A program made the position numbers and the translations under genes. A stretch of 64,000 nt of DNA from Phragmitibacter flavus (GTDB lineage: Bacteria; Verrucomicrobiota; Verrucomicrobiia; Verrucomicrobiales; Verrucomicrobiaceae), in the NCBI RefSeq assembly GCF_005780165.1, contig NZ_VAUV01000013.1:62001-126000 (forward strand). Direction: 5' to 3'. Under the pieces are notes generated by a model that was not told the origin of the DNA, made no database searches, and was given only the letters and a program-made list of their open reading frames with translations. This document shows, in pieces, positions 1-64,000 of the stretch. The first letter of the stretch is position 1, and each line of letters begins with the position of its first letter.

Positions 1-1
1 C

Positions 2-793
2 CGGCAAAAAGGTTTCACCGTTCATCGTTACGTGCTCTCCAATCCGAAACTGGCCGGACGCAGCCTTGGCGAGATCGCCGATCACCTGGAAAAGATGGAC
101 GGCGTCCTCACCCGCGTGCGCCGCGGTGATGTCGAGCTTTCCGTCAACCGCAACATCCGGCTTCTGCCTGGAGATCGGGTCCGCATCGTTGCCAAACAGG
201 GTCAGGAAGGTGACATCAAAAAATACATCGGCGACTCCCTGCATGCCCTCGGGTCACAAGGGTCACTCACCTTTGTCCTTGGCATCTTCCTCGGCCTCGT
301 GTTCGGCGCGATTCCCCTAGCCCTGCCCGGGTTGTCAAATCCCCTCAAGCTCGGCGCCGCAGGCGGGCCACTGGTCATCGCCCTTCTCTTTGGTTACCTT
401 GGCCGCACCGGACCACTCATCTGGAACATCCCCTTTTCCAACAACCTCGCCCTGCGTCACCTTGGTATCGCGCTGTTCTTCGCCGTCGTCGGCTGCCGCG
501 CAGGCGGTGGCCTTTCCGCCGTGTTCAACCTTCAAGGCATGATGCTGGTCGCCACCGCCGTCTCCATCGTCTTGCTGTTTCACTTCATGCTCTGGCTGCT
601 GCTGCGACTCAGCGGCGAGCGCAATCTCGGCGCTTTCCTCGGCTTCAGCGCCGGCATGCAAACCCAGCCCGCCGCCCTCACCTTCGCCTCCCACCGCATT
701 CCCGGAGACGCCGTCCCGATCAGTTACGCCACGGTATTCCCCCTCGCCCTGGTGTTGAAGATCATCATCGCGCAACTGTTGGTGCTTGGCTGA
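2..793 (+). CDS. C-terminal part of AspT/YidE-type transporter (5' end outside window)
   Basis: The reading frame is open from the first bases of the window, so the gene starts upstream; GTG at 32 is only an internal codon. The first ~75 residues look like the end of a TrkA_C (RCK_C) regulatory domain, with the typical phrase LLPGDRVRIVAKQ. A hydrophobic block of about five membrane helices follows, with GLVFGAIPL, GGPLVIALLFGYLGRTGP and a final FPLALVLKIIIAQ. TrkA_C followed by a membrane repeat is the layout of the AspT/YidE/YbjL putative antiporter family (duplicated domain TIGR01625). The substrate cannot be inferred. The gene converges on the sialate esterase gene with only 12 bases between stop codons, and no clear terminator hairpin was seen there. 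Confidence 0.8.
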   Translation, partial: RQKGFTVHRYVLSNPKLAGRSLGEIADHLEKMDGVLTRVRRGDVELSVNRNIRLLPGDRVRIVAKQGQEGDIKKYIGDSLHALGSQGSLTFVLGIFLGLVFGAIPLALPGLSNPLKLGAAGGPLVIALLFGYLGRTGPLIWNIPFSNNLALRHLGIALFFAVVGCRAGGGLSAVFNLQGMMLVATAVSIVLLFHFMLWLLLRLSGERNLGAFLGFSAGMQTQPAALTFASHRIPGDAVPISYATVFPLALVLKIIIAQLLVLG

Positions 794-805
794 TGATGAA
801 AGCAC

Positions 806-3004
806 TTACTTCTTCATCTTCACCAACACCCGCAGTCGCTTGTGCTGATAAGTCCCGGCATTCTGCGTAAACGTCCAGTCGCGCGACTGCCCCGTGCTGT
901 TGCCAATACCAATATCAGCGCTCTGCGCAGCATTCCAATTGTTGATGGCAAACAAGGTTGTGTTGCTGCCATGATGATGGATCTGCATCGAACCATAACC
1001 CGCCTCCGCACCTGCGATCAGATCCCCCGAATCATACAAGGCATCCGAGGCATTGGGCACCCCGACCCCATTCGCCGGACCATAATTGCCCGGCCAGAAC
1101 TCCACATTCAACAAGTCGCCCACCTCGCCATTTGGCAAACCCGGCACATTGCTCAACACCCGCGCGTTTTTGATAACTTGCTGAAACGAGGCCCCTGAAG
1201 CAGCCGTTGGAATGCCCAGCTTCTTCAGTTCATTGGTCAAAGCATCCGCCGAAACATAACAGTATTTCAACGCCCCACTGCTATCTCGCAAATCCACAAA
1301 CCATGCCACGCGTTCAACCGTTCCTTTAATCTTATCCGAGTTATCCACATCATAAATAGGAGCACCACTAAGTTTCGACAAATCCATATCATAAAGCACC
1401 TCATACTCCGCCGCTTCAGCCACCTTTTCCTTGAGCATGTCCTTGATCCTGATCTCCCCCGCCTTGAATGGATAGGCTGGCAATCCCACCGAGTTCACCA
1501 AGTTGGGCTGCGCCGCTTTGTTGAAACCAAAACGCACCGCCGTCGGCTGCTTGACTCCTGCCGCCGACAACACCACGTCGCTTCCTTCAATCACCGCGTC
1601 CGCTTTCACATAGCCCGTGTCCTCACCCACAATCTCAAACCAGTCGAGCGGCTGTCCATTGCGCGATTTCAGACCACCTGCCACCTGATCAAACGTCACC
1701 CGCAACTTGCCGGGTTCCTCCTTCAACGCCTTGAACACGGGACCTGAAGCCACCACTTCCTCACGACCATAAGTCCCCTTCAAAGCCAGCAACGCCAGCC
1801 GCTTCCCCACGTCCTGTTTGTTCTTCGGATGAATGTCATTCAAGTCAGCAATGTCCATCGTTGAAACGATCCCGGTATTAGGAATTTCCAGTGCTGCGTA
1901 TTGCGCCTCCCAAAAAGTCGGCAACACCAAGGGATCTTCCTGACCGTAGAGAAACGGCGCAATTTGCACATAATAAAATGGGAACTCGCCCTGATTCCAT
2001 ACTTTGCGCCAGCCGCCCACCAACGCCTTCATCTTCTCCGTATACAAACTTCCTTCCCCATGATTGGATTCGCCTTGATACCAAATCGCCCCACGCATCG
2101 CAAACCCAACGAACGGATGCACCATTGCGTTGTAAAGTGTGGTTGGCTCGCCGTGGGTGGTGAATGGCAGCAACGCAGTTGGAAAAGCGGGTGATGGCAA
2201 CACCGCTTTACCCGATCCCAGCGCCTCGCGTGCGCTCTTGCTCCAGACTTCCAAATCGGCCAGATGCTTCTCCATCAACTGCTGGTATTGCGGATGCGTG
2301 GGTTGTTTGATCTGAATCAGCTGTTGGATGTCCTTCAATCTCTCGATCCCTTCAAAACCCGTCGCCGGCACCCAAGGCTCGATGCGCGTCCCACCCCACG
2401 ATGCATTGATCAATCCAATCGCCACCCCCAGCTCCTTGTGCAGTTCGCGCGCCATGAAATACCCCGCCGCCGTGAAGCCTCCGACCGTGTGAGGATTGCA
2501 CACCTGCCACGTTCCTTTGAAATCCGTCTGCGGTGTGCTCGCCGCAATCAGTGGCACCTTGATATGGCGGATCGCCGGAAAATTCGCCGCCGCGATTTCC
2601 TTTTGTGGATCAAGACTGCTCTGCACCGCCCATTCCATGTTGGATTGACCTGAACAAACCCAAACCTCGCCCACCAGAATGTCGCTGACTTTCACCACAT
2701 TGGCACCCTTCACCGTCATTTCAAACGGTCCACCCGCCGCCACCGGATGCAGCTCCACACGCCATTCCCCTTTCGCATCCGTCACCGCATCCACCACCTT
2801 CCCATCACCAAGCTGCACGCTGACTTTCTCGCCCGCCTCCGCCCAACCCCAAACCGGCAGCTTCATGTCCCGCTGCAGAACCATGTGATCGCCAAAAATG
2901 GCAGGCAGTTTCACTTCCGCATGCGCCATTCCCAAACTCCAACTCACAGCCCCCCATGCAAAAGCAACAAAGAAGCAAAGCCGGTGGAACAGGGACGAAA
3001 TCAT
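806..3004 (-). CDS. Sialate O-acetylesterase-family exported protein
   Basis: 732 residues with an N-terminal signal peptide ending near GMAHAEVKLP. Members of this SGNH-hydrolase family (SASA domain) remove O-acetyl groups from sialic acids or other carbohydrates. The phrase FGDHMVLQRDMKLPVWGWA starts a beta-sandwich domain. The nucleophile block is CSGQSNMEW, a second conserved block is AIWYQGESNHGEG, and the likely catalytic His is in LNDIHPKNKQ. The protein is longer than a minimal SASA enzyme: after residue ~520 there is a ~200-residue extension (YEVLYDMDLSKLSGAP onward) of unknown function, possibly a substrate-binding or attachment domain. It lies just downstream, on the same strand, of a TonB receptor, which would fit glycan scavenging, but nothing proves a shared pathway. 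Confidence 0.85.
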   Translation of the reverse strand: MISSLFHRLCFFVAFAWGAVSWSLGMAHAEVKLPAIFGDHMVLQRDMKLPVWGWAEAGEKVSVQLGDGKVVDAVTDAKGEWRVELHPVAAGGPFEMTVKGANVVKVSDILVGEVWVCSGQSNMEWAVQSSLDPQKEIAAANFPAIRHIKVPLIAASTPQTDFKGTWQVCNPHTVGGFTAAGYFMARELHKELGVAIGLINASWGGTRIEPWVPATGFEGIERLKDIQQLIQIKQPTHPQYQQLMEKHLADLEVWSKSAREALGSGKAVLPSPAFPTALLPFTTHGEPTTLYNAMVHPFVGFAMRGAIWYQGESNHGEGSLYTEKMKALVGGWRKVWNQGEFPFYYVQIAPFLYGQEDPLVLPTFWEAQYAALEIPNTGIVSTMDIADLNDIHPKNKQDVGKRLALLALKGTYGREEVVASGPVFKALKEEPGKLRVTFDQVAGGLKSRNGQPLDWFEIVGEDTGYVKADAVIEGSDVVLSAAGVKQPTAVRFGFNKAAQPNLVNSVGLPAYPFKAGEIRIKDMLKEKVAEAAEYEVLYDMDLSKLSGAPIYDVDNSDKIKGTVERVAWFVDLRDSSGALKYCYVSADALTNELKKLGIPTAASGASFQQVIKNARVLSNVPGLPNGEVGDLLNVEFWPGNYGPANGVGVPNASDALYDSGDLIAGAEAGYGSMQIHHHGSNTTLFAINNWNAAQSADIGIGNSTGQSRDWTFTQNAGTYQHKRLRVLVKMKK

Positions 3005-3014
3005 TGGATGGCTA

Positions 3015-3069
3015 CTTCAGCAAATATCCCCATCTCCAGCAATGCAAAAGGATGAGATTTTTGCTGAAG
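3015..3069. repeat. 10-bp inverted repeat upstream of sialate esterase
   Basis: CTTCAGCAAA at 3015-3024 is matched by its exact reverse complement at 3060-3069, with a 35-base spacer, in the gap between the TonB receptor stop and the esterase start. It could be an operator or a weak cruciform. Chance occurrence is possible at this length. Confidence 0.3.
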
Positions 3070-3087
3070 GCAACGCCTGCCCATTCG

Positions 3088-5421
3088 CTAAAACGTGACC
3101 CCAACCCTAACGCCAAATTCCTGCGGCGCACCTGGGGCTCCAGTTCGCACATCCGTGTTCATGTTGGAGTAATACTCTTCTTCGGCCAGATTGGTTCCAT
3201 ACAAAGCAATGCTCCAATTCTGTGCACGCCAGCCAACCGCCGCATTGACGAGTCCAAAACTCCCCTGGCGAAACTCGTCGCGATTAAAATCGTCAAACCA
3301 GGTCTCTCCAAGAATGAGATATTCAACCCGCACAAAAAAGCCCGCGTCGAGATGCAGGTCCAATGCAAGAGCCGCATCAAACTCAGGCACAAATGGCGGG
3401 GTATTCCCATCCAATGAACGCCCCGTCACCGGATCTTCGTAATCCGTCAACCGCGCATGCGCCCATCCAAACGACCCAAGGAAATCCAGTTGCGGCAACA
3501 GTTCCACCCGGCTTTCGACTTCGATTCCGTAAGTCCTCGCCTCCGCCGCATTGAACACCGCATAGTCAGTCACCCCGATGCTGCGTTCGACCTGATAGTT
3601 CTCAATGTCATGGTAAAACGCCGCCACATTGGCCACCACCCTGCCGTCCAGCCACTGGGTCTTCAGCCCCACCTCAGTCGCCCACAATCGCTCATCATCA
3701 AATTCCACAAAGCGTGCATCATCCACATAAGCACTGAAACCTCCCGGCTTGAAGGCATAGGTCGACTTCGCATAGATCATCATATCATCGTTCAGCTTCA
3801 TATCGATGCCCACCGTTGGCGTTACATGAACCCACTCGTTCTCAAACTCCTGACGCGGCGAACGTTCGGCAATCTTGGTCAACGTCACCAACGTTTCAGG
3901 CGTCGGCAAGGGAGCCTCAAACGGCATCGCCCCAAAAAATCCCAAATCCGCGACCGCATTGATGGTCCCAAGCGGTTCAAAGTTCGTCACCGTCACCACG
4001 TCCGTGTCCGATGTCTTGTCGCGAACCATCTTGCGCCGCACCCAATCAAAACGCAAACCGCCATGCAACGTCAGCGGCTCCCAACCCGACCAGCTGCCTC
4101 CCGTAAAAAACGCCAGCGCATCCTCCTCAATGCGATGCGTCGTCACTTGTTGGATCGCGATGTCTGATTCCGACACCGAGGTCAAAACCACCCTTGGCAC
4201 CCGCAGGGTAAATGGAATCGGAAACGGTAGTTGCGCCGCAATCGCCTCCCTCAAACCGGCGGCGGTCTCAGTGGTGATGTCCGTCTGCGTGATGGTCTGC
4301 TGCTGTGTGAAAATGTTGCGCAACCCGGTTCCATTGATCTCGCTGGTCGAACCATACGCCCCCACGTTCCACTGAAACGGCGAGTTCTTATCATTACTCG
4401 AAAAACGAAACTCCTGACTCCAGATTTCCTGATCCTGCTTGATGACTGACGACCCGAATGGATCACGCGTAAAATCGAGGTCGGTCAGATAGGGATCCAA
4501 GTCAAAGTTACGCCGCGAAGTGACGCTCAAGAATCGCCATGAGTCCGACTCATACGCGATGCGCAAAGCCTGATGATCCACCGTTCGATGCTGTGCCCCA
4601 TCCACATCCGATTCCACCTCATAAAAATCACTCCGATCCAAAGACGTCAACCGCGGTGCCCCGTCATTGAACTCATCATATCCCCCCGTCAGACTCACCT
4701 CCCAACCATCGGCAGGTTCCCAAAACAACCCGCCTTGAAGCCCCCAGTGCTCCTGGTCATCAGCCCTCTTGTTCAACACCGGATTATACAGATACCCCTG
4801 CCGCGAATCAAACTGTCCCCCCAGCCGGAAATGAAGAACGTCATTCACAATCGGTCCCATCAGATACCCTTCCGCATCATGCACTTCATACGATCCAAAC
4901 CCGTATTCCAATGCCCCCTTTAATTCGTTGGTCGGTCTCAGGCTGCGCACATTGATCAAACCACCATAAGTATTGCGACCAACCACCGTCGGTTGCGGCC
5001 CTCTCAATACCTCCACACTGTTCACCGCCATCAGATTCTGCGCATACGTAAACGTCTCTCCAAACGGCACATCATCCACATAGACCGTCGTTGCGGGCGC
5101 ACCGAAAAAAACGGTGTTCGTCAGACCGCGAACCGAATACACATCCCCAAAAGAACGCGAACCTGAATCCGTCGCGCTCTGGTTGGGAGTCAGCCGCACA
5201 ATATCCTGAGGCTCCCTGATTCTGAAATTCACCACGTCCTCCTCCGTTAGCAAACTGGCGCTCACCGGTTGGTTCTGCGCATCCGGCAACGCCTCCCCGA
5301 TCACCAAAACCTCCATCAATTCCCCCGCTTGAGGTTTCGCCGTTTCCTCTTGGGACATGGCCTCGGAGGTCATTCCCAAAAGCATCACCGTCCCCAATGT
5401 TATATATGCTGATATGCGCAT
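3088..5421 (-). CDS. TonB-dependent outer-membrane receptor
   Basis: About 777 residues from ATG at 5421; the frame extends 9 codons further to a TTG, but the ATG gives a clean signal peptide (MRISAYITLGTVMLLGM). The N-terminal plug domain shows VSVEVLRGPQ-type chemistry (VNSVEVLRGPQPTVVGR, then GGLINVRSLRP). A long beta-barrel follows and ends in aromatic Phe (FGVRVGVTF), as expected for BAM-inserted barrels. The overall form matches siderophore or iron-complex receptors, but the ligand is not determinable. No TonB-box regulator or periplasmic binding protein lies next to it. The start codon is inside an AT-rich inverted repeat (see 5401-5426). Confidence 0.88.
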   Translation of the reverse strand: MRISAYITLGTVMLLGMTSEAMSQEETAKPQAGELMEVLVIGEALPDAQNQPVSASLLTEEDVVNFRIREPQDIVRLTPNQSATDSGSRSFGDVYSVRGLTNTVFFGAPATTVYVDDVPFGETFTYAQNLMAVNSVEVLRGPQPTVVGRNTYGGLINVRSLRPTNELKGALEYGFGSYEVHDAEGYLMGPIVNDVLHFRLGGQFDSRQGYLYNPVLNKRADDQEHWGLQGGLFWEPADGWEVSLTGGYDEFNDGAPRLTSLDRSDFYEVESDVDGAQHRTVDHQALRIAYESDSWRFLSVTSRRNFDLDPYLTDLDFTRDPFGSSVIKQDQEIWSQEFRFSSNDKNSPFQWNVGAYGSTSEINGTGLRNIFTQQQTITQTDITTETAAGLREAIAAQLPFPIPFTLRVPRVVLTSVSESDIAIQQVTTHRIEEDALAFFTGGSWSGWEPLTLHGGLRFDWVRRKMVRDKTSDTDVVTVTNFEPLGTINAVADLGFFGAMPFEAPLPTPETLVTLTKIAERSPRQEFENEWVHVTPTVGIDMKLNDDMMIYAKSTYAFKPGGFSAYVDDARFVEFDDERLWATEVGLKTQWLDGRVVANVAAFYHDIENYQVERSIGVTDYAVFNAAEARTYGIEVESRVELLPQLDFLGSFGWAHARLTDYEDPVTGRSLDGNTPPFVPEFDAALALDLHLDAGFFVRVEYLILGETWFDDFNRDEFRQGSFGLVNAAVGWRAQNWSIALYGTNLAEEEYYSNMNTDVRTGAPGAPQEFGVRVGVTF

Positions 5422-5426
5422 ATATA
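5401..5426 (-). promoter_or_regulatory. Hairpin enclosing the start codon of the TonB receptor
   Basis: TATATATGC (5401-5409) and GCATATATA (5418-5426) are perfect 9-bp inverted arms with an 8-base spacer. The ATG of the receptor (5421-5419) lies in one arm, so the mRNA hairpin could mask it. A 12-base palindrome ATATGCGCATAT (5412-5423) overlaps. It may instead be an AT-rich operator. No strong Shine-Dalgarno sequence is visible. Confidence 0.35.
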
Positions 5427-5557
5427 TCTTATAGCCAACCGCGCACAATCCACAACAAAAAAATCACTTCTCCGCCCCGGCCAAACTACCCCTTGCTATC
5501 TCTCATAACAGGAGTCTTGTTAACCATGAATACCATGTCTCCAACGAGAGGACAGTC

Positions 5558-7843
5558 TTGAGTATGGTTGCGCCACTGGGGCGCATTGCTTTTGTCGGGG
5601 GTTACGAGCCGAGGCGCTGCGGCATTGCCACCTTCACGCATGATTTGTGTGAAGCGGTCGGCAACGCGATCCCCACTGCCCAATGTTTTGCAGGTGCCGT
5701 CAACGACAAGCTCGAAGGTTACAAGTATCCACCGCGAGTGCGCTTCGAGATGCTCGAAAAAGATCTGGACTCCTACCGCCGCGCCGCCGATTTTCTCAAC
5801 TTCAACAACACCGACGTCCTCTGCGTCCAGCATGAATTCGGCATCTACGGCGGACCTGCAGGTAGCCATCTTCTCGCCCTGCTCAAGGAGGTGCGCATGC
5901 CCGTGGTCACCACCCTGCACACCGTCCTGCAATCCCCGAATCCGGCCCAGCGCCAAGTGATGGAGGAACTGGTGCAACGCAGCGATCGCCTCGTGGTCAT
6001 GGCCCGCAAAGGTGCCGACATCCTGCGCGACACCTATGCCGTTCCCGACGCCAAGGTCGACATCATCCCCCACGGCATCCCCAACATTCCGTTCAACGAC
6101 TCCAGTTTTTTCAAAGCTCAATTCGGTGTTGAAGGCCGCATGGTGCTGCTCACTTTTGGCCTGCTTGGACCCGGCAAAGGCATTGAATATGCCATTGAAG
6201 CGCTCCCAGCCATCGTCAAACGTCATCCCAACGTCGTCTATCTCATCCTCGGTGCCACCCATCCGCATCTCGTCGCCCGGGAAGGCGAAACTTATCGACT
6301 CAGCCTCGAACGACTCGCCGAAGAACGTGGCGTCAAAGAGCACGTAATCTTCTACAACCGTTTCGTTTCGCTCGATGATCTCACCGAGTTCATCGGTGCC
6401 ACCGACATCTATCTCACCCCCTATCTCAACGAAGCGCAAATCACCTCCGGCACCCTCGCCTATGTGTTTGGTGCCGGCAAAGCGGTTGTCTCCACGCCTT
6501 ACTGGCACGCCACCGAACTGCTCGCCAATGACCGCGGCACTCTCGTGCCGTTCCGCAATCCGACCGCGATCGCCGATGGCGTCTGCGCTTATCTCGACGA
6601 TCCCGAGCGACTCGACCGCACCCGCCATGACGCTTATCAGCTCGGACGCGAAATGATCTGGCCCGCCGTTGCCCAGCGTTATCTCGACACCTTTCAACAC
6701 GCCCGCGTCGATCGCAAATCCGCCCCCCGCACCGCCTTCGCCGGTTGGACATTGGCCAGTCGACCCTATGACCTCCCGCCACTGCGACTCGACCACATCA
6801 TTCGCATGAGCGACGGCACCGGCATCTTCCAACACGCCTCGTTCAACGTCCCCAATTTCCATGAAGGGTATTGCGTCGATGACAACGCCCGCGCCTTCAT
6901 CCTCTGCAACCTTCTCGACGAACTCGGCGGCAAGCCCCCCGAAGAGAACCTCGATCAACTCGTCACCGGCTACCTCGCCTTCCTCTCTGCCGCCCTCAAC
7001 TACGAAACCCGGCGCTTCCGCAACTTCATGAGCCATGGCCGACAATGGCTCGAAGACGCCGGCAGCGAAGACAGTCATGGTCGCTCCCTGTGGGCCCTCG
7101 GCGTCGGCGTTGGGCGAACCCGCAACGAAGGCCACCGACGCCTCTGCATCAAACTTTTCAACCACGCCCTGCCCGTGGTCGAAAACTTTTCATCACCACG
7201 CGCTTGGGCTTTCACCATCCTTGGCATCCACGAATACCTTCGCCAGCTTCCCGACTGTCCGGATCTCCATGCCGCACGCGAAATCCTCACGGACAAACTC
7301 GTCACCCTTTGGAAAAACTGCGCCACCGAAGACTGGCCGTGGTTTGAGAACATCGCCACCTATGACAACGCCCGACTCTGTCAGGCATTGATTCTCAGCG
7401 GCCAGTGGATGCCCCATCCCGAAGCGCTTGAGATCGGACTCAAATCCCTCACCTGGCTCACCTCTTTGCAGAAAACCCAGGCCGGCCATTTCCGTCCCAT
7501 CGGCAGCAACGGCTTCTGTGTCAAAGACGGCATCCACGCCGATTTCGATCAACAACCCGTCGAAGCCCAGGCCATGGTTTCCGCCTGCCTCGAAGCCTTC
7601 CGCTACACCCAGGATCCCGCGTGGTCGAAAGAAGCCAAACGTGCTTTCGAATGGTTCCTTGGCCGCAACGACCTCGGACTCAGCCTCTACGACTCCAGCA
7701 CCGGAGGCTGCAGCGACGGCCTTCATCACGATCGCGTCAATGCCAACCAGGGTGCCGAATCCTCCCTCGCCTTCCATCTCTCCCTTGCCGAAATGAATTA
7801 CGCCGAACACCTCATCACCATGCCTCACAGCAACCCCTCATGA
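5558..7843 (+). CDS. GT4-family glycosyltransferase with large C-terminal domain
   Basis: 761 residues. Residues ~8-395 form a GT-B glycosyltransferase of family 4: N-terminal GGYEPRRCGIATFTHDL, acceptor-side VPDAKVDIIPHGIP, sugar-nucleotide side LLTFGLLGPGKGIEYAIEAL, and TPYWHATELLANDRG in the position of the usual E-x7-E block. After a linker, residues ~410-755 form an all-helical, glycosidase-like domain with MSDGTGIFQHASFN and YCVDDNARAFIL. The start is TTG 5558, with GAGAGGA six bases before it; ATG 5564 is the alternative. Its stop overlaps the start of the GH130 gene (ATGA), so the two are translationally coupled. Such GT4/GH130 pairs point to making and phosphorolysing a mannose-containing oligosaccharide, but the sugar is an inference. 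Confidence 0.82.
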   Translation: MSMVAPLGRIAFVGGYEPRRCGIATFTHDLCEAVGNAIPTAQCFAGAVNDKLEGYKYPPRVRFEMLEKDLDSYRRAADFLNFNNTDVLCVQHEFGIYGGPAGSHLLALLKEVRMPVVTTLHTVLQSPNPAQRQVMEELVQRSDRLVVMARKGADILRDTYAVPDAKVDIIPHGIPNIPFNDSSFFKAQFGVEGRMVLLTFGLLGPGKGIEYAIEALPAIVKRHPNVVYLILGATHPHLVAREGETYRLSLERLAEERGVKEHVIFYNRFVSLDDLTEFIGATDIYLTPYLNEAQITSGTLAYVFGAGKAVVSTPYWHATELLANDRGTLVPFRNPTAIADGVCAYLDDPERLDRTRHDAYQLGREMIWPAVAQRYLDTFQHARVDRKSAPRTAFAGWTLASRPYDLPPLRLDHIIRMSDGTGIFQHASFNVPNFHEGYCVDDNARAFILCNLLDELGGKPPEENLDQLVTGYLAFLSAALNYETRRFRNFMSHGRQWLEDAGSEDSHGRSLWALGVGVGRTRNEGHRRLCIKLFNHALPVVENFSSPRAWAFTILGIHEYLRQLPDCPDLHAAREILTDKLVTLWKNCATEDWPWFENIATYDNARLCQALILSGQWMPHPEALEIGLKSLTWLTSLQKTQAGHFRPIGSNGFCVKDGIHADFDQQPVEAQAMVSACLEAFRYTQDPAWSKEAKRAFEWFLGRNDLGLSLYDSSTGGCSDGLHHDRVNANQGAESSLAFHLSLAEMNYAEHLITMPHSNPS

Positions 7844-9303
7844 TTTCGAGTCCCATCCACCTGCGCCGACACGAGATCATGCTGTTGCCCGAAAGCGCGC
7901 GCGTCATCATCCGACCCTTCATTCCATCCGAACCCCATCGCATCGCTGCGATCCTCGGACGCGCTCTTGCACTCACCGAGGAGGAAGTTACCGAGGAACT
8001 CGACGCCGTGCATCAGGAGTTCGACTCACGACACTTCGACATCGAAAGACAGCTGCTGGAACACTACCATAAAGTGGTTCCCCACATCGTCGACCAACAC
8101 CCGCTTTCCCGACCAAGACAACTCCTCATCGGCGCTCTCTTCTCCGGCGAATACGCGCTGGAATCCGCCGCGCTTTTCAATCCCTCCATCGTCCCCCATC
8201 CCGATCAATCCGATGTCCCCGAGGGCGGACTACGATTCATCATGAGCCTGCGCGCCACCGGCGAAGGCCACATCTCCTCCATCGAATTCCGCTCTGGACT
8301 CATTGCGCCGGATGGCCACATCCATCTCGACAGCACCTCGCGTTTTGTCACCGTTCCCGAAGTGGTCGTCAACCCCAGCTACCGCAAGTCCAGCTTCATT
8401 CATAAGTTCCGCGAAATGGGATTCGACAACGCCTTCGCCGAGTCCGTCATGGCCCCGCTCGCGAACGACTTCACCCGTGATGATCTGAACCAAAGCGTGG
8501 GCACCGTTCGTCACGAAAACCAGCCCGCGAATCACGAACTCAAACGCACGCTTGAGTGCATTCAATGGCTCGCCGATTCCAACTACGAATTGCGCTTCCC
8601 TTCCAAACTTGGCATCAGTGAACGCATCATCTTTCCCGTCTCGCCCAATGAAAGCAACGGCATCGAAGACGCCCGTTTTGTGAAGTTCGTCGAAGATGAC
8701 GGGTCCGTCATGTATTACGCGACCTACACCGCTTACAACGGTCGCGCCATCCTGCCCCAGTTCATTGAGACCAAAGACTTCCTGCACTTCCGCGTCATCA
8801 CCCTCAACGGTGGAGCTGTTCAAAACAAGGGCATGGCATTGTTCCCAAGACGCGTCAACGGCCACTATGCGATGCTGTCCCGACAGGACGATGAGAACCT
8901 CTTCATCATGTTCTCCGACAACCTCCACTATTGGAACGATCCTCAACTTCTCGTTCGTCCCGCCGAAGTCTGGGAATCCGTCAAAGTCGGTAACTGTGGT
9001 TCTCCCATCGAGACCCCAGCCGGCTGGCTCGTCATTACCCATGGCGTCGGCCCCATGCGCAAATACTGCATCGGTGCCGTCTTGCTCGACCTCGAAGATC
9101 CCACCAAGGTCATTGGCCGACTTAGCAAACCTCTCCTCTCTCCCGAAGGCATCGAACGCGAGGGTTACGTCCCCAACGTCGTCTACAGTTGTGGCTCCCT
9201 CCTCCACGACGACAAAATCATCCTCCCCTACGCCATGAGCGACAAAGCCACCGCCATCGCCAGCGTCCCCCTCGACGAACTCCTCGCCGCCCTCCTCAGT
9301 TAA
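7840..9303 (+). CDS. GH130-family glycoside phosphorylase/hydrolase
   Basis: 487 residues from ATG 7840, which overlaps the preceding stop as ATGA; the frame is open further upstream but inside the previous gene. Family GH130 holds mannosyl phosphorylases and related hydrolases with a five-bladed propeller. Seen here: NGIEDARFVKF, which carries the conserved Asp region, YATYTAYNG, KGMALFPRRVNG, SRQDDENLFIMFSDN, and GNCGSPIETPAGWLVITHGVGPMR. The residues before ~160 are an extra N-terminal helical region. Coupling to the glycosyltransferase suggests turnover of the product made by that enzyme. A strong terminator follows directly. Confidence 0.85.
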   Translation: MISSPIHLRRHEIMLLPESARVIIRPFIPSEPHRIAAILGRALALTEEEVTEELDAVHQEFDSRHFDIERQLLEHYHKVVPHIVDQHPLSRPRQLLIGALFSGEYALESAALFNPSIVPHPDQSDVPEGGLRFIMSLRATGEGHISSIEFRSGLIAPDGHIHLDSTSRFVTVPEVVVNPSYRKSSFIHKFREMGFDNAFAESVMAPLANDFTRDDLNQSVGTVRHENQPANHELKRTLECIQWLADSNYELRFPSKLGISERIIFPVSPNESNGIEDARFVKFVEDDGSVMYYATYTAYNGRAILPQFIETKDFLHFRVITLNGGAVQNKGMALFPRRVNGHYAMLSRQDDENLFIMFSDNLHYWNDPQLLVRPAEVWESVKVGNCGSPIETPAGWLVITHGVGPMRKYCIGAVLLDLEDPTKVIGRLSKPLLSPEGIEREGYVPNVVYSCGSLLHDDKIILPYAMSDKATAIASVPLDELLAALLS

Positions 9304-9313
9304 GTTCAAGGAG

Positions 9314-9347
9314 AGGCGGTCTCCAGACCGCCTTCATCTTTTTTTCT
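9314..9347 (+). terminator. Rho-independent terminator after GH130 gene
   Basis: AGGCGGTCT-CC-AGACCGCCT gives a 9-bp stem, followed on the plus strand by CATCTTTTTTTCT. It lies 10 bases after the GH130 stop and abuts the plsC stop on the other strand. The stem resembles the short REP hairpins elsewhere in the window. Confidence 0.8.
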
Positions 9348-9957
9348 AAATTCCCAACTTCTCCACCTCAGCCATCAACTCCTTGCTGATCGCCGCATAA
9401 AGCTCCTTGCCGGCCTCCCGATACTTCGAAGCATCATAAAACCACGGCTCACCCACCACCAGGGTGATCTCAGAAGGCTGGAAAAATTTCCCACCCATTG
9501 GCAACGCTTCACGGGTCCCGAACAAACGCATCGGGATCACCGGAACCAAGGCTTTGGTCACAATCAATCCCACGCCCGGCTGCCCTTCCTGCAAATTGCC
9601 ATCCGCGGTCCGTGATCCTTCCGGAAATACCAGCACCTTCTCGCCCTGCTTCAACAAGCGGACCACCGCCTTCAAACTCGACATGTCCGGCTTGTCCTGA
9701 TCCACCGGGATCGAGTTCCACGCCTTGTAAACCGCCTTCGCCATCGGATTCGTCATCAGCGATTTGCGTGCCAAAAAGTGAATGTCCTGATCCAATGCAA
9801 TGCCTGCAAATGGCGGATCGAGAAAGCTCGCATGATTGCAAACCAACAACGCGCCGCCCTCAATCTCCAAACGCTCCTTGCCCACGACACTGTAGTCGAA
9901 AAATCCCCGGGCCATCGTTTTGAAAAACGTGTAACCCAACCAGTAAGCCAATTTCAT
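9346..9957 (-). CDS. plsC: 1-acyl-sn-glycerol-3-phosphate acyltransferase (PlsC family)
   Basis: 203 residues, membrane-associated. It transfers an acyl group to lysophosphatidic acid to make phosphatidic acid. The catalytic H-x4-D motif is seen as CNHASFLDPP, the substrate-binding motif as VFPEGSRT, and a later conserved block as VPVIPMRLFGT. Length is typical for short bacterial PlsC. It is the last gene of tyrA-aroA-cmk-plsC; cmk-plsC adjacency is common in bacteria. Confidence 0.88.
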   Translation of the reverse strand: MKLAYWLGYTFFKTMARGFFDYSVVGKERLEIEGGALLVCNHASFLDPPFAGIALDQDIHFLARKSLMTNPMAKAVYKAWNSIPVDQDKPDMSSLKAVVRLLKQGEKVLVFPEGSRTADGNLQEGQPGVGLIVTKALVPVIPMRLFGTREALPMGGKFFQPSEITLVVGEPWFYDASKYREAGKELYAAISKELMAEVEKLGI

Positions 9958-10000
9958 AAGTTAAGTCGAAAATAGTTTTTCGATGATCAATCATCATCAT

Positions 10001-10666
10001 TCATTCCTTCACCGTCAGCCCGCGGGCACCGAGAATGGCAAGCACTTCTTCAACCACCTGCTCCAAAGAAAGCTCGGTGCTGTCAATCACCACTGCATCC
10101 GCCGCCGCCTTGAGAGGCGCCACCTTGCGGGTCGAATCCAATCGATCCCGTTCCGACACCGCATCCGCCTGACCCTGCAAACCTCGCCGGCTCGCCCTCA
10201 CCTCCTCCGAAGCATCGATGTAAAACTTCCAGGGCGTCTCAGGAAAAACCACCGTGCCAATGTCGCGACCTTCCATCACCAGGCTGTGCTCCTGCAACAA
10301 GTCCCGCTGCATGGCCACCAGCTTCTCCCGCACCTCAGGCACCGCCGCCACATGCGAAACCGCCAGGTTGATCGACTGATCCTTCAGCTCATCCTCCACT
10401 GCTTCGCCTTTCAGTGTCACCACACTACGACCACCGACCACCGCCACGCCCACCTCTGCTTCATCCACCGCTGCGATCACCGCCGCCTTGTCGTTCACAT
10501 CCACTTCAGCCCGCAAGGCAGCCAATGTGGCCGCACGATACATGTTGCCGGTGTTGACAAACACCCAGCCAAACCGATCCGCAATCGCTCCCGCCACGCT
10601 GCTTTTTCCCGAAGCCGCCGGACCGTCCATCGCGATGACGTGATGCTCACTCATATTGATACTCAT
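10001..10666 (-). CDS. cmk: Cytidylate kinase
   Basis: 221 residues. It phosphorylates CMP and dCMP with ATP. The P-loop is GPAASGKSSVA near the N-terminus; FVNTGNMYRAATLAAL and EGRDIGTVVFPE are family blocks, and DASEEVRASRR is the lid/NMP region. The start overlaps the aroA stop (ATGA), indicating translational coupling; Met 5 is an alternative start. Confidence 0.93.
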   Translation of the reverse strand: MSINMSEHHVIAMDGPAASGKSSVAGAIADRFGWVFVNTGNMYRAATLAALRAEVDVNDKAAVIAAVDEAEVGVAVVGGRSVVTLKGEAVEDELKDQSINLAVSHVAAVPEVREKLVAMQRDLLQEHSLVMEGRDIGTVVFPETPWKFYIDASEEVRASRRGLQGQADAVSERDRLDSTRKVAPLKAAADAVVIDSTELSLEQVVEEVLAILGARGLTVKE

Positions 10667-12066
10667 GATGAAGAATCCGCCGTTCCCGAGGGCGCCTTGC
10701 TGTCACTTTTACGAAAGGGCACATGATCGACCACCTTGGTCACCACTTCGGGATTCAGCGGTTCCGTCATGCATTGCTCCAAATGCTGCTCGAATCCAGG
10801 GTAGGACGTCGCGATGCACTCGGTGCCATTAATCGTTGTGGTGCCTTCCGCAAACAATCCGGCGATTGCAAACGCCATCGCAATGCGGTGATCATGCCAG
10901 CACTCCAGCTCGGCTCCAATCAATGGCTGCCCACCGGTGATCTCCATGCCATCTTCAAATTCCTCGACCGGCACGCCCATCAAGCGCAAATTTTTCGCCA
11001 CCGCCGCAATCCGGTCCGTTTCCTTCACCCGCAATTCCGCCGCATCTTTGATGATGGTCTTCCCCTGCGCCAAAGCCGCCGCCACCGCAAGGATCGGCAG
11101 CTCATCAATCACATTGGGAATCTCCGCGCCCCCGATCACCGTGCCACGCAAAGTTTCACCACCGCGAACCACCACGTTTCCCCGCGGCTCGCCCTCGCCC
11201 ACCGTCACTGCATCGGTGATGTGAGCCCCCATTCGGACAAGAACATTGATCACGCCGGTCCGCGTCGGATTCAGCCCCACATTCTTCAGCACCAGCATCG
11301 AGTCTGGTGATGCCGCCGCCGCCACCATCCAGAATGCCGCGCTTGAGATGTCGCCCGGAACATACAAATTCTTCGGTTCCGGTTTCTGGCCGCCATAAAT
11401 GCTGATCGCATTCCCTTCACGCACCACCTTCACCCCAAAATGCGCCAGCAGACGTTCCGTGTGATCGCGCGTCTTTTCCGGTTCGATCACCGTCGTCTTG
11501 CCAAACGTGTTCCAACCCGCCAGCAACACCGCGCTCTTCACCTGCGCACTTGCGACGGGCAGAGGATACGTAATCGCCCGCAACTCTCCGCCCTTTACGG
11601 TCAACGGAGCCGTCACCTTCACGCCCTGCCCCTTCAGTTTGGCGCCCATCATCTCCAGTGGCTCCGCCACCCGCTTCATTGGGCGTTTTTGCAGACTCTC
11701 ATCCCCGGTCATCGTCGCCTTGAAATTCTGCGCTGCCAAAATCCCCGACAGCAGGCGCATCGTCGTGCCCGAGTTGCCGCAATCAATGACGGCCAACGGC
11801 TCACGCAACTTCATGCCATGCCCCGTCATCAACAACGTCACCGGCTTGCCACGCGAATCCGTTTTCAGAACCTCGCACTCCGCCCCCAGCGCCTTCATCG
11901 CCTCCAACGAACAAAGGCAGTCCTCGCTGGACAGGAAATTTTCAATCAACGTTTGCCCCTCACAGAGAGCCGCAAACATGACCGAACGATGACTGATGCT
12001 CTTATCCCCCGGCACAATGATTTCAGCAGGGATGTTCTTAAGTGGGCGAATTTTTAATTGGGACAT
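10663..12066 (-). CDS. aroA: 3-phosphoshikimate 1-carboxyvinyltransferase (EPSP synthase)
   Basis: 467 residues from ATG 12066; a TTG two codons upstream is less likely. This is the sixth step of the shikimate pathway, in the cytoplasm. Signature blocks: VPGDKSISHRSVMFAAL, DCGNSGTTMRLLSGIL, LRVKETDRIAAV and CWHDHRIAMAFAIAG. The start is 2 bases from the tyrA stop and the stop overlaps cmk, so the operon is tight. The C-terminus has ~25 extra polar residues (VPFRKSDSKAPSGTADSSS). Confidence 0.95.
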   Translation of the reverse strand: MSQLKIRPLKNIPAEIIVPGDKSISHRSVMFAALCEGQTLIENFLSSEDCLCSLEAMKALGAECEVLKTDSRGKPVTLLMTGHGMKLREPLAVIDCGNSGTTMRLLSGILAAQNFKATMTGDESLQKRPMKRVAEPLEMMGAKLKGQGVKVTAPLTVKGGELRAITYPLPVASAQVKSAVLLAGWNTFGKTTVIEPEKTRDHTERLLAHFGVKVVREGNAISIYGGQKPEPKNLYVPGDISSAAFWMVAAAASPDSMLVLKNVGLNPTRTGVINVLVRMGAHITDAVTVGEGEPRGNVVVRGGETLRGTVIGGAEIPNVIDELPILAVAAALAQGKTIIKDAAELRVKETDRIAAVAKNLRLMGVPVEEFEDGMEITGGQPLIGAELECWHDHRIAMAFAIAGLFAEGTTTINGTECIATSYPGFEQHLEQCMTEPLNPEVVTKVVDHVPFRKSDSKAPSGTADSSS

Positions 12067-12068
12067 GA

Positions 12069-12950
12069 TCAAACGTTTGGTGCCGCCAAATCCCGCAAAA
12101 CTTTCGATTCACGGAGAAATTGGCGCATTTTGTCTTCGTCCAGTTTTTCAAGGATATCAACCAGATCACTAAAACGGTCTCGCGCAGCCCGCACTGCATG
12201 CAGCACCTCGTCACGATTCTCAAACACAATTCCCGTCCACAAATCCGGATTCCCTGAAGCCACCCGCGTGGTATCACGAAATCCGTTGCCCACACACAGC
12301 CTCACGGAATGATCGTCCTGCATCGCCGCCAAAGTCACCGCCGCCGCTGCAAGATGCGGCATGTGACTAATTCGCGCGACACACCGATCATGCTCCTCGG
12401 GCCCCATCTCCAACAACCGGCATCCCATCAACCTCCAAAACTCCCGCACCACACCCAGCGCCCTGTCCGTCGTAAACAACGTGGGCGTGATCAAACACCC
12501 CTGTCCTTCAAACAAGTTCGCCCGCGCCGCCTCCAACCCCGCGCGCTCCGATCCCGCCATGGGATGACTCCCAACAAAATCAAACCCCGAGCCGCTCAAA
12601 GCTTCCTCCATCCCGGCCACCACCATCGCCTTCACGCTTCCCACATCCGTCACCACTGCACCTTTGGCGAGTGGAAGTTTCGCCAACTGCCTGCCGAGCA
12701 CCGCCATCGTCCGCACCGGCGTGCAAATCACCACCAAATCGGCACCTTCCACCACCATCGCAAGGTCGTCCGAACAAATCTCCGCCAGTTCCAAAGCCTC
12801 CAGCTCCGCCACCGCCTCACGTCTTCTCGCCCAAGCCCGCAAATGAACGCCGGGCAGCTTTTGGCGCAGCGCCATCAACAGCGATCCACCCAGCAAGCCG
12901 GGACCCAGGATTGCCACCTTTGAAGGCAAATAAGACGCTTGACTGTTCAT
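12069..12950 (-). CDS. tyrA: Prephenate dehydrogenase
   Basis: 293 residues. NAD(P)-dependent oxidative decarboxylation of prephenate to hydroxyphenylpyruvate in tyrosine synthesis. The Rossmann motif is AILGPGLLGGSL; further blocks are VVICTPVRTM, VVTDVGSVKA and FVGSHPMAGSERAG with the catalytic His, then RISHMPHLAAAA. There is no ACT or chorismate mutase domain. It is first in the tyrA-aroA-cmk-plsC group; a factor-independent terminator for the gene before it ends only about 20 bases upstream of the start. Confidence 0.92.
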   Translation of the reverse strand: MNSQASYLPSKVAILGPGLLGGSLLMALRQKLPGVHLRAWARRREAVAELEALELAEICSDDLAMVVEGADLVVICTPVRTMAVLGRQLAKLPLAKGAVVTDVGSVKAMVVAGMEEALSGSGFDFVGSHPMAGSERAGLEAARANLFEGQGCLITPTLFTTDRALGVVREFWRLMGCRLLEMGPEEHDRCVARISHMPHLAAAAVTLAAMQDDHSVRLCVGNGFRDTTRVASGNPDLWTGIVFENRDEVLHAVRAARDRFSDLVDILEKLDEDKMRQFLRESKVLRDLAAPNV

Positions 12951-12971
12951 GTTTCGACTCGACTCCTGCGG

Positions 12972-13002
12972 AAAGAAAAGGCGCGTTGATGATCAACGCG
13001 CC
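12972..13002 (-). terminator. Rho-independent terminator between the lipoprotein gene and tyrA
   Basis: GGCGCGTTGA and TCAACGCGCC are perfect 10-bp arms (12980-13002) with a 3-base loop, followed on the minus strand by CTTTTCTTTC. It ends the dnaN-lipoprotein unit. Because tyrA starts about 20 bases later, it may also control read-through into the tyrA operon. Confidence 0.8.
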
Positions 13003-13032
13003 CTGTCAATTCTACTGATTGAATCCGTTGGC

Positions 13033-13509
13033 TCAAGGAACCAGAAAGATTTTGCCCGTGCGAGGATCACGAACTTTCTGACCTGGAGTGAAATCGCGCA
13101 CGTCCACCATGTTCTCCGGCTTGCCTTCAACACCAGGAGGATAAACAAAACCCACACGACCGGGAACTGGTTTGCCATACGAAGGCGCTGCCGGGGCCAC
13201 TGGTTGTTCGCCACCACCCGGTGCGATCACCGGAGGCTGGGTCTCCACAGGAGGAGCAGGAACGTCGGTCCCTGGGCTGGTGGTGGTTGTCGTCGTGGTA
13301 GTCGTGCCAGGAAGATCATCTGCAATCGCCGAAGTGTCTGGACCCGTCTGTGGGCTGGTATCCGATACCGTTGGCGAAAAACGCGCGGGTGGGGCTTGAT
13401 CCAACGACTGACCGCCAGGGGTCCGAACAGGAGCTTCAGTGGAGGCGCAGCTTGCCAAAGCAAGGCAAAACGGCGCGGCGATAAGTTTGAGCAAAGTGGC
13501 GTTTTTCAT
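13033..13509 (-). CDS. Small proline/threonine-rich lipoprotein, unknown function
   Basis: 158 residues. Signal peptide with lipobox LALASC (Cys 21), so probably a lipid-anchored envelope protein. The middle is low-complexity, with a run of nine Thr (DLPGTTTTTTTTTSPGTD) and many Pro. The conserved-looking end is VPGRVGFVYPPG then VDVRDFTPGQKVRDP. It starts 14 bases after the dnaN stop and is probably co-transcribed with dnaN. No family recognised. Confidence 0.75.
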   Translation of the reverse strand: MKNATLLKLIAAPFCLALASCASTEAPVRTPGGQSLDQAPPARFSPTVSDTSPQTGPDTSAIADDLPGTTTTTTTTTSPGTDVPAPPVETQPPVIAPGGGEQPVAPAAPSYGKPVPGRVGFVYPPGVEGKPENMVDVRDFTPGQKVRDPRTGKIFLVP

Positions 13510-13523
13510 GGGGCTGTTTGAGT

Positions 13524-14621
13524 TCAGGAATTTACACGCATCGGCATCAACACATAGAGAAAGTTTGAACCACTACGCAACACTCCGGGGCTGATGTCAT
13601 CAATCAGGTGCAAATACACCTCATCGCTGGCCAGATTGCGCAATGGAGCCATCATGAACTCCGGGTTGAACGCAATGACCATTTCCGGACCTTTGTAAGC
13701 GATCGCCACACTCTCACGCGCCTCACCCACATCCGGGGAATTGGCCACCACTTCAACGTTGTCCTGGCTGAAATGCAGCTTCACGGAATTCGACTTGTCG
13801 CTCAACAGCAACGACACACGCACCAGCGTGCGCAACAGCGGCTCGCGCTCAAGGGCAATGCGCTCGCGGCTCTCGCCGGGAATGACCTGACGGTAGTTCG
13901 GGTAATTGCCCTCGATCAACTTGCTGGTCAGGAAATAGTTGCCCAGGTCAAAACCAATCTGGCCAGCACTGATCTTGATGATCAACTCCCCCTCGTCGTC
14001 CAACAAACGCTGCACTTCGTTCACCGCCTTGGTCGGGATGATGATGTCCACTTCCTGACTCTGCGGAAACTCCAGCTCCTGCTCCACCATCGCCAGACGA
14101 CGTCCATCCGTCGCCACCATGGTCATCATGCTGTCCTTGAACGCACAAAAAATGCCGTTCAAAACGTAGCGAGTTTCGTCGGTCGAAATCGCATACGACG
14201 TTTTGCGCAAACACTCGCGCAATACCCGCTGCTCAATGCGGAACTCCTTCGCCTCGCTGAACACGGGAAGCGGGGGAAACTCATCATGTGCAAGCCCCAT
14301 CACCTTAAAATAACTCGGTCCGCTGCGGATGTGCGCCACATTCTTCTCATCCACCGAAACGTCCACCTCATCCGAGGGAAGTTCGCGCACGATGGTCGCC
14401 AGACGACGGGCAGGCAACGTGGTCGCCCCTTCAGTCTCCACCTCGGCCTCGACCGAACCGGCAATGCTGACGTCGAGATCCGTCGTCGACAATTCCAAAC
14501 GACCGTTCTGAGCCCTGAGCAGGACGTTGGATAAAATTGGCAGTGTCGTGCGCGAACTGACAACATGCTGCACTTGCTGCAACGCCGAGAGGAAAGCTTC
14601 CTTGCTGATGGTAAATTTCAT
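13524..14621 (-). CDS. dnaN: DNA polymerase III sliding clamp (beta subunit)
   Basis: 365 residues from ATG 14621 (MKFTISKEAFL); the 12 codons upstream in the same frame are not clamp-like. The three-domain clamp shows TTLPILSNVLL, ELSTTDLDVSI, LPARRLATIVRELP, DETRYVLNGIFC and the C-terminal FLYVLMPMRVNS. It holds the replicative polymerase on DNA. dnaA, recF and gyrB are not beside it, so this is not a classical dnaA-dnaN origin region; neighbours are a fibronectin-type protein upstream and a lipoprotein downstream. Confidence 0.95.
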   Translation of the reverse strand: MKFTISKEAFLSALQQVQHVVSSRTTLPILSNVLLRAQNGRLELSTTDLDVSIAGSVEAEVETEGATTLPARRLATIVRELPSDEVDVSVDEKNVAHIRSGPSYFKVMGLAHDEFPPLPVFSEAKEFRIEQRVLRECLRKTSYAISTDETRYVLNGIFCAFKDSMMTMVATDGRRLAMVEQELEFPQSQEVDIIIPTKAVNEVQRLLDDEGELIIKISAGQIGFDLGNYFLTSKLIEGNYPNYRQVIPGESRERIALEREPLLRTLVRVSLLLSDKSNSVKLHFSQDNVEVVANSPDVGEARESVAIAYKGPEMVIAFNPEFMMAPLRNLASDEVYLHLIDDISPGVLRSGSNFLYVLMPMRVNS

Positions 14622-14727
14622 GGTGCGAACTTGCAAATCTCTCATAGCGAGAGGCAAAAATTAAGCAAGCACAATGGACAAGAAAGCGCCCACTGTCGAT
14701 AGAAAATCCCCACCTTCGTGCCGAAGG

Positions 14728-16764
14728 TTAAATGCCAAGCTTGTGTTCGAACTCAAAATCTCCGCGCCGCACCCGGAAAAGGATGTAAAACACCATGCCC
14801 AGCGCCCCCGCCACCAGCACCCGCCACACCCAGGCCGGAACGCGCCAGGCCGGCAGGGTGGATACCATGATGGACGGCGATGGTTCGGAAACCTTGCCCT
14901 CCTGATCCACCCCCACCACCCGGAATTCATACTGCAAACCCGGCCTCAAAGCGTTCACATTCACCGAAATTTTATCCGCATCGCCACCTTCCGCTGGACT
15001 CCAGTTACTGATCGGCTGCCAAAATTTTACGATCAAGTTTTCCTCAGGCTTCATGCCGTTGGACGCCGCCTCCACCCTCCAGGAAGCCGGTTTCACCTTC
15101 GTCTGTGGCCATGACAAAATGAGGCTCGACTGAGTCATTCCATGCGCCTGAATCTCGTTCACCTGCTCAAGATTGGGATTCACCTCCAGCTTGTCCACTC
15201 GCATCCCTCTCATTGCCAGCATCGCAGACACCAGCCCCTTCCTGTCCAACGGCGGCGGATTGCCACTGCCACCAGCCACCGGAGGAGCTTTTGCTTTTGG
15301 CATTTGCGGCGAAACGGCCGCCACCGATGGCCGCTCCAAGGAGGTTTCGGTCTTCGGGCGACTCGCCTCCGCCACACTGGGCCGCACCGTGTTGGGCTTG
15401 GCAGGACCAGCCTTGGCAGCGCCCGGTAGCGCCACTGCCGTCACCACCGCCTCCATCTTGATCACCGCCTTCTGAGAAGCCCCTGAAATCTCCAGATTCA
15501 CATCAAACTTGCCCGCCGCACGAGTGTCAAGTTTGACCAAAAACCGACGCTCCTGACCCGGCTCCAGCCGAATCGTCTGCCCAAGCTCCTCCACCGCAAA
15601 TGGCGGACGCAACGCCAGCGTCGTCAGCAAATCCTGCCCCCCATGATTCGCGATCGTAAACTCGCGCTCCACCTCCTCACGCTGCTTTACCGAACCAAAA
15701 TTCAACCACTTGTCAGTCGGAGTCACCAGTCGCAACTGTGCCGGCTGCGCTTCCGCCGTGATCAACACCCGCTCCGTCACACCCGCCGCCTCGATCACCA
15801 ACTCCTCACTAAACTCCGCCACATCCGTCGCCGCCAGCCATAACCTGACATCTTCGCGACCCTGCGGTTTGATCGTCACAACATCGCCCCCTTGCAGACG
15901 CTTGGGCAGCCTCAACTTCACATCCATCATGTCTGGACGACCATTCGCCAGCGTCAGAATCGCCGACCGCTCGCGCGTTTCACTCTCCCACTTCAAAAAC
16001 ATCCTTCCCGGACTCACCGTCAGCGCCGGAATGCTGTCCCCATAAAATTGCAAAACACTTTCCGCATCCTGGTTCGTCTGCAACGGCAGTTCCCAACGGT
16101 AGTGCCCGGCCTTGTCCGGTCTGAACGCCACCACAAACTCCAGTTTCTGCCCTGGTGCCACCTGCAAATCCGGCGGACCAAAGAAAGGAGCTTCCCAATT
16201 CAATTTCCCGTCAAAAGCCGCCGCCCCCACATTTTCCACCATCACCTTCGACTCAATCTGCCCACCCGCAAAAATCCGATTGAACATCGGTTGTGAACGC
16301 ACCTTCAAAATCGGATCAAACTTCTGTCCGGTCAGAGTCGCCCTTCCAGGTGCCGAAAACGGCCCGCCATCCACCCGGCACGCATAGGTAAAATGATCTG
16401 CCGTTGGCGCATCTTTGCCCTGATGCGTGTAAATGATGAAAGCCTTGTTGTTGTCCCTCGGATGCGGGCGAACTTCAGATAAACTTCCAAATTGCGGCTG
16501 ATCACGAATCACAAACTCCACCCTCCGCAACGTTCCCACCACCGCCACCAACTCCACTTCCACACGCCCGCCGGCGATGAAATTCGCGCCCACCGCCCTC
16601 ACCTCCGGCACCTGAATCGGATTCTTGTTCTTTTTTTCCGCCTCTTCACCGCGACGTTTCACATCTCCATGCACCAACGTCGACATCATCATGACCAGAC
16701 CCCACAACAAGAACCGCACCGCTGGGCGGCTTCTTCGAAATCGGGAAATGGCAACAGAAAACAT
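14728..16764 (-). CDS. Membrane-anchored protein with Ig-like and fibronectin type III domains
   Basis: 678 residues from ATG 16764, chosen because it gives a signal-anchor (RPAVRFLLWGLVMMMSTLVHG). The middle carries repeated Ig-like/ASPM-type modules (FGSVKQREEVEREFTIANHG is typical of DUF1573-like folds). A Pro/Ala-rich linker follows, then a fibronectin type III domain (SLILSWPQTKVKPASWRVEA, LRPGLQYEFRVVGVDQEGK). The end has one transmembrane helix (VWRVLVAGALGMVFYILF) and a short charged tail. Probably a periplasmic-facing structural or adhesion protein; the specific role is unknown. Confidence 0.7.
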   Translation of the reverse strand: MFSVAISRFRRSRPAVRFLLWGLVMMMSTLVHGDVKRRGEEAEKKNKNPIQVPEVRAVGANFIAGGRVEVELVAVVGTLRRVEFVIRDQPQFGSLSEVRPHPRDNNKAFIIYTHQGKDAPTADHFTYACRVDGGPFSAPGRATLTGQKFDPILKVRSQPMFNRIFAGGQIESKVMVENVGAAAFDGKLNWEAPFFGPPDLQVAPGQKLEFVVAFRPDKAGHYRWELPLQTNQDAESVLQFYGDSIPALTVSPGRMFLKWESETRERSAILTLANGRPDMMDVKLRLPKRLQGGDVVTIKPQGREDVRLWLAATDVAEFSEELVIEAAGVTERVLITAEAQPAQLRLVTPTDKWLNFGSVKQREEVEREFTIANHGGQDLLTTLALRPPFAVEELGQTIRLEPGQERRFLVKLDTRAAGKFDVNLEISGASQKAVIKMEAVVTAVALPGAAKAGPAKPNTVRPSVAEASRPKTETSLERPSVAAVSPQMPKAKAPPVAGGSGNPPPLDRKGLVSAMLAMRGMRVDKLEVNPNLEQVNEIQAHGMTQSSLILSWPQTKVKPASWRVEAASNGMKPEENLIVKFWQPISNWSPAEGGDADKISVNVNALRPGLQYEFRVVGVDQEGKVSEPSPSIMVSTLPAWRVPAWVWRVLVAGALGMVFYILFRVRRGDFEFEHKLGI

Positions 16765-16845
16765 GGTCAAATAAACGGAAAAAAATTGATCCTCTGGACA
16801 AACAGCCTGCCTATTTACCACAAAGCCGACGTGATGACAAGACCA

Positions 16846-18102
16846 TCACTCACCCGGCAGATCAAACCCTGACAAGCGACGCCGTAAAAAATCCAAAGCT
16901 GTCTGACTGGTCAGCATCTTGAACCGGTCACGCCCTCCCGGATACGACCGCCGCCTCACCTCCGTCGCCCGCCCTTTCGAAGCCAGCGCCACAAACACCG
17001 TCCCTACCGGTTTGCCCTCCGAACCCCCGCCCGGTCCCGCAATCCCGGTCACCGCCAACGCATGGTCCGCCCCGCTCACCTGCAAACACCCCTCCGCCAT
17101 CGCCGCCGCCACCTCCGCGCTCACTGCCCCAAATTCCTCAATCAATGCCGATGGCACCCCCAGTTGCCGCGTCTTTGCCTCGTTCGCATACGTCACCAAC
17201 CCCAATCCAAACACCCCCGATGCCCCGCTCACATCCGTCAACCGGCTCGCAATGAACCCGCCCGTGCAACTCTCCGCCGTCGCCACCCACTGCCCCTGTT
17301 CTTTCAGCTTCTCCACCACCACCTGTTCAAGCAAGCGCCGGTCGTCCGATACCAAAAATTCTCCGAGTTTTTCCCGGCACAACGTTCCCGCCTCATCCAA
17401 AGCCGCCACCGAACCCCGCAACCGCACATCCACATCCCCTTTGCCAAGACAATACCCAATCTCCAAACCCCCAATCGCCTCCAGTGCGCCCTGCAGGGCC
17501 ATCGAAATGTCCGACTCCCCCATGCCCGTGAACTTGAAATACCGGCACTCCGTCGAATTCCCATCCGGCAACAGTGATCGCAGCACTGGCACCACCTGCT
17601 CCGTCATCATCGGCTTCAGCTCCCGCGGCGGACCCGGCAACAAAAACACATGGCAGTTCAACCCGCGCGCTGCCCCCAACTCCGCCGGCAGATACAATCC
17701 CGGAGCCGTTCCATGCGCATTCGGCATCACGATTGCCCCACGCGGCTTCATCGCCTGCCGTTTGTTATGCTCATTCACCGGCTTCCCACGCGATGCAAAA
17801 AACGCCGTCAACCACGCCAGCACCTCGTCATCAAAATCCATCGCCAGCCCAAAAACCGCCGATGCCCCCTCCCTCGACACATCGTCCATCGTTGGACCCA
17901 ACCCACCCGTCACAATCACCACATCCACCCGCGCACAAGCCTCCCCCAGCGCTTCCTGAATCGCCGCCCCATCCGGCACACAGGTCGAACGCGACACCTC
18001 CAGCCCCAGCTCCACAAAACACTGTCCCAGCCAAGCCGCGTTGGTGTTGATCACATCGCCGATCAACAGTTCCGTTCCTGTATTGATAATCTCAATTTTC
18101 AT
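16846..18102 (-). CDS. cinA: CinA-family protein (MoCF-like plus NMN amidohydrolase domains)
   Basis: 418 residues, normal family length. The N-terminal molybdopterin-binding-like domain has IINTGTELLIGDVINTNAAW, VIVTGGLGPTMDDVSREG and FLLPGPPRELKPMM. The C-terminal CinA_C domain has TAESCTGGFIASRLTDVSGAS and AVTGIAGPGGGSEGKPVGTVF. CinA proteins act in pyridine-nucleotide recycling (NMN deamidation, ADP-ribose hydrolysis). It follows the small membrane protein by 10 bases, within the rsfS-cinA run. Confidence 0.93.
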   Translation of the reverse strand: MKIEIINTGTELLIGDVINTNAAWLGQCFVELGLEVSRSTCVPDGAAIQEALGEACARVDVVIVTGGLGPTMDDVSREGASAVFGLAMDFDDEVLAWLTAFFASRGKPVNEHNKRQAMKPRGAIVMPNAHGTAPGLYLPAELGAARGLNCHVFLLPGPPRELKPMMTEQVVPVLRSLLPDGNSTECRYFKFTGMGESDISMALQGALEAIGGLEIGYCLGKGDVDVRLRGSVAALDEAGTLCREKLGEFLVSDDRRLLEQVVVEKLKEQGQWVATAESCTGGFIASRLTDVSGASGVFGLGLVTYANEAKTRQLGVPSALIEEFGAVSAEVAAAMAEGCLQVSGADHALAVTGIAGPGGGSEGKPVGTVFVALASKGRATEVRRRSYPGGRDRFKMLTSQTALDFLRRRLSGFDLPGE

Positions 18103-18112
18103 GCCCTTGCGT

Positions 18113-18424
18113 TTACCCCTGACGAAAATCTCCTGGCTTCGAACTCACTGGAGCGACGATTTTCGTTCTGGCGCTACCAACAAGCAGCGAAAGGGCACCA
18201 ACCCAAAGAAAAACCACCGACCGCTGCTCAAATTCTTGCGTCGACACCAACGTCATCAAAACACCCACACCAAAACAACGGCATCCCACCCAAAACGGCC
18301 CCATTCGAAGTGCCAGGGGACGCCCAAACAAGGTCACGCTGCCGCAAACCCAGCTCAGCACTCCAAGAGCCGCCAATAGATAAGGAACATTCAGCAGTGG
18401 TGTGTTGTATTCGCCCATGCCCAT
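18113..18424 (-). CDS. Small hydrophobic membrane protein, unknown
   Basis: 103 residues with about three hydrophobic segments (VPYLLAALGVLSWVCGSVTLF, a central CFGVGVLMTLVS, and VVFLWVGALSLLVG). It is packed between rsfS (40 bases) and cinA (10 bases) on the same strand, which supports it being a real gene. Two in-frame ATGs two codons apart (18424, 18418). No family recognised. Confidence 0.6.
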   Translation of the reverse strand: MGMGEYNTPLLNVPYLLAALGVLSWVCGSVTLFGRPLALRMGPFWVGCRCFGVGVLMTLVSTQEFEQRSVVFLWVGALSLLVGSARTKIVAPVSSKPGDFRQG

Positions 18425-18464
18425 GCGGATGGTGTGGTTGGCCGACTGATTCAGACCCCGCCGA

Positions 18465-18998
18465 TCATTTGCCAGTGGATTTCTTCGCCGCCTTCTTCAC
18501 CGCCTTTTTGGCAGCCGCTTTCTTGGCTGCCACCTTTTTGGCTGGTGATTTCTTCGCCGCCGCCTTCTTCACGACAGCCGCCACTTTCTCTTTCGGCTTC
18601 TCAGGCTCCGCCTTTGCCAGCGGCCATTCGACCTGCGGCGCATCGCCCCACAACTCCTCCAGCGCATAAAAATCGCGACGATCCTTGTGAAAAATGTGCA
18701 CCATCACATCCCCGTAATGAAGAATGATCCACAAACTCTCGAAATTCTCATCCGCCGCCACCGGCTTCAGCGTCTGCTCCTCCCAAAAACGATCGCGCAA
18801 CTCATTGCGCACCGCCCGCAGGTGGGGCATCGAATTCGCCGTGCAAAGCACGTAATAATCGGTCACCGGGGAAATGCCGCGCATGTCCATGATGACAATG
18901 TCCTCGGCCTTCTTGTCTTCTGCATACGTGGCCGCCGCAAAGGCCATCAATTCTCCGTCAGTGATCGGAGATAACTCGGCTGATTTCTTTTTTGCCAT
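18465..18998 (-). CDS. rsfS: Ribosomal silencing factor RsfS with Lys/Ala-rich tail
   Basis: 177 residues from ATG 18998 (MAKKKSAEL); upstream codons in the frame do not look coding. Residues ~10-125 are the RsfS/Iojap domain (KAEDIVIMDMRGISPVTDYY, WIILHYGDVMVHIFHKDRRDFYALEELWG), which binds ribosomal protein L14 (uL14) and blocks subunit joining in slow growth. The last ~45 residues are an added Lys/Ala/Pro tail with AAKK and AKKS repeats, like bacterial histone H1-like tails. The usual protein ends at about the WGDAP point. The tail is probably nucleic-acid or rRNA binding, an inference. Confidence 0.9.
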   Translation of the reverse strand: MAKKKSAELSPITDGELMAFAAATYAEDKKAEDIVIMDMRGISPVTDYYVLCTANSMPHLRAVRNELRDRFWEEQTLKPVAADENFESLWIILHYGDVMVHIFHKDRRDFYALEELWGDAPQVEWPLAKAEPEKPKEKVAAVVKKAAAKKSPAKKVAAKKAAAKKAVKKAAKKSTGK

Positions 18999-19014
18999 AA
19001 ATAAATAGATTCCA

Positions 19015-20265
19015 TTAATACAACAGATAACGCTGACGTTTCGAGCGGAAACTGTTCTCAAATCCGCTCCACGACCCAACAATTCGCGCCGGAGACACCC
19101 CGCGCATCAAATCCCGACGCAACGAATCGCTGCCATACACCTTGTTGAACAGGCTGATTTGCGACGCCGACATCTTCCCCAGCACCGCTCCCCGCGACAG
19201 CCGGTTCAACTCTGCAATCATAAAAACATCCAGCGCCGTGATGTTCGCCGCCGCCCTCGGATTGATCCCCAACTTCACCCCGCCAAACCCGTTTCGCGAA
19301 TAAGGCGAAAACGACACCCCCGAAAATCCCAGTCTCTGACAATACGCCGTAAACGCCGCCGCATTCACCCCACGCCCACCTGCATAACCAAAGGGATTCT
19401 CCGTCCCGATCCCCACATCCACCGCCGCCGCGCCACCCAGCATCCCTGTCGCCACATAATAAATCGGCGAGTTCGCATGCGGAATGTTCGGCGAAGTCCG
19501 ATACCACTTCAACCCCGTGTCCGTCCACACCATGTTGCGATTCCAGCCATTCATCCGCACCACCCGGAAATTCGGACGCGCCGAGCACCAGCCCTCGCCA
19601 CTGATCATCATCGCCAGCTCCCCCGTCGTCATTCCGTGCACATACGGCACATTGATCTGACTCACAAAACTCTTCCACTTCGGCTCCACCGGCGGCCCCT
19701 CCACCCGCAACCCGCCCATCGGATTCGGCCGGTCCAGCACCACAAACTCCTTGCCCGTCTCCGCACACGCATCCATCGCCAGCGCCATCGTGCTGATATA
19801 GGTGTAGCTTCGCGACCCGATGTCCTGCAGATCAAAAAGCAGCACATCAATCCCCGCCAGCATCCTTGGCGTCGGCTTGCGCGTTGGACCATACAATGAC
19901 CAAACCGTCAATCCCGTCACCGCATCCCGTCGGTTGCTCACATGCACCCCCGCTTTGATCGTCCCGTCAATCCCATGTTCCGGCGCATACAACGCCGTCA
20001 AATTCACTCCCGACCTCTGCAACAGCACGCGGGTATGCACCCCCGTGCCCGACATGCTGGTCTGATTGCAAATCAACCCCACCCGTTTCCCACGCAACAA
20101 ATCAAACCGGTTCCCCGCCAGCACATCAATCCCCAACCGAAAAGGACCACCCTGAGATGCCCGCCCAGCGGTCGGAGCCATCGACGGCAATGATGGCAAA
20201 GCACAACCCGCCATCAACAGCGCACTTCCCAACATCAGAACTCGTCTCAACCAAACAAAAGGCAT
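19015..20265 (-). CDS. namZ: DUF1343 exo-beta-N-acetylmuramidase (NamZ family) lipoprotein
   Basis: 416 residues from ATG 20265, which gives a lipoprotein signal peptide (LMLGSALLMAGC, Cys 21). The DUF1343 domain, now known as exo-N-acetylmuramidase NamZ (GH171), shows GKRVGLICNQTSMSGTG, ALYAPEHGIDG, DVLLFDLQDIGSRSYTYIS, VVLDRPNPMGG and SPNIPHANSPIYYVATGML. Its expected role is peptidoglycan turnover. It precedes rsfS by 16 bases. Assigning the symbol rests on family only. Confidence 0.85.
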   Translation of the reverse strand: MPFVWLRRVLMLGSALLMAGCALPSLPSMAPTAGRASQGGPFRLGIDVLAGNRFDLLRGKRVGLICNQTSMSGTGVHTRVLLQRSGVNLTALYAPEHGIDGTIKAGVHVSNRRDAVTGLTVWSLYGPTRKPTPRMLAGIDVLLFDLQDIGSRSYTYISTMALAMDACAETGKEFVVLDRPNPMGGLRVEGPPVEPKWKSFVSQINVPYVHGMTTGELAMMISGEGWCSARPNFRVVRMNGWNRNMVWTDTGLKWYRTSPNIPHANSPIYYVATGMLGGAAAVDVGIGTENPFGYAGGRGVNAAAFTAYCQRLGFSGVSFSPYSRNGFGGVKLGINPRAAANITALDVFMIAELNRLSRGAVLGKMSASQISLFNKVYGSDSLRRDLMRGVSPARIVGSWSGFENSFRSKRQRYLLY

Positions 20266-20476
20266 ACACCCTTCATTCGATGAATCCCCCACACATTGCA
20301 ACCAGCGGATTCCATTGCTGAACGGAGAATCTCCTGCCCCCGTCAAGCTCAGGCAAGCCCCCTAGTTCGGCCTCAGGTGACCGCCAATCATCCCCATTCA
20401 CTCGATCCGTTCAGTGATGACCGGTCGCACGACGCGGTCCAATAAGCCACAAAAAAACTGCCAACCTAAATACACC

Positions 20477-20842
20477 ATGAAGCTCACCACCACCCTCCTC
20501 GCCCTTGCTCTCAGCACCGGCATCTCCCTCGCCCAAACCACCACCACCGAGGAAACCACAACCACCACTGATGGCGCTGGCGGCACCACCACCACAACTA
20601 CCACACAGACCTCTACCGGCACCCTTCACGAATACTCCCCCGGCAAAACCTTCATCGTGAAAGAAACCTCCGGCCCCATGAACTACCGCTACGGCCAATC
20701 CGTCACCTACGTGACCAAATCCGGCCAGACTCTCACCGAAGAACAAGTCCGCACCCGCGTTAAAGTCGGCGTTCCCGTCAGCGTTCAATACGCCACCGAG
20801 GGCGAAACTCGCGTCGTGAACCGCATCATCATTGCGGATTAA
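20477..20842 (+). CDS. Small secreted Thr-rich protein, unknown
   Basis: 121 residues from ATG 20477, which starts a clear signal peptide (MKLTTTLLALALSTGISLAQ). A low-complexity stretch of Thr, Glu and Gly follows, then an ordered-looking end (TLHEYSPGKTFIVKETSGP, YRYGQSVTYVTKSGQTL, RTRVKVGVPVSVQYATEG). It is divergent from namZ and closed by a terminator. The Thr runs recall the lipoprotein at 13033-13509. No family recognised. Confidence 0.75.
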   Translation: MKLTTTLLALALSTGISLAQTTTTEETTTTTDGAGGTTTTTTTQTSTGTLHEYSPGKTFIVKETSGPMNYRYGQSVTYVTKSGQTLTEEQVRTRVKVGVPVSVQYATEGETRVVNRIIIAD

Positions 20843-20875
20843 TCGACCCCTACCTTAATCGATCCCCCAACGAAA

Positions 20876-20912
20876 AACAGCGGCACCGGACCTTTGTCCG
20901 TGCCGCTGTTTT
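20876..20912. terminator. Bidirectional terminator
   Basis: CAGCGGCACCGGAC / GTCCGTGCCGCTG forms a 13-bp stem with one bulged base. It is flanked by AAAAA on the left and TTTTG on the right, so it can end both the Thr-rich gene (plus) and the isomerase-like gene (minus). Confidence 0.85.
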
Positions 20913-20935
20913 GTTAACGCGTTACTCGAAACTGA

Positions 20936-21961
20936 TCAGCTCCAACCATGCGCCTCGCGCACCTTGATCATCGCTGCGAGAATGGTGTTCCAGGTCTTCG
21001 CATCCTCCAAAACCGCATTCGGGAACATGCAACCATCCCAGCAAATGTGCTGAATGCCACGCTCCGCTGCATCCTTCAGCCAGTAGCCGGAGGCCGCCGT
21101 GATGTCCAGTTTGCCATTTGGATCATCCGCCACGCAATGGCGACCCGTGCGGTCGTGCGAACCCGTGCCATGCACCGATCCATCATTCTGTGCGACGTGG
21201 AAATCAATCGTCCAGGGACGCAAAGCATCGGTCATCGTCGTGTAAGCGGCGTCAAACTCCGCCTGTGAATAACCCGGCTGCAGCAACGCATCTTCCGGCG
21301 CGTTGTAGCCAAGCAGATACAAATAGGTATGCGCCAAGTCAGCCTGGAAGCCCACCGTCTTCGGCAGTCCGGTTGCCTCAAGCAGCTTCAGCATCGTTCT
21401 CCACGAATGCATCCCGCCCCAGCAAATTTCGCCTTCAGCCGCCAGACGCTCACCGTAGCTTTCGGCCACCGCACCCGCCTCACGGAAGGTCTCCGATGCA
21501 CGCTGCAAATTGCCTGCCTCGTCTTCTGCAAAAGCTCCCGGACCACCCGCCGTGTCAATACGGATCACCCCATACTTGCGCACGCCGTGCTCATTCAAAA
21601 TCTTGCCAATGCGGCAGGCCTTCTCGACCGCCAGCACAAATTTTTTGCGCTGCTCGGCATCACCAAACGCCGTATCGCCCACCGTGCCTGGCCAGATCGG
21701 CGCCACCAACGAACCCACATTCAACCCGTGACCCGCAATCTTGTCCGCCATGCTCTTGAGCTGATCGTCGGTTGCGTCAGGATCGGTGTGCGGATGAAAC
21801 AAAAACAAGTCCACCCCCTCAAATTTTTGACCATCCACCTCGGCGGCCACGGTCAATTCGAGCATGCGCTCCAGGCTGATCGGTGGATGATCCGTATCCG
21901 GTTCCTTGCCGACGAGACCAGGCCACATTGCGTTGTGCAGTTTAGGAAGAGTATTTGCCAT
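20936..21961 (-). CDS. Sugar phosphate isomerase/epimerase-like TIM barrel
   Basis: 341 residues from ATG 21961 ([19 protein letters not shown]). Matches the xylose isomerase-like TIM-barrel family (AP_endonuc_2): [62 protein letters not shown] and [16 protein letters not shown] supply the usual Glu/Asp/His metal-ligand positions. Substrate unknown. Preceded by a secreted protein gene on the same strand, 80 bases away. Confidence 0.8.
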
Positions 21962-22041
21962 GATGTAATGGAATTGGGTTTCGAATTCGAGCAACGAGCA
22001 TAAAGAGCCGCCCGCGAAAAGCACGCTTAAAATTCAAATCA

Positions 22042-22938
22042 CTAACGCAGCGTGATCTTGCTCACATGGATCACCAAATTCTGCGTCCCCGCCCCCGGTT
22101 GCGCTGTCGGTTTCCACTCAAAAACCTCAATTGCCGGACGCTTCTCCTCGCCCGTCAGCACCAGCGCACTGACCCTCACCACCCGTTCAGCATCGGCCGG
22201 AGCTCCCGGCGGCAACGGCACCTCCTTCAAATCCAGCACCAGCGGATTCACCCCGTCGCGCAATCCTCCAATGATGATGTGCTCCTCCGCATTGTCCGTC
22301 ACCGACGCCACATCAAAGCCGTTCACCACCGCCCTCGTTTCATAACCAAACGAAGCCACCTGCAACACCCCGATCCGGTCCGGCTTCGGACAAGGTTTCG
22401 CCACCGGTGGCACCACTCCCGTCGGCAACAAATCTGGATCGCTCAACAACCCCGGCTTCCCGCCCCCTTTCAGCACCGCCCGCACATCTGGCTGCGGCTC
22501 CAGATTGATCAAGCTCGTTGTATCAAACTTCCAGCCCGAAGCCTCCCTCACAAACCTCAAAAACAACAAGTTCTCCGGAATCTCCGCCGCGTCCGCGATC
22601 CCCAGGTCCACCTTGCCAAAATACACCAGCGACGCCGTCTCGCCGTTTTGCTGCACCTCAACAAATCGCAGAGGTGCCGTCTCTGGTGGTTTCATCGGCA
22701 CCGCAAAAAGCGCCGCAGGAAAAGGCTGCTGCTGACTCACAATCAAATTGCGAATCGACATCTGCCGGTGCGCCGCCGTGGTCTGCTGCCATCCAGAAAA
22801 GTTCTTCGTCGCCATCGCTTCGCGCCAGGCCGAATAAGACCGGTCAAGCTCCCTCCTCAGCGCATGAACATCTGCCCGCACCGGAACCGCAGCAGCCACC
22901 ATCAACAACAGCAAAAATAAACCATTCGCAAACCTCAT
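22042..22938 (-). CDS. Secreted protein of unknown function
   Basis: 298 residues with a signal peptide (MRFANGLFLLLLMVAAAVPVRA). The N-terminal half has helical ELDRSYSAWREAMATKNFSGW and RQMSIRNLIVSQQQPFP, then a beta-rich part (VDLGIADAAEIPENLLFLRFV). The C-terminal ~90 residues (IGVLQVASFGYETRAVVNGF, EHIIIGGLRDGVNPLVLDL) look like a beta-sandwich. No known family recognised. Likely exported to the periplasm. Confidence 0.7.
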   Translation of the reverse strand: MRFANGLFLLLLMVAAAVPVRADVHALRRELDRSYSAWREAMATKNFSGWQQTTAAHRQMSIRNLIVSQQQPFPAALFAVPMKPPETAPLRFVEVQQNGETASLVYFGKVDLGIADAAEIPENLLFLRFVREASGWKFDTTSLINLEPQPDVRAVLKGGGKPGLLSDPDLLPTGVVPPVAKPCPKPDRIGVLQVASFGYETRAVVNGFDVASVTDNAEEHIIIGGLRDGVNPLVLDLKEVPLPPGAPADAERVVRVSALVLTGEEKRPAIEVFEWKPTAQPGAGTQNLVIHVSKITLR

Positions 22939-22997
22939 GAGGCCTCCACCCTAAAACCTCCCGAGCTTCAGGAAAAGCCAAAACTCACATTTGGACT

Positions 22998-23014
22998 GCG
23001 GTGCTACGCACCGC
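22998..23014. repeat. REP-like hairpin
   Basis: GCGGTGC-TAC-GCACCGC is a 7-3-7 hairpin in the gap between the secreted protein and the PQQ-propeller gene. It has the same geometry as the other short hairpins in the window but a different sequence. Confidence 0.5.
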
Positions 23015-23073
23015 TTTCGCCGGAGCCCAACGTCTACCCCTGCCCACCCTCCTTGACAGTCAACCCACACCCC

Positions 23074-24333
23074 TCAGCCCTTCACCTTCGCCTTCTTCCC
23101 AAACACCTTCAACTCCTCCCCGGATCTCACATAAATCCTTCCCTCCTCCAATGCCGGCGTCGCATTGATCGCCTCCCCCAACTCACTCACCTCCAGCACC
23201 TCAAAAACCTTCCCCGCCTTCAGCACCAGCACCTCACCCCGCTGCGAACAACAATAGATCTTCCCATCCGCCGCCACCGGACTCGAGAAAAACTTCGTGC
23301 TGCTCCCGCCCTTGCCCGTCAGCCGTTCCTCATAAATCTGCTCCCCCGTGGCAAAATCCACACACTTAAAAATTCCCCCGTCCCCCAACAGATACATCAA
23401 CCCATCCACCACCAACGGCGTCGGCACATAGGGAATCCCCGCCGTCAGCTTATACCCCTCAACCGGCTTGTCCCCGCCCGCCGAAAAATCCAGCAGCGCA
23501 CTCTCCTTGCCGCCCCCACCCGACCCCATCGTCCCAAACAACCGTTTCCCGTCAAAACCAAACGATCCCACACTGCGCTGCTTATACCCCGGATTGTGCT
23601 GCCAGTTCATCTTGCCCGACACCACATCCACTCCAAAAAATCCATTGGCCTCATTCGCCATCATCACCTCGCGTCCCTTCGACGTCTCACGCACCACCGG
23701 CGTGCTGTAAGTGTTTTTCGAAGTCTCCACCGGCAACTTCCACTTTGTCTCCCCCGTCTTCGCATCCAATCCGAGAATGACATTCTCCGGACCCTGAAAC
23801 TCACACCTCACCACCATCACCCCGTCCACCACCAAGGCCGAACTGCCCGACCCATGCTCGTGCACATAAGCCGACAAATTTTCCCGTCTCCACAACAGCT
23901 TCCCTTCATGATTCAGGGCCAGCGCCTCCACCGTCTCCCCATTCGTCCAGTTCACAAACACCCCCGCCTCATTCACAAACGGCGTCGACGAAGCGAAAGT
24001 ATTAAAATGATGCTGTTTGTGTTCTTTATAGGGCAGCTCATACGACCAAAGCAGACTTCCATCCAAAGCATCCAGGCACTTCACCAACCGTTTTGAATCC
24101 GACGCCTCTGCGGTCAGATACACCTTCCCCTCCCACAACACCGGCGACGACCACCCTTTGCCGACCGACGCACTCCAGGCAAGCGTCCCATCATCCAGCT
24201 TCACCGGCACATCCTTCACCTCCGCCACCCCCGACCCGTTCGGACCGCGAAATCTCGACCACTCCTCAGCATTCAGTCCTCCCGCCGTCAGCGTTCCCAT
24301 CAACAATCCCAAGAGCAGTCGGTCAAAATTCAT
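23074..24333 (-). CDS. Exported PQQ-like beta-propeller repeat protein
   Basis: 419 residues from ATG 24333, which gives a signal peptide (RLLLGLLMGTLTAGGLNA); an ATG 13 codons upstream would add an Arg/Lys-rich stretch and has its AAGG directly touching it. Repeated WD/PQQ blades are visible: WSRFRGPNGSGVAEV, LAWSASVGKGWSSPVLWEG, LKCLDALDGSLLWSYE-like, and ILGLDAKTGETKWKLP. This BamB/PQQ-like family is abundant in planctomycetes and verrucomicrobia; its role is unclear. It diverges from the cytochrome gene at 24434. Confidence 0.82.
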   Translation of the reverse strand: MNFDRLLLGLLMGTLTAGGLNAEEWSRFRGPNGSGVAEVKDVPVKLDDGTLAWSASVGKGWSSPVLWEGKVYLTAEASDSKRLVKCLDALDGSLLWSYELPYKEHKQHHFNTFASSTPFVNEAGVFVNWTNGETVEALALNHEGKLLWRRENLSAYVHEHGSGSSALVVDGVMVVRCEFQGPENVILGLDAKTGETKWKLPVETSKNTYSTPVVRETSKGREVMMANEANGFFGVDVVSGKMNWQHNPGYKQRSVGSFGFDGKRLFGTMGSGGGGKESALLDFSAGGDKPVEGYKLTAGIPYVPTPLVVDGLMYLLGDGGIFKCVDFATGEQIYEERLTGKGGSSTKFFSSPVAADGKIYCCSQRGEVLVLKAGKVFEVLEVSELGEAINATPALEEGRIYVRSGEELKVFGKKAKVKG

Positions 24334-24433
24334 GCGCCGAATCAAACGTCTCTTTTTCCGCCGTCTTATCATCCTTTCATATCAACCACCGCAAAGTTTG
24401 ACAGACCCCCTCCCCATCTGCTGTTTTCTCCTC

Positions 24434-27187
24434 ATGCGTCGTGCTGCTATCGCCCTCCTCCTTTCTGCCACCTTCATCTCCTGCGCCCCCGCCAAGGACG
24501 ACCTCAAAGCCAAAGTCGACACCACTCCCTGGATCGAACCCGACTTCCCCTTCTTCTCCTCCGTTCTCGACGCCCGCCACCTCGGCGAACCCCACGCCAA
24601 AAACAATCTCACCCCGCGCGGCATCATCCTCAACCTCGGCCACAACCTCTGGGCTTGTTTTGACACCGACCTCCTCCGCATCGCCTGCATCTGGCAGTCC
24701 GAAGAAGGAAAGCCCCCCACCACCCTCAACGCCCTCGCCCCCGGCTCCTATCAAATCGCCGGACAAAAAACCAAAGACGGCCAGGAACACCTCCCCGTCC
24801 CCCAAGGCAAAATCCTCCTCACCAACGGCATCTACCCCGGCTGGCAGGTGCTCCAATCCGAAACCGACACTCCCACCTTCACCGACCCCCGCCCCGCGCC
24901 CTTCACTCCAGAAGAAATCGGCCGCGGCCCTTTATCTAGTCAAAATGGCAAGCTCACGGCCCTACGCTACGATTCGAAGGGTGTTTCGTTCACCATTAGT
25001 CTGGCCGGTATTGATATCGATATTGATGCAGCGCCAAGAAAAACTGACTTAGTCCCGGGTATCACCACTCTTTTTACAATTGCCCCTCATGAAAAATCGT
25101 TAGCGCTGGTTCTCGGGAAAATACCCAACCTGCTAAGCCCAGATCTGAGTGACTCGGTGTTTCTTCTAGGCAACACCTCTCCAGATGATAATTCTACTCT
25201 AGCTTTATCGGTTGGCACGGATTCTCCCGAAGGAACTACTCTTGAAAAAGCTGTCCTAAAATGTGCGCCAGACGGCACTTATTATGTCTTCGTTCCTCCT
25301 TCCACTGCCACCCAGCATGTCTTGTTGGAGTTGATTGCCTTACACAGCAAACCAGACCATCCTGCCAAGTCTAACTCTAAACAAAAAGACCCTTTCAGCG
25401 CAGCCCCCCTTTGGTCCACCCCAAGCCCCCTCACCACCACCGCCACCCTCGCCCCATCCTCCGACGCCGCCTACGTCACCGACTCCATCCCCCTCCCCAA
25501 CGACAACCCTTGGCACCGCAAAGTCCGCCTCGCCGACCTCACCTTCCTGGACAACAACGGCAACGCCGCCGGCGTCACCTTCGACGGCGACATCTGGCTC
25601 ATCTCCGGCCTCAAAGGCGACCTCAAAGACGTCACCTGGAAACGCTACACCTCCGGCCTCCACGAACCCATGTCCATCGTCGCCCGCGACAAAGACCTCT
25701 TCGTCTTCGACCGCAACGGCATCTGGAAAATCCTCGATCAAAACGGCGACGGCGAAGCCGACACCCACGAAATGTTCTGCAACCTCTTCACCCAAACCGC
25801 CGAAACCCGCGAGTTCCCCAACAGCATGAAACTCGGCCCCGATGGCGCCCTCTACCTTGCCAAAGGCGGCCAGCAAGGCACCACCATCGGCAAAGACAAC
25901 GGCAGCGTCCTTCGAATTGCCCCCGACGGCAAATCCTACACCACCATCGCCCACGGCCTGCGCCAGCCCTTCATCGGCGTCCACCCCAAAACCGGACTTG
26001 TCACCGCCAGCGACCAGCAAGGCAACTACGTCCCCTCCACCCCCTTCCACATCCTCAAGGACAACCAATACTACGGCTTTCTCAGCGACCTCCTCCCCGA
26101 AGAAAAATACCCCGCCCCCATCGCCGAACCGCTCGCCTGGATCCCCCATCCGGTCAATCCCTCCGGTGCCTCCCAGGTCTGGCTCACCGGAGCCAACATG
26201 GGCCCTCTCAACGACGAATGCATCCACATCGGCTACAATCGACCCGAACTCTTCCGCGTCCTCCTCGATGATCCCGCCAACCCTACCCGCGCCACCGTCG
26301 TCCCCTTCAGCCGCGACCTCGACCTCCCGCCTCTCAACGGCATCGTCAACCCCGCCGACGGCCAGCTCTACATCACCGGCTTTCAAGTCTGGGGCACCAC
26401 CGCCAAACCCATCAGCGGCCTCGCACGCATCCGTTACACTGGCAAACCCCGACTTCTCCTCAAAGACCTTAGCCCCACCGACAAAGGCGTCCTCCTTCGT
26501 TTCAATCTTCCTCTCGACCCCACCACCGCCGCCGACCTCGCCAGCTACAGCATCGAACGCTGGAACTATCAGCGCACCCCAAAATACGGCTCCCCCCACC
26601 TCAAGCTCGACGGCACCCCCGGCCAGGAATGGATGCAACCCAGCAGCGCCTACCTCTCCACCGACAAACTTAGCCTCTTCCTCGGCATCCCCGACATGAA
26701 ACCCGTCATGCAAATGCGCGTCGGCTGGGGCATCAAAGGGGCCGACGGACTCCCCGCCCAAAACAGCGCCTACTTCACCCCCGCCAAACTCCAACCCTTC
26801 GACCCTATCAAGGAAAACTTCGGCGACATCCAAATCGATCTCACCCCCAAACAACCCGTCGCCGCCGTCACCGAAGAAAAACCCACCCTCGAACAAGGCA
26901 AACGCCTCGCTGAAATGACCGGTTGCATCGCCTGTCACAGCATCGACGGCAGTGTCGTCGGAAAAGTCGGCCCCAGCTGGAAAGGCCTGTATGGCAGCGA
27001 ACGCCTCCTCAAAGACGGCAAAACCAAAGTCAAAGCCGACGCCCCCTATCTCCACGAATCCATCATCGACCCCAACGCCAAAGTCATCAAAGGCTACGAA
27101 AAATTCGACGCCGGCATGCCCATCTACAACGGCATCCTCACCGAATCCCAAATCCAGTCCCTCATCCTCTACATCAAATCCCTGTGA
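24434..27187 (+). CDS. Secreted beta-propeller/cytochrome c protein (DUF6797-like N-terminus)
   Basis: 917 residues from ATG 24434 with a signal peptide (MRRAAIALLLSATFISCAPA; the Cys may be a lipobox). The N-terminal ~300 residues resemble DUF6797 (RGIILNLGHNLWACFDTDLL). A propeller follows (GLHEPMSIVARDKDLFVFD, FPNSMKLGPDGALYLAKGG). The C-terminal mono-haem cytochrome c domain has MTGCIACHSIDGSVVGKVGPSW (two parts of one CxxCH region), with likely distal Met in FDAGMPIYNG. Predicted periplasmic electron transfer linked to carbohydrate or alcohol oxidation, not proven. Codons ~165-322 (about 24930-25400) are AT-richer and use different codons from both flanks. The stop TGA is part of a REP-like element. 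Confidence 0.82.
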   Translation: MRRAAIALLLSATFISCAPAKDDLKAKVDTTPWIEPDFPFFSSVLDARHLGEPHAKNNLTPRGIILNLGHNLWACFDTDLLRIACIWQSEEGKPPTTLNALAPGSYQIAGQKTKDGQEHLPVPQGKILLTNGIYPGWQVLQSETDTPTFTDPRPAPFTPEEIGRGPLSSQNGKLTALRYDSKGVSFTISLAGIDIDIDAAPRKTDLVPGITTLFTIAPHEKSLALVLGKIPNLLSPDLSDSVFLLGNTSPDDNSTLALSVGTDSPEGTTLEKAVLKCAPDGTYYVFVPPSTATQHVLLELIALHSKPDHPAKSNSKQKDPFSAAPLWSTPSPLTTTATLAPSSDAAYVTDSIPLPNDNPWHRKVRLADLTFLDNNGNAAGVTFDGDIWLISGLKGDLKDVTWKRYTSGLHEPMSIVARDKDLFVFDRNGIWKILDQNGDGEADTHEMFCNLFTQTAETREFPNSMKLGPDGALYLAKGGQQGTTIGKDNGSVLRIAPDGKSYTTIAHGLRQPFIGVHPKTGLVTASDQQGNYVPSTPFHILKDNQYYGFLSDLLPEEKYPAPIAEPLAWIPHPVNPSGASQVWLTGANMGPLNDECIHIGYNRPELFRVLLDDPANPTRATVVPFSRDLDLPPLNGIVNPADGQLYITGFQVWGTTAKPISGLARIRYTGKPRLLLKDLSPTDKGVLLRFNLPLDPTTAADLASYSIERWNYQRTPKYGSPHLKLDGTPGQEWMQPSSAYLSTDKLSLFLGIPDMKPVMQMRVGWGIKGADGLPAQNSAYFTPAKLQPFDPIKENFGDIQIDLTPKQPVAAVTEEKPTLEQGKRLAEMTGCIACHSIDGSVVGKVGPSWKGLYGSERLLKDGKTKVKADAPYLHESIIDPNAKVIKGYEKFDAGMPIYNGILTESQIQSLILYIKSL

Positions 27188-27230
27188 CACAGGCTTGCAG
27201 CCTGTGGGTGTGACAGGCATTTTGCCTGTC
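27185..27230 (+). repeat. Twin-hairpin REP-like element, copy A
   Basis: After TGACA, two hairpins follow: CACAGGCT-TGC-AGCCTGTG and, five bases on, GACAGGCA-TTT-TGCCTGTC. Both are 8-bp perfect stems with 3-base loops. The element supplies the TGA stop of the cytochrome gene. It is nearly identical to copy B inside uvrA (41245-41290) and related to copy C (42853-42898). Confidence 0.9.
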
Positions 27231-27313
27231 TCGCCGCACTCCACGTCAACAATCCTCCCCACCGCCAACCTTCCCTCCTACCCTCTTCCCACCGGCCGCG
27301 CCCCCTTGCCCAC

Positions 27314-27369
27314 TCCCGACTTCCGACTTCCGACTTCCGACTTCCGACCTCCGACCTCCGACTTCCCAC
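27314..27369. repeat. Seven-base tandem array (TTCCGAC)
   Basis: Eight consecutive 7-base units: TCCCGAC, four TTCCGAC, two CTCCGAC and TTCCCAC. The array ends four bases before the ATG of the Gfo/Idh gene, leaving no room for a Shine-Dalgarno sequence. Confidence 0.9.
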
Positions 27370-27373
27370 CACC

Positions 27374-28651
27374 ATGCCCTCTCGCCGTCACTTCCTCAAA
27401 TCCACCTTCCCCCTCATCCTCGGCTCCTCCACCCTCGGCCGCGCCGGAGCCACCGCCCCCAACTCCCGCATCAACCTCGCCTGCATCGGACTCGGCGGAC
27501 AGGGCATTAGCAACCTCGGCAACTTCCTCGCCGACGAACGCGTGCAGATCACCACCCTCTGCGACGTTGACGCCAAACACCGCGAACGCGCCATGGCCAA
27601 AACCGGCCTCACCCCCGCCGATTGCTTCACCAATTATGGGGAAGCCCTCGCCCGACCCGGCATCGACGCCGTGATGAACGCCACCCCCGACCACTGGCAC
27701 GCCCACATTGCCATCGCCGCCGCCCAGGCCGGCAAAGACCTCTACTCAGAAAAACCCCTCGGAGCCAGCATTACCGAAGGCCGCGCCATCTGCAACGCCG
27801 TGCAAAAACACCAACGCATCCTCCAATGCGGCACCTGGCGTCGATCCAACATGAAAGTTCGCATGGCCTGCGAATTCGTCCGCAACGGCTACATTGGCGA
27901 ACTCAAAGAAATCCAACTCGGCGTCCCCGGCACCTTCGCCATCCGCGGCGGCTTCACCGGCCAGGAAAAATCCGAACCCATCCCCGCCCACTTCGACTAC
28001 GCCCAATGGCTCGGCAGCGCCCCCGACCGACCCTACACCGCCGCCCGCTGCCACTTCAACTTCCGCTGGATCAACGACTACTCTCCCGGCTACATCACCG
28101 ACTGGGGCGCGCACTTCGCCGACGTTGGCCAATGGGGCGCCGGAATGGACCACACCTCCCCCACCCACGTTCACGCCACCAAAGTCACCCGCCGCAACTC
28201 CAGCCTTTACGACGCCCCCGAGCAATACCACATCGAACTCCAATACCACGGCGGACCGCGCATCACCCTCTTCACCACCGACGACAAAGCCACCTACGGC
28301 ACCAAATTCATCGGCACCGAAGGCTGGATTTTCACCGAAAACGAAACCCTCAAAGCCAGCAACCTCGACATCCTGCGCACCAAACTCAAAGACACCGACA
28401 CCCAACTCCTCGTCTCCAAACATCACTTCCGCAATTTTATCGACGCCGTCCAAACCCGCGGTCCCGTCGCCGCCAACTCCGAATCTGCCCAACGCGCCGC
28501 CACCATCTGTCACCTCGCCAGCCTTTCCGCCCAACTCAACCGCCCCCTCACCTACAATCCCCAAACCGAAACCTTCGACTCCGACCCCGAAGCCAACACC
28601 TTCCTCACCCGCCCCATGCGCGACGGCGACCAATGGAAGCTCCCAGCATAG
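27374..28651 (+). CDS. Tat-exported Gfo/Idh/MocA-family oxidoreductase
   Basis: 425 residues. The twin-arginine signal SRRHFLKSTFPLIL matches the S-R-R-x-F-L-K consensus. The Rossmann domain has NLACIGLGGQGISN, the NAD(P)-binding EKP motif is KDLYSEKPLGASITEG, and a C-terminal substrate domain has FNFRWINDYSPGYITDWGAH. Exported Gfo/Idh proteins of this type are numerous in Verrucomicrobiota and Planctomycetota; the substrate is probably a sugar or inositol derivative. It follows the cytochrome gene on the same strand but is separated by two repeat elements. Confidence 0.88.
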   Translation: MPSRRHFLKSTFPLILGSSTLGRAGATAPNSRINLACIGLGGQGISNLGNFLADERVQITTLCDVDAKHRERAMAKTGLTPADCFTNYGEALARPGIDAVMNATPDHWHAHIAIAAAQAGKDLYSEKPLGASITEGRAICNAVQKHQRILQCGTWRRSNMKVRMACEFVRNGYIGELKEIQLGVPGTFAIRGGFTGQEKSEPIPAHFDYAQWLGSAPDRPYTAARCHFNFRWINDYSPGYITDWGAHFADVGQWGAGMDHTSPTHVHATKVTRRNSSLYDAPEQYHIELQYHGGPRITLFTTDDKATYGTKFIGTEGWIFTENETLKASNLDILRTKLKDTDTQLLVSKHHFRNFIDAVQTRGPVAANSESAQRAATICHLASLSAQLNRPLTYNPQTETFDSDPEANTFLTRPMRDGDQWKLPA

Positions 28652-28660
28652 CTTGAGTCT

Positions 28661-28690
28661 TTATCCCTTATCCCTTATCCTTTATCCTTT
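28661..28690. repeat. Seven-base tandem array (TTATCCC)
   Basis: Four units (two TTATCCC, two TTATCCT) fill the gap between the convergent stops of the Gfo/Idh gene and lpxA, ending at the lpxA stop codon. Confidence 0.85.
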
Positions 28691-29470
28691 CTAAGATCCC
28701 ACCATCCCCCGCTGGCTACCTTCAACAAAAGCCACCATGTGCGCCACCTCCGCCGTCATCCCGCCCTCGGACTTCAACCTCTCCACCGCCTGCGCCATGT
28801 TCAGCTTGCTCCTGAAAAAAGTCTTATATGCCTTGCGGATCGCCGCCACCTGATCGTCCCCATATCCATTCCTCTGCAAGCCCACCTGATTGATGCTCCG
28901 CGTCCTCGCCGGATTCCCATCCGCAATGGTAAACGGCATGCAGTCCTGCACAATCTTCGAACACCCACCGGTGATCGAATGTTTACCTAATCGACAAAAC
29001 TGATGCACCGCCGTCAGCCCCCCAAGAATGACGTGATCCTCCACGATCACATGCCCCGCCAGCGTCCCATTGTTCGAGAAAATCACATGATTCCCCACCA
29101 CACAGTCATGCGCGATGTGGCAGTAAGATAAAAAATGATTATGGCTCCCCACGATCGTTTTCGTTCCTGGCAAGGTCCCGCGATTCACCGTGCAAAACTC
29201 ACGAAACACATTGTCATCGCCCACCTCAAGATAAGTCGGCTCCCCCGCATACTTCAGATCCTGCGTCCGCTGACCGATGCTGGTAAAGGAGAAAAACTGA
29301 TTTCTCTCACCAATCACCGACGGCCCACAAATCGTCACGTGATTCTGCAGCGTGCAACCATCCCCAATTCTCACCCCTTCACCAATCACACAATACGGCC
29401 CCACGACCACGTCCTCCCCAATCACCGCGTCCGGGTGAACAATCGCCGTAGCATGAATTTGCGAAGCCAT
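28691..29470 (-). CDS. lpxA: UDP-N-acetylglucosamine acyltransferase
   Basis: 259 residues, the normal length. First step of lipid A synthesis, transferring hydroxyacyl groups from ACP to UDP-GlcNAc. Left-handed beta-helix hexapeptide repeats are seen from IHATAIVHPDAVIGEDVVVG onward. The catalytic His lies in YCHIAHDCVVGNH; the C-terminal helical domain contains QVGLQRNGYGDDQVAAIRKA. It follows the lpxC-fabZ gene by 41 bases, as one lipid A operon. Confidence 0.95.
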   Translation of the reverse strand: MASQIHATAIVHPDAVIGEDVVVGPYCVIGEGVRIGDGCTLQNHVTICGPSVIGERNQFFSFTSIGQRTQDLKYAGEPTYLEVGDDNVFREFCTVNRGTLPGTKTIVGSHNHFLSYCHIAHDCVVGNHVIFSNNGTLAGHVIVEDHVILGGLTAVHQFCRLGKHSITGGCSKIVQDCMPFTIADGNPARTRSINQVGLQRNGYGDDQVAAIRKAYKTFFRSKLNMAQAVERLKSEGGMTAEVAHMVAFVEGSQRGMVGS

Positions 29471-29511
29471 AGTCAGTTAGTAATCAGTCAAACCATCACC
29501 ATTCGCCGACC

Positions 29512-30825
29512 TCACATGTTCACCAAGCTAAACATCAAGTCCGCCTCGCTCACCACCTGACCGTTCACGATGCAGCGTCCCTTTGCCTGACCAATCGAAC
29601 GTTTCACTTTCAACATCTCCGTCTCGATAAACAGGATGTCCCCCGGCAAAACCGGCCGGCGCCACTTCACATTGTCCGCGCTCATGAAATAACCAATCTT
29701 GCCCTGATTCTCCGGTGCCCGCAGCAACAGGATCGACGCCACCTGCGCCATCGCCTCCAACTGCAACACGCCCGGCATGATCGGATGACCCGGGAAATGC
29801 CCCTGGAAAAACGGCTCATTGATCGTCACGTTCTTCACTCCTGTGCACTTCGTCTCGCCCTCAAAACCCACAATGCGATCCACCAAAAGGAATGGATAAC
29901 GATGCGGCAGAATCTTCATGATCTCATTGATCCCCAACACCGCCTCCCCATGCGGAATGCTCACCGGCACCGGCACCATCGACCGCATTTCTTCATACGA
30001 TTTCTTCAACTTCCGCGCCAGCTCCGTGTTCGGACCATGCCCCGGACGCACCGCAATCACGTGGCCCATGATGCGTTTTCCAAACAATGTCAAATCACCC
30101 ACGATATCGAGGATTTTGTGCCTCACAAACTCCTCATCAAACCGCATCGGATGTTTGCTCAACGCCGAATCCCCACGGATCACCACCGCACTCTCCAGCG
30201 TCCCCCCCTTGATCAGCCCTTTCTCCAGCAACGGCGCAATGTCCTCGTAAAAAACAAAAGTCCGCGCCGGAGCAATCTCCTTTTCATAAGTCTCGGGATT
30301 AATCTCCGTCGAATAAAACTGCGTCGTCCTCCCACCCGGACCCACATGCGTGCAGGAGATCCGAAACTTTTTGTCCGGCACAATCGTCAACAAACTGCCA
30401 TCGCGTGACTCCAGATGCATCGGCTCGCGCACTTCAAAGACCGACCTCAACTCCGCCTGCTCCACCCGACCGGCCTTCTTGATCAGTTCCACAAATGGCA
30501 GAGAACTCCCATCCGCGATCGGCGGCTCATTCGCGTCCATCTCCACAATCGCATTGTCAATCCCCATCCCTGTCAACGCCGACAGCACATGCTCCACCGT
30601 ATGCACAATCACGCCGCCTTCAGCAATCGTCGTCGACCGCTCCACTTTCTGCACCTTATCCACGGAAGCCTCAATGAACGGCTTGTCCTCCATATCGACC
30701 CGGCGGAACTTGATCCCAAACCCCGCAGGTGCCGGTTGCAGGGTCAGCGTAACCTTTTCGCCAGTATGCAACGAAGTGCCTTCGAGAGAAGCCGCTTTAG
30801 CCAGAGTGTGTTGACGGTCAGACAT
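29512..30825 (-). CDS. lpxC/fabZ: Bifunctional LpxC deacetylase / FabZ dehydratase
   Basis: 437 residues. Residues ~1-285 are UDP-3-O-acyl-GlcNAc deacetylase LpxC, with zinc-binding His in HTVEHVLSAL and HKILDIVGDL and active-site GHVIAVRPGHG. Residues ~295-437 are (3R)-hydroxyacyl-ACP dehydratase FabZ, with LPHRYPFLLVDRI, catalytic FFQGHFPGHPIMPGVL and EAMAQ. The fusion is known in Bacteroidota and some PVC bacteria; it joins the committed lipid A step with a fatty-acid step that competes for the same hydroxyacyl-ACP. Confidence 0.95.
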   Translation of the reverse strand: MSDRQHTLAKAASLEGTSLHTGEKVTLTLQPAPAGFGIKFRRVDMEDKPFIEASVDKVQKVERSTTIAEGGVIVHTVEHVLSALTGMGIDNAIVEMDANEPPIADGSSLPFVELIKKAGRVEQAELRSVFEVREPMHLESRDGSLLTIVPDKKFRISCTHVGPGGRTTQFYSTEINPETYEKEIAPARTFVFYEDIAPLLEKGLIKGGTLESAVVIRGDSALSKHPMRFDEEFVRHKILDIVGDLTLFGKRIMGHVIAVRPGHGPNTELARKLKKSYEEMRSMVPVPVSIPHGEAVLGINEIMKILPHRYPFLLVDRIVGFEGETKCTGVKNVTINEPFFQGHFPGHPIMPGVLQLEAMAQVASILLLRAPENQGKIGYFMSADNVKWRRPVLPGDILFIETEMLKVKRSIGQAKGRCIVNGQVVSEADLMFSLVNM

Positions 30826-31007
30826 GAACCGATTCCCTTAACCGCCTCAACCTCCGAGTCAAGCGCATCATCCACCCCCCTTGACCGCGAAGTGGCATTT
30901 CGTCCTGCTCATTGCCCTTTTGTCATCACGTCTCCACCTTGCCATTCCCACCACTCGCAGGTAGACTAATCTCCGATCCAAGGCCTCCTGGTCACTCCCG
31001 GTCAACC

Positions 31008-31241
31008 ATGCCCGATCCAGCCTCCATCCTCATCAAGGCCGTCTACTACGTGGGCCATGCCGTCGTAAGCTTCTTTGAACTGATCAAAACCGGCCAGGAT
31101 CGTCTTTCCGAAAACTCCCGCGTCGGCGAATCCCCCATGGACCAGGAATCCCGCGCCTGCGTGCAAAACATCATTGACCACTGGCACTGGATGTCTCTCA
31201 CTCTCATCGTGATCGCAGCCCTGCTCGCCTGGTTTTGGTAA
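31008..31241 (+). CDS. Small single-pass membrane protein, unknown
   Basis: 77 residues from ATG 31008. The N-terminus has an amphipathic stretch (ILIKAVYYVGHAVVSFFELI), a polar middle, then one C-terminal transmembrane helix (MSLTLIVIAALLAWFW). Divergent from lpxC-fabZ. It uses GC-rich codons, but it is short and has no recognised family, so it is only a likely gene. Confidence 0.5.
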   Translation: MPDPASILIKAVYYVGHAVVSFFELIKTGQDRLSENSRVGESPMDQESRACVQNIIDHWHWMSLTLIVIAALLAWFW

Positions 31242-31295
31242 AACTGGCTTTGGCTTCCCCTCAAAGGACCGCGAGTTTTTACTTCGCATCGGACC

Positions 31296-31312
31296 ACCGA
31301 CGTGCCGTCGGT
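31296..31312. repeat. REP-like hairpin (ACCGACG class)
   Basis: ACCGACG-TGC-CGTCGGT is a perfect 7-3-7 hairpin inside CGGACCACCG..CCGTCGGTCT; the same surrounding sequence recurs around 34595-34619. Confidence 0.75.
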
Positions 31313-31375
31313 CTCAGAACCAGGTTTGTCAATCCCACATCAAGGAATCGCTAAGTTGCCCATCTCACTTTACCT

Positions 31376-31410
31376 TTCCGCCTTCCGCCTTCCGCCTTTC
31401 GCCTTTCGCC
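31376..31410. repeat. Seven-base tandem array (TTCCGCC)
   Basis: Three TTCCGCC and two TTTCGCC units lie just downstream (9 bases) of the stop of the creC-like kinase gene. Confidence 0.85.
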
Positions 31411-31418
31411 TTTTCTTC

Positions 31419-32906
31419 CTACCCCGGCACCGCAAACACCGCCCTCACACCCCCACTCCCACGATTCCGGATCACCACCGTTCCTCCGTGCAGCGCCGCC
31501 GCCTCCTTCACAAAACACAATCCCAACCCGCTGCTCTTCTTCCCTGTTCCCGGCCTCGGCAGCGAATAAAACCTCTCAAAAATCCGCGACGCCGCATAAT
31601 CCGGCATCCCCGGTCCCTCATCCTCCACCAAAAACCTCACCCAGCGCTCCTCGTCATCGCGCTTCAATCTCACCAACACCACTCCACCATCCGGCGAAAA
31701 ATCCACCGCATTCTGCACCAGATTGCTCAACGCCGTGTGCAACAAAAACGCCTCCCCAAACACTTTCAATCCGTCCTCAATCTCGCACTTCACCCGCAAC
31801 TGACGCTGCTCCGCCACCGCCGTGAAATGCTCACACACCTCGCGCGCCACCGCACTTAAATCGACCTCCATCGCCGACTCTAAAAATTTCTGCTTCTCCA
31901 GCGCCGTCAGCTTCAACAGACGATCCAACAAATCCTGCAATCGCAACGACTCCAGCTGAATATTCCGCAAAAACTTCTGCCGCTGCGCCTCGTTCATCTC
32001 GCCTTCCTGCAACAACTCCGATGCCCCGCGAATCGCCGCCACCGGACTCTTCAACTCATGCGTCAACGTCTGCACATAATGCTCCACTGACTCCCGGTTC
32101 TCCAACACATCCCTCATCGACTCAAACGCCCCGCCCAACGTCTTCATCTCGCTCCCATGCAACCCCGGCAAACGCGGTCGCTCCCCCCTCGTAATCGCCC
32201 GCGCGTAATCCGTCAGCCGACGAATCGGACGCGTCGTCCACCGCGCCAGCAAAAACGACCCCATCATCATCGCCAAAACCAAACTCCCAATCGTCCGCTT
32301 CAACCACTCCTTCGTCTCATCCCGAAACATAAAAACGTTCTTCTGCGGCTTACCCAAACTCACCACCCCCACAATCCTCTCCTCCACAAAAATCGGCGCC
32401 CCGACAAACAGCATCGACGAGTTCTTGTCCTCCTCGTTCCATCGCGTCGACCTCGCTCCATACATGCCTTTTAACGTCAACAACACATCCCGCATCGACC
32501 GCACATCGCCCACCTGCTCCGGGTGCATCGAATCGAACAACACCCGCCCGTCCGCGTCCGTCACATACACTTCAAGATCCACTTCGGTCTTCACCAAAGA
32601 ATAGATTCGCGCCTCCAACACCCTCCCCTTCACCCCCACAAACGCTTCCTCCAACACCTTCGGATCAAAATTTCCCCCTGGCCCCAGATCCCGCTCCAGC
32701 AGCTCCGCCAGCAGGTTCGCCATGTCCACCATCCCCTCCTCCGCCGCCTCCAGATACTGCCTCTCCACCCGATCCAACACCTTGTCCATCATCAACCAAA
32801 ATCCCATCCCTGCAATCAAGGTAAACCCCGCCAGCAACCGCGACGTCAGCGACGCCGTGTTGATAAAGTGCATCACCAATCTGAAGTAAAAAGCCAGCCA
32901 CTTCAT
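31419..32906 (-). CDS. creC: CreC-like sensor histidine kinase
   Basis: 495 residues from ATG 32906, which has GGAAGG five bases upstream; a longer form in the frame is unlikely. Two membrane helices (LAGFTLIAGMGFWLMM and GSLVLAMMMGSFLLARW) bracket a periplasmic sensor domain, then HAMP-like TRPIRRLTDYARAI. The phospho-acceptor His is in LTHELKSPVAAIRG; the N-box is NLVQNAVDFS, G1 is DEGPGMPDY, and G2 is GLGLCFVKEAAALHGG. Similarity to CreC is reinforced by creB- and creD-like genes 2-5 kb away, although an opposite-strand gene separates it from them. Confidence 0.85.
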   Translation of the reverse strand: MKWLAFYFRLVMHFINTASLTSRLLAGFTLIAGMGFWLMMDKVLDRVERQYLEAAEEGMVDMANLLAELLERDLGPGGNFDPKVLEEAFVGVKGRVLEARIYSLVKTEVDLEVYVTDADGRVLFDSMHPEQVGDVRSMRDVLLTLKGMYGARSTRWNEEDKNSSMLFVGAPIFVEERIVGVVSLGKPQKNVFMFRDETKEWLKRTIGSLVLAMMMGSFLLARWTTRPIRRLTDYARAITRGERPRLPGLHGSEMKTLGGAFESMRDVLENRESVEHYVQTLTHELKSPVAAIRGASELLQEGEMNEAQRQKFLRNIQLESLRLQDLLDRLLKLTALEKQKFLESAMEVDLSAVAREVCEHFTAVAEQRQLRVKCEIEDGLKVFGEAFLLHTALSNLVQNAVDFSPDGGVVLVRLKRDDEERWVRFLVEDEGPGMPDYAASRIFERFYSLPRPGTGKKSSGLGLCFVKEAAALHGGTVVIRNRGSGGVRAVFAVPG

Positions 32907-32979
32907 GAAACCTTCCGCCCAGCCTCCCCGTTTCTCCCATCCCACGCAATCTCAACTTCACAAAAAACCTACCCCGTCC

Positions 32980-34518
32980 ATGCGCCTCCACCTGTTCCTA
33001 GTCCTCCTCATCACTCTCAGCACCTGCCTCCGTGCCGATGAAATCCGACTCAGGCCATCCACCTCTTCAAAAACCAAAATCCTTCAACCCGCCATTGATG
33101 CCGCCAACCCCCGCGACACTCTCATCCTCGCACCTGGCATTTACTTCGAAACCATCACCATCAACAAACCCCTCACCCTCCTCGGCCAACCCGGTGCCAT
33201 ACTCGACGGTTCCAAACCCATCACCACCCCCTGGACACCCGCCCCCGATCTCCCCCACGTCTACACCACCCCCTGCAAACACCGACCCGCCGGACTCCTC
33301 TTCCAAGACAAATTTATCGCCGCCCTCGACTTCGACCGCGCCCAAAAACCCGGCGACTGGCACTGGCAAACTCTTCTCAAAAACGGCCCGCCCCTCAGCC
33401 AGTTCACCCAAATCCGCGCCCTTTATATCTACCACCCCAGAGAAAAACTCATCTATCTCCGCCTCCCCGACAACGTCACTCCTTCCGACACCAATCTCGC
33501 CATCGTCCCCAACGACGCCCCTCTCATCACCATCGAAAACACCCAAAACGTCCAGATAAAAGATCTCAGCCTCCGTCACTCCGCCACCTCCATCCATCTT
33601 CAAAACAGCACCGATTCCACCATCGAAAAATGCCAGATCACCAGCTACGAAGAAACCGGCATCCTGCTCACTAACAACACCTCGCGCTGCACCATCCACA
33701 ACAATCAAATCACCCGCGGTGCCCTCGAAGAATGGCAGCCTCCCCTCACCGACGACAAACCCAACTACGAAATCTGGCGCATCCACAAAGACACCGGCTA
33801 CTACGACCGCGTCGCCATCAACCTTTTCCGCGCCGGCACCGCCAACCGCATCCTCCTCAACAACATCGACCGCGTCTTTGACGGCATCAATGTCGGCGAC
33901 TACTCCGTTGAAACCCTCGGCAAACCCCTGACCAACCCCGACCACGGACGCGACACTGAAATCGCCCACAACCTCATCGAAAACACCCGCGACTCCGCCA
34001 TCGAACTCGGCGGCGGCTGCATCAACGTCAACGTCCACCACAACACCCTGCGGCGCACCCACGGAGGCCTCCGTTTCAAAACCCCCCGCATCGGACCCGT
34101 CTTCATCCATCACAACCAGCTCATCGACGGCTCCCCCTTCAACATCTGGTTCAGCATGGACTCCTCCCCCGCCGAGGGCTTCCTCTATCACAACACCATC
34201 ACCGGCAAAAACCCTGCCGTCAGCATCCTCATCCACAAACCCACCGAAAAATTCACCACCCCGAACTGGCACTTCATCAACAACCTCATCCTCACCAAGG
34301 AAGGCATCTACAAATCCCGCAGTAAAGGCCTTCCCGACGACCTTCAAATTTCTGATCACAACCTCATCCAGCCCCCTGCCCCAATCGATCAACCCCTCGA
34401 AGCCGCCATCGACACCGGCACCGACCTCTCCATCCTTTTCAAAGGCAAGCTCCCCGACACCCAACCAACCACCTTCAAAGGCAAATCCCCCGACATGGGC
34501 GCCTCCGAATGGCGTTGA
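32980..34518 (+). CDS. Secreted right-handed parallel beta-helix protein
   Basis: 512 residues from ATG 32980, giving a signal peptide (MRLHLFLVLLITLSTCLRA). The body is a right-handed beta-helix (NosD/pectate-lyase-like repeats): ITIENTQNVQIKDLSLRHS, STIEKCQITSYEETGILLT, NRILLNNIDRVFDGINVGD and VNVHHNTLRRTHGGLRFKT. The C-terminal phrase SPDMGASEWR is typical of such exported proteins. Probable polysaccharide-active or binding protein. It starts 73 bases from the creC-like start, on the opposite strand. Confidence 0.8.
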   Translation: MRLHLFLVLLITLSTCLRADEIRLRPSTSSKTKILQPAIDAANPRDTLILAPGIYFETITINKPLTLLGQPGAILDGSKPITTPWTPAPDLPHVYTTPCKHRPAGLLFQDKFIAALDFDRAQKPGDWHWQTLLKNGPPLSQFTQIRALYIYHPREKLIYLRLPDNVTPSDTNLAIVPNDAPLITIENTQNVQIKDLSLRHSATSIHLQNSTDSTIEKCQITSYEETGILLTNNTSRCTIHNNQITRGALEEWQPPLTDDKPNYEIWRIHKDTGYYDRVAINLFRAGTANRILLNNIDRVFDGINVGDYSVETLGKPLTNPDHGRDTEIAHNLIENTRDSAIELGGGCINVNVHHNTLRRTHGGLRFKTPRIGPVFIHHNQLIDGSPFNIWFSMDSSPAEGFLYHNTITGKNPAVSILIHKPTEKFTTPNWHFINNLILTKEGIYKSRSKGLPDDLQISDHNLIQPPAPIDQPLEAAIDTGTDLSILFKGKLPDTQPTTFKGKSPDMGASEWR

Positions 34519-34530
34519 CGCATTTCTTCT

Positions 34531-34657
34531 GCCGACGTCACGTCGGCTCAGTTCCATGGAGCGCCGATGTTTCATCGGCCATCCCTCCCATCATCGGACC
34601 ACCGGCGTTCCGTCGGTCTGCCTTATCATTCGTGTGAATTCGTGTCCATTCGTGGTT
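34531..34657. repeat. Cluster of three REP-like hairpins plus a 10-base tandem repeat
   Basis: The 150-base gap between the beta-helix and creB stops holds GCCGACG-TCA-CGTCGGC (34531-34547), GCCGATG-TTT-CATCGGC (34563-34579) and ACCGGCG-TTC-CGTCGGT (34601-34617, one G-U pair). Three 10-base units starting ATTCGTG follow at 34628-34657. All stems are 7 bp with 3-base loops. The cluster may also end transcription from both sides. Confidence 0.8.
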
Positions 34658-34668
34658 GAAACACCCCC

Positions 34669-35397
34669 TCACCCCTCCCAAACCTCCGCCAACGAATACC
34701 CCAAGCCCCGATGCGTCACAATCGGCTCCACCCCCTCCTTCACCGCCTTCATCTTCGCGCGCAAGGACTTCACATGCGCATCCACCGTGCGCTCCATCGC
34801 CGCATCCGGCTCATCACTCGCACACTCCATCAACTGCGACCGCGAATACACCCGCCCCGGATGTTTCGCCATCGTTTTCAAAAGCCGGAACTCATAAGCC
34901 GATAGCGGCAACGCCGATCCAAAATAACGGATCAAACACCTTCCCTCATCCACCTCCACCGGCTTCACCACCAACGCACCTTCCGACAGCTCCACCCCAT
35001 CAACACGCGCCTTCCCATTGCCGTTATATCTCCTTAACACCGCCCTCACCCGAGCCGTCAACTCACGCGGGCTAAACGGTTTGCACAAATAATCATCCCC
35101 CCCAATCTCCAGCCCCACCACCCGGTCCACCTCCGTATTCCGTGCCGTCAGAAAAATCACCGGAACATCACTCAACCCCTGCAACTTCCGGCAAACCTCA
35201 AACCCTGACATGTCCGGCAATCCCACGTCGAGAATCAACAAAGAGAAATCCTCATCAACCATCACCCGCAACGCCTCCGCCCCCGTCCCCACCACCTTCG
35301 CCACAAACCCCTCCGACTCCAGCGAATACAGAATATTATCCGCTATCGACGGCTCATCCTCAACAATCAAAACCCGCGGTGATTGATTCACATTCAT
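34669..35397 (-). CDS. creB: CreB-like OmpR-family response regulator
   Basis: 242 residues from ATG 35397. The receiver domain has VLIVEDEPSIADNIL, phospho-acceptor Asp in LLILDVGLPDMSG and conserved Lys in DDYLCKPFSPREL. The C-terminal winged helix shows LSAYEFRLLKTMAKHPGRVY and VDAHVKSLRAKM. Upstream genes on the same strand are two small paralogous membrane proteins and creD, so this looks like an operon with its regulator last. The matching kinase is at 31419-32906. Confidence 0.88.
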   Translation of the reverse strand: MNVNQSPRVLIVEDEPSIADNILYSLESEGFVAKVVGTGAEALRVMVDEDFSLLILDVGLPDMSGFEVCRKLQGLSDVPVIFLTARNTEVDRVVGLEIGGDDYLCKPFSPRELTARVRAVLRRYNGNGKARVDGVELSEGALVVKPVEVDEGRCLIRYFGSALPLSAYEFRLLKTMAKHPGRVYSRSQLMECASDEPDAAMERTVDAHVKSLRAKMKAVKEGVEPIVTHRGLGYSLAEVWEG

Positions 35398-35480
35398 AAT
35401 ACAAACTTCATCTCTGATTTCGCTACCCACCGAATAAAAAATAGCCGTGTCTAAAAGCAAACGCTTCGAATCCATAAAGA

Positions 35481-35900
35481 TTAATCTCGATTCCAAGTTC
35501 GCAACTCTCTCCACCCATTTATTTCGACTCTTTGCGTTTCCCCTTCCGGCGGAAAAATAATGATTCTTACAGAAGCTGAGTTGAGCATGTGTCCGCCCCC
35601 GATACTGAAATAGAGGCCATCCGACTCCAAAGTAGCACCATCAAACCCCAACGCCTTCAAGTCAGGCGGCAACTTATCAACTGGAACAACAGCATGATCA
35701 TTACGTGATTCAATAATCAGCTTCTTATACAACGACTCTCCGGTATCATATACCTTCGACCAATCGTCATCAGACATGCTCGACAGATGCATCGCAATAT
35801 TCTTCGCCCCTTGCTCATACTGTCCTAATTGATATCCATACCAGAACACAGGAGAAAGGATCAACAGCATGCCAAGAATAATGCGCAGGTAAATTTTCAT
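35481..35900 (-). CDS. Small membrane-anchored protein, paralog of the next gene upstream
   Basis: 139 residues from ATG 35900 (MKIYLRIILGMLLILSP); ATG 35927 is also possible. One N-terminal signal-anchor, then SSMSDDDWSKVYDTGESLY, PPDLKALGFDGATLES and a beta-rich end. The order DW-(S)-x10-helix, then LKALGF, then a Gly-rich FSIGGG, matches the protein at 35955-36422 (ADWSLMF, VEKMGF, ISGGPG). They are probably tandem duplicates within the cre operon. Function unknown. Confidence 0.65.
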   Translation of the reverse strand: MKIYLRIILGMLLILSPVFWYGYQLGQYEQGAKNIAMHLSSMSDDDWSKVYDTGESLYKKLIIESRNDHAVVPVDKLPPDLKALGFDGATLESDGLYFSIGGGHMLNSASVRIIIFPPEGETQRVEINGWRELRTWNRD

Positions 35901-35954
35901 ATAATTCCAGATAAAGAACTTCTCCATAGCCAAAACGAATCACTCGCTCTTCTT

Positions 35955-36422
35955 CTAATCTAGAGCTCCATCCTCATCCAGATAAACATACTGTGGAGTT
36001 ATGCGACCACGCGTGGAGGAATAATACACCCCTCGTTTTCTAATAACTTGCCATGATGGCTCTCCATCATTTTTCGGATGAACTAAAACATCTACGCGAA
36101 CTCCTGGGCCTCCGCTGATACTTCGGTTGAACACAAATCCTTCTTCGTAAAAAACGACCGCTGGAAATCCCATTTTCTCCACCCCCTTTGACATCTGGAC
36201 GGACTTCACTCTTTCACCAAACGATGTGCCATCACTCAGAAGCTGTTGATGCCAACGGGCCGCCTCTTTAAACATCAGCGACCAATCCGCCTCACCATAT
36301 TGGTCAAGCTTCGCACCAATTCGCTCGATATCATGACCGATCAAAATCAAATGAACGGCGCAGGAAATGGGCCCCAGAAAAATGAAACCTATGATGACAA
36401 AACAAGAAAAAACCTTTTTCAC
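35955..36422 (-). CDS. Small membrane-anchored protein, paralog of the downstream gene
   Basis: 155 residues. The start is GTG 36422, overlapping the creD stop as GTGA and with AGGAGG a few bases upstream, which decides the start over longer frames. One hydrophobic anchor (FSCFVIIGFIFLGPISCAV), then YGEADWSLMFKEAARWHQQL, GVEKMGFPAVVFYEEGFVF and ISGGPGVRVDVLVHP. Translational coupling to creD suggests it works with that membrane protein. No family recognised. Confidence 0.68.
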   Translation of the reverse strand: MKKVFSCFVIIGFIFLGPISCAVHLILIGHDIERIGAKLDQYGEADWSLMFKEAARWHQQLLSDGTSFGERVKSVQMSKGVEKMGFPAVVFYEEGFVFNRSISGGPGVRVDVLVHPKNDGEPSWQVIRKRGVYYSSTRGRITPQYVYLDEDGALD

Positions 36423-37657
36423 GCCTCCTCCTTTCTCCCACCAATCCACATACTCCGACCGCTCCCCACCACCCCATCCCAATCCACCCTCGCCGTCGCC
36501 CACATCAACCCTGCAAGTGTCGCCACCCCGATCACCGTCAACGTTAACCCGGTGAATCCTTCAAAGAAAAAGCTGTAACTGAACAACACCAGATACACCA
36601 ACTGCGCTGCCGACGCCGGACCCGCCAACGCCTTCCCTTTCACCAGATACAAATACCCGCTCGCCAAAGCCAGCGAAACCAGAGTCGCGATCACAAAACT
36701 CCATCCCAACGGCATCACATCCACCAGATATCCAAGCAACGCGTGAAACGCAAAGAACCCTGCTGCCACCAGACCATACTGCACCGGATGCAGATCCACC
36801 CCTCGCAGCATTCCCACCACCATCACCACCCCAAAAAATAGTAACAACGACAACGGCGCAAAATAGGTGATCCGCGCCACTACCGGACCCGCATTGACCA
36901 CCCCCGGCATCTCCATCGCAATCCCCCGCGCCGCCAGCACATCCTCATAACGCCACTCCAGCAACCATCCCTCCCCTTCCGCCGCTGGCGTCCGCAATGT
37001 CGGCGAACTCGACCCCACAGGAAAGCTGATCTCCTCAAAATCCGTGCGCATCTTCAGCCCAAAATCCCGCAATCTCACATCGGTTCCAAACGCATAACTC
37101 CAACTATCCATCCCCCGCGCCACATACCCAATTTCCAGCGGCAGTTCTGACTTTGCCGGAATCATCACCGAAGTCTCCACCACCCCGTTCTTCGCCGCAA
37201 CCCGCGTCTCCGTCTCCTCGCCCACGCGGAACTTGAACTGGTCATAACTCGTGTTCCCCTCCGGCAGCACCAGCTTCAACCGCACATTCTGCGCCGACTC
37301 ACTGCCGTTCGCCACCACGCCTTTCAATCCAAACGCCACATCATAAGTCCGGTGCCATAGCAAACCGCGCTTCTGCGGACGATATTTCAAATCCACCTCT
37401 ACCTGCGTCGACTCCAACCTCACCACATCCGAGCCCTGAACCATCCCCGACACTTCCACATGCCCCTGCACCAGCCCCGGCCCCCAAACCTCGCGGACCT
37501 CGTTGCCCATCTCATCCTTCGCGATTGCCGATCGCGCACTCATCCGCACCCCCAGCAAAAGCCACGCAAACGTGACCACCCAAAACACCACACCAATCGC
37601 AATCATCCGTCCAAGTTTCATAAGCATCAAAATGAGGTTCAATAATAACAACCTCAT
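36419..37657 (-). CDS. creD: CreD-like inner membrane protein
   Basis: 412 residues from ATG 37657, which has GGAGGG about 8 bases upstream; ATG 37621 is an alternative. The N-terminal hydrophobic anchor is followed by a long periplasmic domain (VEVDLKYRPQKRGLLWHRTYD, MDSWSYAFGTDVRLRDFGLK), then several helices with LHPVQYGLVAAGFFAFHALL and LVYLVLFSYSFFFEGFTG. CreD family members sit with CreBC and are controlled by them in enterobacteria and Stenotrophomonas. The creB- and creC-like genes nearby support this assignment. Confidence 0.75.
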   Translation of the reverse strand: MRLLLLNLILMLMKLGRMIAIGVVFWVVTFAWLLLGVRMSARSAIAKDEMGNEVREVWGPGLVQGHVEVSGMVQGSDVVRLESTQVEVDLKYRPQKRGLLWHRTYDVAFGLKGVVANGSESAQNVRLKLVLPEGNTSYDQFKFRVGEETETRVAAKNGVVETSVMIPAKSELPLEIGYVARGMDSWSYAFGTDVRLRDFGLKMRTDFEEISFPVGSSSPTLRTPAAEGEGWLLEWRYEDVLAARGIAMEMPGVVNAGPVVARITYFAPLSLLLFFGVVMVVGMLRGVDLHPVQYGLVAAGFFAFHALLGYLVDVMPLGWSFVIATLVSLALASGYLYLVKGKALAGPASAAQLVYLVLFSYSFFFEGFTGLTLTVIGVATLAGLMWATARVDWDGVVGSGRSMWIGGRKEEA

Positions 37658-37731
37658 TCTGTCCGCCCTCCATGAACCCTTCATGAAGCCCCGATGAATT
37701 CCCCGTGAAAAGAACTTCAGTCAGCTCACCC

Positions 37732-37766
37732 CACTTTTCACTTTTCACTTTTCACTTTTCACTTTT
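37732..37766. repeat. Seven-base tandem array (CACTTTT)
   Basis: Five exact CACTTTT units. They include the last codons and stop of the SHD1-domain gene, so its C-terminus (VKSEK) is encoded by the array. Confidence 0.92.
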
Positions 37767-38647
37767 CCATCCCCTCCCCCTGCCTTTACCGAGAAATCAT
37801 CATAATGCACATCCACCAGATTTGTCGTCAAACTCACCAATGACTTCGTCTCATGCGCCACCCCCTCCGACTTGAACACTCCCACCTCATCCCCGTTCAA
37901 AGTCACCGTCACCTCATCCCCCTTCGTCCGCGCCACCAGCGTGTGCCATTCATTCAAGGTCACCTTCACCGGCCACCTCACCACCTTCGTCTCCAGATAC
38001 TTTTTCTCCTCCGCACTGAACCCCTCCGGCGCTTTGCGCTTCGCATTCAAATCATTGCGGAACATCCCCTCCTTCGCATCCATCACCTGCACCTGCGTCG
38101 GCGATACCGACACCTGACAAACATGTCCCGCGTGCGCCCCCTTAAAATCCTTGTCATCAAACCAGATATCAAACCGCTTCGCCTCCGCACTCACAAACTT
38201 GAACTTCACCGACACCTCCAAATCCTGCTCCCCTTCAAACTTGATGTTGTCCACCGCCGCATGATCCGATCCCACCCCCGTGATCCCCACCAAAACCCCG
38301 TCCTTCACCACACTATTGCTCTTGTAATGACCCCACTTCGGACCAAACCCCTCGCCTGAAAAATCATCCTCAAATATCAACCGGTCATAATAGGCCGCGT
38401 CCTTGCCCAGCTTCTTCTCCGCATCCCATTTTTTAAGCCATACCCGGTCCTCCTCCGACAACTGATCCAGCGCGATCTCAAACGGCTTCAAGTTAAACAC
38501 CCCCTTCAGCACCCCCTCCGGCGTCAGATCCAGCAACTCCGCCTTGATCTTCCTCCCCTCCAGATTCGTCAACTCACGAAATTCCCGCCCCTCCACGAGC
38601 GACGCGAAAAAACCCAGAAACACAATGGAAAGAAGCGGCTTCATCAT
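37745..38647 (-). CDS. Exported SHD1-domain protein with LamG/DUF1080-like domain
   Basis: About 300 residues from ATG 38647 (ATG 38644 has GAGGA three bases upstream and may be the true start). Signal peptide LLSIVFLGFFASLVEG. Residues ~25-75 form an SLA1-homology-1-like module (FRELTNLEGRKIKAELL, LDQLSEEDRVWLKKW) that is common in planctomycetes and verrucomicrobia. A concanavalin-like lectin/DUF1080 domain follows (LIFEDDFSGEGFGPKWGHY, VTLNEWHTLVARTKGDEV). Probable carbohydrate binding. It lies upstream of creD but 87 bases away; co-transcription is uncertain. Confidence 0.75.
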   Translation of the reverse strand: MMKPLLSIVFLGFFASLVEGREFRELTNLEGRKIKAELLDLTPEGVLKGVFNLKPFEIALDQLSEEDRVWLKKWDAEKKLGKDAAYYDRLIFEDDFSGEGFGPKWGHYKSNSVVKDGVLVGITGVGSDHAAVDNIKFEGEQDLEVSVKFKFVSAEAKRFDIWFDDKDFKGAHAGHVCQVSVSPTQVQVMDAKEGMFRNDLNAKRKAPEGFSAEEKKYLETKVVRWPVKVTLNEWHTLVARTKGDEVTVTLNGDEVGVFKSEGVAHETKSLVSLTTNLVDVHYDDFSVKAGGGDGKVKSEK

Positions 38648-38752
38648 TCCTCGAACAAACCCCAAACCCTCCTCAACGCAACCTCACAAAACACAAATCC
38701 CAACCCCCTCATTGCACACCGCAAACGTATCTCTAGGTTCACGCCCACACCC

Positions 38753-41700
38753 ATGTCCCGCCGCCCACTTTCCTCAAAGCCCAGCCCACCCGCCAACATC
38801 ATCCAGGTCCGCGGCGTCCATCAAAACAACCTCAAAGGCTTCGACCTCGACATCCCCCTCTACCAGCTCAACGTCGTCACCGGCCCCTCCGGCTCCGGCA
38901 AATCCTCCCTCGCCTTCGACACCATCTACGCCGAAGGCCAGCGCCGCTACGTCGAAACCTTCTCCCCCTACACGCGTCAGTTTTTTGAGCGCATGGACAA
39001 ACCAAAGGTCGACGCCATCCACGGCATCCCCCCCGCCATCGCCATCGAGCAGGTCAACAACATCCGCTCCACCCGTTCCACCGTCGGCACCATCACCGAG
39101 CTGAACGACTACCTCAAAATGCTCTTCCCCCGGCTCGCCAAAGCCACCTGCCCCAGCTGCCAGCGCCCCGTCCAGCCCGACACCCCCGACTCCATCCAGC
39201 ACGACCTCCTCCACCACCACGCCGACACCACCGCCCTCATCACCTTCGCCATTCCCGTCCCTTCCGACACCAACACCGCCGACTTCTTCACCTTCCTTCA
39301 AAGCCAGGGTTACACCCGCGTCCTCCTGTTCGGCGAAGTCATCCGCACCGACGAACCCCAATCCTTCAAAAAGAAACTCCCCGCCCAGGTCCAGGTCATC
39401 CAGGACCGCATCCAGCTCGCCCCCACCAACAAACCCCGCCTCATCGAAGCTCTCGAAGTCGCCCTCCATTTCGGCAAAGGCACCGTCGCCATCGCCCTCA
39501 CCGATCTCAAATCTCAAATCTTGGATCTCAAATCTTTCAGCACCACCTGGCACTGCGCCCACTGCGACCTCAAACTGCCCGCCCCCACCCCCGGCCTCTT
39601 CTCCTTTAACAACCCCGTCGGAGCCTGCCCCACCTGCCGGGGTTTCGGACGCACCCTCGCGCTCGACCTCACCAAGGCCATGCCCGATGAATCCCTCAGC
39701 ATCAACGAAGGACTGGTCAAAGCCTTCACCGGCGACACCTACGCCGAATGCCAGCAGGACCTCGTCAAGTGCGCCAAAGCCCGTCATATCGACCTCAACC
39801 TCCCCTTCGAAGACTACACCAAGGAAGACCGCCAATGGCTCATCGAAGGCGACAACTCCGATCCCGAAGAAGCCTATCGCAACGGTGAATGGTATGGCAT
39901 CCGCGGCTTCTTCAAATGGCAGGAATCCCGCGCCTACAAGATGCACGTCCGCATCTTCCTCAGCCGCTACCGCGCCTACACCGAATGCCCCGACTGCCTC
40001 GGTTCCCGACTCAAAATCGAAGCCTCCTTCTTCAACGTCGAAGGCAAAACCCTGCACGACCTCTGGCAACTCCCCGTCAGCGAACTTCTCCCTTATTTCG
40101 AAACCCTCCCAATCATCGACTCCGACAAAGCCGCCCGCATGTTGCGCGATGAAATCGTCTCGCGCCTCAGCTACATGGAACGCGCCGGCCTCACCTACCT
40201 CAATCTCGACCGCCAAACCCGCACTCTCTCCGGCGGCGAACTCCAGCGCGTCAACCTCACCACCTGTCTCGGTGCGTCATTGGTCAACACCCTCTTCGTC
40301 CTCGACGAACCTTCCATCGGCCTCCATCCCCGCGACATCGGCAAACTCATCGGTGTCATGGAAGGCCTCCGCGACAAAGGCAACACCCTCCTCGTCGTCG
40401 AACACGAAGAAGCCGTCATGCGCGCCGCCGACAACCTCATCGAAATCGGCCCCGGTCGCGGCGAAAAAGGCGGCCACCTCGTCTTCCACGGCCCCCTCAC
40501 CGACCTGCACACCAAAGTAGAAGGCTCGTCCCGAGCCTTATCTTCCAAAAAACCCAAAGCCCGCGACCTCACTCCCACCTTCTCCTCCCTCACCGGCGAC
40601 TACCTCTACGGCATCAAAACCATCCCCGTTCCCACCACCCGCCGCCAGCCCAAACCCGGCCAGCACATCCGCATCAAAGGTGCCAGACAAAACAACCTCA
40701 AAAACCTTAACGTCGACATCCCCCTCGGCCTCCTCTGCGCCGTCACCGGCGTCTCCGGCTCCGGCAAATCCACCCTCATCCACGACGTCCTCTACAATAA
40801 CCTCCTCCGCCAGCGCGGCGAAGCCACCGAAGACGAACCCGGCAAGGTCAAATCCATCGACGGGATCGACAAGGTCGGCACCATCGTCATGGTCGACCAA
40901 TCCCCCCTCGCCCGCACCCCCCGCAGCACCCCCGCCGTCTACATCGGTGCCTTCGACCTCATCAGGCAACTCTTCGCCGAAACCCCCGACGGCAAAGCCG
41001 ACAACCTCACCCCCGGCTTTTTCTCCTTCAACAGCGGCAACGGACGCTGCGAGCGCTGCATGGGCAACGGCTTCGAAAAAATCGAGATGCAATTCCTCAG
41101 CGACCTCTACGTCAGCTGCCCCGAATGCGAAGGCAAACGTTACCAAACCCACGCCCTAAAATACCAGCTCAACGGCAAAAACATCCACGACGTCCTCAAC
41201 CTCACCATCGAAGACGCCATCGAATTTTTCAGTTCCCTTACCAGTGACACAGGCTTGCAGCCTGTGGGTGGGACAGGCATTCTGCCTGTCCGGCAGGGAG
41301 CTCAAGTGCGGAGCCATCCACAGCCCAAACCCTCCCCCTTCGACCGCAAACTCCAATCCATCCTCGCCCCCCTCCATCTCCTCACTGAAGCCGGACTCAG
41401 CTATCTCCGTCTCGGCCAACCCCTCAACACCCTCTCCGGCGGCGAAGCCCAGCGCCTCAAACTCATTGGTCATCTCCTCGAACCCAGTTCCGAGCAAAAC
41501 ACCACCCTCTTCCTCCTCGACGAACCCACCACCGGTCTCCACTTCGACGACATCGCCCTCCTCGTAAAACTGCTCCAGCGCCTCACCAACGAAGGCCACA
41601 GTATCCTCGTCATCGAGCACAACCTCGAAGTCATCAAATGCGCCGACTGGGTCATCGACCTCGGCCCCGAAGCCGGCTCCGCAGGCGGCGAACTCGTCGC

Positions 41701-44545
41701 CGTCGGCCCCCCCGAACTCATCGCCCAATCTCAAACCTCCTGGACCGGAAAATATCTCACCGAACTCCTCAACCCATCCGCCACTTTTCGCGAACAACCC
41801 GCCAAATATCGCCCTCAGACTCTCAACCCCCAACTCTCAACTCTCAACTCCATCTCCGTCAGCGGCGCCCGCGAACACAACCTCAAAAACATCTCCGTCA
41901 ACATTCCCCGCGACGAACTCGTCGTCGTCACCGGCCTCAGCGGCTCCGGCAAATCCTCCCTCGCTTTTGATCTCATCTTCGCCGAGGGCCAGCGCCGCTT
42001 CCTCGACTCCATGTCCGTCTACGCCCGCACCTTTGTCGAGCAGATGGAAAAACCCGATGTCGACCTCATCACCGGCGTCCCCCCCACCGTCGCTATTGAA
42101 CAACGCGTCTCGCGCGGCTCCGGCAAATCCACCGTCGCCACCGTCACCGAAATCTACCACTTCCTCCGCCTCCTCTTCTCCAAAGTCGGCACCCAATACT
42201 GTCCCGACTGCCACATCCCCGTCGAAAAACAAAGCGTCAACGCCATCGTCAACCTCGTCGCCAAGGAAGCCAAAACCCACCTCGTCCACATCCTCGCCCC
42301 GCTCATCAAAGCCCGCAAAGGCTTCCACACCGACATCGCCGAAGCCGCCGCCAAACAAGGCATCGAAACCCTCCTCGTCGACGGCAAATTCAAAGACACC
42401 GCCAACTTCCAAAAACTCGAACGTTTCAAAGAACACACCATCGACGCCGTCGTTGCCCAAACCTCCAAAAACATCGACATCCACACCCTGCGCCCCATCA
42501 TCGAACGCGCCCTCAAGCTCGGCAAAGGCACCCTCAAACTGCGCCTCCCCGACCAGTCCATCCACATCCTCAACACCCAGATGAGCTGCCCCCAGTGCAG
42601 CATGTCCTTCGAAGAACTCGACCCCCGACTCTTCTCCTTCAACTCCCCTCACGGATGGTGCACCGACTGCCGCGGATTCGGCGTCATCACCTCCAACCCC
42701 GGCAGCGACCAAAAACGCGACGACATCTCCCAACTCGAAGCCGAACTCGAAGAAGAACGCAAATTCGACAGCGCCGACCACTCCACGGAACCCTGCCCCA
42801 CCTGTCACGGCTCCCGCCTCAACCGCATCGCCCGCAGCGTCCGCCTCAAGCGTGACACGGACTTCCAGTCGGTGCGTGAGACGGACATCCTGTCCGTCAC
42901 CAAAAAGAAATCAGCCAACACACCTCCTTCACCCCAATCCCCCCTCGCCATCGGCGACCTCGCCACCCTCTCCGCCGAACGCGCAGCCGCCCTCATCGCC
43001 ACCCTCACCTTCACCGGCACCGAAGCCGAAATCACCCGCGACATCCTCACCGAAATCAAACAACGCCTCCACTTCATGCAGGAAGTCGGCCTCGGTTACC
43101 TCCAGCTCGGACGCAGCGCCGACACCCTCTCCGGCGGCGAAGCCCAACGCATCCGCCTCTCCGCCCAACTTGGCTCCAACCTGCGCGGCGTCCTCTACGT
43201 CCTCGACGAACCCACCATCGGCCTCCACCCCCGCGACAACCAACGACTCCTCAACACCCTCCTCGCTCTGCGCGACAAAGGCAACTCCCTGCTCGTCGTC
43301 GAGCACGACGAAGAAACCATGCGCGCTGCCGACACCATCCTCGACCTCGGCCCCGGTGCCGGCCGATACGGCGGCGAAATCATCGCCCAAGGCAACCTCG
43401 CCCACATCCTCAAACACAAAACCAGCGTTACCGGCAAAGCCCTGCGCGAGCCCATGATCCACCCCCTTCATGGCAAACGCCGCCCCCTCCCCAAACCCAA
43501 CGCCCCCGACGCCTGGCTAACTCTTGAAAACGCCAACAACAACAACCTCAAGAACCTCACCCTAAAAATCCCCCTCGCCCGACTCACCGTCCTCACCGGC
43601 GTCAGCGGCTCCGGCAAAAGCACCCTCATGCGCGCCGCCCTCCACCCCGCCGTCAAAGAAGCTTTGGCAAAACCCACCAAGGCCAAACCTAAATCAAAAA
43701 ATACCAATCTCACAGGCTCAGAGAATCTTGCCTCCGTCTACGAAGTCGACCAATCCCCCATCGGCAAAACCTCCCGATCCTGCCCCGCCACTTATGTCGG
43801 CGTCCTCGACGACATCCGTAAACTTTTCGCCCAACTCCCCACCGCCCGCGCCCGCGGTTTCGGTCCCGGCCGATTCTCCTTCAACACCGAAGGCGGACGC
43901 TGCGAATCCTGCCAGGGCAACGGCGAAATCAAAGTCGAGATGAACTTCCTCCCCAGCACCCGCGTCCACTGCGAAACCTGCAACGGCCTGCGCTTCAACG
44001 CCGCCACCATGGAAGTCACCTACAACAGCAAAAACATCGGCGAAGTCCTCAAAATGAGCATCACCGAAGCCGCCGAATTTTTCTCCAGCCTGCCCAAAAT
44101 CGCCCGTCCTTTGCAACTCCTCGCCGACACCGGCGTCGGATACCTGCAACTCGGCCAACCGAGCCCCACCCTAAGCGGCGGCGAATCCCAACGCCTCAAA
44201 CTCGTCACCGAACTTCAGGCCGGCCAGGGCCGCACCATCACCGACAAAATGCGCGGCCTCAAAACCACCAAGCGCAACCTCTATCTCATCGAAGAACCCA
44301 CCATCGGCCTCCACGCCAACGACGTCGCCCGACTCATCGACATCCTCCATCGTCTCGTCGACGAAGGCCACACCGTCGTCGTCATCGAGCACGAGTTGAA
44401 CGTCATCGCTGAAGCCGACAACATCATCGACATCGGCCCCGAAGCCGGCGAACGCGGCGGACAAATCGTCGCCCAAGGCCCCCCCGAAAAAGTCGCCCAA
44501 TCCAAAACCAGCCACACCGCCCCATTTCTTAAAGCAATGCTCTAG
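38753..44545 (+). CDS. uvrA: Double-length excinuclease ABC subunit A with in-frame repeat insertions
   Basis: 1930 residues, about twice the usual 940, formed by two complete UvrA copies in tandem (four ABC ATPase modules). This form is known in Chlamydia and other PVC bacteria. It is the damage-recognition subunit of nucleotide excision repair. Walker [10 protein letters not shown] (~44), GVSGSGKST (~666), GLSGSGKSS (~1061) and GVSGSGKST (~1616). Signatures: [36 protein letters not shown]. Zinc-finger CxxC pairs are present in both copies. The fourth Walker B reads [10 protein letters not shown], with Glu for the usual Asp. Repeat-derived peptides interrupt it at residues ~251-262, 831-850, 1020-1033 and 1367-1383. 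The TAG stop is the start of a REP element. Confidence 0.93.
39504..39538. repeat. Seven-base tandem array inside uvrA (ATCTCAA)
   Basis: Units ATCTCAA, ATCTCAA, ATCTTGG, ATCTCAA and ATCTTTC encode [12 protein letters not shown] at residues ~251-262, just before the CAHC zinc-finger region of copy 1. Confidence 0.85.
41245..41290 (+). repeat. Twin-hairpin REP-like element inside uvrA, copy B
   Basis: TGA, then CACAGGCT-TGC-AGCCTGTG, five bases, and GACAGGCA-TTC-TGCCTGTC. It differs from copy A at 27185 by two bases in 46. In frame it encodes [16 protein letters not shown], between the FFSSLT and [10 protein letters not shown] blocks. Confidence 0.93.
41812..41853. repeat. Seven-base tandem array inside uvrA (ACTCTCA)
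   Basis: Six 7-base units, three of them exact ACTCTCA, encode [13 protein letters not shown] at the junction between the two UvrA copies (residues ~1021-1033). Confidence 0.85.
42853..42898 (+). repeat. Twin-hairpin REP-like element inside uvrA, copy C
   Basis: CACGGACT-TCC-AGTCGGTG (7 of 8 pairs), five bases, then GACGGACA-TCC-TGTCCGTC (8 of 8). Geometry and reading phase equal copy B, with paired changes in both arms. It encodes [15 protein letters not shown] after the CPTCHGSRL zinc-finger block of UvrA copy 2. Confidence 0.9.
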
Positions 44546-44611
44546 GAGGAGGGACATTCCTGTCCCTCTCATCACCCCAACCCCCCCGAGGGACAAAAAT
44601 GTCCCTCCTCC
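44543..44611. repeat. Left REP pair flanking the transposase gene
   Basis: GAGGGACA-TTCC-TGTCCCTC (44549-44568) and GAGGGACA-AAAA-TGTCCCTC (44588-44607). The outer GGAGGAGGGACA / TGTCCCTCCTCC also pair. The first 30 bases are identical to those of the right copy at 45223. The uvrA stop TAG is its first three bases. Confidence 0.93.
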
Positions 44612-44615
44612 AGTC

Positions 44616-45218
44616 TCAAACCACCGTTTTCGCCCGCTCCGCCTCCCACAACGTAAACCTCCCCACCCCAAGCCCTCTCGGATTCCTCCGAATATAACTC
44701 ACCACCCGGGCAAAATGCCCCTCATCACGAATCATCGTATCCCGATAATTCTCCTGCCAGATACTCCCCCGACGAATGCTCCTCGCCGACACGCCCTTCC
44801 AAACCTTAATCAACCCCGGCAAAGGCTCACGCGGAACGAACAACGCATGCACATGATTCGGCATGATCACCCACGCCTGATGCTCCACCCGCGTCCCCTG
44901 AAACCGCATCATCACCTCCTCTAAAATCTCCCGATTCGCTTCTTCATCAAAAAGACAACACCCCATCCCCTCATCCAGCCACTCTTCCAGTCGTGCAGTA
45001 AACCGCCGATGATACTCCACCTCCTACTCCGGCGTCCACGGCTTTGGATGAAGACCCAACCAAATCTCCCGTTCCCTTTTCCAAACCCGTAACTTCTCCT
45101 GCGGCATCGCATCCCCGAGTCTGAACGTCACAAACTGCATCACCCCATCCCGCTGCCAATGCGGCAGCTGCGACCCATGTCGATCAACTTCATCAAAGGG
45201 GTTTAGGAACTCGCTCAT
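44616..45218 (-). pseudogene. REP-associated tyrosine transposase (RAYT) interrupted by an amber codon
   Basis: 200 codons in one frame from ATG 45218. Codon 65 is TAG (45026-45024), splitting an otherwise continuous IS200-like Y1 transposase. Before it: DGVMQFVTFRLGDAMPQE, the first core strand. After it: the HUH metal motif in MPNHVHALFVPREPLPG and the catalytic-Tyr helix VVSYIRRNPRGLG. All core motifs are intact, so the lesion may be recent or suppressed. RAYTs cut and join single-stranded REP hairpins. The gene is bracketed within 5 bases on each side by matching REP pairs. There is no Shine-Dalgarno before the start; the upstream bases are CCTCCT-rich. Confidence 0.88.
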
Positions 45219-45222
45219 CGGA

Positions 45223-45288
45223 TAGGAGGAGGGACATTCCTGTCCCTCTCATCTCAAAAAGAGAGGGACAAAAAATGTCCCTCCTCCT
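45223..45288. repeat. Right REP pair flanking the transposase gene
   Basis: GAGGGACA-TTCC-TGTCCCTC (45229-45248) and GAGGGACA-AAAAA-TGTCCCTC (45263-45283). It is in the same orientation as the left copy and shares a 30-base identical start (45223-45252). It ends 4 bases from the transposase start codon. Confidence 0.93.
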
Positions 45289-45327
45289 AAACCTTCCCCA
45301 TCAAAACACAAGCACAAAGAAAAACCC

Positions 45328-45756
45328 TCATCCCACCCCCAACACCCGCACCCCCAACACCCGCACCACCAACCCCTCCACCTTCCGGAAATGCACTTCA
45401 TCCTTCGGCCCGACCAGCACACCGAAACCCAAAGTCCGCGCCGTGGCCGCCACCGTAAGATCGTTTTGCGGAATCATCGTTCCCGCCTCACTCAACTCCG
45501 CAAAAATGTCAGCATAATGTTCGGCCATCTCCGCTGTAAACGGTTGCACTTCCAACGTCCGTCGTAAAACTTCGAGACGCGCTCGACGTTGCGCAGCACG
45601 AATGGGTGAATCCGCAAGACGAACCCCCGTCAAAGCCTCAGCCCAAACAATCGCTGGCAGAGCGATCTCCTCATCGTCAGGAAGATCGGATTGAAGCCCG
45701 CGTGCCAGCATACGCTCCAACGAAATTAGAGCAGAAGTGTCCAGAATCAATCCCAT
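45328..45756 (-). CDS. vapC: VapC-family PIN-domain toxin
   Basis: 142 residues. The PIN ribonuclease fold has acidic residues in [14 protein letters not shown], Glu in [11 protein letters not shown] and Asp in [14 protein letters not shown]. Targets are usually tRNA or rRNA. It overlaps the antitoxin gene by 10 bases, the classic order antitoxin-toxin. The usual PIN end ([11 protein letters not shown]) is extended by [13 protein letters not shown], encoded by two copies of a 15-base tandem repeat. Confidence 0.88.
45334..45363. repeat. 15-base tandem repeat at the 3' end of vapC
   Basis: Two exact copies of CACCCCCAACACCCG, followed by a partial third, encode the repeated tail [10 protein letters not shown] of the toxin. 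Confidence 0.85.
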
Positions 45757-46007
45757 GGATTCACCGGCAACTGGTCAGACAGGTTCACTTTCTCCAAATC
45801 ATCTGCAAACGATGAATCAATCGGCAACCCCGCAAGCGCATGACGTAACTGTCCCCATGTGGCAACATGACTTCCGGAAACCGGAGACAATTCAGCCACT
45901 GGCCGGTCATTTCGGGTCAATATAAATCGCTCTCCCTTGTATTTGATGCGGGCAAGGTAATCCCCCAAATGCCGCGCCGCCTCCGTGGAACTGATAACCG
46001 TCTCCAT
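45747..46007 (-). CDS. vapB: Phd/YefM-family antitoxin
   Basis: 86 residues. The N-terminal Phd/YefM DNA-binding domain shows [17 protein letters not shown] and [18 protein letters not shown]. The C-terminal toxin-neutralising tail ends in [11 protein letters not shown]. It probably represses its own operon from the short intergenic region above 46008. The vapC start lies inside its last codons. Confidence 0.85.
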
Positions 46008-46143
46008 ACGTAACTATGTAATCTACACAATTACGAAATGCAATCAAGTATCCATCAGATCCTGACTCGTCCTAATACCCAATATCCTTCCGCCGATCTT
46101 GGCGTATCACCTCCTGGCCCAAACTTGCGCCTGCCATTCTTGA

Positions 46144-46186
46144 AACGATTTGCTACCAATTCATCACAAATTGGTAGCAAATCGTT
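46144..46186. repeat. Perfect 18-bp inverted repeat
   Basis: AACGATTTGCTACCAATT (46144-46161) and its exact reverse complement (46169-46186) are separated by CATCACA. It is AT-rich in GC-rich surroundings. No T-run follows on either side, so it is not a standard terminator. It lies between the vapBC start and the cupin pseudogene; it may be an operator, a recombination site or a tiny mobile remnant. Confidence 0.85.
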
Positions 46187-46225
46187 AAATTCGCATTGCT
46201 CCCTCCACCCAACTCATTTCCTAAA

Positions 46226-46554
46226 ATGCCCACTGTCTTTAACCTCTTCGCCTCCCCGCGCATTTCTCCACACAGCAAGCTCACCGAACCCCTCCTCCAT
46301 TCCGGCGGCGTTACCATCGAACGATCGTCTCCTACAACGCCGCCAGTCCGCCTGGCTTCTAGTATGACCAACCTTCGGACGAATGGGTCACCCTGCTACG
46401 TGGCCACGCCGTCCTCACCTTCGAATCCGGTGAGACCATAGGCCTCCGCCTAGGCGGCCATCTCACCATCCCAAAACATCAAAAGCTTTGCGTCGAAAGC
46501 AGCTCTTCGGACGCCCTATGGCTCGCCGTGCACTTGGGCGTTGAAGCCAATTAA
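46226..46554 (+). pseudogene. Degraded cupin-domain protein
   Basis: The reading starts as MPTVFNLFASPR and EPLLHSGGVTIER. A one-base deletion near 46323 then shifts the frame to IVSYNAASPPGF. An amber TAG replaces the Trp codon of the expected WYDQ, and the rest continues YDQPSDEWVTLLRGHAVL, FESGETIGLRLGGHLTIP, DALWLAVHLGVEAN and stop. This matches a short single-domain cupin family with DEWVxLLxG and GDHLxIPxH. Two independent lesions mean it is dead. Confidence 0.8.
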
Positions 46555-46564
46555 ACTTCAACGC

Positions 46565-46592
46565 CCCACCCCACTCCTCACTCCTCACCCTT
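46565..46592. repeat. Seven-base tandem array (CACTCCT) over the ompA-like stop
   Basis: CCACCCC, CACTCCT, CACTCCT and CACCCTT. The stop codon of the OmpA-family gene (46585-46587) is in the last unit. Confidence 0.75.
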
Positions 46593-47208
46593 TGTTCACC
46601 GCAATCTCCACCCTGCGGTTCTGCTGACGTCCATCCGCCGTCTCGTTTGACGCCACCGGAACCTCCTCACCCATCGCTTTCACCTTGATGCGTTCATCCT
46701 TTAGTCCCGACTGATTCATCAACCACACTTTCACCGCTTCCGCACGCTCCTCCGCCAGTTCCATATTCGTCTCCGCCTCACCACGGGAATCGGTATGTCC
46801 GGTCACCGTCACCGCACCCTCCGGATAGGCCGCCAGGATCAGCCCCACCTGCTTCAACTTCGCCTGCGCATCCTCCTTCAGAACTGCCTTGTTCGTGTCA
46901 AACAGCACATCTCCCGACAACTGCATCTGCAGCTCACTGTCAGTCTCTTTCACCGCCAAATCCATCCGCGCCTTCTCCAGTTCCAGCTCCTTCTTGGCCA
47001 GTTCCACCTTCGCCTTTTCCAATGCCAGCAGTTCCGCCTTTTGATTATCCAGCTTGGCCTTTTCGAGCTCGATCTCCTTTTGTTTCACCTCAAGCTCTTT
47101 TGCCGTCACCGCGTCGTCCGACCCCTGGGCCTCCAATGTCGACATCGTTCCGCAAACACCGAAAAAAGTCATCGCGGCACCATAAGTAAGCAATTTTAGT
47201 TTCATCAT
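46585..47208 (-). CDS. OmpA-family peptidoglycan-binding protein with coiled coil
   Basis: 207 residues (a second ATG follows directly). A signal peptide is followed by a highly charged coiled coil, residues ~38-85 (KELEVKQKEIELEKAK, ELAKKELELEKARM). A C-terminal OmpA domain follows: DVLFDTNKAVLKEDAQAKL, VTVTGHTDSRGEAETNMEL, RAEAVKVWL, and NRRVEIAV with the diaminopimelate-binding Arg. Likely a periplasmic or outer-membrane peptidoglycan tether. The gene stands alone, divergent from the secreted protein at 47499. Confidence 0.87.
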   Translation of the reverse strand: MMKLKLLTYGAAMTFFGVCGTMSTLEAQGSDDAVTAKELEVKQKEIELEKAKLDNQKAELLALEKAKVELAKKELELEKARMDLAVKETDSELQMQLSGDVLFDTNKAVLKEDAQAKLKQVGLILAAYPEGAVTVTGHTDSRGEAETNMELAEERAEAVKVWLMNQSGLKDERIKVKAMGEEVPVASNETADGRQQNRRVEIAVNKG

Positions 47209-47498
47209 TCGAAATGGGTTGGTTCAACCATAGATCGGTTCCCGCTACCCCTTTGCGCTTGTCAGGCAGCTTCCCTCTCTCCCGGTCGGTCCAACACTTG
47301 TCCCGCTCTCATCAAAAAATCCGGAGCTCGATCCAAATCGCCGCCGTGTCACAAACCCACGGATCTTTCACATCCAACCGCAAGACCATGATCATGCTCA
47401 TGGCAAAAAAATCCCCATCTGCCTCATCACTCCCTGAAGCCAAAATTCGACAACCACTGAATAAAACCAATCGCCTGTCCGTCACTTCACCCACACTC
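47209..47498. other. Intergenic region upstream of two divergent envelope genes
   Basis: 290 bases between the ompA-like start and the chosen start of the secreted protein. The plus frame stays open through it, but the residues are low in envelope or signal character. It most likely holds the divergent promoters; I could not place -10/-35 boxes with confidence. Confidence 0.4.
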
Positions 47499-49106
47499 AT
47501 GAAACCGATCCAACTCATAAGCCCCAGCATCACCCGCTTGATCGCCTTCGCCCTCTTTGGCACTTGCCTAAACATGCTGACCTTCAACCTCAACCTCAGC
47601 GCCCAAGAACCCGTGCGCACCGCCCTCTACAAAGGCAAGGTCCAACTCCGCAACGCCGACGGCTCTCTCGTTCCTTTCAATCAAGGACGCGTCGGCGTCA
47701 CCAACGCCGCAGGCCGCATGACCGACAGCACCGCCCTCGCCCGCGACGGCACCTACCAGTTCCGGCTCACCAACGAGCCACACATCATCCAGGTCCTCGT
47801 CCGCGGCTACCACTTCACCCCCAACCCACTGCGCTTCCACCCCCGCGGACCGGGCGACATCCCCACCATCATCGCCACCGCCCAACGCGCCGACGACCCC
47901 AACAACATCAACAACACCCGCGTCCCCACCCCCACCGGTCTCGACTCCGGCTCCAATTCCAACGCCCCCACCGTCACCGGCACCATCCTCGGCAACCTCA
48001 AACGCCACCCCCGATCCCAGAGCCAGGCCGACGTCTCCAATCGCCACTTCCTCATCAAAAACGCCAGCACCGGTCAACTCATCTCCACCGTGCGCACCAA
48101 CAATCAGGGACAGTTCCGCTTCAGCCATCCCGTTGGCCTGCGCATCATCATCGAAGCCAAACCCGGCTCCGGCCTGACCTTCACCCCACCCACCGTCACC
48201 ACCACCATCCCACGCGGAACCAGCAACCTCGACTTCGTCTACACCGCTTCCAACGAAGTCGGAACCGCCGACCGCAACCTCGCCAACGACCGCACCGACG
48301 TCGCCAATTTCGTCAAACCCACCCTCAAAATCACCCAGGCACCCACGTCCATCATCCTCAACAACGAAATCGAATTCGTCGCCACCCTTGATGGCAAGCC
48401 CATGACCCCCAACTACCGCTACACCTTCCTCGTGCGCTACGACACCGACCGCGCCTGGCGCACCATCGCCAACCAGCAACGCAGCCCCAAAATTCGCTAC
48501 ACCCTCCCAGACTCCGGCCACTTCGCCTACAAGGTCGTCGTCTACAGCGCCGGCGTCCCCCTCGGCTCCGAAGAACAGCGCGCTTTCGCCCGCGAGCAAA
48601 CCCCGCCAGTCACCTCCAACACCCAGCGCGGCAGACCCCGCGCCGTCGGCCTTGGCGACTTCATTCCCATCTACGTCGAACCCGCCGGCAATGCCCCTCA
48701 CATCGTCCTGCGCGTTAGCATCGACCAAAACCAGGGTCAGACAGGCGTTCAGCGCTGGATCAAAGTCGCTCCCTACGTCAAAATCGAATGGCCCAGCGCT
48801 TCCACCACCGATATGCCCCGCAACAACGCCCGGGTCACCTATCTTGTGCGCCACGAGACCCAGCGCGAATGGACCATCGTCCATCGCAACACCCCCACCC
48901 TGCAATGGGCATGGACCCCCGACCGCCCCGGCAAATGGTTCCTGCGCGTCGACTTCGTGCCTGACCGCGCCCATTGGAACTACAACCCCGGACGCGCACA
49001 AATTGAATTCACCGCCAACACCCGCACCGCCAATCAAAACCGCGACACCGAAGCCCAAGGCAACGGCATCACCAGCCGACCCTCCGAAGGTCTCTGCGCC
49101 GAATAA
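47499..49106 (+). CDS. Secreted carboxypeptidase-regulatory-like repeat protein
   Basis: 535 residues from ATG 47499, which gives a signal peptide (SITRLIAFALFGTCLNML..LSAQ). Two SdrD/carboxypeptidase-regulatory-like beta-sandwich modules are visible: KGKVQLRNADGSLVPFNQG / YQFRLTNEPHIIQVLVRGY, and TGTILGNLKRHPRSQSQ / QFRFSHPVGLRIIIEAKPG. The second half has two related Ig-like units, YRYTFLVRYDTDRAWRTIA and VTYLVRHETQREWTIVHRN. Probable cell-surface structural protein; no enzyme motif. Confidence 0.7.
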   Translation: MKPIQLISPSITRLIAFALFGTCLNMLTFNLNLSAQEPVRTALYKGKVQLRNADGSLVPFNQGRVGVTNAAGRMTDSTALARDGTYQFRLTNEPHIIQVLVRGYHFTPNPLRFHPRGPGDIPTIIATAQRADDPNNINNTRVPTPTGLDSGSNSNAPTVTGTILGNLKRHPRSQSQADVSNRHFLIKNASTGQLISTVRTNNQGQFRFSHPVGLRIIIEAKPGSGLTFTPPTVTTTIPRGTSNLDFVYTASNEVGTADRNLANDRTDVANFVKPTLKITQAPTSIILNNEIEFVATLDGKPMTPNYRYTFLVRYDTDRAWRTIANQQRSPKIRYTLPDSGHFAYKVVVYSAGVPLGSEEQRAFAREQTPPVTSNTQRGRPRAVGLGDFIPIYVEPAGNAPHIVLRVSIDQNQGQTGVQRWIKVAPYVKIEWPSASTTDMPRNNARVTYLVRHETQREWTIVHRNTPTLQWAWTPDRPGKWFLRVDFVPDRAHWNYNPGRAQIEFTANTRTANQNRDTEAQGNGITSRPSEGLCAE

Positions 49107-49123
49107 CCCGCGCTACCTCGCAT

Positions 49124-49462
49124 TCATGAAGCCGTGTTCACCGCAAACCGGTGCGCGGCCTTGTGCAGCGACTTCATATTCGCAGGCGCTGGTTTGCCAA
49201 TCTTCAACCCCAGCATCGCCCCGGCCCGCTTCAGCAAATCCGCATCCAATCCACGATACACCGGCAAAAACTCCGCCTCTGTCAATCTGCCCCACACCTT
49301 CAGCGACTCATTCGCCTCCTTGTCCGAATCCCCTCCCACCTCAACAGCCCACCACCCACCACTTTCACTCCCCGTTAAAAAAACCCTCGCCGCCAACACC
49401 CGCTTTCTATTACTTTCCTCACAAGCATTACCGCCCCCACATTCCCCTCTAGCAACCTCCAT
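49124..49462 (-). CDS. Possible small protein, unknown
   Basis: 112 residues at most, start uncertain. The end looks genuinely coding: LKVWGRLTEAEFLPVYRGLD and LLKRAGAMLGLKIGKPAPAN, with G/C at third positions on this strand and a 408-base gap otherwise unexplained. No family recognised. It could be the tail of a lost gene. Confidence 0.35.
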   Translation of the reverse strand: MEVARGECGGGNACEESNRKRVLAARVFLTGSESGGWWAVEVGGDSDKEANESLKVWGRLTEAEFLPVYRGLDADLLKRAGAMLGLKIGKPAPANMKSLHKAAHRFAVNTAS

Positions 49463-49514
49463 CCATTCTGCGCCACCGCCCTTGGAACCATTCAAATCAA
49501 ATACCCTCACAACC

Positions 49515-50141
49515 ATGAAAACCAAAATCAACTTTCTCATCGGCACTGCTTTTGCCATCACCTCCATCGCCCAAGCCGACCTCGTCATCGAACAAACCAT
49601 CGAAAACTCCACGCAGCCGACCTCCAAAATGACCTTGAAAGTCAAAGGCAACAAAATCCGCACCGATCTCGGCAACACGACCACCTCCATCGTTAATATC
49701 GAGACCATGGAAAACATCACCCTGATGCATCCCACCAAAATGGTCATCAAAACCGACCCCGCCCAAATCAAAACCGCAGCAGAAACCACCGTAGCGGACC
49801 CTGACATCAAAGCCATCGACAACGGCAAAACCGAAGAAGTCAACGGCTACAAGTGCGCCATCTGGACCATCGAACACTCCGGCACCAAAATGACCTTCTG
49901 GGCCACCAACGACTTCCCCGACTACGCAGAATTCAAAGAAGAATACGAGAAACTGACAACCATCCCCGACGCACCAAATCCCACTGGCGGTATCGACGGA
50001 TTGGTCATCAAAACCCAAATGGAAACCGCCGGCACCACCTCGACCATTACCATCAACTCCATCAAAAAAACCCCCGTCGACGACTCCGAATTCGAAATCT
50101 CCATCCCCGCCGGCTACCAGGAAATAAATCTCCCCAAATAA
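49515..50141 (+). CDS. DUF4412-like secreted protein, copy 1
   Basis: 208 residues from ATG 49515 with a signal peptide (MKTKINFLIGTAFAITSIAQ). Body: LVIEQTIENSTQPTSKMTLK, RTDLGNTTTSIVNIETMEN, TEEVNGYKCAIWTIEHSGTK and KKTPVDDSEFEISIPAGYQE. This fits the DUF4412 lipoprotein-carrier-like fold. It is clearly paralogous to the gene at 62940-63560 over its full length, and both are followed by the same hairpin. Function unknown; possibly periplasmic lipid or hydrophobic ligand binding. Confidence 0.8.
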   Translation: MKTKINFLIGTAFAITSIAQADLVIEQTIENSTQPTSKMTLKVKGNKIRTDLGNTTTSIVNIETMENITLMHPTKMVIKTDPAQIKTAAETTVADPDIKAIDNGKTEEVNGYKCAIWTIEHSGTKMTFWATNDFPDYAEFKEEYEKLTTIPDAPNPTGGIDGLVIKTQMETAGTTSTITINSIKKTPVDDSEFEISIPAGYQEINLPK

Positions 50142-50539
50142 TCGCCCCCCACACCCTTCATCCACACGGCATTCGAGCAACCTCGAATACCGTCATCATC
50201 GACTTCCAATAGAGAAAAATCCCCGGCCAGCATGTCCAGTTTTCCCTTCATCGGAATGCCCGAAACCGGCACGATGTAATCCCTTACTTTCAACCCATGC
50301 GTCACCACCTGCGGCCAAAAAAACGCCCGAATCGTGCAACCCTCTTCGTTTAGCGGATTCCATCCCTCCCTCGTCAGCAACCAGAACGTCGAATTGCACT
50401 GCGGGTCCAAATCCACCACCAACACACGCTGACCCCCAAAATCAGGATGAAAAGCCAGCGCCGCCGCCATGTTCACCGTGTTGGCCGTTTTGCCGACACC
50501 CCCCTTAAAATTGAGCATGGCCAATCGTTTCGCTGACAT
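50114..50539 (-). pseudogene. 3'-truncated ParA-family ATPase
   Basis: 142 codons from ATG 50539. The deviant Walker A is NFKGGVGKTANTVNMAAALA, followed by VLVVDLDPQCNSTFWLL and LDMLAGDFSLLEVDDD; the family then needs about 100-150 more residues. After about position 50200 the sequence becomes the hairpin and end of the opposite DUF4412 gene, giving a short unrelated tail (GCSNAVWMKGVGGDYLG). No parB or plasmid genes are nearby, so this is probably a remnant of an element. Confidence 0.72.
50167..50192 (+). terminator. Hairpin after DUF4412 copy 1
   Basis: CGGCATTCGAG-CAAC-CTCGAATACCG, 10 of 11 pairs. The same stem follows the second DUF4412 copy. Here no T-run follows, so it may be a decayed terminator. 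Confidence 0.55.
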
Positions 50540-50746
50540 CGATCCACCTACCAAAGCCTGAGCACAAAAACAACCTCGATTTCTCGATGTTTCATCAGTT
50601 GGAAAGTCGGGAAATTAATAGTGCCCCCCATCCTAGCATGCTCGGGCCTCATTGAATTATTTCGCTTTGGTTGAGCATTGCCTCGTCCATCTTTCCCATT
50701 GCAAAAAAAGTAGAATCTCCCTAGCATCGCGGCTCACCGATCTCCC

Positions 50747-53700
50747 ATGACCAAGCTCTGTCCACACCACCCCCATGCCCTGCACTTTATTTGCAGCGTC
50801 ATCCTTCTTTGCGTCTCCATCTTTCCGCAACAATCCGAAGGCGCAGACGGCACCTGGAGCAACCTCCTCGGCGGAGCATGGGATACCCCCGGTAATTGGA
50901 CGTCCAACACCATCGCCGACGGTGCCGGATTCACCGCCAACTTCGGCAACCTCAACATCATCACCGCCAACCAGACCATCGACCTCAACTCGGACCGCAC
51001 CATTGGCCACCTTCGTCTAGGCGACAACAACACCACCGATCGCCGCTCCTACCTGCTATCCACATCCAACCTCTCCACCCTCACGTTCGACAACAGCCCG
51101 AACGCTACCAACTCAACCATCATCCAGCTCGGCAACAGCAACGGCGATACCGTCTCCGCGCCCCTCTCACTCAACAGCTCTCTTTCGCTCATCAACGCAG
51201 CGACCGACCGCACCCTCACCGTATCCGGAAACATCAGCACTGCCACCACAGGCCTAAAAACCATCACCATTCCAGGCACCGTATTTCCAGCCTTTGGCTC
51301 CAGCCCCTACGCATCATCTCCGAACGTCGGCCCCATCGCCCTGAGCGGAAACATCACCGACGGGACCGGACAAATCGGCGTCCTCGTCGACAGTCCCGGC
51401 GGCACCAACCTCACCCTCAGCGGCACCAACACCTTCACCGGCGGCGTCACACTTAACGACGGCACCCTCACCCTCAACACCACTGCAGCCGCAATCGGCT
51501 CCTCCGCCACTGCCCTCACCATCAACGGCGGCATGTTCAACGTCACCACCGCCAGTCTCACCATCACCAACGCCGTCGCCATGAATGGCGATTACACCTT
51601 CATCGGCTCCCAAAGCTTCAGCCAAAACGGACCCATGACCATGGGCAAAGACATTATTCTTACCGTCAATGCCTCCCAATACAATTTTAACGGCGTCCTC
51701 GGCGATGGAGGCAACGCCTACACCCTCACCAAAAACGGAGCCGGCACCCTCTACCTCGCCAACACCGTCAACACCTACACCGGTGGCACTGTTGTTGAAG
51801 GCGGAAAACTTGTCGTCAGAAGAATCACCTCCCTCGGCGGCACCGGCAGAAACGTCCTCGTCACCCGTGGCGCCTCCCTTTCCATCGTAACCGACCCCCT
51901 CAACCAAGCCTTCCTCGACCGCATCGACACCAGTTCCGTCGGTTTCGTGGGAGCCTGGAACACTGCCAGTTCCAGCAACCTTGACTTGAGCGATCTGCCT
52001 AACATGATCCTCGGTTCAGCCAGCGGCACCTCCACTTACTCCGGCACCATCACCCCCTACGCCAACACTTTCAAATTAGGTGGCAGCAGCGGCACCACCA
52101 CAGTGATTTCCTCATCCTTGGCGGGAGCTGGCAGATCCCTCGAAGCCGGCGTCAAAGGTCTCAACGTCGGCAACGTCACCCTCAGCGGCGACAACACCTA
52201 CGACGGCAACACCACCCTGCGCGGGCCCATCACCCTCCAACTCAACGGCAACACCGGCAAAATCAACGACCTCTCCAACGTCGTCATCACTGGCAACAGC
52301 ACCTTCCGATACGACAACACCGGAGCCGCCGCCGCCATCAGCGAAACCTTCGCCAACCTCCAACTCCAGGCCGGCGACGCCACCATTCTTTCCCAACGCT
52401 CCACCGCCTTCGACACCACCCTCACCTTCAACAACATCCTTCGCTCCTCAGGTGCCACCGCCAACTTCACTGTTGGCGGCACCGGAGCCACCACCGCCCT
52501 CAACAAAGTCACCCTCACCACCGCGCCCGCTGCGGAAGCATTCCTCGACCAGGGCCTCTTCGTCGCTGGCAACAACTACGCCGCCTACGACAGCGGCGGC
52601 TTCATTCGCGCCCTCTCCTATGTAACCGATGCCAATACTTCCACCGTCACCGCCGGAACCACCATGGCCAGTGGAACCGACTCCCATGTCGACCTGACCG
52701 GCAGCATCAGCGCCCAAACTACCGACGCCATCCGCAGCCTGCGCATCACCGCTGCAAACAACGTCACTCTTGCCGCTGGTGCCACCCTCACCATCAGCGA
52801 AGGCGGCATCCTCAAATCAGGTGCCAACGCCACCACCATCAGCGGCGGCACCGGCATCACCAGCGGAGCCGAAGAACTCATCATCCGCGCCGACGCCTCA
52901 GGCGACACCGTCAATCTCAACACCAACATCCTCGCCACCTCCACCGGCGGCCTTACCAAATCCGGCGCAGGTCTGCTCGTCCTCACCGGTAACAATGACT
53001 ACACCGGCAACACCACCCTCAACGCCGGCACTCTCCGCGCCATGGGCACCCAAACGCTTGGAGCCGACGACATCATCATCAACGCAGGCACCCTCGACCT
53101 CCGCGCCAACGGAATCACCAACGGCACCCCGGAGGCCCTCATCTTCGGCAACAACGTCCAAATCGAAGGCGACTCCACCATCATCGTCAACAACCTCACC
53201 AGCAGCGGCAGCATCCGCAACAAAACCATCCAGATGGGCGACCTCACCATCGGAGGCAACACCCTCACCGTCACCAACAGCAACGGCTACGGACTAGAAT
53301 TTGCCGGAACCACCAACCTCTCCCTCAGCGCCATCGGCAACACCACCCTCAACATCGGCTCTTCCTCCGTCTCCCCGCTCACCCAGGGCCTCACCCTCTC
53401 CGGCAAAGTCACGGGCACCTCCCACCTCACCATTCGCGGTGCCGGCACCGTTCAACTTACCAACGACACCAACGACTTCACCGGCAACCTCCACATCACC
53501 GGCGGCGTCCTGGCCGCTTCCAGCGACGGAGCCCTCGGCAACCTGGCCAACCAGATCAAACTCACCGAAGCCACTTCGGCCTCCACCTTCCGCGCCCTCG
53601 ACACCTTCTACACCGACCGCACCCTTCAACTCGGCAACAACGTTTCCATCAACAACGTCATCCAGGTCGTCGCCGGCAAAACCTTCACCCTCAACACCGC

Positions 53701-56700
53701 CTTCCAAGGCAACAACGGCTTCCTCAAATCCGAAAACGGCACTTTTGAAATCAACGCCAACAACAGCACCTGGGACGGACACATCACCATTCAGGACGGC
53801 GTCGTCAAAGCCTCCAACAGCGGCGCTCTCGGCACCACCGCCGGTTCCACCTGGGTCAACAACCAGGAATCTGCCCTCCATCTTAATGGCGGCGCTGCTG
53901 GCATCACCATCGCGGACGACCTCTACCTCCTCAACACCGGCGTCAGCAACTCCGGTGCCCTCCACAGCCTTGCCGGAGCAGGCACCAACACGGTCAGCGG
54001 AAAGATCACTCTCAACGGCTTCTCCTCCATCGGCGTTGAAACCGGCGGCAACCTCAACCTCACCAACACCACCGCCATCACCGGCGACAACACCCTCCAC
54101 GCCTCCGGTCTCCTCAACAACAACTTCGCTTTCACCCTCACCGGCGGCGGCAACGGCACCCTCGCCGCTGGCATCGCCACTGGAGCCAACACTTTCACCA
54201 AACTCGGCAGCGGCACCTGGAACCTCACCGGCTCCAGCACCTTTACCGGAGCCGCCATCGTCAACGACGGCACCCTCATCCTCAGCGGCACCGAAGGCAA
54301 ACTCAGCACCGGCAGCGCCTGGCAGATCAGCCCCGGCGCCACCCTCGTTCTCGACAACACCAACGGTCACCTCGACAACCGCCTTGGCGCTCGCGGTATC
54401 CACTTCGGCGGCAACCTCACCATCATCGGCGACGCCTCCGCCACCACCATCGAAACCATCTCCGGCAGCAACCTCCTCACCGGCAACACCGCCTCCACCC
54501 TCACCCTGGACGCCCACGACACGCAATCCCTCACCTTCCAAGTCAACAGCGGCTCCTTCAACCGCAACGCCCAGGGCACTTCCCTCTACCGTGGCGACAA
54601 CCTCGGCAACACCCCCGGCGCTGGCGTCGCCACCATGAAAGCCACCACCGCTCCCACCTTCATCGGACAGACCGGAGCCGCCAACACCACCAATCGCGGC
54701 ATCCTCTCCTGGGCTTTGGTCGACCAGACCACCACCGGCCTCGGCCAGGGCTTCGCCACTTACGATCCCACCAATGGCATCCGCCTCCTGAACGCCGACG
54801 AACAACTCAGTTACGTTCACGGCCTCGTCAATGGCGTCGCCGGATCCAACTCCAACATCGCGGTCATCGAATCCAAAGGCACCCTCGCCCCCTACACCAT
54901 CAACTCGCTCAACCTCGGCGACGGTGGCGGCATCGACATCCAACCACTCACCACCCTAACCCTCGAAAGTGGCGGCCTCCTCGCCACCACCGGCAACACC
55001 GGCATCCACGGCGGCATCCTCCAAACCAGTTCCAATCGCGAACTCATCATTCACGCCCTCTCCGACCTGGAAATCACCTCCGTCGTGGCAAACTTCAATG
55101 CCGGCCTCACCAAGACTGGCAACGGCACCGTCACCCTCGGTGCCTCCAACCTCTACACCGGAGCCACCACCATCAACCAGGGCACCCTCAAGCTGAACGG
55201 CGGCGATCACACCCTCCTCGGCGGACAAATCCTCAACGTCAACACCGGCGGAACCCTCGACCTCAACGGCACCACCCAATACGTCGGCATCCTCAGAAGC
55301 CTGGGCAGCTCGAACAACGAAATCCCCCAAACGGGAGGCACCATCACCACCACCAACGGCCCCGCCACCCTCGTCGCCAACCAAACCTCCAGCAGCACCT
55401 TCGCAGGCCAGATCACCGGAGCAGTCTCGCTCATCATTTCCAACACCAACACCCTCGCCCTCAGCGGCAACATCGCCCACACCGGCTCCACCCTCATCAA
55501 CGGCGGCATCACCAGCATCCGCAACAACGGCGCCCTTTCCCTTACCTCCGGCATCGACGTCCAATACGGCTCCCTCCGACTCGAAAATCACTTCCTCTCC
55601 GACAACTCCGACCGCATCGCTGATGACATCGACATCACACTTCGCGGCGGAACCCTCAGCCTCTACGGACGTGCCGGAGGCACCACCACCGAAACCGTCG
55701 GAAACGTCTCCCTCGCCCAGGGCCTCAACACCATCACCTCAGCCACTGGCAGCAACAATGGCAACCTCATGCCACAAGCCTCCATTCTCACCCTCACCTC
55801 ACTCACCCGCGATGCCAGCAGCGGAGCCACCGTCAACTTCGGCCAGTCCTACTCCGGCACCAGCTCCGAGCGGCTCGGCATCATCGCCAGCACGGCTGGC
55901 TCCTCCGAAAACATTCTCGTCAGCGGCGGATTTACCAACACCAACAACCTCGTTGGTCCTTGGGCCATCTACACCGCCTACTTCAACACCAACCCCCTTG
56001 AGTTTGTCAGTTACGATAGTGCAGGCGGCTTTGGCGCCCTCAACGCCGCCGGGTTCGCTCAGTATGACGGCACCACCCTGCCCGCCACCGCCCAACCCAA
56101 CCAAAACATCCGCATCACCGCCTCAGCTGCGGTCGCCTCCGGTGGACTCAACATCAACGCCCTCAACATCGTCTCCAATTCCACCGTCAACTCCCCGGTC
56201 GTCTCCTTCGCTGCTGCCACCGACATCCTCAACCTCACCAGCGGTGCACTCGCCGTCAGCCAGGACGCAAACATCACCTCCCTACCCATGATTGGATCAG
56301 TCCCCAACGAAGGGCGACTCACCGCAGGCGGCACCACGCCCACCGCTCCCGTCGACCTCTTCATCTACTATCAAAACAACAACACTGCCAACGCGCTCAC
56401 CATCAACTCCGCCATCATCGACAACCCCAACAATGGTGGCCAACCGCTCCGACTCATCGTCAACGGCACCAACTTCGGCAAATACCCCGTCACCCTCGCC
56501 AGCAACCTCAACAGCTACACCGGCGGCACCATCGTCAACGGCTCCGAACTACGCATCGGTAATGCCTCCGCCGCAGGCAACCTCGTGGGTGGAGGACTCA
56601 CCCTCAATGGCAGCAACGTCATTCAGGTCAACGGCACCATCGCCCAACAAGACATCACCCTCAACGGTTCCTCCGTGCTGACCCTCGTCGGCAATAACAC

Positions 56701-58465
56701 CCTCGACGACATCGCCATCAACAACAACGGTGGCGGCAATGTCAACCCCACCATCAACGTCGGCACCGGCATCCTCACCCTTGACGGCGACATCTCCGTC
56801 ACCTCCTCCAATGTCGCCAGCACCGCCACCATCACCGGCGGAACCCTTGCCTTGGGTGCCGCCACCCGCACCATCGACGTCGCTCCCATCATGCACGATG
56901 GCGAATACCTCTCCCCCGAACAAGCCGCCCTCAACATCGCCAGCATCATCTCCGGCACCGGTGTCGGCATCATCAAAACCGGCGAAGGCCTTCTCCAGCT
57001 GAGCGCGGCCAACAGCTTCAACGGCGGCATCGACCTCCAAGAAGGCGGTCTCGTCATTGCCAACGCCGCCGCCCTTGGCACCGGCACCCTCGAAATTGGC
57101 GACAACACCACCATCACCGCCGACGCCACCGCCCGCACCGTCACCAACGCCGTCACCATTGTTGGCGACTTCACCATGGGCGTTCGCGGACCCGTCGTCC
57201 CCGCCGCCCTGACCCTTTCTGGAGCGATCGGCTGGGGAAGCAACCAAACGCATGAAGTTACCGTCAACAGCAACCCGACCATTGCCCAGACCATTTCCGG
57301 TGCCATCAGCGGCAGCGGCGGCATCATCAAAGAAGGCATCGGCACCCTCGCCCTTACCGGCAACAACAGCAGCACCCTCGACTGGACTGCCGCCGGAGCC
57401 ATCACGGTCAATCAAGGCACCCTGCGCATCAGCACCGACAACGCTTTGGGCATCGCACCCGCTACCACCACGGCCGCCAATATCGTTCTCAATGATGGTG
57501 CCCTTTCCGCCAGTGCGAATGTCACCCTCAACGCTTCCCGCGGCATTGCCCTCGGCGACGAAACCGGCTCCGGCACCGGCATTCTTGATATCGTCACAGC
57601 AGGTCAAACCCTCGCCTACGCCGGGACCATCACCGACAACGGCACCGGCTCCGACAACCTCCTCAAGACGGGTGCCGGCCAGCTCACCCTTAACGGCACC
57701 AACACCTACTCCGGCAACACCACCATCGCCTCCGGCACGCTTGCCCTTGGTGCCAACGGCTCCATCAACAACTCCGAGAAAATCACGGTTGTGTCAGGTG
57801 CCACTTTTAATGTCACCGCCGTCACCGGTGGCTACCAACTCACCTCCGGTCAAACCATTGAAGGCGCCGGCACCGTCACCGGTCCCACGGTCGCCCTCTC
57901 CGGCTCCATCATCGCCCCCGGCACCGGCGTCAACCATGAAGCCGAAAGACTCACCTTCGCCAGCGGACTCACTCTCAATGCCGGATCCTTCGTTGACCTG
58001 CAAATCACCACGCCTACCTTTGTCAGCACCAACAGTTTCGACGGCAACCTCGTCGGCTCTGCAGGCTACCTCACCTACGTTTCCACCAATGGAGTCGGCC
58101 AGAAAGAGCACGACCAGCTCAACATCACCGGCACCCTTACCCAACAAGACGGCGCTCAATTCCGCGTGTTCTCCGACGGCTTTGTTCCTGCCTACGGTCA
58201 AATCTTCAACCTCATCGACTGGACCACCAGCTTCCTCGCGTCTGCCAACCTTGGACCATCAGGAGAATTCTATCGCGACGGCTCCACCGATGGCATCTAC
58301 GACCTCGACCTCCCCGACATCTCCAGCTACGGACTTCTCTGGGACATGCAAAGTTTCGCCACCCATGGCGTCCTCGTTGTCGTCCCCGAACCCAGCCGCG
58401 TCCTTCTGCTGCTCCTCGCCCTCAGCTTCGCCATCACCCGACGCCGTCGGCAGGCAAACCATTGA
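50747..58465 (+). CDS. Giant autotransporter-strand-repeat protein with PEP-CTERM anchor
   Basis: 2572 residues. Signal peptide (HFICSVILLCVSIFPQQSEG), then beta-helix made of many autotransporter-associated strand repeats (type TIGR02601). Clear copies begin LTKNGAGTLYLANTVNTYTG (~327), LTKSGAGLLVLTGNNDYTGN (~735), FTKLGSGTWNLTGSSTFTGA (~1150), LTKTGNGTVTLGASNLYTGA (~1455), IIKTGEGLLQLSAANSFNGG (~2075) and LLKTGAGQLTLNGTNTYSGN (~2305). There is no outer-membrane barrel. Instead the end is a PEP-CTERM signal: VVPEPSRVLLLLLALSF plus RRRR. It is expected to be processed by an exosortase and displayed on the surface, with an adhesin or fibre role inferred. Long Asn/Thr/Gly-rich, codon-repetitive DNA. 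Confidence 0.92.
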   Translation: MTKLCPHHPHALHFICSVILLCVSIFPQQSEGADGTWSNLLGGAWDTPGNWTSNTIADGAGFTANFGNLNIITANQTIDLNSDRTIGHLRLGDNNTTDRRSYLLSTSNLSTLTFDNSPNATNSTIIQLGNSNGDTVSAPLSLNSSLSLINAATDRTLTVSGNISTATTGLKTITIPGTVFPAFGSSPYASSPNVGPIALSGNITDGTGQIGVLVDSPGGTNLTLSGTNTFTGGVTLNDGTLTLNTTAAAIGSSATALTINGGMFNVTTASLTITNAVAMNGDYTFIGSQSFSQNGPMTMGKDIILTVNASQYNFNGVLGDGGNAYTLTKNGAGTLYLANTVNTYTGGTVVEGGKLVVRRITSLGGTGRNVLVTRGASLSIVTDPLNQAFLDRIDTSSVGFVGAWNTASSSNLDLSDLPNMILGSASGTSTYSGTITPYANTFKLGGSSGTTTVISSSLAGAGRSLEAGVKGLNVGNVTLSGDNTYDGNTTLRGPITLQLNGNTGKINDLSNVVITGNSTFRYDNTGAAAAISETFANLQLQAGDATILSQRSTAFDTTLTFNNILRSSGATANFTVGGTGATTALNKVTLTTAPAAEAFLDQGLFVAGNNYAAYDSGGFIRALSYVTDANTSTVTAGTTMASGTDSHVDLTGSISAQTTDAIRSLRITAANNVTLAAGATLTISEGGILKSGANATTISGGTGITSGAEELIIRADASGDTVNLNTNILATSTGGLTKSGAGLLVLTGNNDYTGNTTLNAGTLRAMGTQTLGADDIIINAGTLDLRANGITNGTPEALIFGNNVQIEGDSTIIVNNLTSSGSIRNKTIQMGDLTIGGNTLTVTNSNGYGLEFAGTTNLSLSAIGNTTLNIGSSSVSPLTQGLTLSGKVTGTSHLTIRGAGTVQLTNDTNDFTGNLHITGGVLAASSDGALGNLANQIKLTEATSASTFRALDTFYTDRTLQLGNNVSINNVIQVVAGKTFTLNTAFQGNNGFLKSENGTFEINANNSTWDGHITIQDGVVKASNSGALGTTAGSTWVNNQESALHLNGGAAGITIADDLYLLNTGVSNSGALHSLAGAGTNTVSGKITLNGFSSIGVETGGNLNLTNTTAITGDNTLHASGLLNNNFAFTLTGGGNGTLAAGIATGANTFTKLGSGTWNLTGSSTFTGAAIVNDGTLILSGTEGKLSTGSAWQISPGATLVLDNTNGHLDNRLGARGIHFGGNLTIIGDASATTIETISGSNLLTGNTASTLTLDAHDTQSLTFQVNSGSFNRNAQGTSLYRGDNLGNTPGAGVATMKATTAPTFIGQTGAANTTNRGILSWALVDQTTTGLGQGFATYDPTNGIRLLNADEQLSYVHGLVNGVAGSNSNIAVIESKGTLAPYTINSLNLGDGGGIDIQPLTTLTLESGGLLATTGNTGIHGGILQTSSNRELIIHALSDLEITSVVANFNAGLTKTGNGTVTLGASNLYTGATTINQGTLKLNGGDHTLLGGQILNVNTGGTLDLNGTTQYVGILRSLGSSNNEIPQTGGTITTTNGPATLVANQTSSSTFAGQITGAVSLIISNTNTLALSGNIAHTGSTLINGGITSIRNNGALSLTSGIDVQYGSLRLENHFLSDNSDRIADDIDITLRGGTLSLYGRAGGTTTETVGNVSLAQGLNTITSATGSNNGNLMPQASILTLTSLTRDASSGATVNFGQSYSGTSSERLGIIASTAGSSENILVSGGFTNTNNLVGPWAIYTAYFNTNPLEFVSYDSAGGFGALNAAGFAQYDGTTLPATAQPNQNIRITASAAVASGGLNINALNIVSNSTVNSPVVSFAAATDILNLTSGALAVSQDANITSLPMIGSVPNEGRLTAGGTTPTAPVDLFIYYQNNNTANALTINSAIIDNPNNGGQPLRLIVNGTNFGKYPVTLASNLNSYTGGTIVNGSELRIGNASAAGNLVGGGLTLNGSNVIQVNGTIAQQDITLNGSSVLTLVGNNTLDDIAINNNGGGNVNPTINVGTGILTLDGDISVTSSNVASTATITGGTLALGAATRTIDVAPIMHDGEYLSPEQAALNIASIISGTGVGIIKTGEGLLQLSAANSFNGGIDLQEGGLVIANAAALGTGTLEIGDNTTITADATARTVTNAVTIVGDFTMGVRGPVVPAALTLSGAIGWGSNQTHEVTVNSNPTIAQTISGAISGSGGIIKEGIGTLALTGNNSSTLDWTAAGAITVNQGTLRISTDNALGIAPATTTAANIVLNDGALSASANVTLNASRGIALGDETGSGTGILDIVTAGQTLAYAGTITDNGTGSDNLLKTGAGQLTLNGTNTYSGNTTIASGTLALGANGSINNSEKITVVSGATFNVTAVTGGYQLTSGQTIEGAGTVTGPTVALSGSIIAPGTGVNHEAERLTFASGLTLNAGSFVDLQITTPTFVSTNSFDGNLVGSAGYLTYVSTNGVGQKEHDQLNITGTLTQQDGAQFRVFSDGFVPAYGQIFNLIDWTTSFLASANLGPSGEFYRDGSTDGIYDLDLPDISSYGLLWDMQSFATHGVLVVVPEPSRVLLLLLALSFAITRRRRQANH

Positions 58466-58487
58466 ATTTCAACGCCACCGCGGCAAG

Positions 58488-60242
58488 TCAATCCCCATAC
58501 CTTGTTCGCAGACGACTAACCGCTTGCTGCACTTTCAAATCCAACTGACGAAACCCCTGCAATTCTTCCAGCACTCTGCGCGCCTCAGGCACGTTCCCCA
58601 ACTCGAACTCCATCTCCGCCAACATCACCAGCGGAATCGCATCATTTCTTGAAGTCAGCTCACAAGCACGGGCAAAAGCATCGCGCGCAACACGCACGTC
58701 ACGCTGTGGATTCCCTGGCGCACAAAGCACCAGCCCCAGATTGCGCCAGGCATTCGCAAACCCTGGCGAAGAATTAACCGCCCGGCGAAATGCCTCAATC
58801 GCCTCGACCGGCTCCCCGCTGTCACGAAGACTGTTGCCCATGTTATACCAAACCCGGGCATCTTCGGGAGCTATCTTCAATGCACGCCGAAAAAGATCCA
58901 TCGCCTCCCGATGTTGCGCCGACCTTTGGTGCATCGCACCAAGATTACCCAAGACTACCGGATTACGTGGTTGAATCCGCTCCGCGTGAGTCAACAAGGT
59001 CCATCCATCGCGCCAGGTGGCACATTGCCGATAAGAAAGCACCATCAAGCCACAACACAGCAATCCAGCAAACCCCACTCTCCCCTTATAAAACTTTCCA
59101 CCACGACCCGCCACCCAAAGACCAAAGAAAAGAAATGCTCCAGTAAGTGGTAAGTAACTATACCGATCAGCGGTATAGCTGGTCCCCACATAAAAAATTC
59201 CGGCAGAAGGCAGCGCACCGACCAAAAACCACATAGCAGCGAAAAATAGATCCGGATATCTCCTGCGCCACCACCATACCATTAGCATTCCGAAGATCAG
59301 CAATACCCAAAACAATAGCGACACCCACAAATTATCCTCTGGATAAGCATAGTGAAACGTCAACCCAAATGGCACGAACAGATGCCATAAAGTAAAAAAC
59401 AAACCACCCGGCAGGTGCAACAACCGATAACTCAACGAAAGATGATGCATCCACTCCCCATGACTTCCCTTTCCCTGAAACCACAACGTCATCACACTGA
59501 TCACCAAGGCAATCCCGAACCACCACCGCCATTCAATCAGTTTCGTCCACCAAAACCGCCATCCCCATGATCGTTCACCCGCTTTCCAACCCAGAGCGAG
59601 AATCGCGAGCACCGGCAAAATCACCGTCGAAGGTTTTGCCATCATCGCAGCCAGGAAAAACATCCACGCCCACGACCGCCTCCCCGTCACGATCATCCAC
59701 AACGAACTGAAGAAAAACAGCCCGCTCAAGACCCCCTTCCGGTCACTGATCCACGCGACGGATTCCACATGCAGCGGATGAATCGCAAACAGCAGCGCCG
59801 CCACCAAACCCGCCAGGGGTGATGCCGTCAGCCTCCATGCGAACAGATACACCATCCAAGAAGTCAGACAATGCAGCAAAACACTGGTTAAGTGATGTCC
59901 CCCCGCCCGCTCAACTCCAAACACCTGCACATCCGTCATGTGCGAAATCCAAGTCAGCGGATGCCAAAGATTCTCCACACCCGCATGAGCCACTTGCAGC
60001 CCGGAATCATGATAGGTCAATGCCCATCGTATCCCTTCCACCGTCAGCCCACCATTGACGTAACCATTCCCCAGCACCATCTCCGGGTCATCGTAGGGCA
60101 CAAATCCAAAGTGGACCGCTTGACCAAATACCAACCCCACGACCAGGACAATCAGCACCAAGGCTGCCCGGGGCTCGTTCCCAAACCACTTGTCGATGCT
60201 TTCAAAAAAGGCATTCACCGTTCTGCGTGCCTTTTCCTCCAT
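58488..60242 (-). CDS. Polytopic GT-C-like membrane protein with TPR domain
   Basis: 584 residues. Around ten hydrophobic helices in residues 25-415, with an early acidic loop (VPYDDPEMVLGNGYV) and FAIHPLHVESVAWISDRKG, as in TMTC/ArnT-type GT-C glycosyltransferases that use lipid-linked sugars. The C-terminal ~160 residues are tetratricopeptide repeats (NPVVLGNLGAMHQRSAQHREA, DARVWYNMGNSLRDSGEPVEA, FANAWRNLGLVL). Lying between two PEP-CTERM genes, it may glycosylate surface proteins; this is inference. It converges on the giant gene with 22 bases between. Confidence 0.78.
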   Translation of the reverse strand: MEEKARRTVNAFFESIDKWFGNEPRAALVLIVLVVGLVFGQAVHFGFVPYDDPEMVLGNGYVNGGLTVEGIRWALTYHDSGLQVAHAGVENLWHPLTWISHMTDVQVFGVERAGGHHLTSVLLHCLTSWMVYLFAWRLTASPLAGLVAALLFAIHPLHVESVAWISDRKGVLSGLFFFSSLWMIVTGRRSWAWMFFLAAMMAKPSTVILPVLAILALGWKAGERSWGWRFWWTKLIEWRWWFGIALVISVMTLWFQGKGSHGEWMHHLSLSYRLLHLPGGLFFTLWHLFVPFGLTFHYAYPEDNLWVSLLFWVLLIFGMLMVWWWRRRYPDLFFAAMWFLVGALPSAGIFYVGTSYTADRYSYLPLTGAFLFFGLWVAGRGGKFYKGRVGFAGLLCCGLMVLSYRQCATWRDGWTLLTHAERIQPRNPVVLGNLGAMHQRSAQHREAMDLFRRALKIAPEDARVWYNMGNSLRDSGEPVEAIEAFRRAVNSSPGFANAWRNLGLVLCAPGNPQRDVRVARDAFARACELTSRNDAIPLVMLAEMEFELGNVPEARRVLEELQGFRQLDLKVQQAVSRLRTRYGD

Positions 60243-60259
60243 GCCGCGACCGCATCACT

Positions 60260-61300
60260 TCAGGCGCGACCCATCCGGCGCCGACGCCCCACGATCAAGA
60301 GAATGCCTGCAGCACCCACAAAAAAGGCACTGGAAGGCTCTGGGACAGGTGGGACGTTGGAAAAGTTGGCATGTTGCTGACCATCCATGGAAACCGTAAA
60401 TTCGGTTCCCGCCGCGAATGCAGCTCCCCCGTCCAGGCTGATATTCCAAGTCATCGAATAAATATACAAAAGATCGGCATCGGTGGCAGTCACGAAATTG
60501 TTGCCTCCGCTGTAGTCATATCCGCGGACCAAAAGGAAGTGCTCGCTCGTCTGACCTAACGTTTGAATCAGACCAGTAAATCCATTGGACAAGAAAGTCG
60601 TCGCCCCGGCTTCATTGCGGTTCGCCCATCCCAACGACGCAAGCGGGTTTGCATTGGCGGGTAGTCCAACGACAAACTGGCCTGACGCAGTTGGCGCGGG
60701 ATGCACGCCACCAAAAGCCATCGAAACATTGAAGTCATTCGGACTCAAACCGCTCCCCGCACTCACCAAACCCAGCGCACCGCCAATGGGCAGTCCATTA
60801 AGCACTGTGGTTGCGATATCCCTACGGGACGCAATCGGTTGGGTGTAGCTCATGGTCATGCTGATTTGCGTTACGTTCCCAGCGAAACCTGTCAGTCCGA
60901 AGCTGTTATACATCTCGTTTCCACCATCATAGTTGATGGAATTCACCACCTGCAGATCTGCTGTGCCCCCGGTCAACGCAAAGGAGATGGTGGCCCCAAA
61001 ATCACTGGAAACCCGGTTCGTCGGATAAATGGACCCAGCATCAATCGTGAACGTTCCCGCCGAAAAATCCTGCACCAGCACGTCCTTGTTGATCCCACCG
61101 GTCAAAAAATTGCCCGCGTCCAAATTTGCTTGGACCGTTCCGTTGCCCGACCAGGACGCGCCACTGATCTGACCACTATTGTTGGTAGATATATCAAATG
61201 GTAAAACCGCGAAGCTCTGCAATGCATTGATGAGAAATACTGATGTCACCACAGCAATGCTCACAACTTTCCGTCGAGGTAAAATATCTTCAGTTCGCAT
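60260..61300 (-). CDS. PEP-CTERM sorted surface protein
   Basis: 346 residues from ATG 61300 with a signal peptide (VVSIAVVTSVFLINALQSF). Beta-rich passenger (FDISTNNSGQISGASWSGN, FGATISFALTGGTADLQVV, NFVTATDADLLYIYSMTW). The C-terminal sorting signal is PPVPEPSSAFFVGAAGILL then RRRRMG, the exosortase recognition form. It starts the minus-strand pair with the GT-C/TPR gene (17 bases between), likely co-transcribed. Function of the passenger unknown. Confidence 0.85.
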   Translation of the reverse strand: MRTEDILPRRKVVSIAVVTSVFLINALQSFAVLPFDISTNNSGQISGASWSGNGTVQANLDAGNFLTGGINKDVLVQDFSAGTFTIDAGSIYPTNRVSSDFGATISFALTGGTADLQVVNSINYDGGNEMYNSFGLTGFAGNVTQISMTMSYTQPIASRRDIATTVLNGLPIGGALGLVSAGSGLSPNDFNVSMAFGGVHPAPTASGQFVVGLPANANPLASLGWANRNEAGATTFLSNGFTGLIQTLGQTSEHFLLVRGYDYSGGNNFVTATDADLLYIYSMTWNISLDGGAAFAAGTEFTVSMDGQQHANFSNVPPVPEPSSAFFVGAAGILLIVGRRRRMGRA

Positions 61301-61816
61301 AACTATATTAAAACATCTCATTTCATCAGCCACGTTCACGAGGGCACGAATCGGCACATCAATTAAATCCATTACTTTAGCAAGGTGTAATATCAACCTA
61401 TTAGTTTAAAGTTTTTTCGACTTCGCTTCGTTCAACACTTCCGACTGCTGCATCGCCATTTAATCATCTTTGTCTTCGAGGCCTTTCAATAATCTCTGCA
61501 GTTGGTCGAATTTCAGGCAAGTCAGTCAATAACAACTGGACACAAAAATCCCGACTTGTAACGTTCAATGATTTACTTAATAAGTTATTCTAATCGCTGG
61601 CGATTTATCTCTACCTAGGTTTGAAACTTTCACCATCAAACCGTTAATCCCCTCACTTCTAGTCATAAGTTCCACTAATCCTGAAAGTTAAACCGACACG
61701 CCATGGCGCTCGACTTTCCCGAGCTGTTGCCATGCTTCGTCTACCGCAGTGTTTTCATATTACCAAGCCCCTTGACGACCTCCCCCATCTTGGGCGCTGA
61801 AACCTCCCCTTGTCCA
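61301..61816. other. Long AT-rich intergenic region
   Basis: 516 bases between the PEP-CTERM start and the TolB-like stop. More AT-rich than the rest of the window, especially 61430-61690. No open frame here has coding character. It probably contains the promoter of the PEP-CTERM/GT-C pair and perhaps a decayed gene; no hairpin with a T-run was found. Confidence 0.5.
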
Positions 61817-62749
61817 TTAACGACTGACCGATGGAAACCACGCATTCGGAAACAGCGTCTCAATCGAGTTGTCCTCCAGCTTCAACCGGTAAACCCGCAT
61901 CGTCATGTCGACGACATCTCCCTCGCCTTTTTTAATATCGTCTCCCGTGAATCCGGTGAACACCACTGACTTTCCATCCAGGCTCACCACTGGCTGCCCA
62001 ACGTGCAGTCCTTTGGGACTGATCCTCTCCGGCTTGCCCGCTTCCAGATCAAGATCAGCTTTCATCAGGCAGTTCGATGGCCCCTGGATGTCTTTGATCT
62101 CGTCCTCCATCACTACAAAATTGCCCACCACGGTTTTCCCATCCGGCAACACCCAAAAGTTGCAGTCGCTCGCCGCATAAGGCTGCCCAAACAAATCCTG
62201 CAACCCCTTGCTCCATGCCACCGCGCCATCGAGTTTCAGTTGCACCAGCGCCTTCATGTCATGCGCCATGGGTTCACCCGTTTTCAAGTTCCATCCTGCG
62301 AGATACAAATCTTCGTCCGCCTTCAACCCGTCTCCCAAAAGCCTGAATCCCGTGCCGTCCGGTTTGATGACGCCCACCTTCCAGTGCTTCGCCCCGAGGT
62401 GATGAAACGCAATCAAATCACCATCTGGCGACCAGCTTCCCCCATAAACTTCACGACCCTCAATCGGCAACTGGCGCTGTTCTCCCGTCGCCAGGTCCAC
62501 GATCGCCAGCTTGCGACCTTCTTTGAGAAACAAGGTGATCAGCAACTGCGTCCCGTCTGGTGAAAGCGCGGGATCATTCCCCCCTTTGACCTTGGCCACC
62601 AACCCCTCCTTCTCGCCCTTTTCCGTAACCACCCGGGCATCGTGATCTTCCCCTGCATCATACGGCACATAGGCATACCGCGTCTCGGCCAGCACCGGAG
62701 TCGATATCAACCCGGCCAACAAAACAACTTTACTCAATTTTGCGATCAT
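61817..62749 (-). CDS. Exported TolB-like beta-propeller protein
   Basis: 310 residues with a signal peptide (MIAKLSKVVLLAGLISTPVLA). PD40/TolB-type blades: GGNDPALSPDGTQLLITLF, YGGSWSPDGDLIAFHHLGA, VGVIKPDGTGFRLLGDG and QPVVSLDGKSVVFTGF. The propeller is short (4-5 blades) and lacks the TolB N-terminal domain, so it is not TolB itself. Role unknown; a periplasmic sensor or binding function is possible. Confidence 0.75.
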   Translation of the reverse strand: MIAKLSKVVLLAGLISTPVLAETRYAYVPYDAGEDHDARVVTEKGEKEGLVAKVKGGNDPALSPDGTQLLITLFLKEGRKLAIVDLATGEQRQLPIEGREVYGGSWSPDGDLIAFHHLGAKHWKVGVIKPDGTGFRLLGDGLKADEDLYLAGWNLKTGEPMAHDMKALVQLKLDGAVAWSKGLQDLFGQPYAASDCNFWVLPDGKTVVGNFVVMEDEIKDIQGPSNCLMKADLDLEAGKPERISPKGLHVGQPVVSLDGKSVVFTGFTGDDIKKGEGDVVDMTMRVYRLKLEDNSIETLFPNAWFPSVSR

Positions 62750-62939
62750 AATAAAACCATTAGAACATGGATTGTTTATCCTTCCATGTGAAAGTGTGAC
62801 GAGAAAAAAAGATCAATTCATTTGTCACGGCGATGATGAATGGCACATCCGCTTTTCAACCGATCCATGACTCGCTCAGATGTTCGGACCAGACACTCCA
62901 TTGAAAATCAAACTGAACCATAGATACTTCCCGCTCTTC

Positions 62940-63560
62940 ATGAAAACCAAACTTCTCCTCGGCCTTGCGCTTGCCTTTGCCGCCACCTCCATTGCCCATG
63001 CTGACATCGTCATCGAGCAAACCATCGAGAGCTCCGTGCAGCCGACCTCCAAGATGACCATGAAGATGAAGGGCAGCAAACTTCGCACCGATATCGGCGA
63101 CCAGATGACCTCCATTCTTGACACCGAAACCTTCGACAGCATCACCCTGATGCACCCCAACAAAACCATCATCAAGGGCGATGGTGCCCAGCTCAAAGCC
63201 GCAGCCGCCACCGCCACGGAGGACCTCTCCATGAAACCTGTCGACACCGGCAAAACCGAAAAAGTCGGCGGATACAACTGTTCCGTTTGGACCGTCGACG
63301 TCGCCGGTTCTAAAATCACCATCTGGGCCACCAAAGACTACCCCGACTACGCCGCCATCAAGGCCGAACTCGATGTTCAAACCAAAGCCAGCGGCCAACC
63401 CAATCCCATGGCCGCCATCGACGGCATGGTCATGAAAACCGTCGCTGAAATCGCCGGCACCAAAATGACCACCACCCTTGATTCCGCCAAAAAAACCCCG
63501 GTGGACGATTCCGAATTTGCCACTCCCGCTGGCTACACCGAAATGGTGATGCCTAAATAA
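62940..63560 (+). CDS. DUF4412-like secreted protein, copy 2
   Basis: 206 residues from ATG 62940 (MKTKLLLGLALAFAATSIAHA). Same order of blocks as copy 1 at 49515: IVIEQTIESSVQPTSKMTMK, RTDIGDQMTSILDTETFDS, TEKVGGYNCSVWTVDVAGSK, ITIWATKDYPDYAAIKAEL and KKTPVDDSEFATPAGYTE. The two Cys-containing GYxC blocks are conserved. The paired upstream phrase and downstream hairpin indicate duplication of a whole gene unit. Function unknown. Confidence 0.82.
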   Translation: MKTKLLLGLALAFAATSIAHADIVIEQTIESSVQPTSKMTMKMKGSKLRTDIGDQMTSILDTETFDSITLMHPNKTIIKGDGAQLKAAAATATEDLSMKPVDTGKTEKVGGYNCSVWTVDVAGSKITIWATKDYPDYAAIKAELDVQTKASGQPNPMAAIDGMVMKTVAEIAGTKMTTTLDSAKKTPVDDSEFATPAGYTEMVMPK

Positions 63561-63597
63561 CCAGACAAATCACGCCAACACTTATATTTGCCTCAAG

Positions 63598-63634
63598 CGG
63601 CATTCGAGCGTCCCTCGAATGCCGTTTCTTTTTT
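63598..63634 (+). terminator. Rho-independent terminator after DUF4412 copy 2
   Basis: CGGCATTCGAG-CGTCC-CTCGAATGCCG, a perfect 11-bp stem, followed by TTTCTTTTTT. It is the intact form of the hairpin at 50167-50192. Confidence 0.9.
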
Positions 63635-63635
63635 G

Positions 63636-63650
63636 CCGACGTGTCGTCGG
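63636..63650. repeat. REP-like hairpin (CCGACG class)
   Basis: CCGACG-TGT-CGTCGG directly follows the terminator T-run; same class as the hairpins at 31296 and 34531. Confidence 0.65.
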
Positions 63651-63671
63651 GCCACAGGAACCAGGTCCCTC

Positions 63672-64000
63672 CTAAAGTCCCAGCACCGCACTCGTCCACG
63701 CATGCATCTGATTCAGCAACTGCGGATTCTGCGACATCGATTCCCCCCTCGTCGGCACCATCGCCTTCACCTTCTCCTGCCACTCGGCCGACTCAAACTT
63801 CTCTTCAAAACACTGTTTGATCAGCGTCAGCATGATACTCACCGCCGTCGAAGCTCCTGGTGAAGCCCCCAACAATGCCGCGATGCTGCCATCCCCCGCC
63901 GCCACCACTTCGGTGCCAAACTGCAAAATGCCTCCTTTCACCGGGTCCTTCTTGATCACCTGCACCCGCTGCCCCGCCTCCTCCAATCGCCAGTCCGCCC
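63672..64000 (-). CDS. mqo: Malate:quinone oxidoreductase, C-terminal part (start outside window)
   Basis: The frame is open to the window edge, so the gene begins beyond 64000; about 109 residues are visible. The end of the Mqo family is seen in [41 protein letters not shown] and [18 protein letters not shown]-dependent, membrane-associated oxidation of malate to oxaloacetate with reduction of quinone. Convergent with DUF4412 copy 2. Confidence 0.9.

Follow-up and report, generated by a model that had tools for sequence, protein, structure and literature searches.

The CreBC system has been described in a few proteobacteria, and one account (PMC4689548) indicates that little has been published on the role of CreD. 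A tag of the form TTCACN6TTCAC stands upstream of creD according to two papers (PMC4689548, PMC3660660), and our own check found it in E. coli K-12 as well. Among open-licence full texts, the ranked search results included none that treats a verrucomicrobial CreB regulon or cre tag. One paper naming both CreBC and Verrucomicrobia predicts CreBC abundance in streams, and in another the match lies only in the reference list. Here we analyse a Cre-type locus in a 64-kb stretch of DNA (the window) from a 5.9-Mb verrucomicrobial genome.

A Cre-type locus and its gene layout

The sensor histidine kinase gene creC (31419-32906, minus strand) and the OmpR-type response regulator gene creB (34669-35397, minus strand) both encode products that pass their NCBIfam thresholds, with 518.3 bits for CreC on NF008312 (cut-off 356) and 301.9 bits for CreB on NF008296 (cut-off 273). 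As compared with E. coli K-12, CreC is 41% identical over 471 columns that cover the sensor part, and CreB is 49% identical overall, with RTVDAHVKSLRAK against RTVDTHIKTLRAK in the DNA-binding domain. The two systems are also alike in having 11-bp-spaced boxes upstream of creD, which are TTCAC in E. coli K-12. The remaining core gene (36419-37621, minus strand, 400 aa) passes Pfam PF06123 (43.6 bits, cut-off 23) through its C-terminal third only, and outside that third the protein has diverged from known CreD. It falls short of the NCBIfam equivalog NF008712 (40.1 bits, cut-off 275), and we therefore call the product CreD-like. Although first listed as 421 aa from 37684, the gene more likely starts at 37621, because most aligned relatives begin at that methionine and the longer reading would run into the boxes.

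The coordinates confirm the initial annotation in placing creD, two small anchored proteins and creB in one minus-strand run. The gene for P1 (35955-36422, minus strand, 155 aa) begins with a GTG codon (36422-36420) that shares the tetranucleotide GTGA with the creD stop codon (36421-36419). The gene for P2 (35481-35927, minus strand, 148 aa, exact start uncertain) follows after 27 bp. This overlap and the short P1-P2 gap argue for a single transcript. Upstream of the box array lies a gene for a secreted 300-aa protein (37745-38647, minus strand) with a weak match to the 3-keto-disaccharide hydrolase/lectin family (PF06439, 22.9 bits, under the cut-off of 26.8); its position upstream of the array places it outside the predicted operon.

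On the other side, creC was said to lie about 1.8 kb past creB, behind an opposite-strand gene, and the distance from the end of creB to the start of creC is indeed 1,762 bp (1.76 kb). The intervening gene (32980-34518, plus strand) encodes a right-handed beta-helix protein (PF13229, 53.6 bits) and is not considered part of the system. The displacement of the kinase gene is real but not unique to the window. Among 41 distinct creD-creB loci, creC stands beside creB in 31 and apart from it, despite sufficient room, in seven (window included), and the remaining three stop at a contig edge.

Box arrays as predicted CreB operators

Upstream of creD in the window is a tag of the published type, a four-box array (37672-37709, minus strand) that reads TTCAC-N6-TTCAT-N6-TTCAT-N6-TTCAT with an exact period of 11 bp and is a predicted CreB operator. 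Its first box is TTCAC and the other three are TTCAT; a strict TTCAC-TTCAC pair is missing from it and is found in several relatives. Judged by its sequence, the array is an enlarged form of the cre/blr tag TTCAC-N6-TTCAC. E. coli K-12, Aeromonas and Pseudomonas (BlrAB/CreBC) carry one box pair, whereas the arrays of the window and its relatives have three to five TTCA[CT] boxes. Ten nucleotides past the last box, the weak element CAGAAT (37656-37661, minus strand) is a possible -10 element; in a hand-picked set of 42 loci with 44 arrays, 32 arrays have an A at offset 11. Nowhere else in the 64 kb do even two of these boxes stand together, so that creC has no array of its own and the rest of the window holds no box pair for a creC or creB promoter.

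The whole genome (G000) contains four array sites, as against none for the reversed pattern, and each of the four has a membrane or surface gene, or creD, no more than about 75 nt away. The other three directly precede genes for a VIT/vWA protein with an exosortase, a VanZ-like protein and a 438-aa membrane protein; the array on contig 20 is inverted relative to its gene. The VIT/vWA protein matches TIGR03788, a family of marine proteobacterial sortase-target proteins, over residues 68-658, but at 421.2 bits it remains below the cut-off of 551.65. Unlike TIGR03788 systems, which have a sortase, the gene has an exosortase next door. The protein appears by eye to have a PEP-CTERM-like end, and a PEP-CTERM match was reported for the G042 copy only.

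The pattern also recurs among relatives. Across 57 related genomes there are 167 overlapping matches (nine of which are one simple tandem run in G050) versus three for the reversed pattern. At least one match occurs in each of the 29 CreC-positive genomes (151 in total), and 11 of the 28 CreC-negative genomes have one to three (16 in total). One of these 11, G021, has both creD and creB in a genome that is 76% complete. An array of three to five boxes lies upstream of creD, on its strand, in 24 of the 26 loci with at least 2 kb of upstream sequence (window included). In 23 of these 24 it is 1.22-1.93 kb away, and the window is the sole case in which it stands at creD itself. A set of 80 named creD loci, which shares some genomes with the 57, has an array 0.9-1.95 kb upstream in 45 and antisense in none, with two further arrays between creD and creB; controls with the pattern reversed or set at four other spacings gave two matches altogether. 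In the relative Verrucomicrobium sp. BvORR034 the array stands 1.9 kb ahead of creD. A perfect array is missing from 16 of the 58 Verrucomicrobiota creD loci that have over 2.2 kb of upstream sequence, and none was found at the 11 creD loci that are outside this phylum or unassigned.

PhoB likewise binds direct repeats that have an 11-bp period and contain TCA. CreB and PhoB are close relatives, and the window CreB reaches 179 bits against the PhoB model. The arrays might thus be Pho boxes read by PhoB rather than CreB boxes. We judge this very unlikely, however, given that the box agrees with the published cre tag, that the arrays track the presence of CreC, and that they stand before creX-creD and, in individual genomes, before creB or creC. 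Furthermore, at 59 further arrays, inspection by eye of the genes that come first after each revealed none for phosphate uptake. A clear target gene is missing at many of these 59 loci. In two groups the arrays are inverted and stand directly before membrane genes that are read the opposite way, while the array's own strand faces antisense frames. Such inversion relative to the target is not what a fixed-orientation activator predicts.

The CreC and CreB equivalog scores and the box arrays together back the original proposal of a Cre system with a Cre-type regulon. We are fairly confident that this is a CreBC-type system with an autoregulated operon, creD-P1-P2-creB, driven by the predicted CreB operator array. 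CreC, encoded 1.8 kb away, would sense a signal and phosphorylate CreB, which would then bind along the four 11-bp-spaced TTCA[CT] boxes upstream of creD. The regulator would turn on creD, P1, P2 and its own gene jointly, presumably from a common transcript, for a self-reinforcing response. The three other array sites in the genome, which immediately precede genes for membrane or surface proteins, are predicted CreB targets as well.

The verrucomicrobial relatives differ from proteobacterial CreBC in that their operon starts with creX and continues with creD-creB-creC. The creX gene encodes a secreted protein and lies between the array and creD, just upstream of the latter in 27 of the 28 CreD-positive genomes other than the window's own (the exception is G056). 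The window's genome has no creX counterpart. It is reasonable to suggest that the array originally served as promoter to a longer operon, array-creX-creD-creB-creC, and that the window lineage kept this promoter while losing creX and gaining P1 and P2, although the direction of gain and loss is our reading of the comparison. We also considered P1 and P2 as remnants of creX and rejected this (best E 0.73 against 67 array-following reading frames, window CreD among them).

Two paralogous small proteins in the creD-creB gap

P1 and P2 were originally described as paralogs without a recognised family, and both statements hold. BLASTP aligns the two at E 3e-4 (21% identity over 73 aa). Local alignment gives z 5.4 at full length, a score that none of 2,000 shuffles matched, and z 6.2 once the transmembrane parts are removed, matched by one of 2,000. 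From these alignments, we regard them as weak but real paralogs. No Pfam or NCBIfam family matches either at E 1, and two plausible distant relatives are the most that wider searches offered. Each protein has one N-terminal hydrophobic helix, followed in the P1 model by a helix and beta-strands, and the C-terminal part would lie outside the inner membrane. The models are of middling confidence (pTM 0.65 for P1 and 0.58 for P2, with lower values for most of the alternative models from these runs), and Foldseek returned nothing for them at E 0.001. A type IV pilin fold was considered for P1, whose model combines a long N-terminal helix with beta-strands, but the top match had E 0.33 and TM 0.21; no prepilin cleavage site was seen by eye.

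Conservation of the neighbourhood had been set as a test of the locus. The order creD-creB(-creC) is conserved, but P1 and P2 do not recur in it: the other creD loci that were searched contain no match, and there is none at E 0.001 in 56 other related genomes (best 0.00254 and 0.0329). On the latter result we reject P1 and P2 as a conserved Cre component. Searched alone against 387 genomes of the phylum (its own included), P1 gave one weak match (G290, E 1.4e-4), which we take as chance and which sits opposite a reading frame that is longer and of a different kind; a P1 scan of the named genome collection gave none. A profile of P1, P2 and a G039 protein, whose own score follows by construction, found a G542 protein at E 5.6e-5 in 336 genomes of the order. 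With the latter added, the profile gave three weak partial matches in the 387 genomes. The G039 and G542 proteins resemble P1 and P2 in being small membrane proteins with an N-terminal hydrophobic stretch, a helix with a DW/QW motif and then GF/AF, and are by sequence plausible distant relatives.

One possibility is that P1 and P2 are membrane-anchored periplasmic partners of CreC or CreD that adjust the signal by binding to either protein. They are encoded on the creD strand, with P1 overlapping creD, and each pairs its hydrophobic helix with a modelled folded C-terminal part. Moreover, the closest CreD relatives (G002 and G012) also have a small single-TM protein in the same creD-creB slot. 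However, profile comparison indicates that this protein is unrelated to P1 and P2 (hhalign probability 0.1%), and no Cre protein was found in the 8.5 kb and 3.3 kb examined around the two distant relatives. Added to the lack of P1/P2 matches in other creD loci and to the deviant base composition of the pair, these findings make such a role improbable.

That composition is distinct: GC is 0.46 and 0.44 in P1 and P2 versus 0.54-0.61 in eight neighbours, and GC3 is 0.43 and 0.49 versus 0.66-0.79. In codon usage, the P2 frame ranks best among its six, and the P1 frame is outscored by an opposite frame and by another on the same strand; because the own-frame scores are all near zero, we draw no conclusion from them. 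Other lineages have filled the same gap with unrelated genes, including small pairs that we take, by eye, to be HicB/HicA (L083 and L239) and a RelE-type pair (L254). The gap is insertion-prone, and P1 and P2 probably arrived by insertion. They might even be hitch-hiking orphan genes under low constraint, for which the operon was merely a landing site. Low GC and GC3, the other gene pairs and the near absence of relatives across 387 genomes all speak for this, and we give it slightly less than an even chance. The start-stop overlap with creD and the two intact frames instead suggest integration into the operon. Furthermore, no mobile element was noticed beside the pair, though without a dedicated search, and the best matches to the defence and phage families of PADLOC and PHROGs had E 0.039 and 0.033, respectively, so that none reached E 0.001.

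Returning to the autoregulated operon, P1 and P2 are likely to be co-induced by CreB. As membrane-anchored proteins probably inserted behind a retained operon promoter, they are most likely accessory proteins of the envelope that are produced each time CreD is.

A possible surface regulon in Verrucomicrobiota

Again unlike proteobacterial CreBC, the predicted targets here include the VIT/vWA-exosortase genes, the VanZ-like gene and further membrane genes. More tentatively, and with the balance somewhat against it, we propose that an extended CreB regulon spans Verrucomicrobiota, in which arrays of three to five boxes would control a cell-surface programme (creX-creD, VIT/vWA with exosortase, the VanZ-like and DUF1361 proteins, one more membrane protein and, in a single relative, a PBP1A-type enzyme), and in which the creD-creB gap would be a socket for lineage-specific small membrane modulators, P1 and P2 being one pair.

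The P1 and P2 genes offer a caution, since a place in a conserved operon is not membership of a conserved system. The box array can be read by eye in another phylum and yields a list of predicted CreB targets. These targets, a promoter that would have outlived its first gene, and the linked creX may make the CreBC signal and the role of CreD testable in Verrucomicrobia.

Cre genes and their arrangement

The 5.9-Mb genome under study (G000) belongs to a family of the Verrucomicrobiales, f1, that also includes G001, G004, and G017. On the minus strand of the window, creD (36419-37621) is followed by P1 (35955-36422) and P2 (35481-35927), which code for two small single-TM proteins, and then by creB (34669-35397). 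A plus-strand beta-helix gene (32980-34518) separates creB from creC (31419-32906, minus). Both CreB and CreC exceed equivalog cut-offs, with 49% and 41% identity to the respective E. coli K-12 proteins. The Cre system and displaced creC described in the initial annotation both stand. CreD has diverged; its PF06123 match is confined to the C-terminal third, the only part that also matches E. coli CreD (29% over 133 columns). The shorter creD start at 37621 is preferred because a longer reading is overlapped by an array of sequence boxes (37672-37709, minus) and because most aligned relatives begin at the equivalent Met.

Upstream of the array is a gene for a 300-aa protein (37745-38647, minus), at whose end a heptamer repeat, TTTTCAC (~37729-37768), adjoins the array; similar runs precede creD in G004. 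Judged by eye, a UvrA-like frame of 1,930 aa (38753-44545, plus) seems to combine a pair of UvrA copies, and a 437-aa frame (29512-30825, minus) resembles an LpxC-FabZ fusion.

The box array as a predicted CreB operator

The array consists of four TTCA[CT] boxes with an exact 11-bp period, and no second pair of equally spaced boxes occurs elsewhere in the window. Published accounts describe TTCAC-N6-TTCAC as the tag of CreB and BlrA (PMC4689548, PMC3660660), and E. coli K-12 carries a single such pair before creD. Arrays of at least three boxes are found at four sites in the whole G000 genome, and the reversed pattern at none. The pattern has 167 overlapping matches in 57 related genomes, 9 of them from one simple tandem run in G050, versus 3 for the reversed control. 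At least one match is present in 29/29 genomes with CreC (E 1e-90) versus 11/28 without it (Fisher p 1.5e-7, which describes rather than tests the association because the genomes are related). Of the 57 genomes, 27 have both CreC and CreD, 2 have CreC alone, 2 have CreD alone, and 26 have neither. Four genomes of one genus that have no CreC match (G043, G049, G052, and G055) share an identical array sequence.

The position of the array is also conserved. We surveyed 28 creD loci (G056 excluded), 26 of which have at least 2 kb of upstream sequence. An array lies upstream on the creD strand in 24 of these 26, the window included, and on the antisense strand in none. It is located 1.22-1.93 kb from creD in 23 loci and at creD itself in the window alone; degenerate arrays near the expected distance were noticed after the fact in both array-negative loci. 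A further set of 80 named creD loci overlaps in part with the first and includes 45 with an upstream array; controls with four other spacings and with the reversed pattern yielded a total of 2 matches. Among Verrucomicrobiota loci with >2.2 kb of upstream sequence, 42/58 carry the array and 16/58 do not; three further array-positive loci have shorter upstream sequence. Loci outside this phylum or unassigned gave 0/11. An extra array lies between creD and creB in 2 of the 45 array-positive loci.

In relatives, the interval between array and creD holds a gene that we call creX (for example, L071:7506-9251, minus), whose product of ~370-620 aa has, by eye, a secreted-like start. The G004 copy has zero Pfam or NCBIfam matches, and a search with it found a match, weak in some cases, directly before creD in 27 of the remaining 28 genomes with CreD, the exception being G056. 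In G000, the G004 protein gives a single local match within a 1,470-aa frame (E 2e-5). The creX product is thus an uncharacterised, probably secreted protein whose gene is linked to creD, and creX was most likely lost in the lineage of the window while the array was retained.

Other arrays precede additional genes, which are predicted targets. On G000 contig 23, a VIT/vWA protein and an exosortase form one unit behind an array (L098:5717-9177, minus), with 25 nt, or ~50 given an uncertain start, between array and VIT/vWA gene. This gene is the first after the array in 8 loci from 8 genomes, among 59 non-creD array loci; the G000 and G042 copies were those run against Pfam/NCBIfam. A VanZ-like gene begins 22 nt after an array on contig 13, outside the window. 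On contig 20, an array lies inverted, 51 nt before a gene for a 438-aa membrane protein (L097:9751-11073, plus). This protein follows an array in six genomes, inverted in five and direct in one (G042, whose copy is 30% identical to that of G000 over 442 columns). An inverted array also precedes a DUF1361 membrane protein gene in five genomes of one genus (L158, L160, L161, L163, and L166). The VanZ-like family and two unnamed families are each array-linked in two genomes, across genera. Arrays are followed by creB in G001, creC in G053, and a PBP1A-type enzyme gene in G008, and many remaining arrays have no clear target. The inverted arrays before membrane protein genes suggest that the array may function in both orientations, and they count against a simple activator site.

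P1, P2, and the creD-creB interval

After merging loci 97% identical in creD, 91 distinct loci remain, and in 41 of them creB follows creD on its strand at a distance of no more than 3 kb; 38 lack it there despite room, and 12 are cut short. Measured between match ends, the creD-creB gap spans 65-1,025 bp (<200 bp in 27/41 and at least 320 bp in 12/41), and the largest is that of the window. The contents of the other long gaps are unrelated. They include a 240-aa reading frame in G010, small gene pairs that by eye resemble HicB/HicA (L083 and L239) and RelE-type (L254) toxin-antitoxin modules, and an additional box array that precedes creB. G002 and G012 carry one multi-TM and one single-TM protein there, the latter unrelated to P1/P2 by profile comparison. 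These two genomes also have tandem creD genes (L066, 9889-12379, and L067, 7967-10429, respectively) whose products share 42-44% and 52% identity with CreD of the window. creC adjoins creB in 31/41 loci; it is missing from that position despite room in 7, including the window, and the remaining 3 end at a contig edge.

P1 and P2 are paralogs, each with one N-terminal hydrophobic helix. Their best predicted structures (mean pLDDT 78 and 74; pTM 0.65 and 0.58, respectively) place a second helix and then beta-strands after it, and matched no solved fold at E 0.001 or better in Foldseek; other models mostly scored lower, with three of five for P2 under 50. Searches of 56 other related genomes gave no match to either protein at E 0.001. 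A protein from G542 is a further profile match (E 5.6e-5; hhalign probability 72.2% against P1 and P2 combined), and a weak G039 match picked by hand also looks related (79.5%). The stretches around both contain no Cre protein match, and G039 has no match to CreC at E 1e-90 or to CreD at E 0.001. Base composition sets the pair apart as well, with GC of 0.46 (P1) and 0.44 (P2) versus 0.54-0.61 in eight neighbouring genes and GC3 of 0.43 and 0.49 versus 0.66-0.79. The earlier proposal that the paralogs may be inputs or modulators of CreC or CreD found no support. They are most likely envelope accessories co-induced with the operon and acquired by insertion.

We propose that CreB, once phosphorylated by CreC, would bind the array and switch on creD-P1-P2-creB, presumably as one transcript from a creD promoter with a putative -10 element. 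Because creB would itself reside in the activated operon, this arrangement would create positive feedback.
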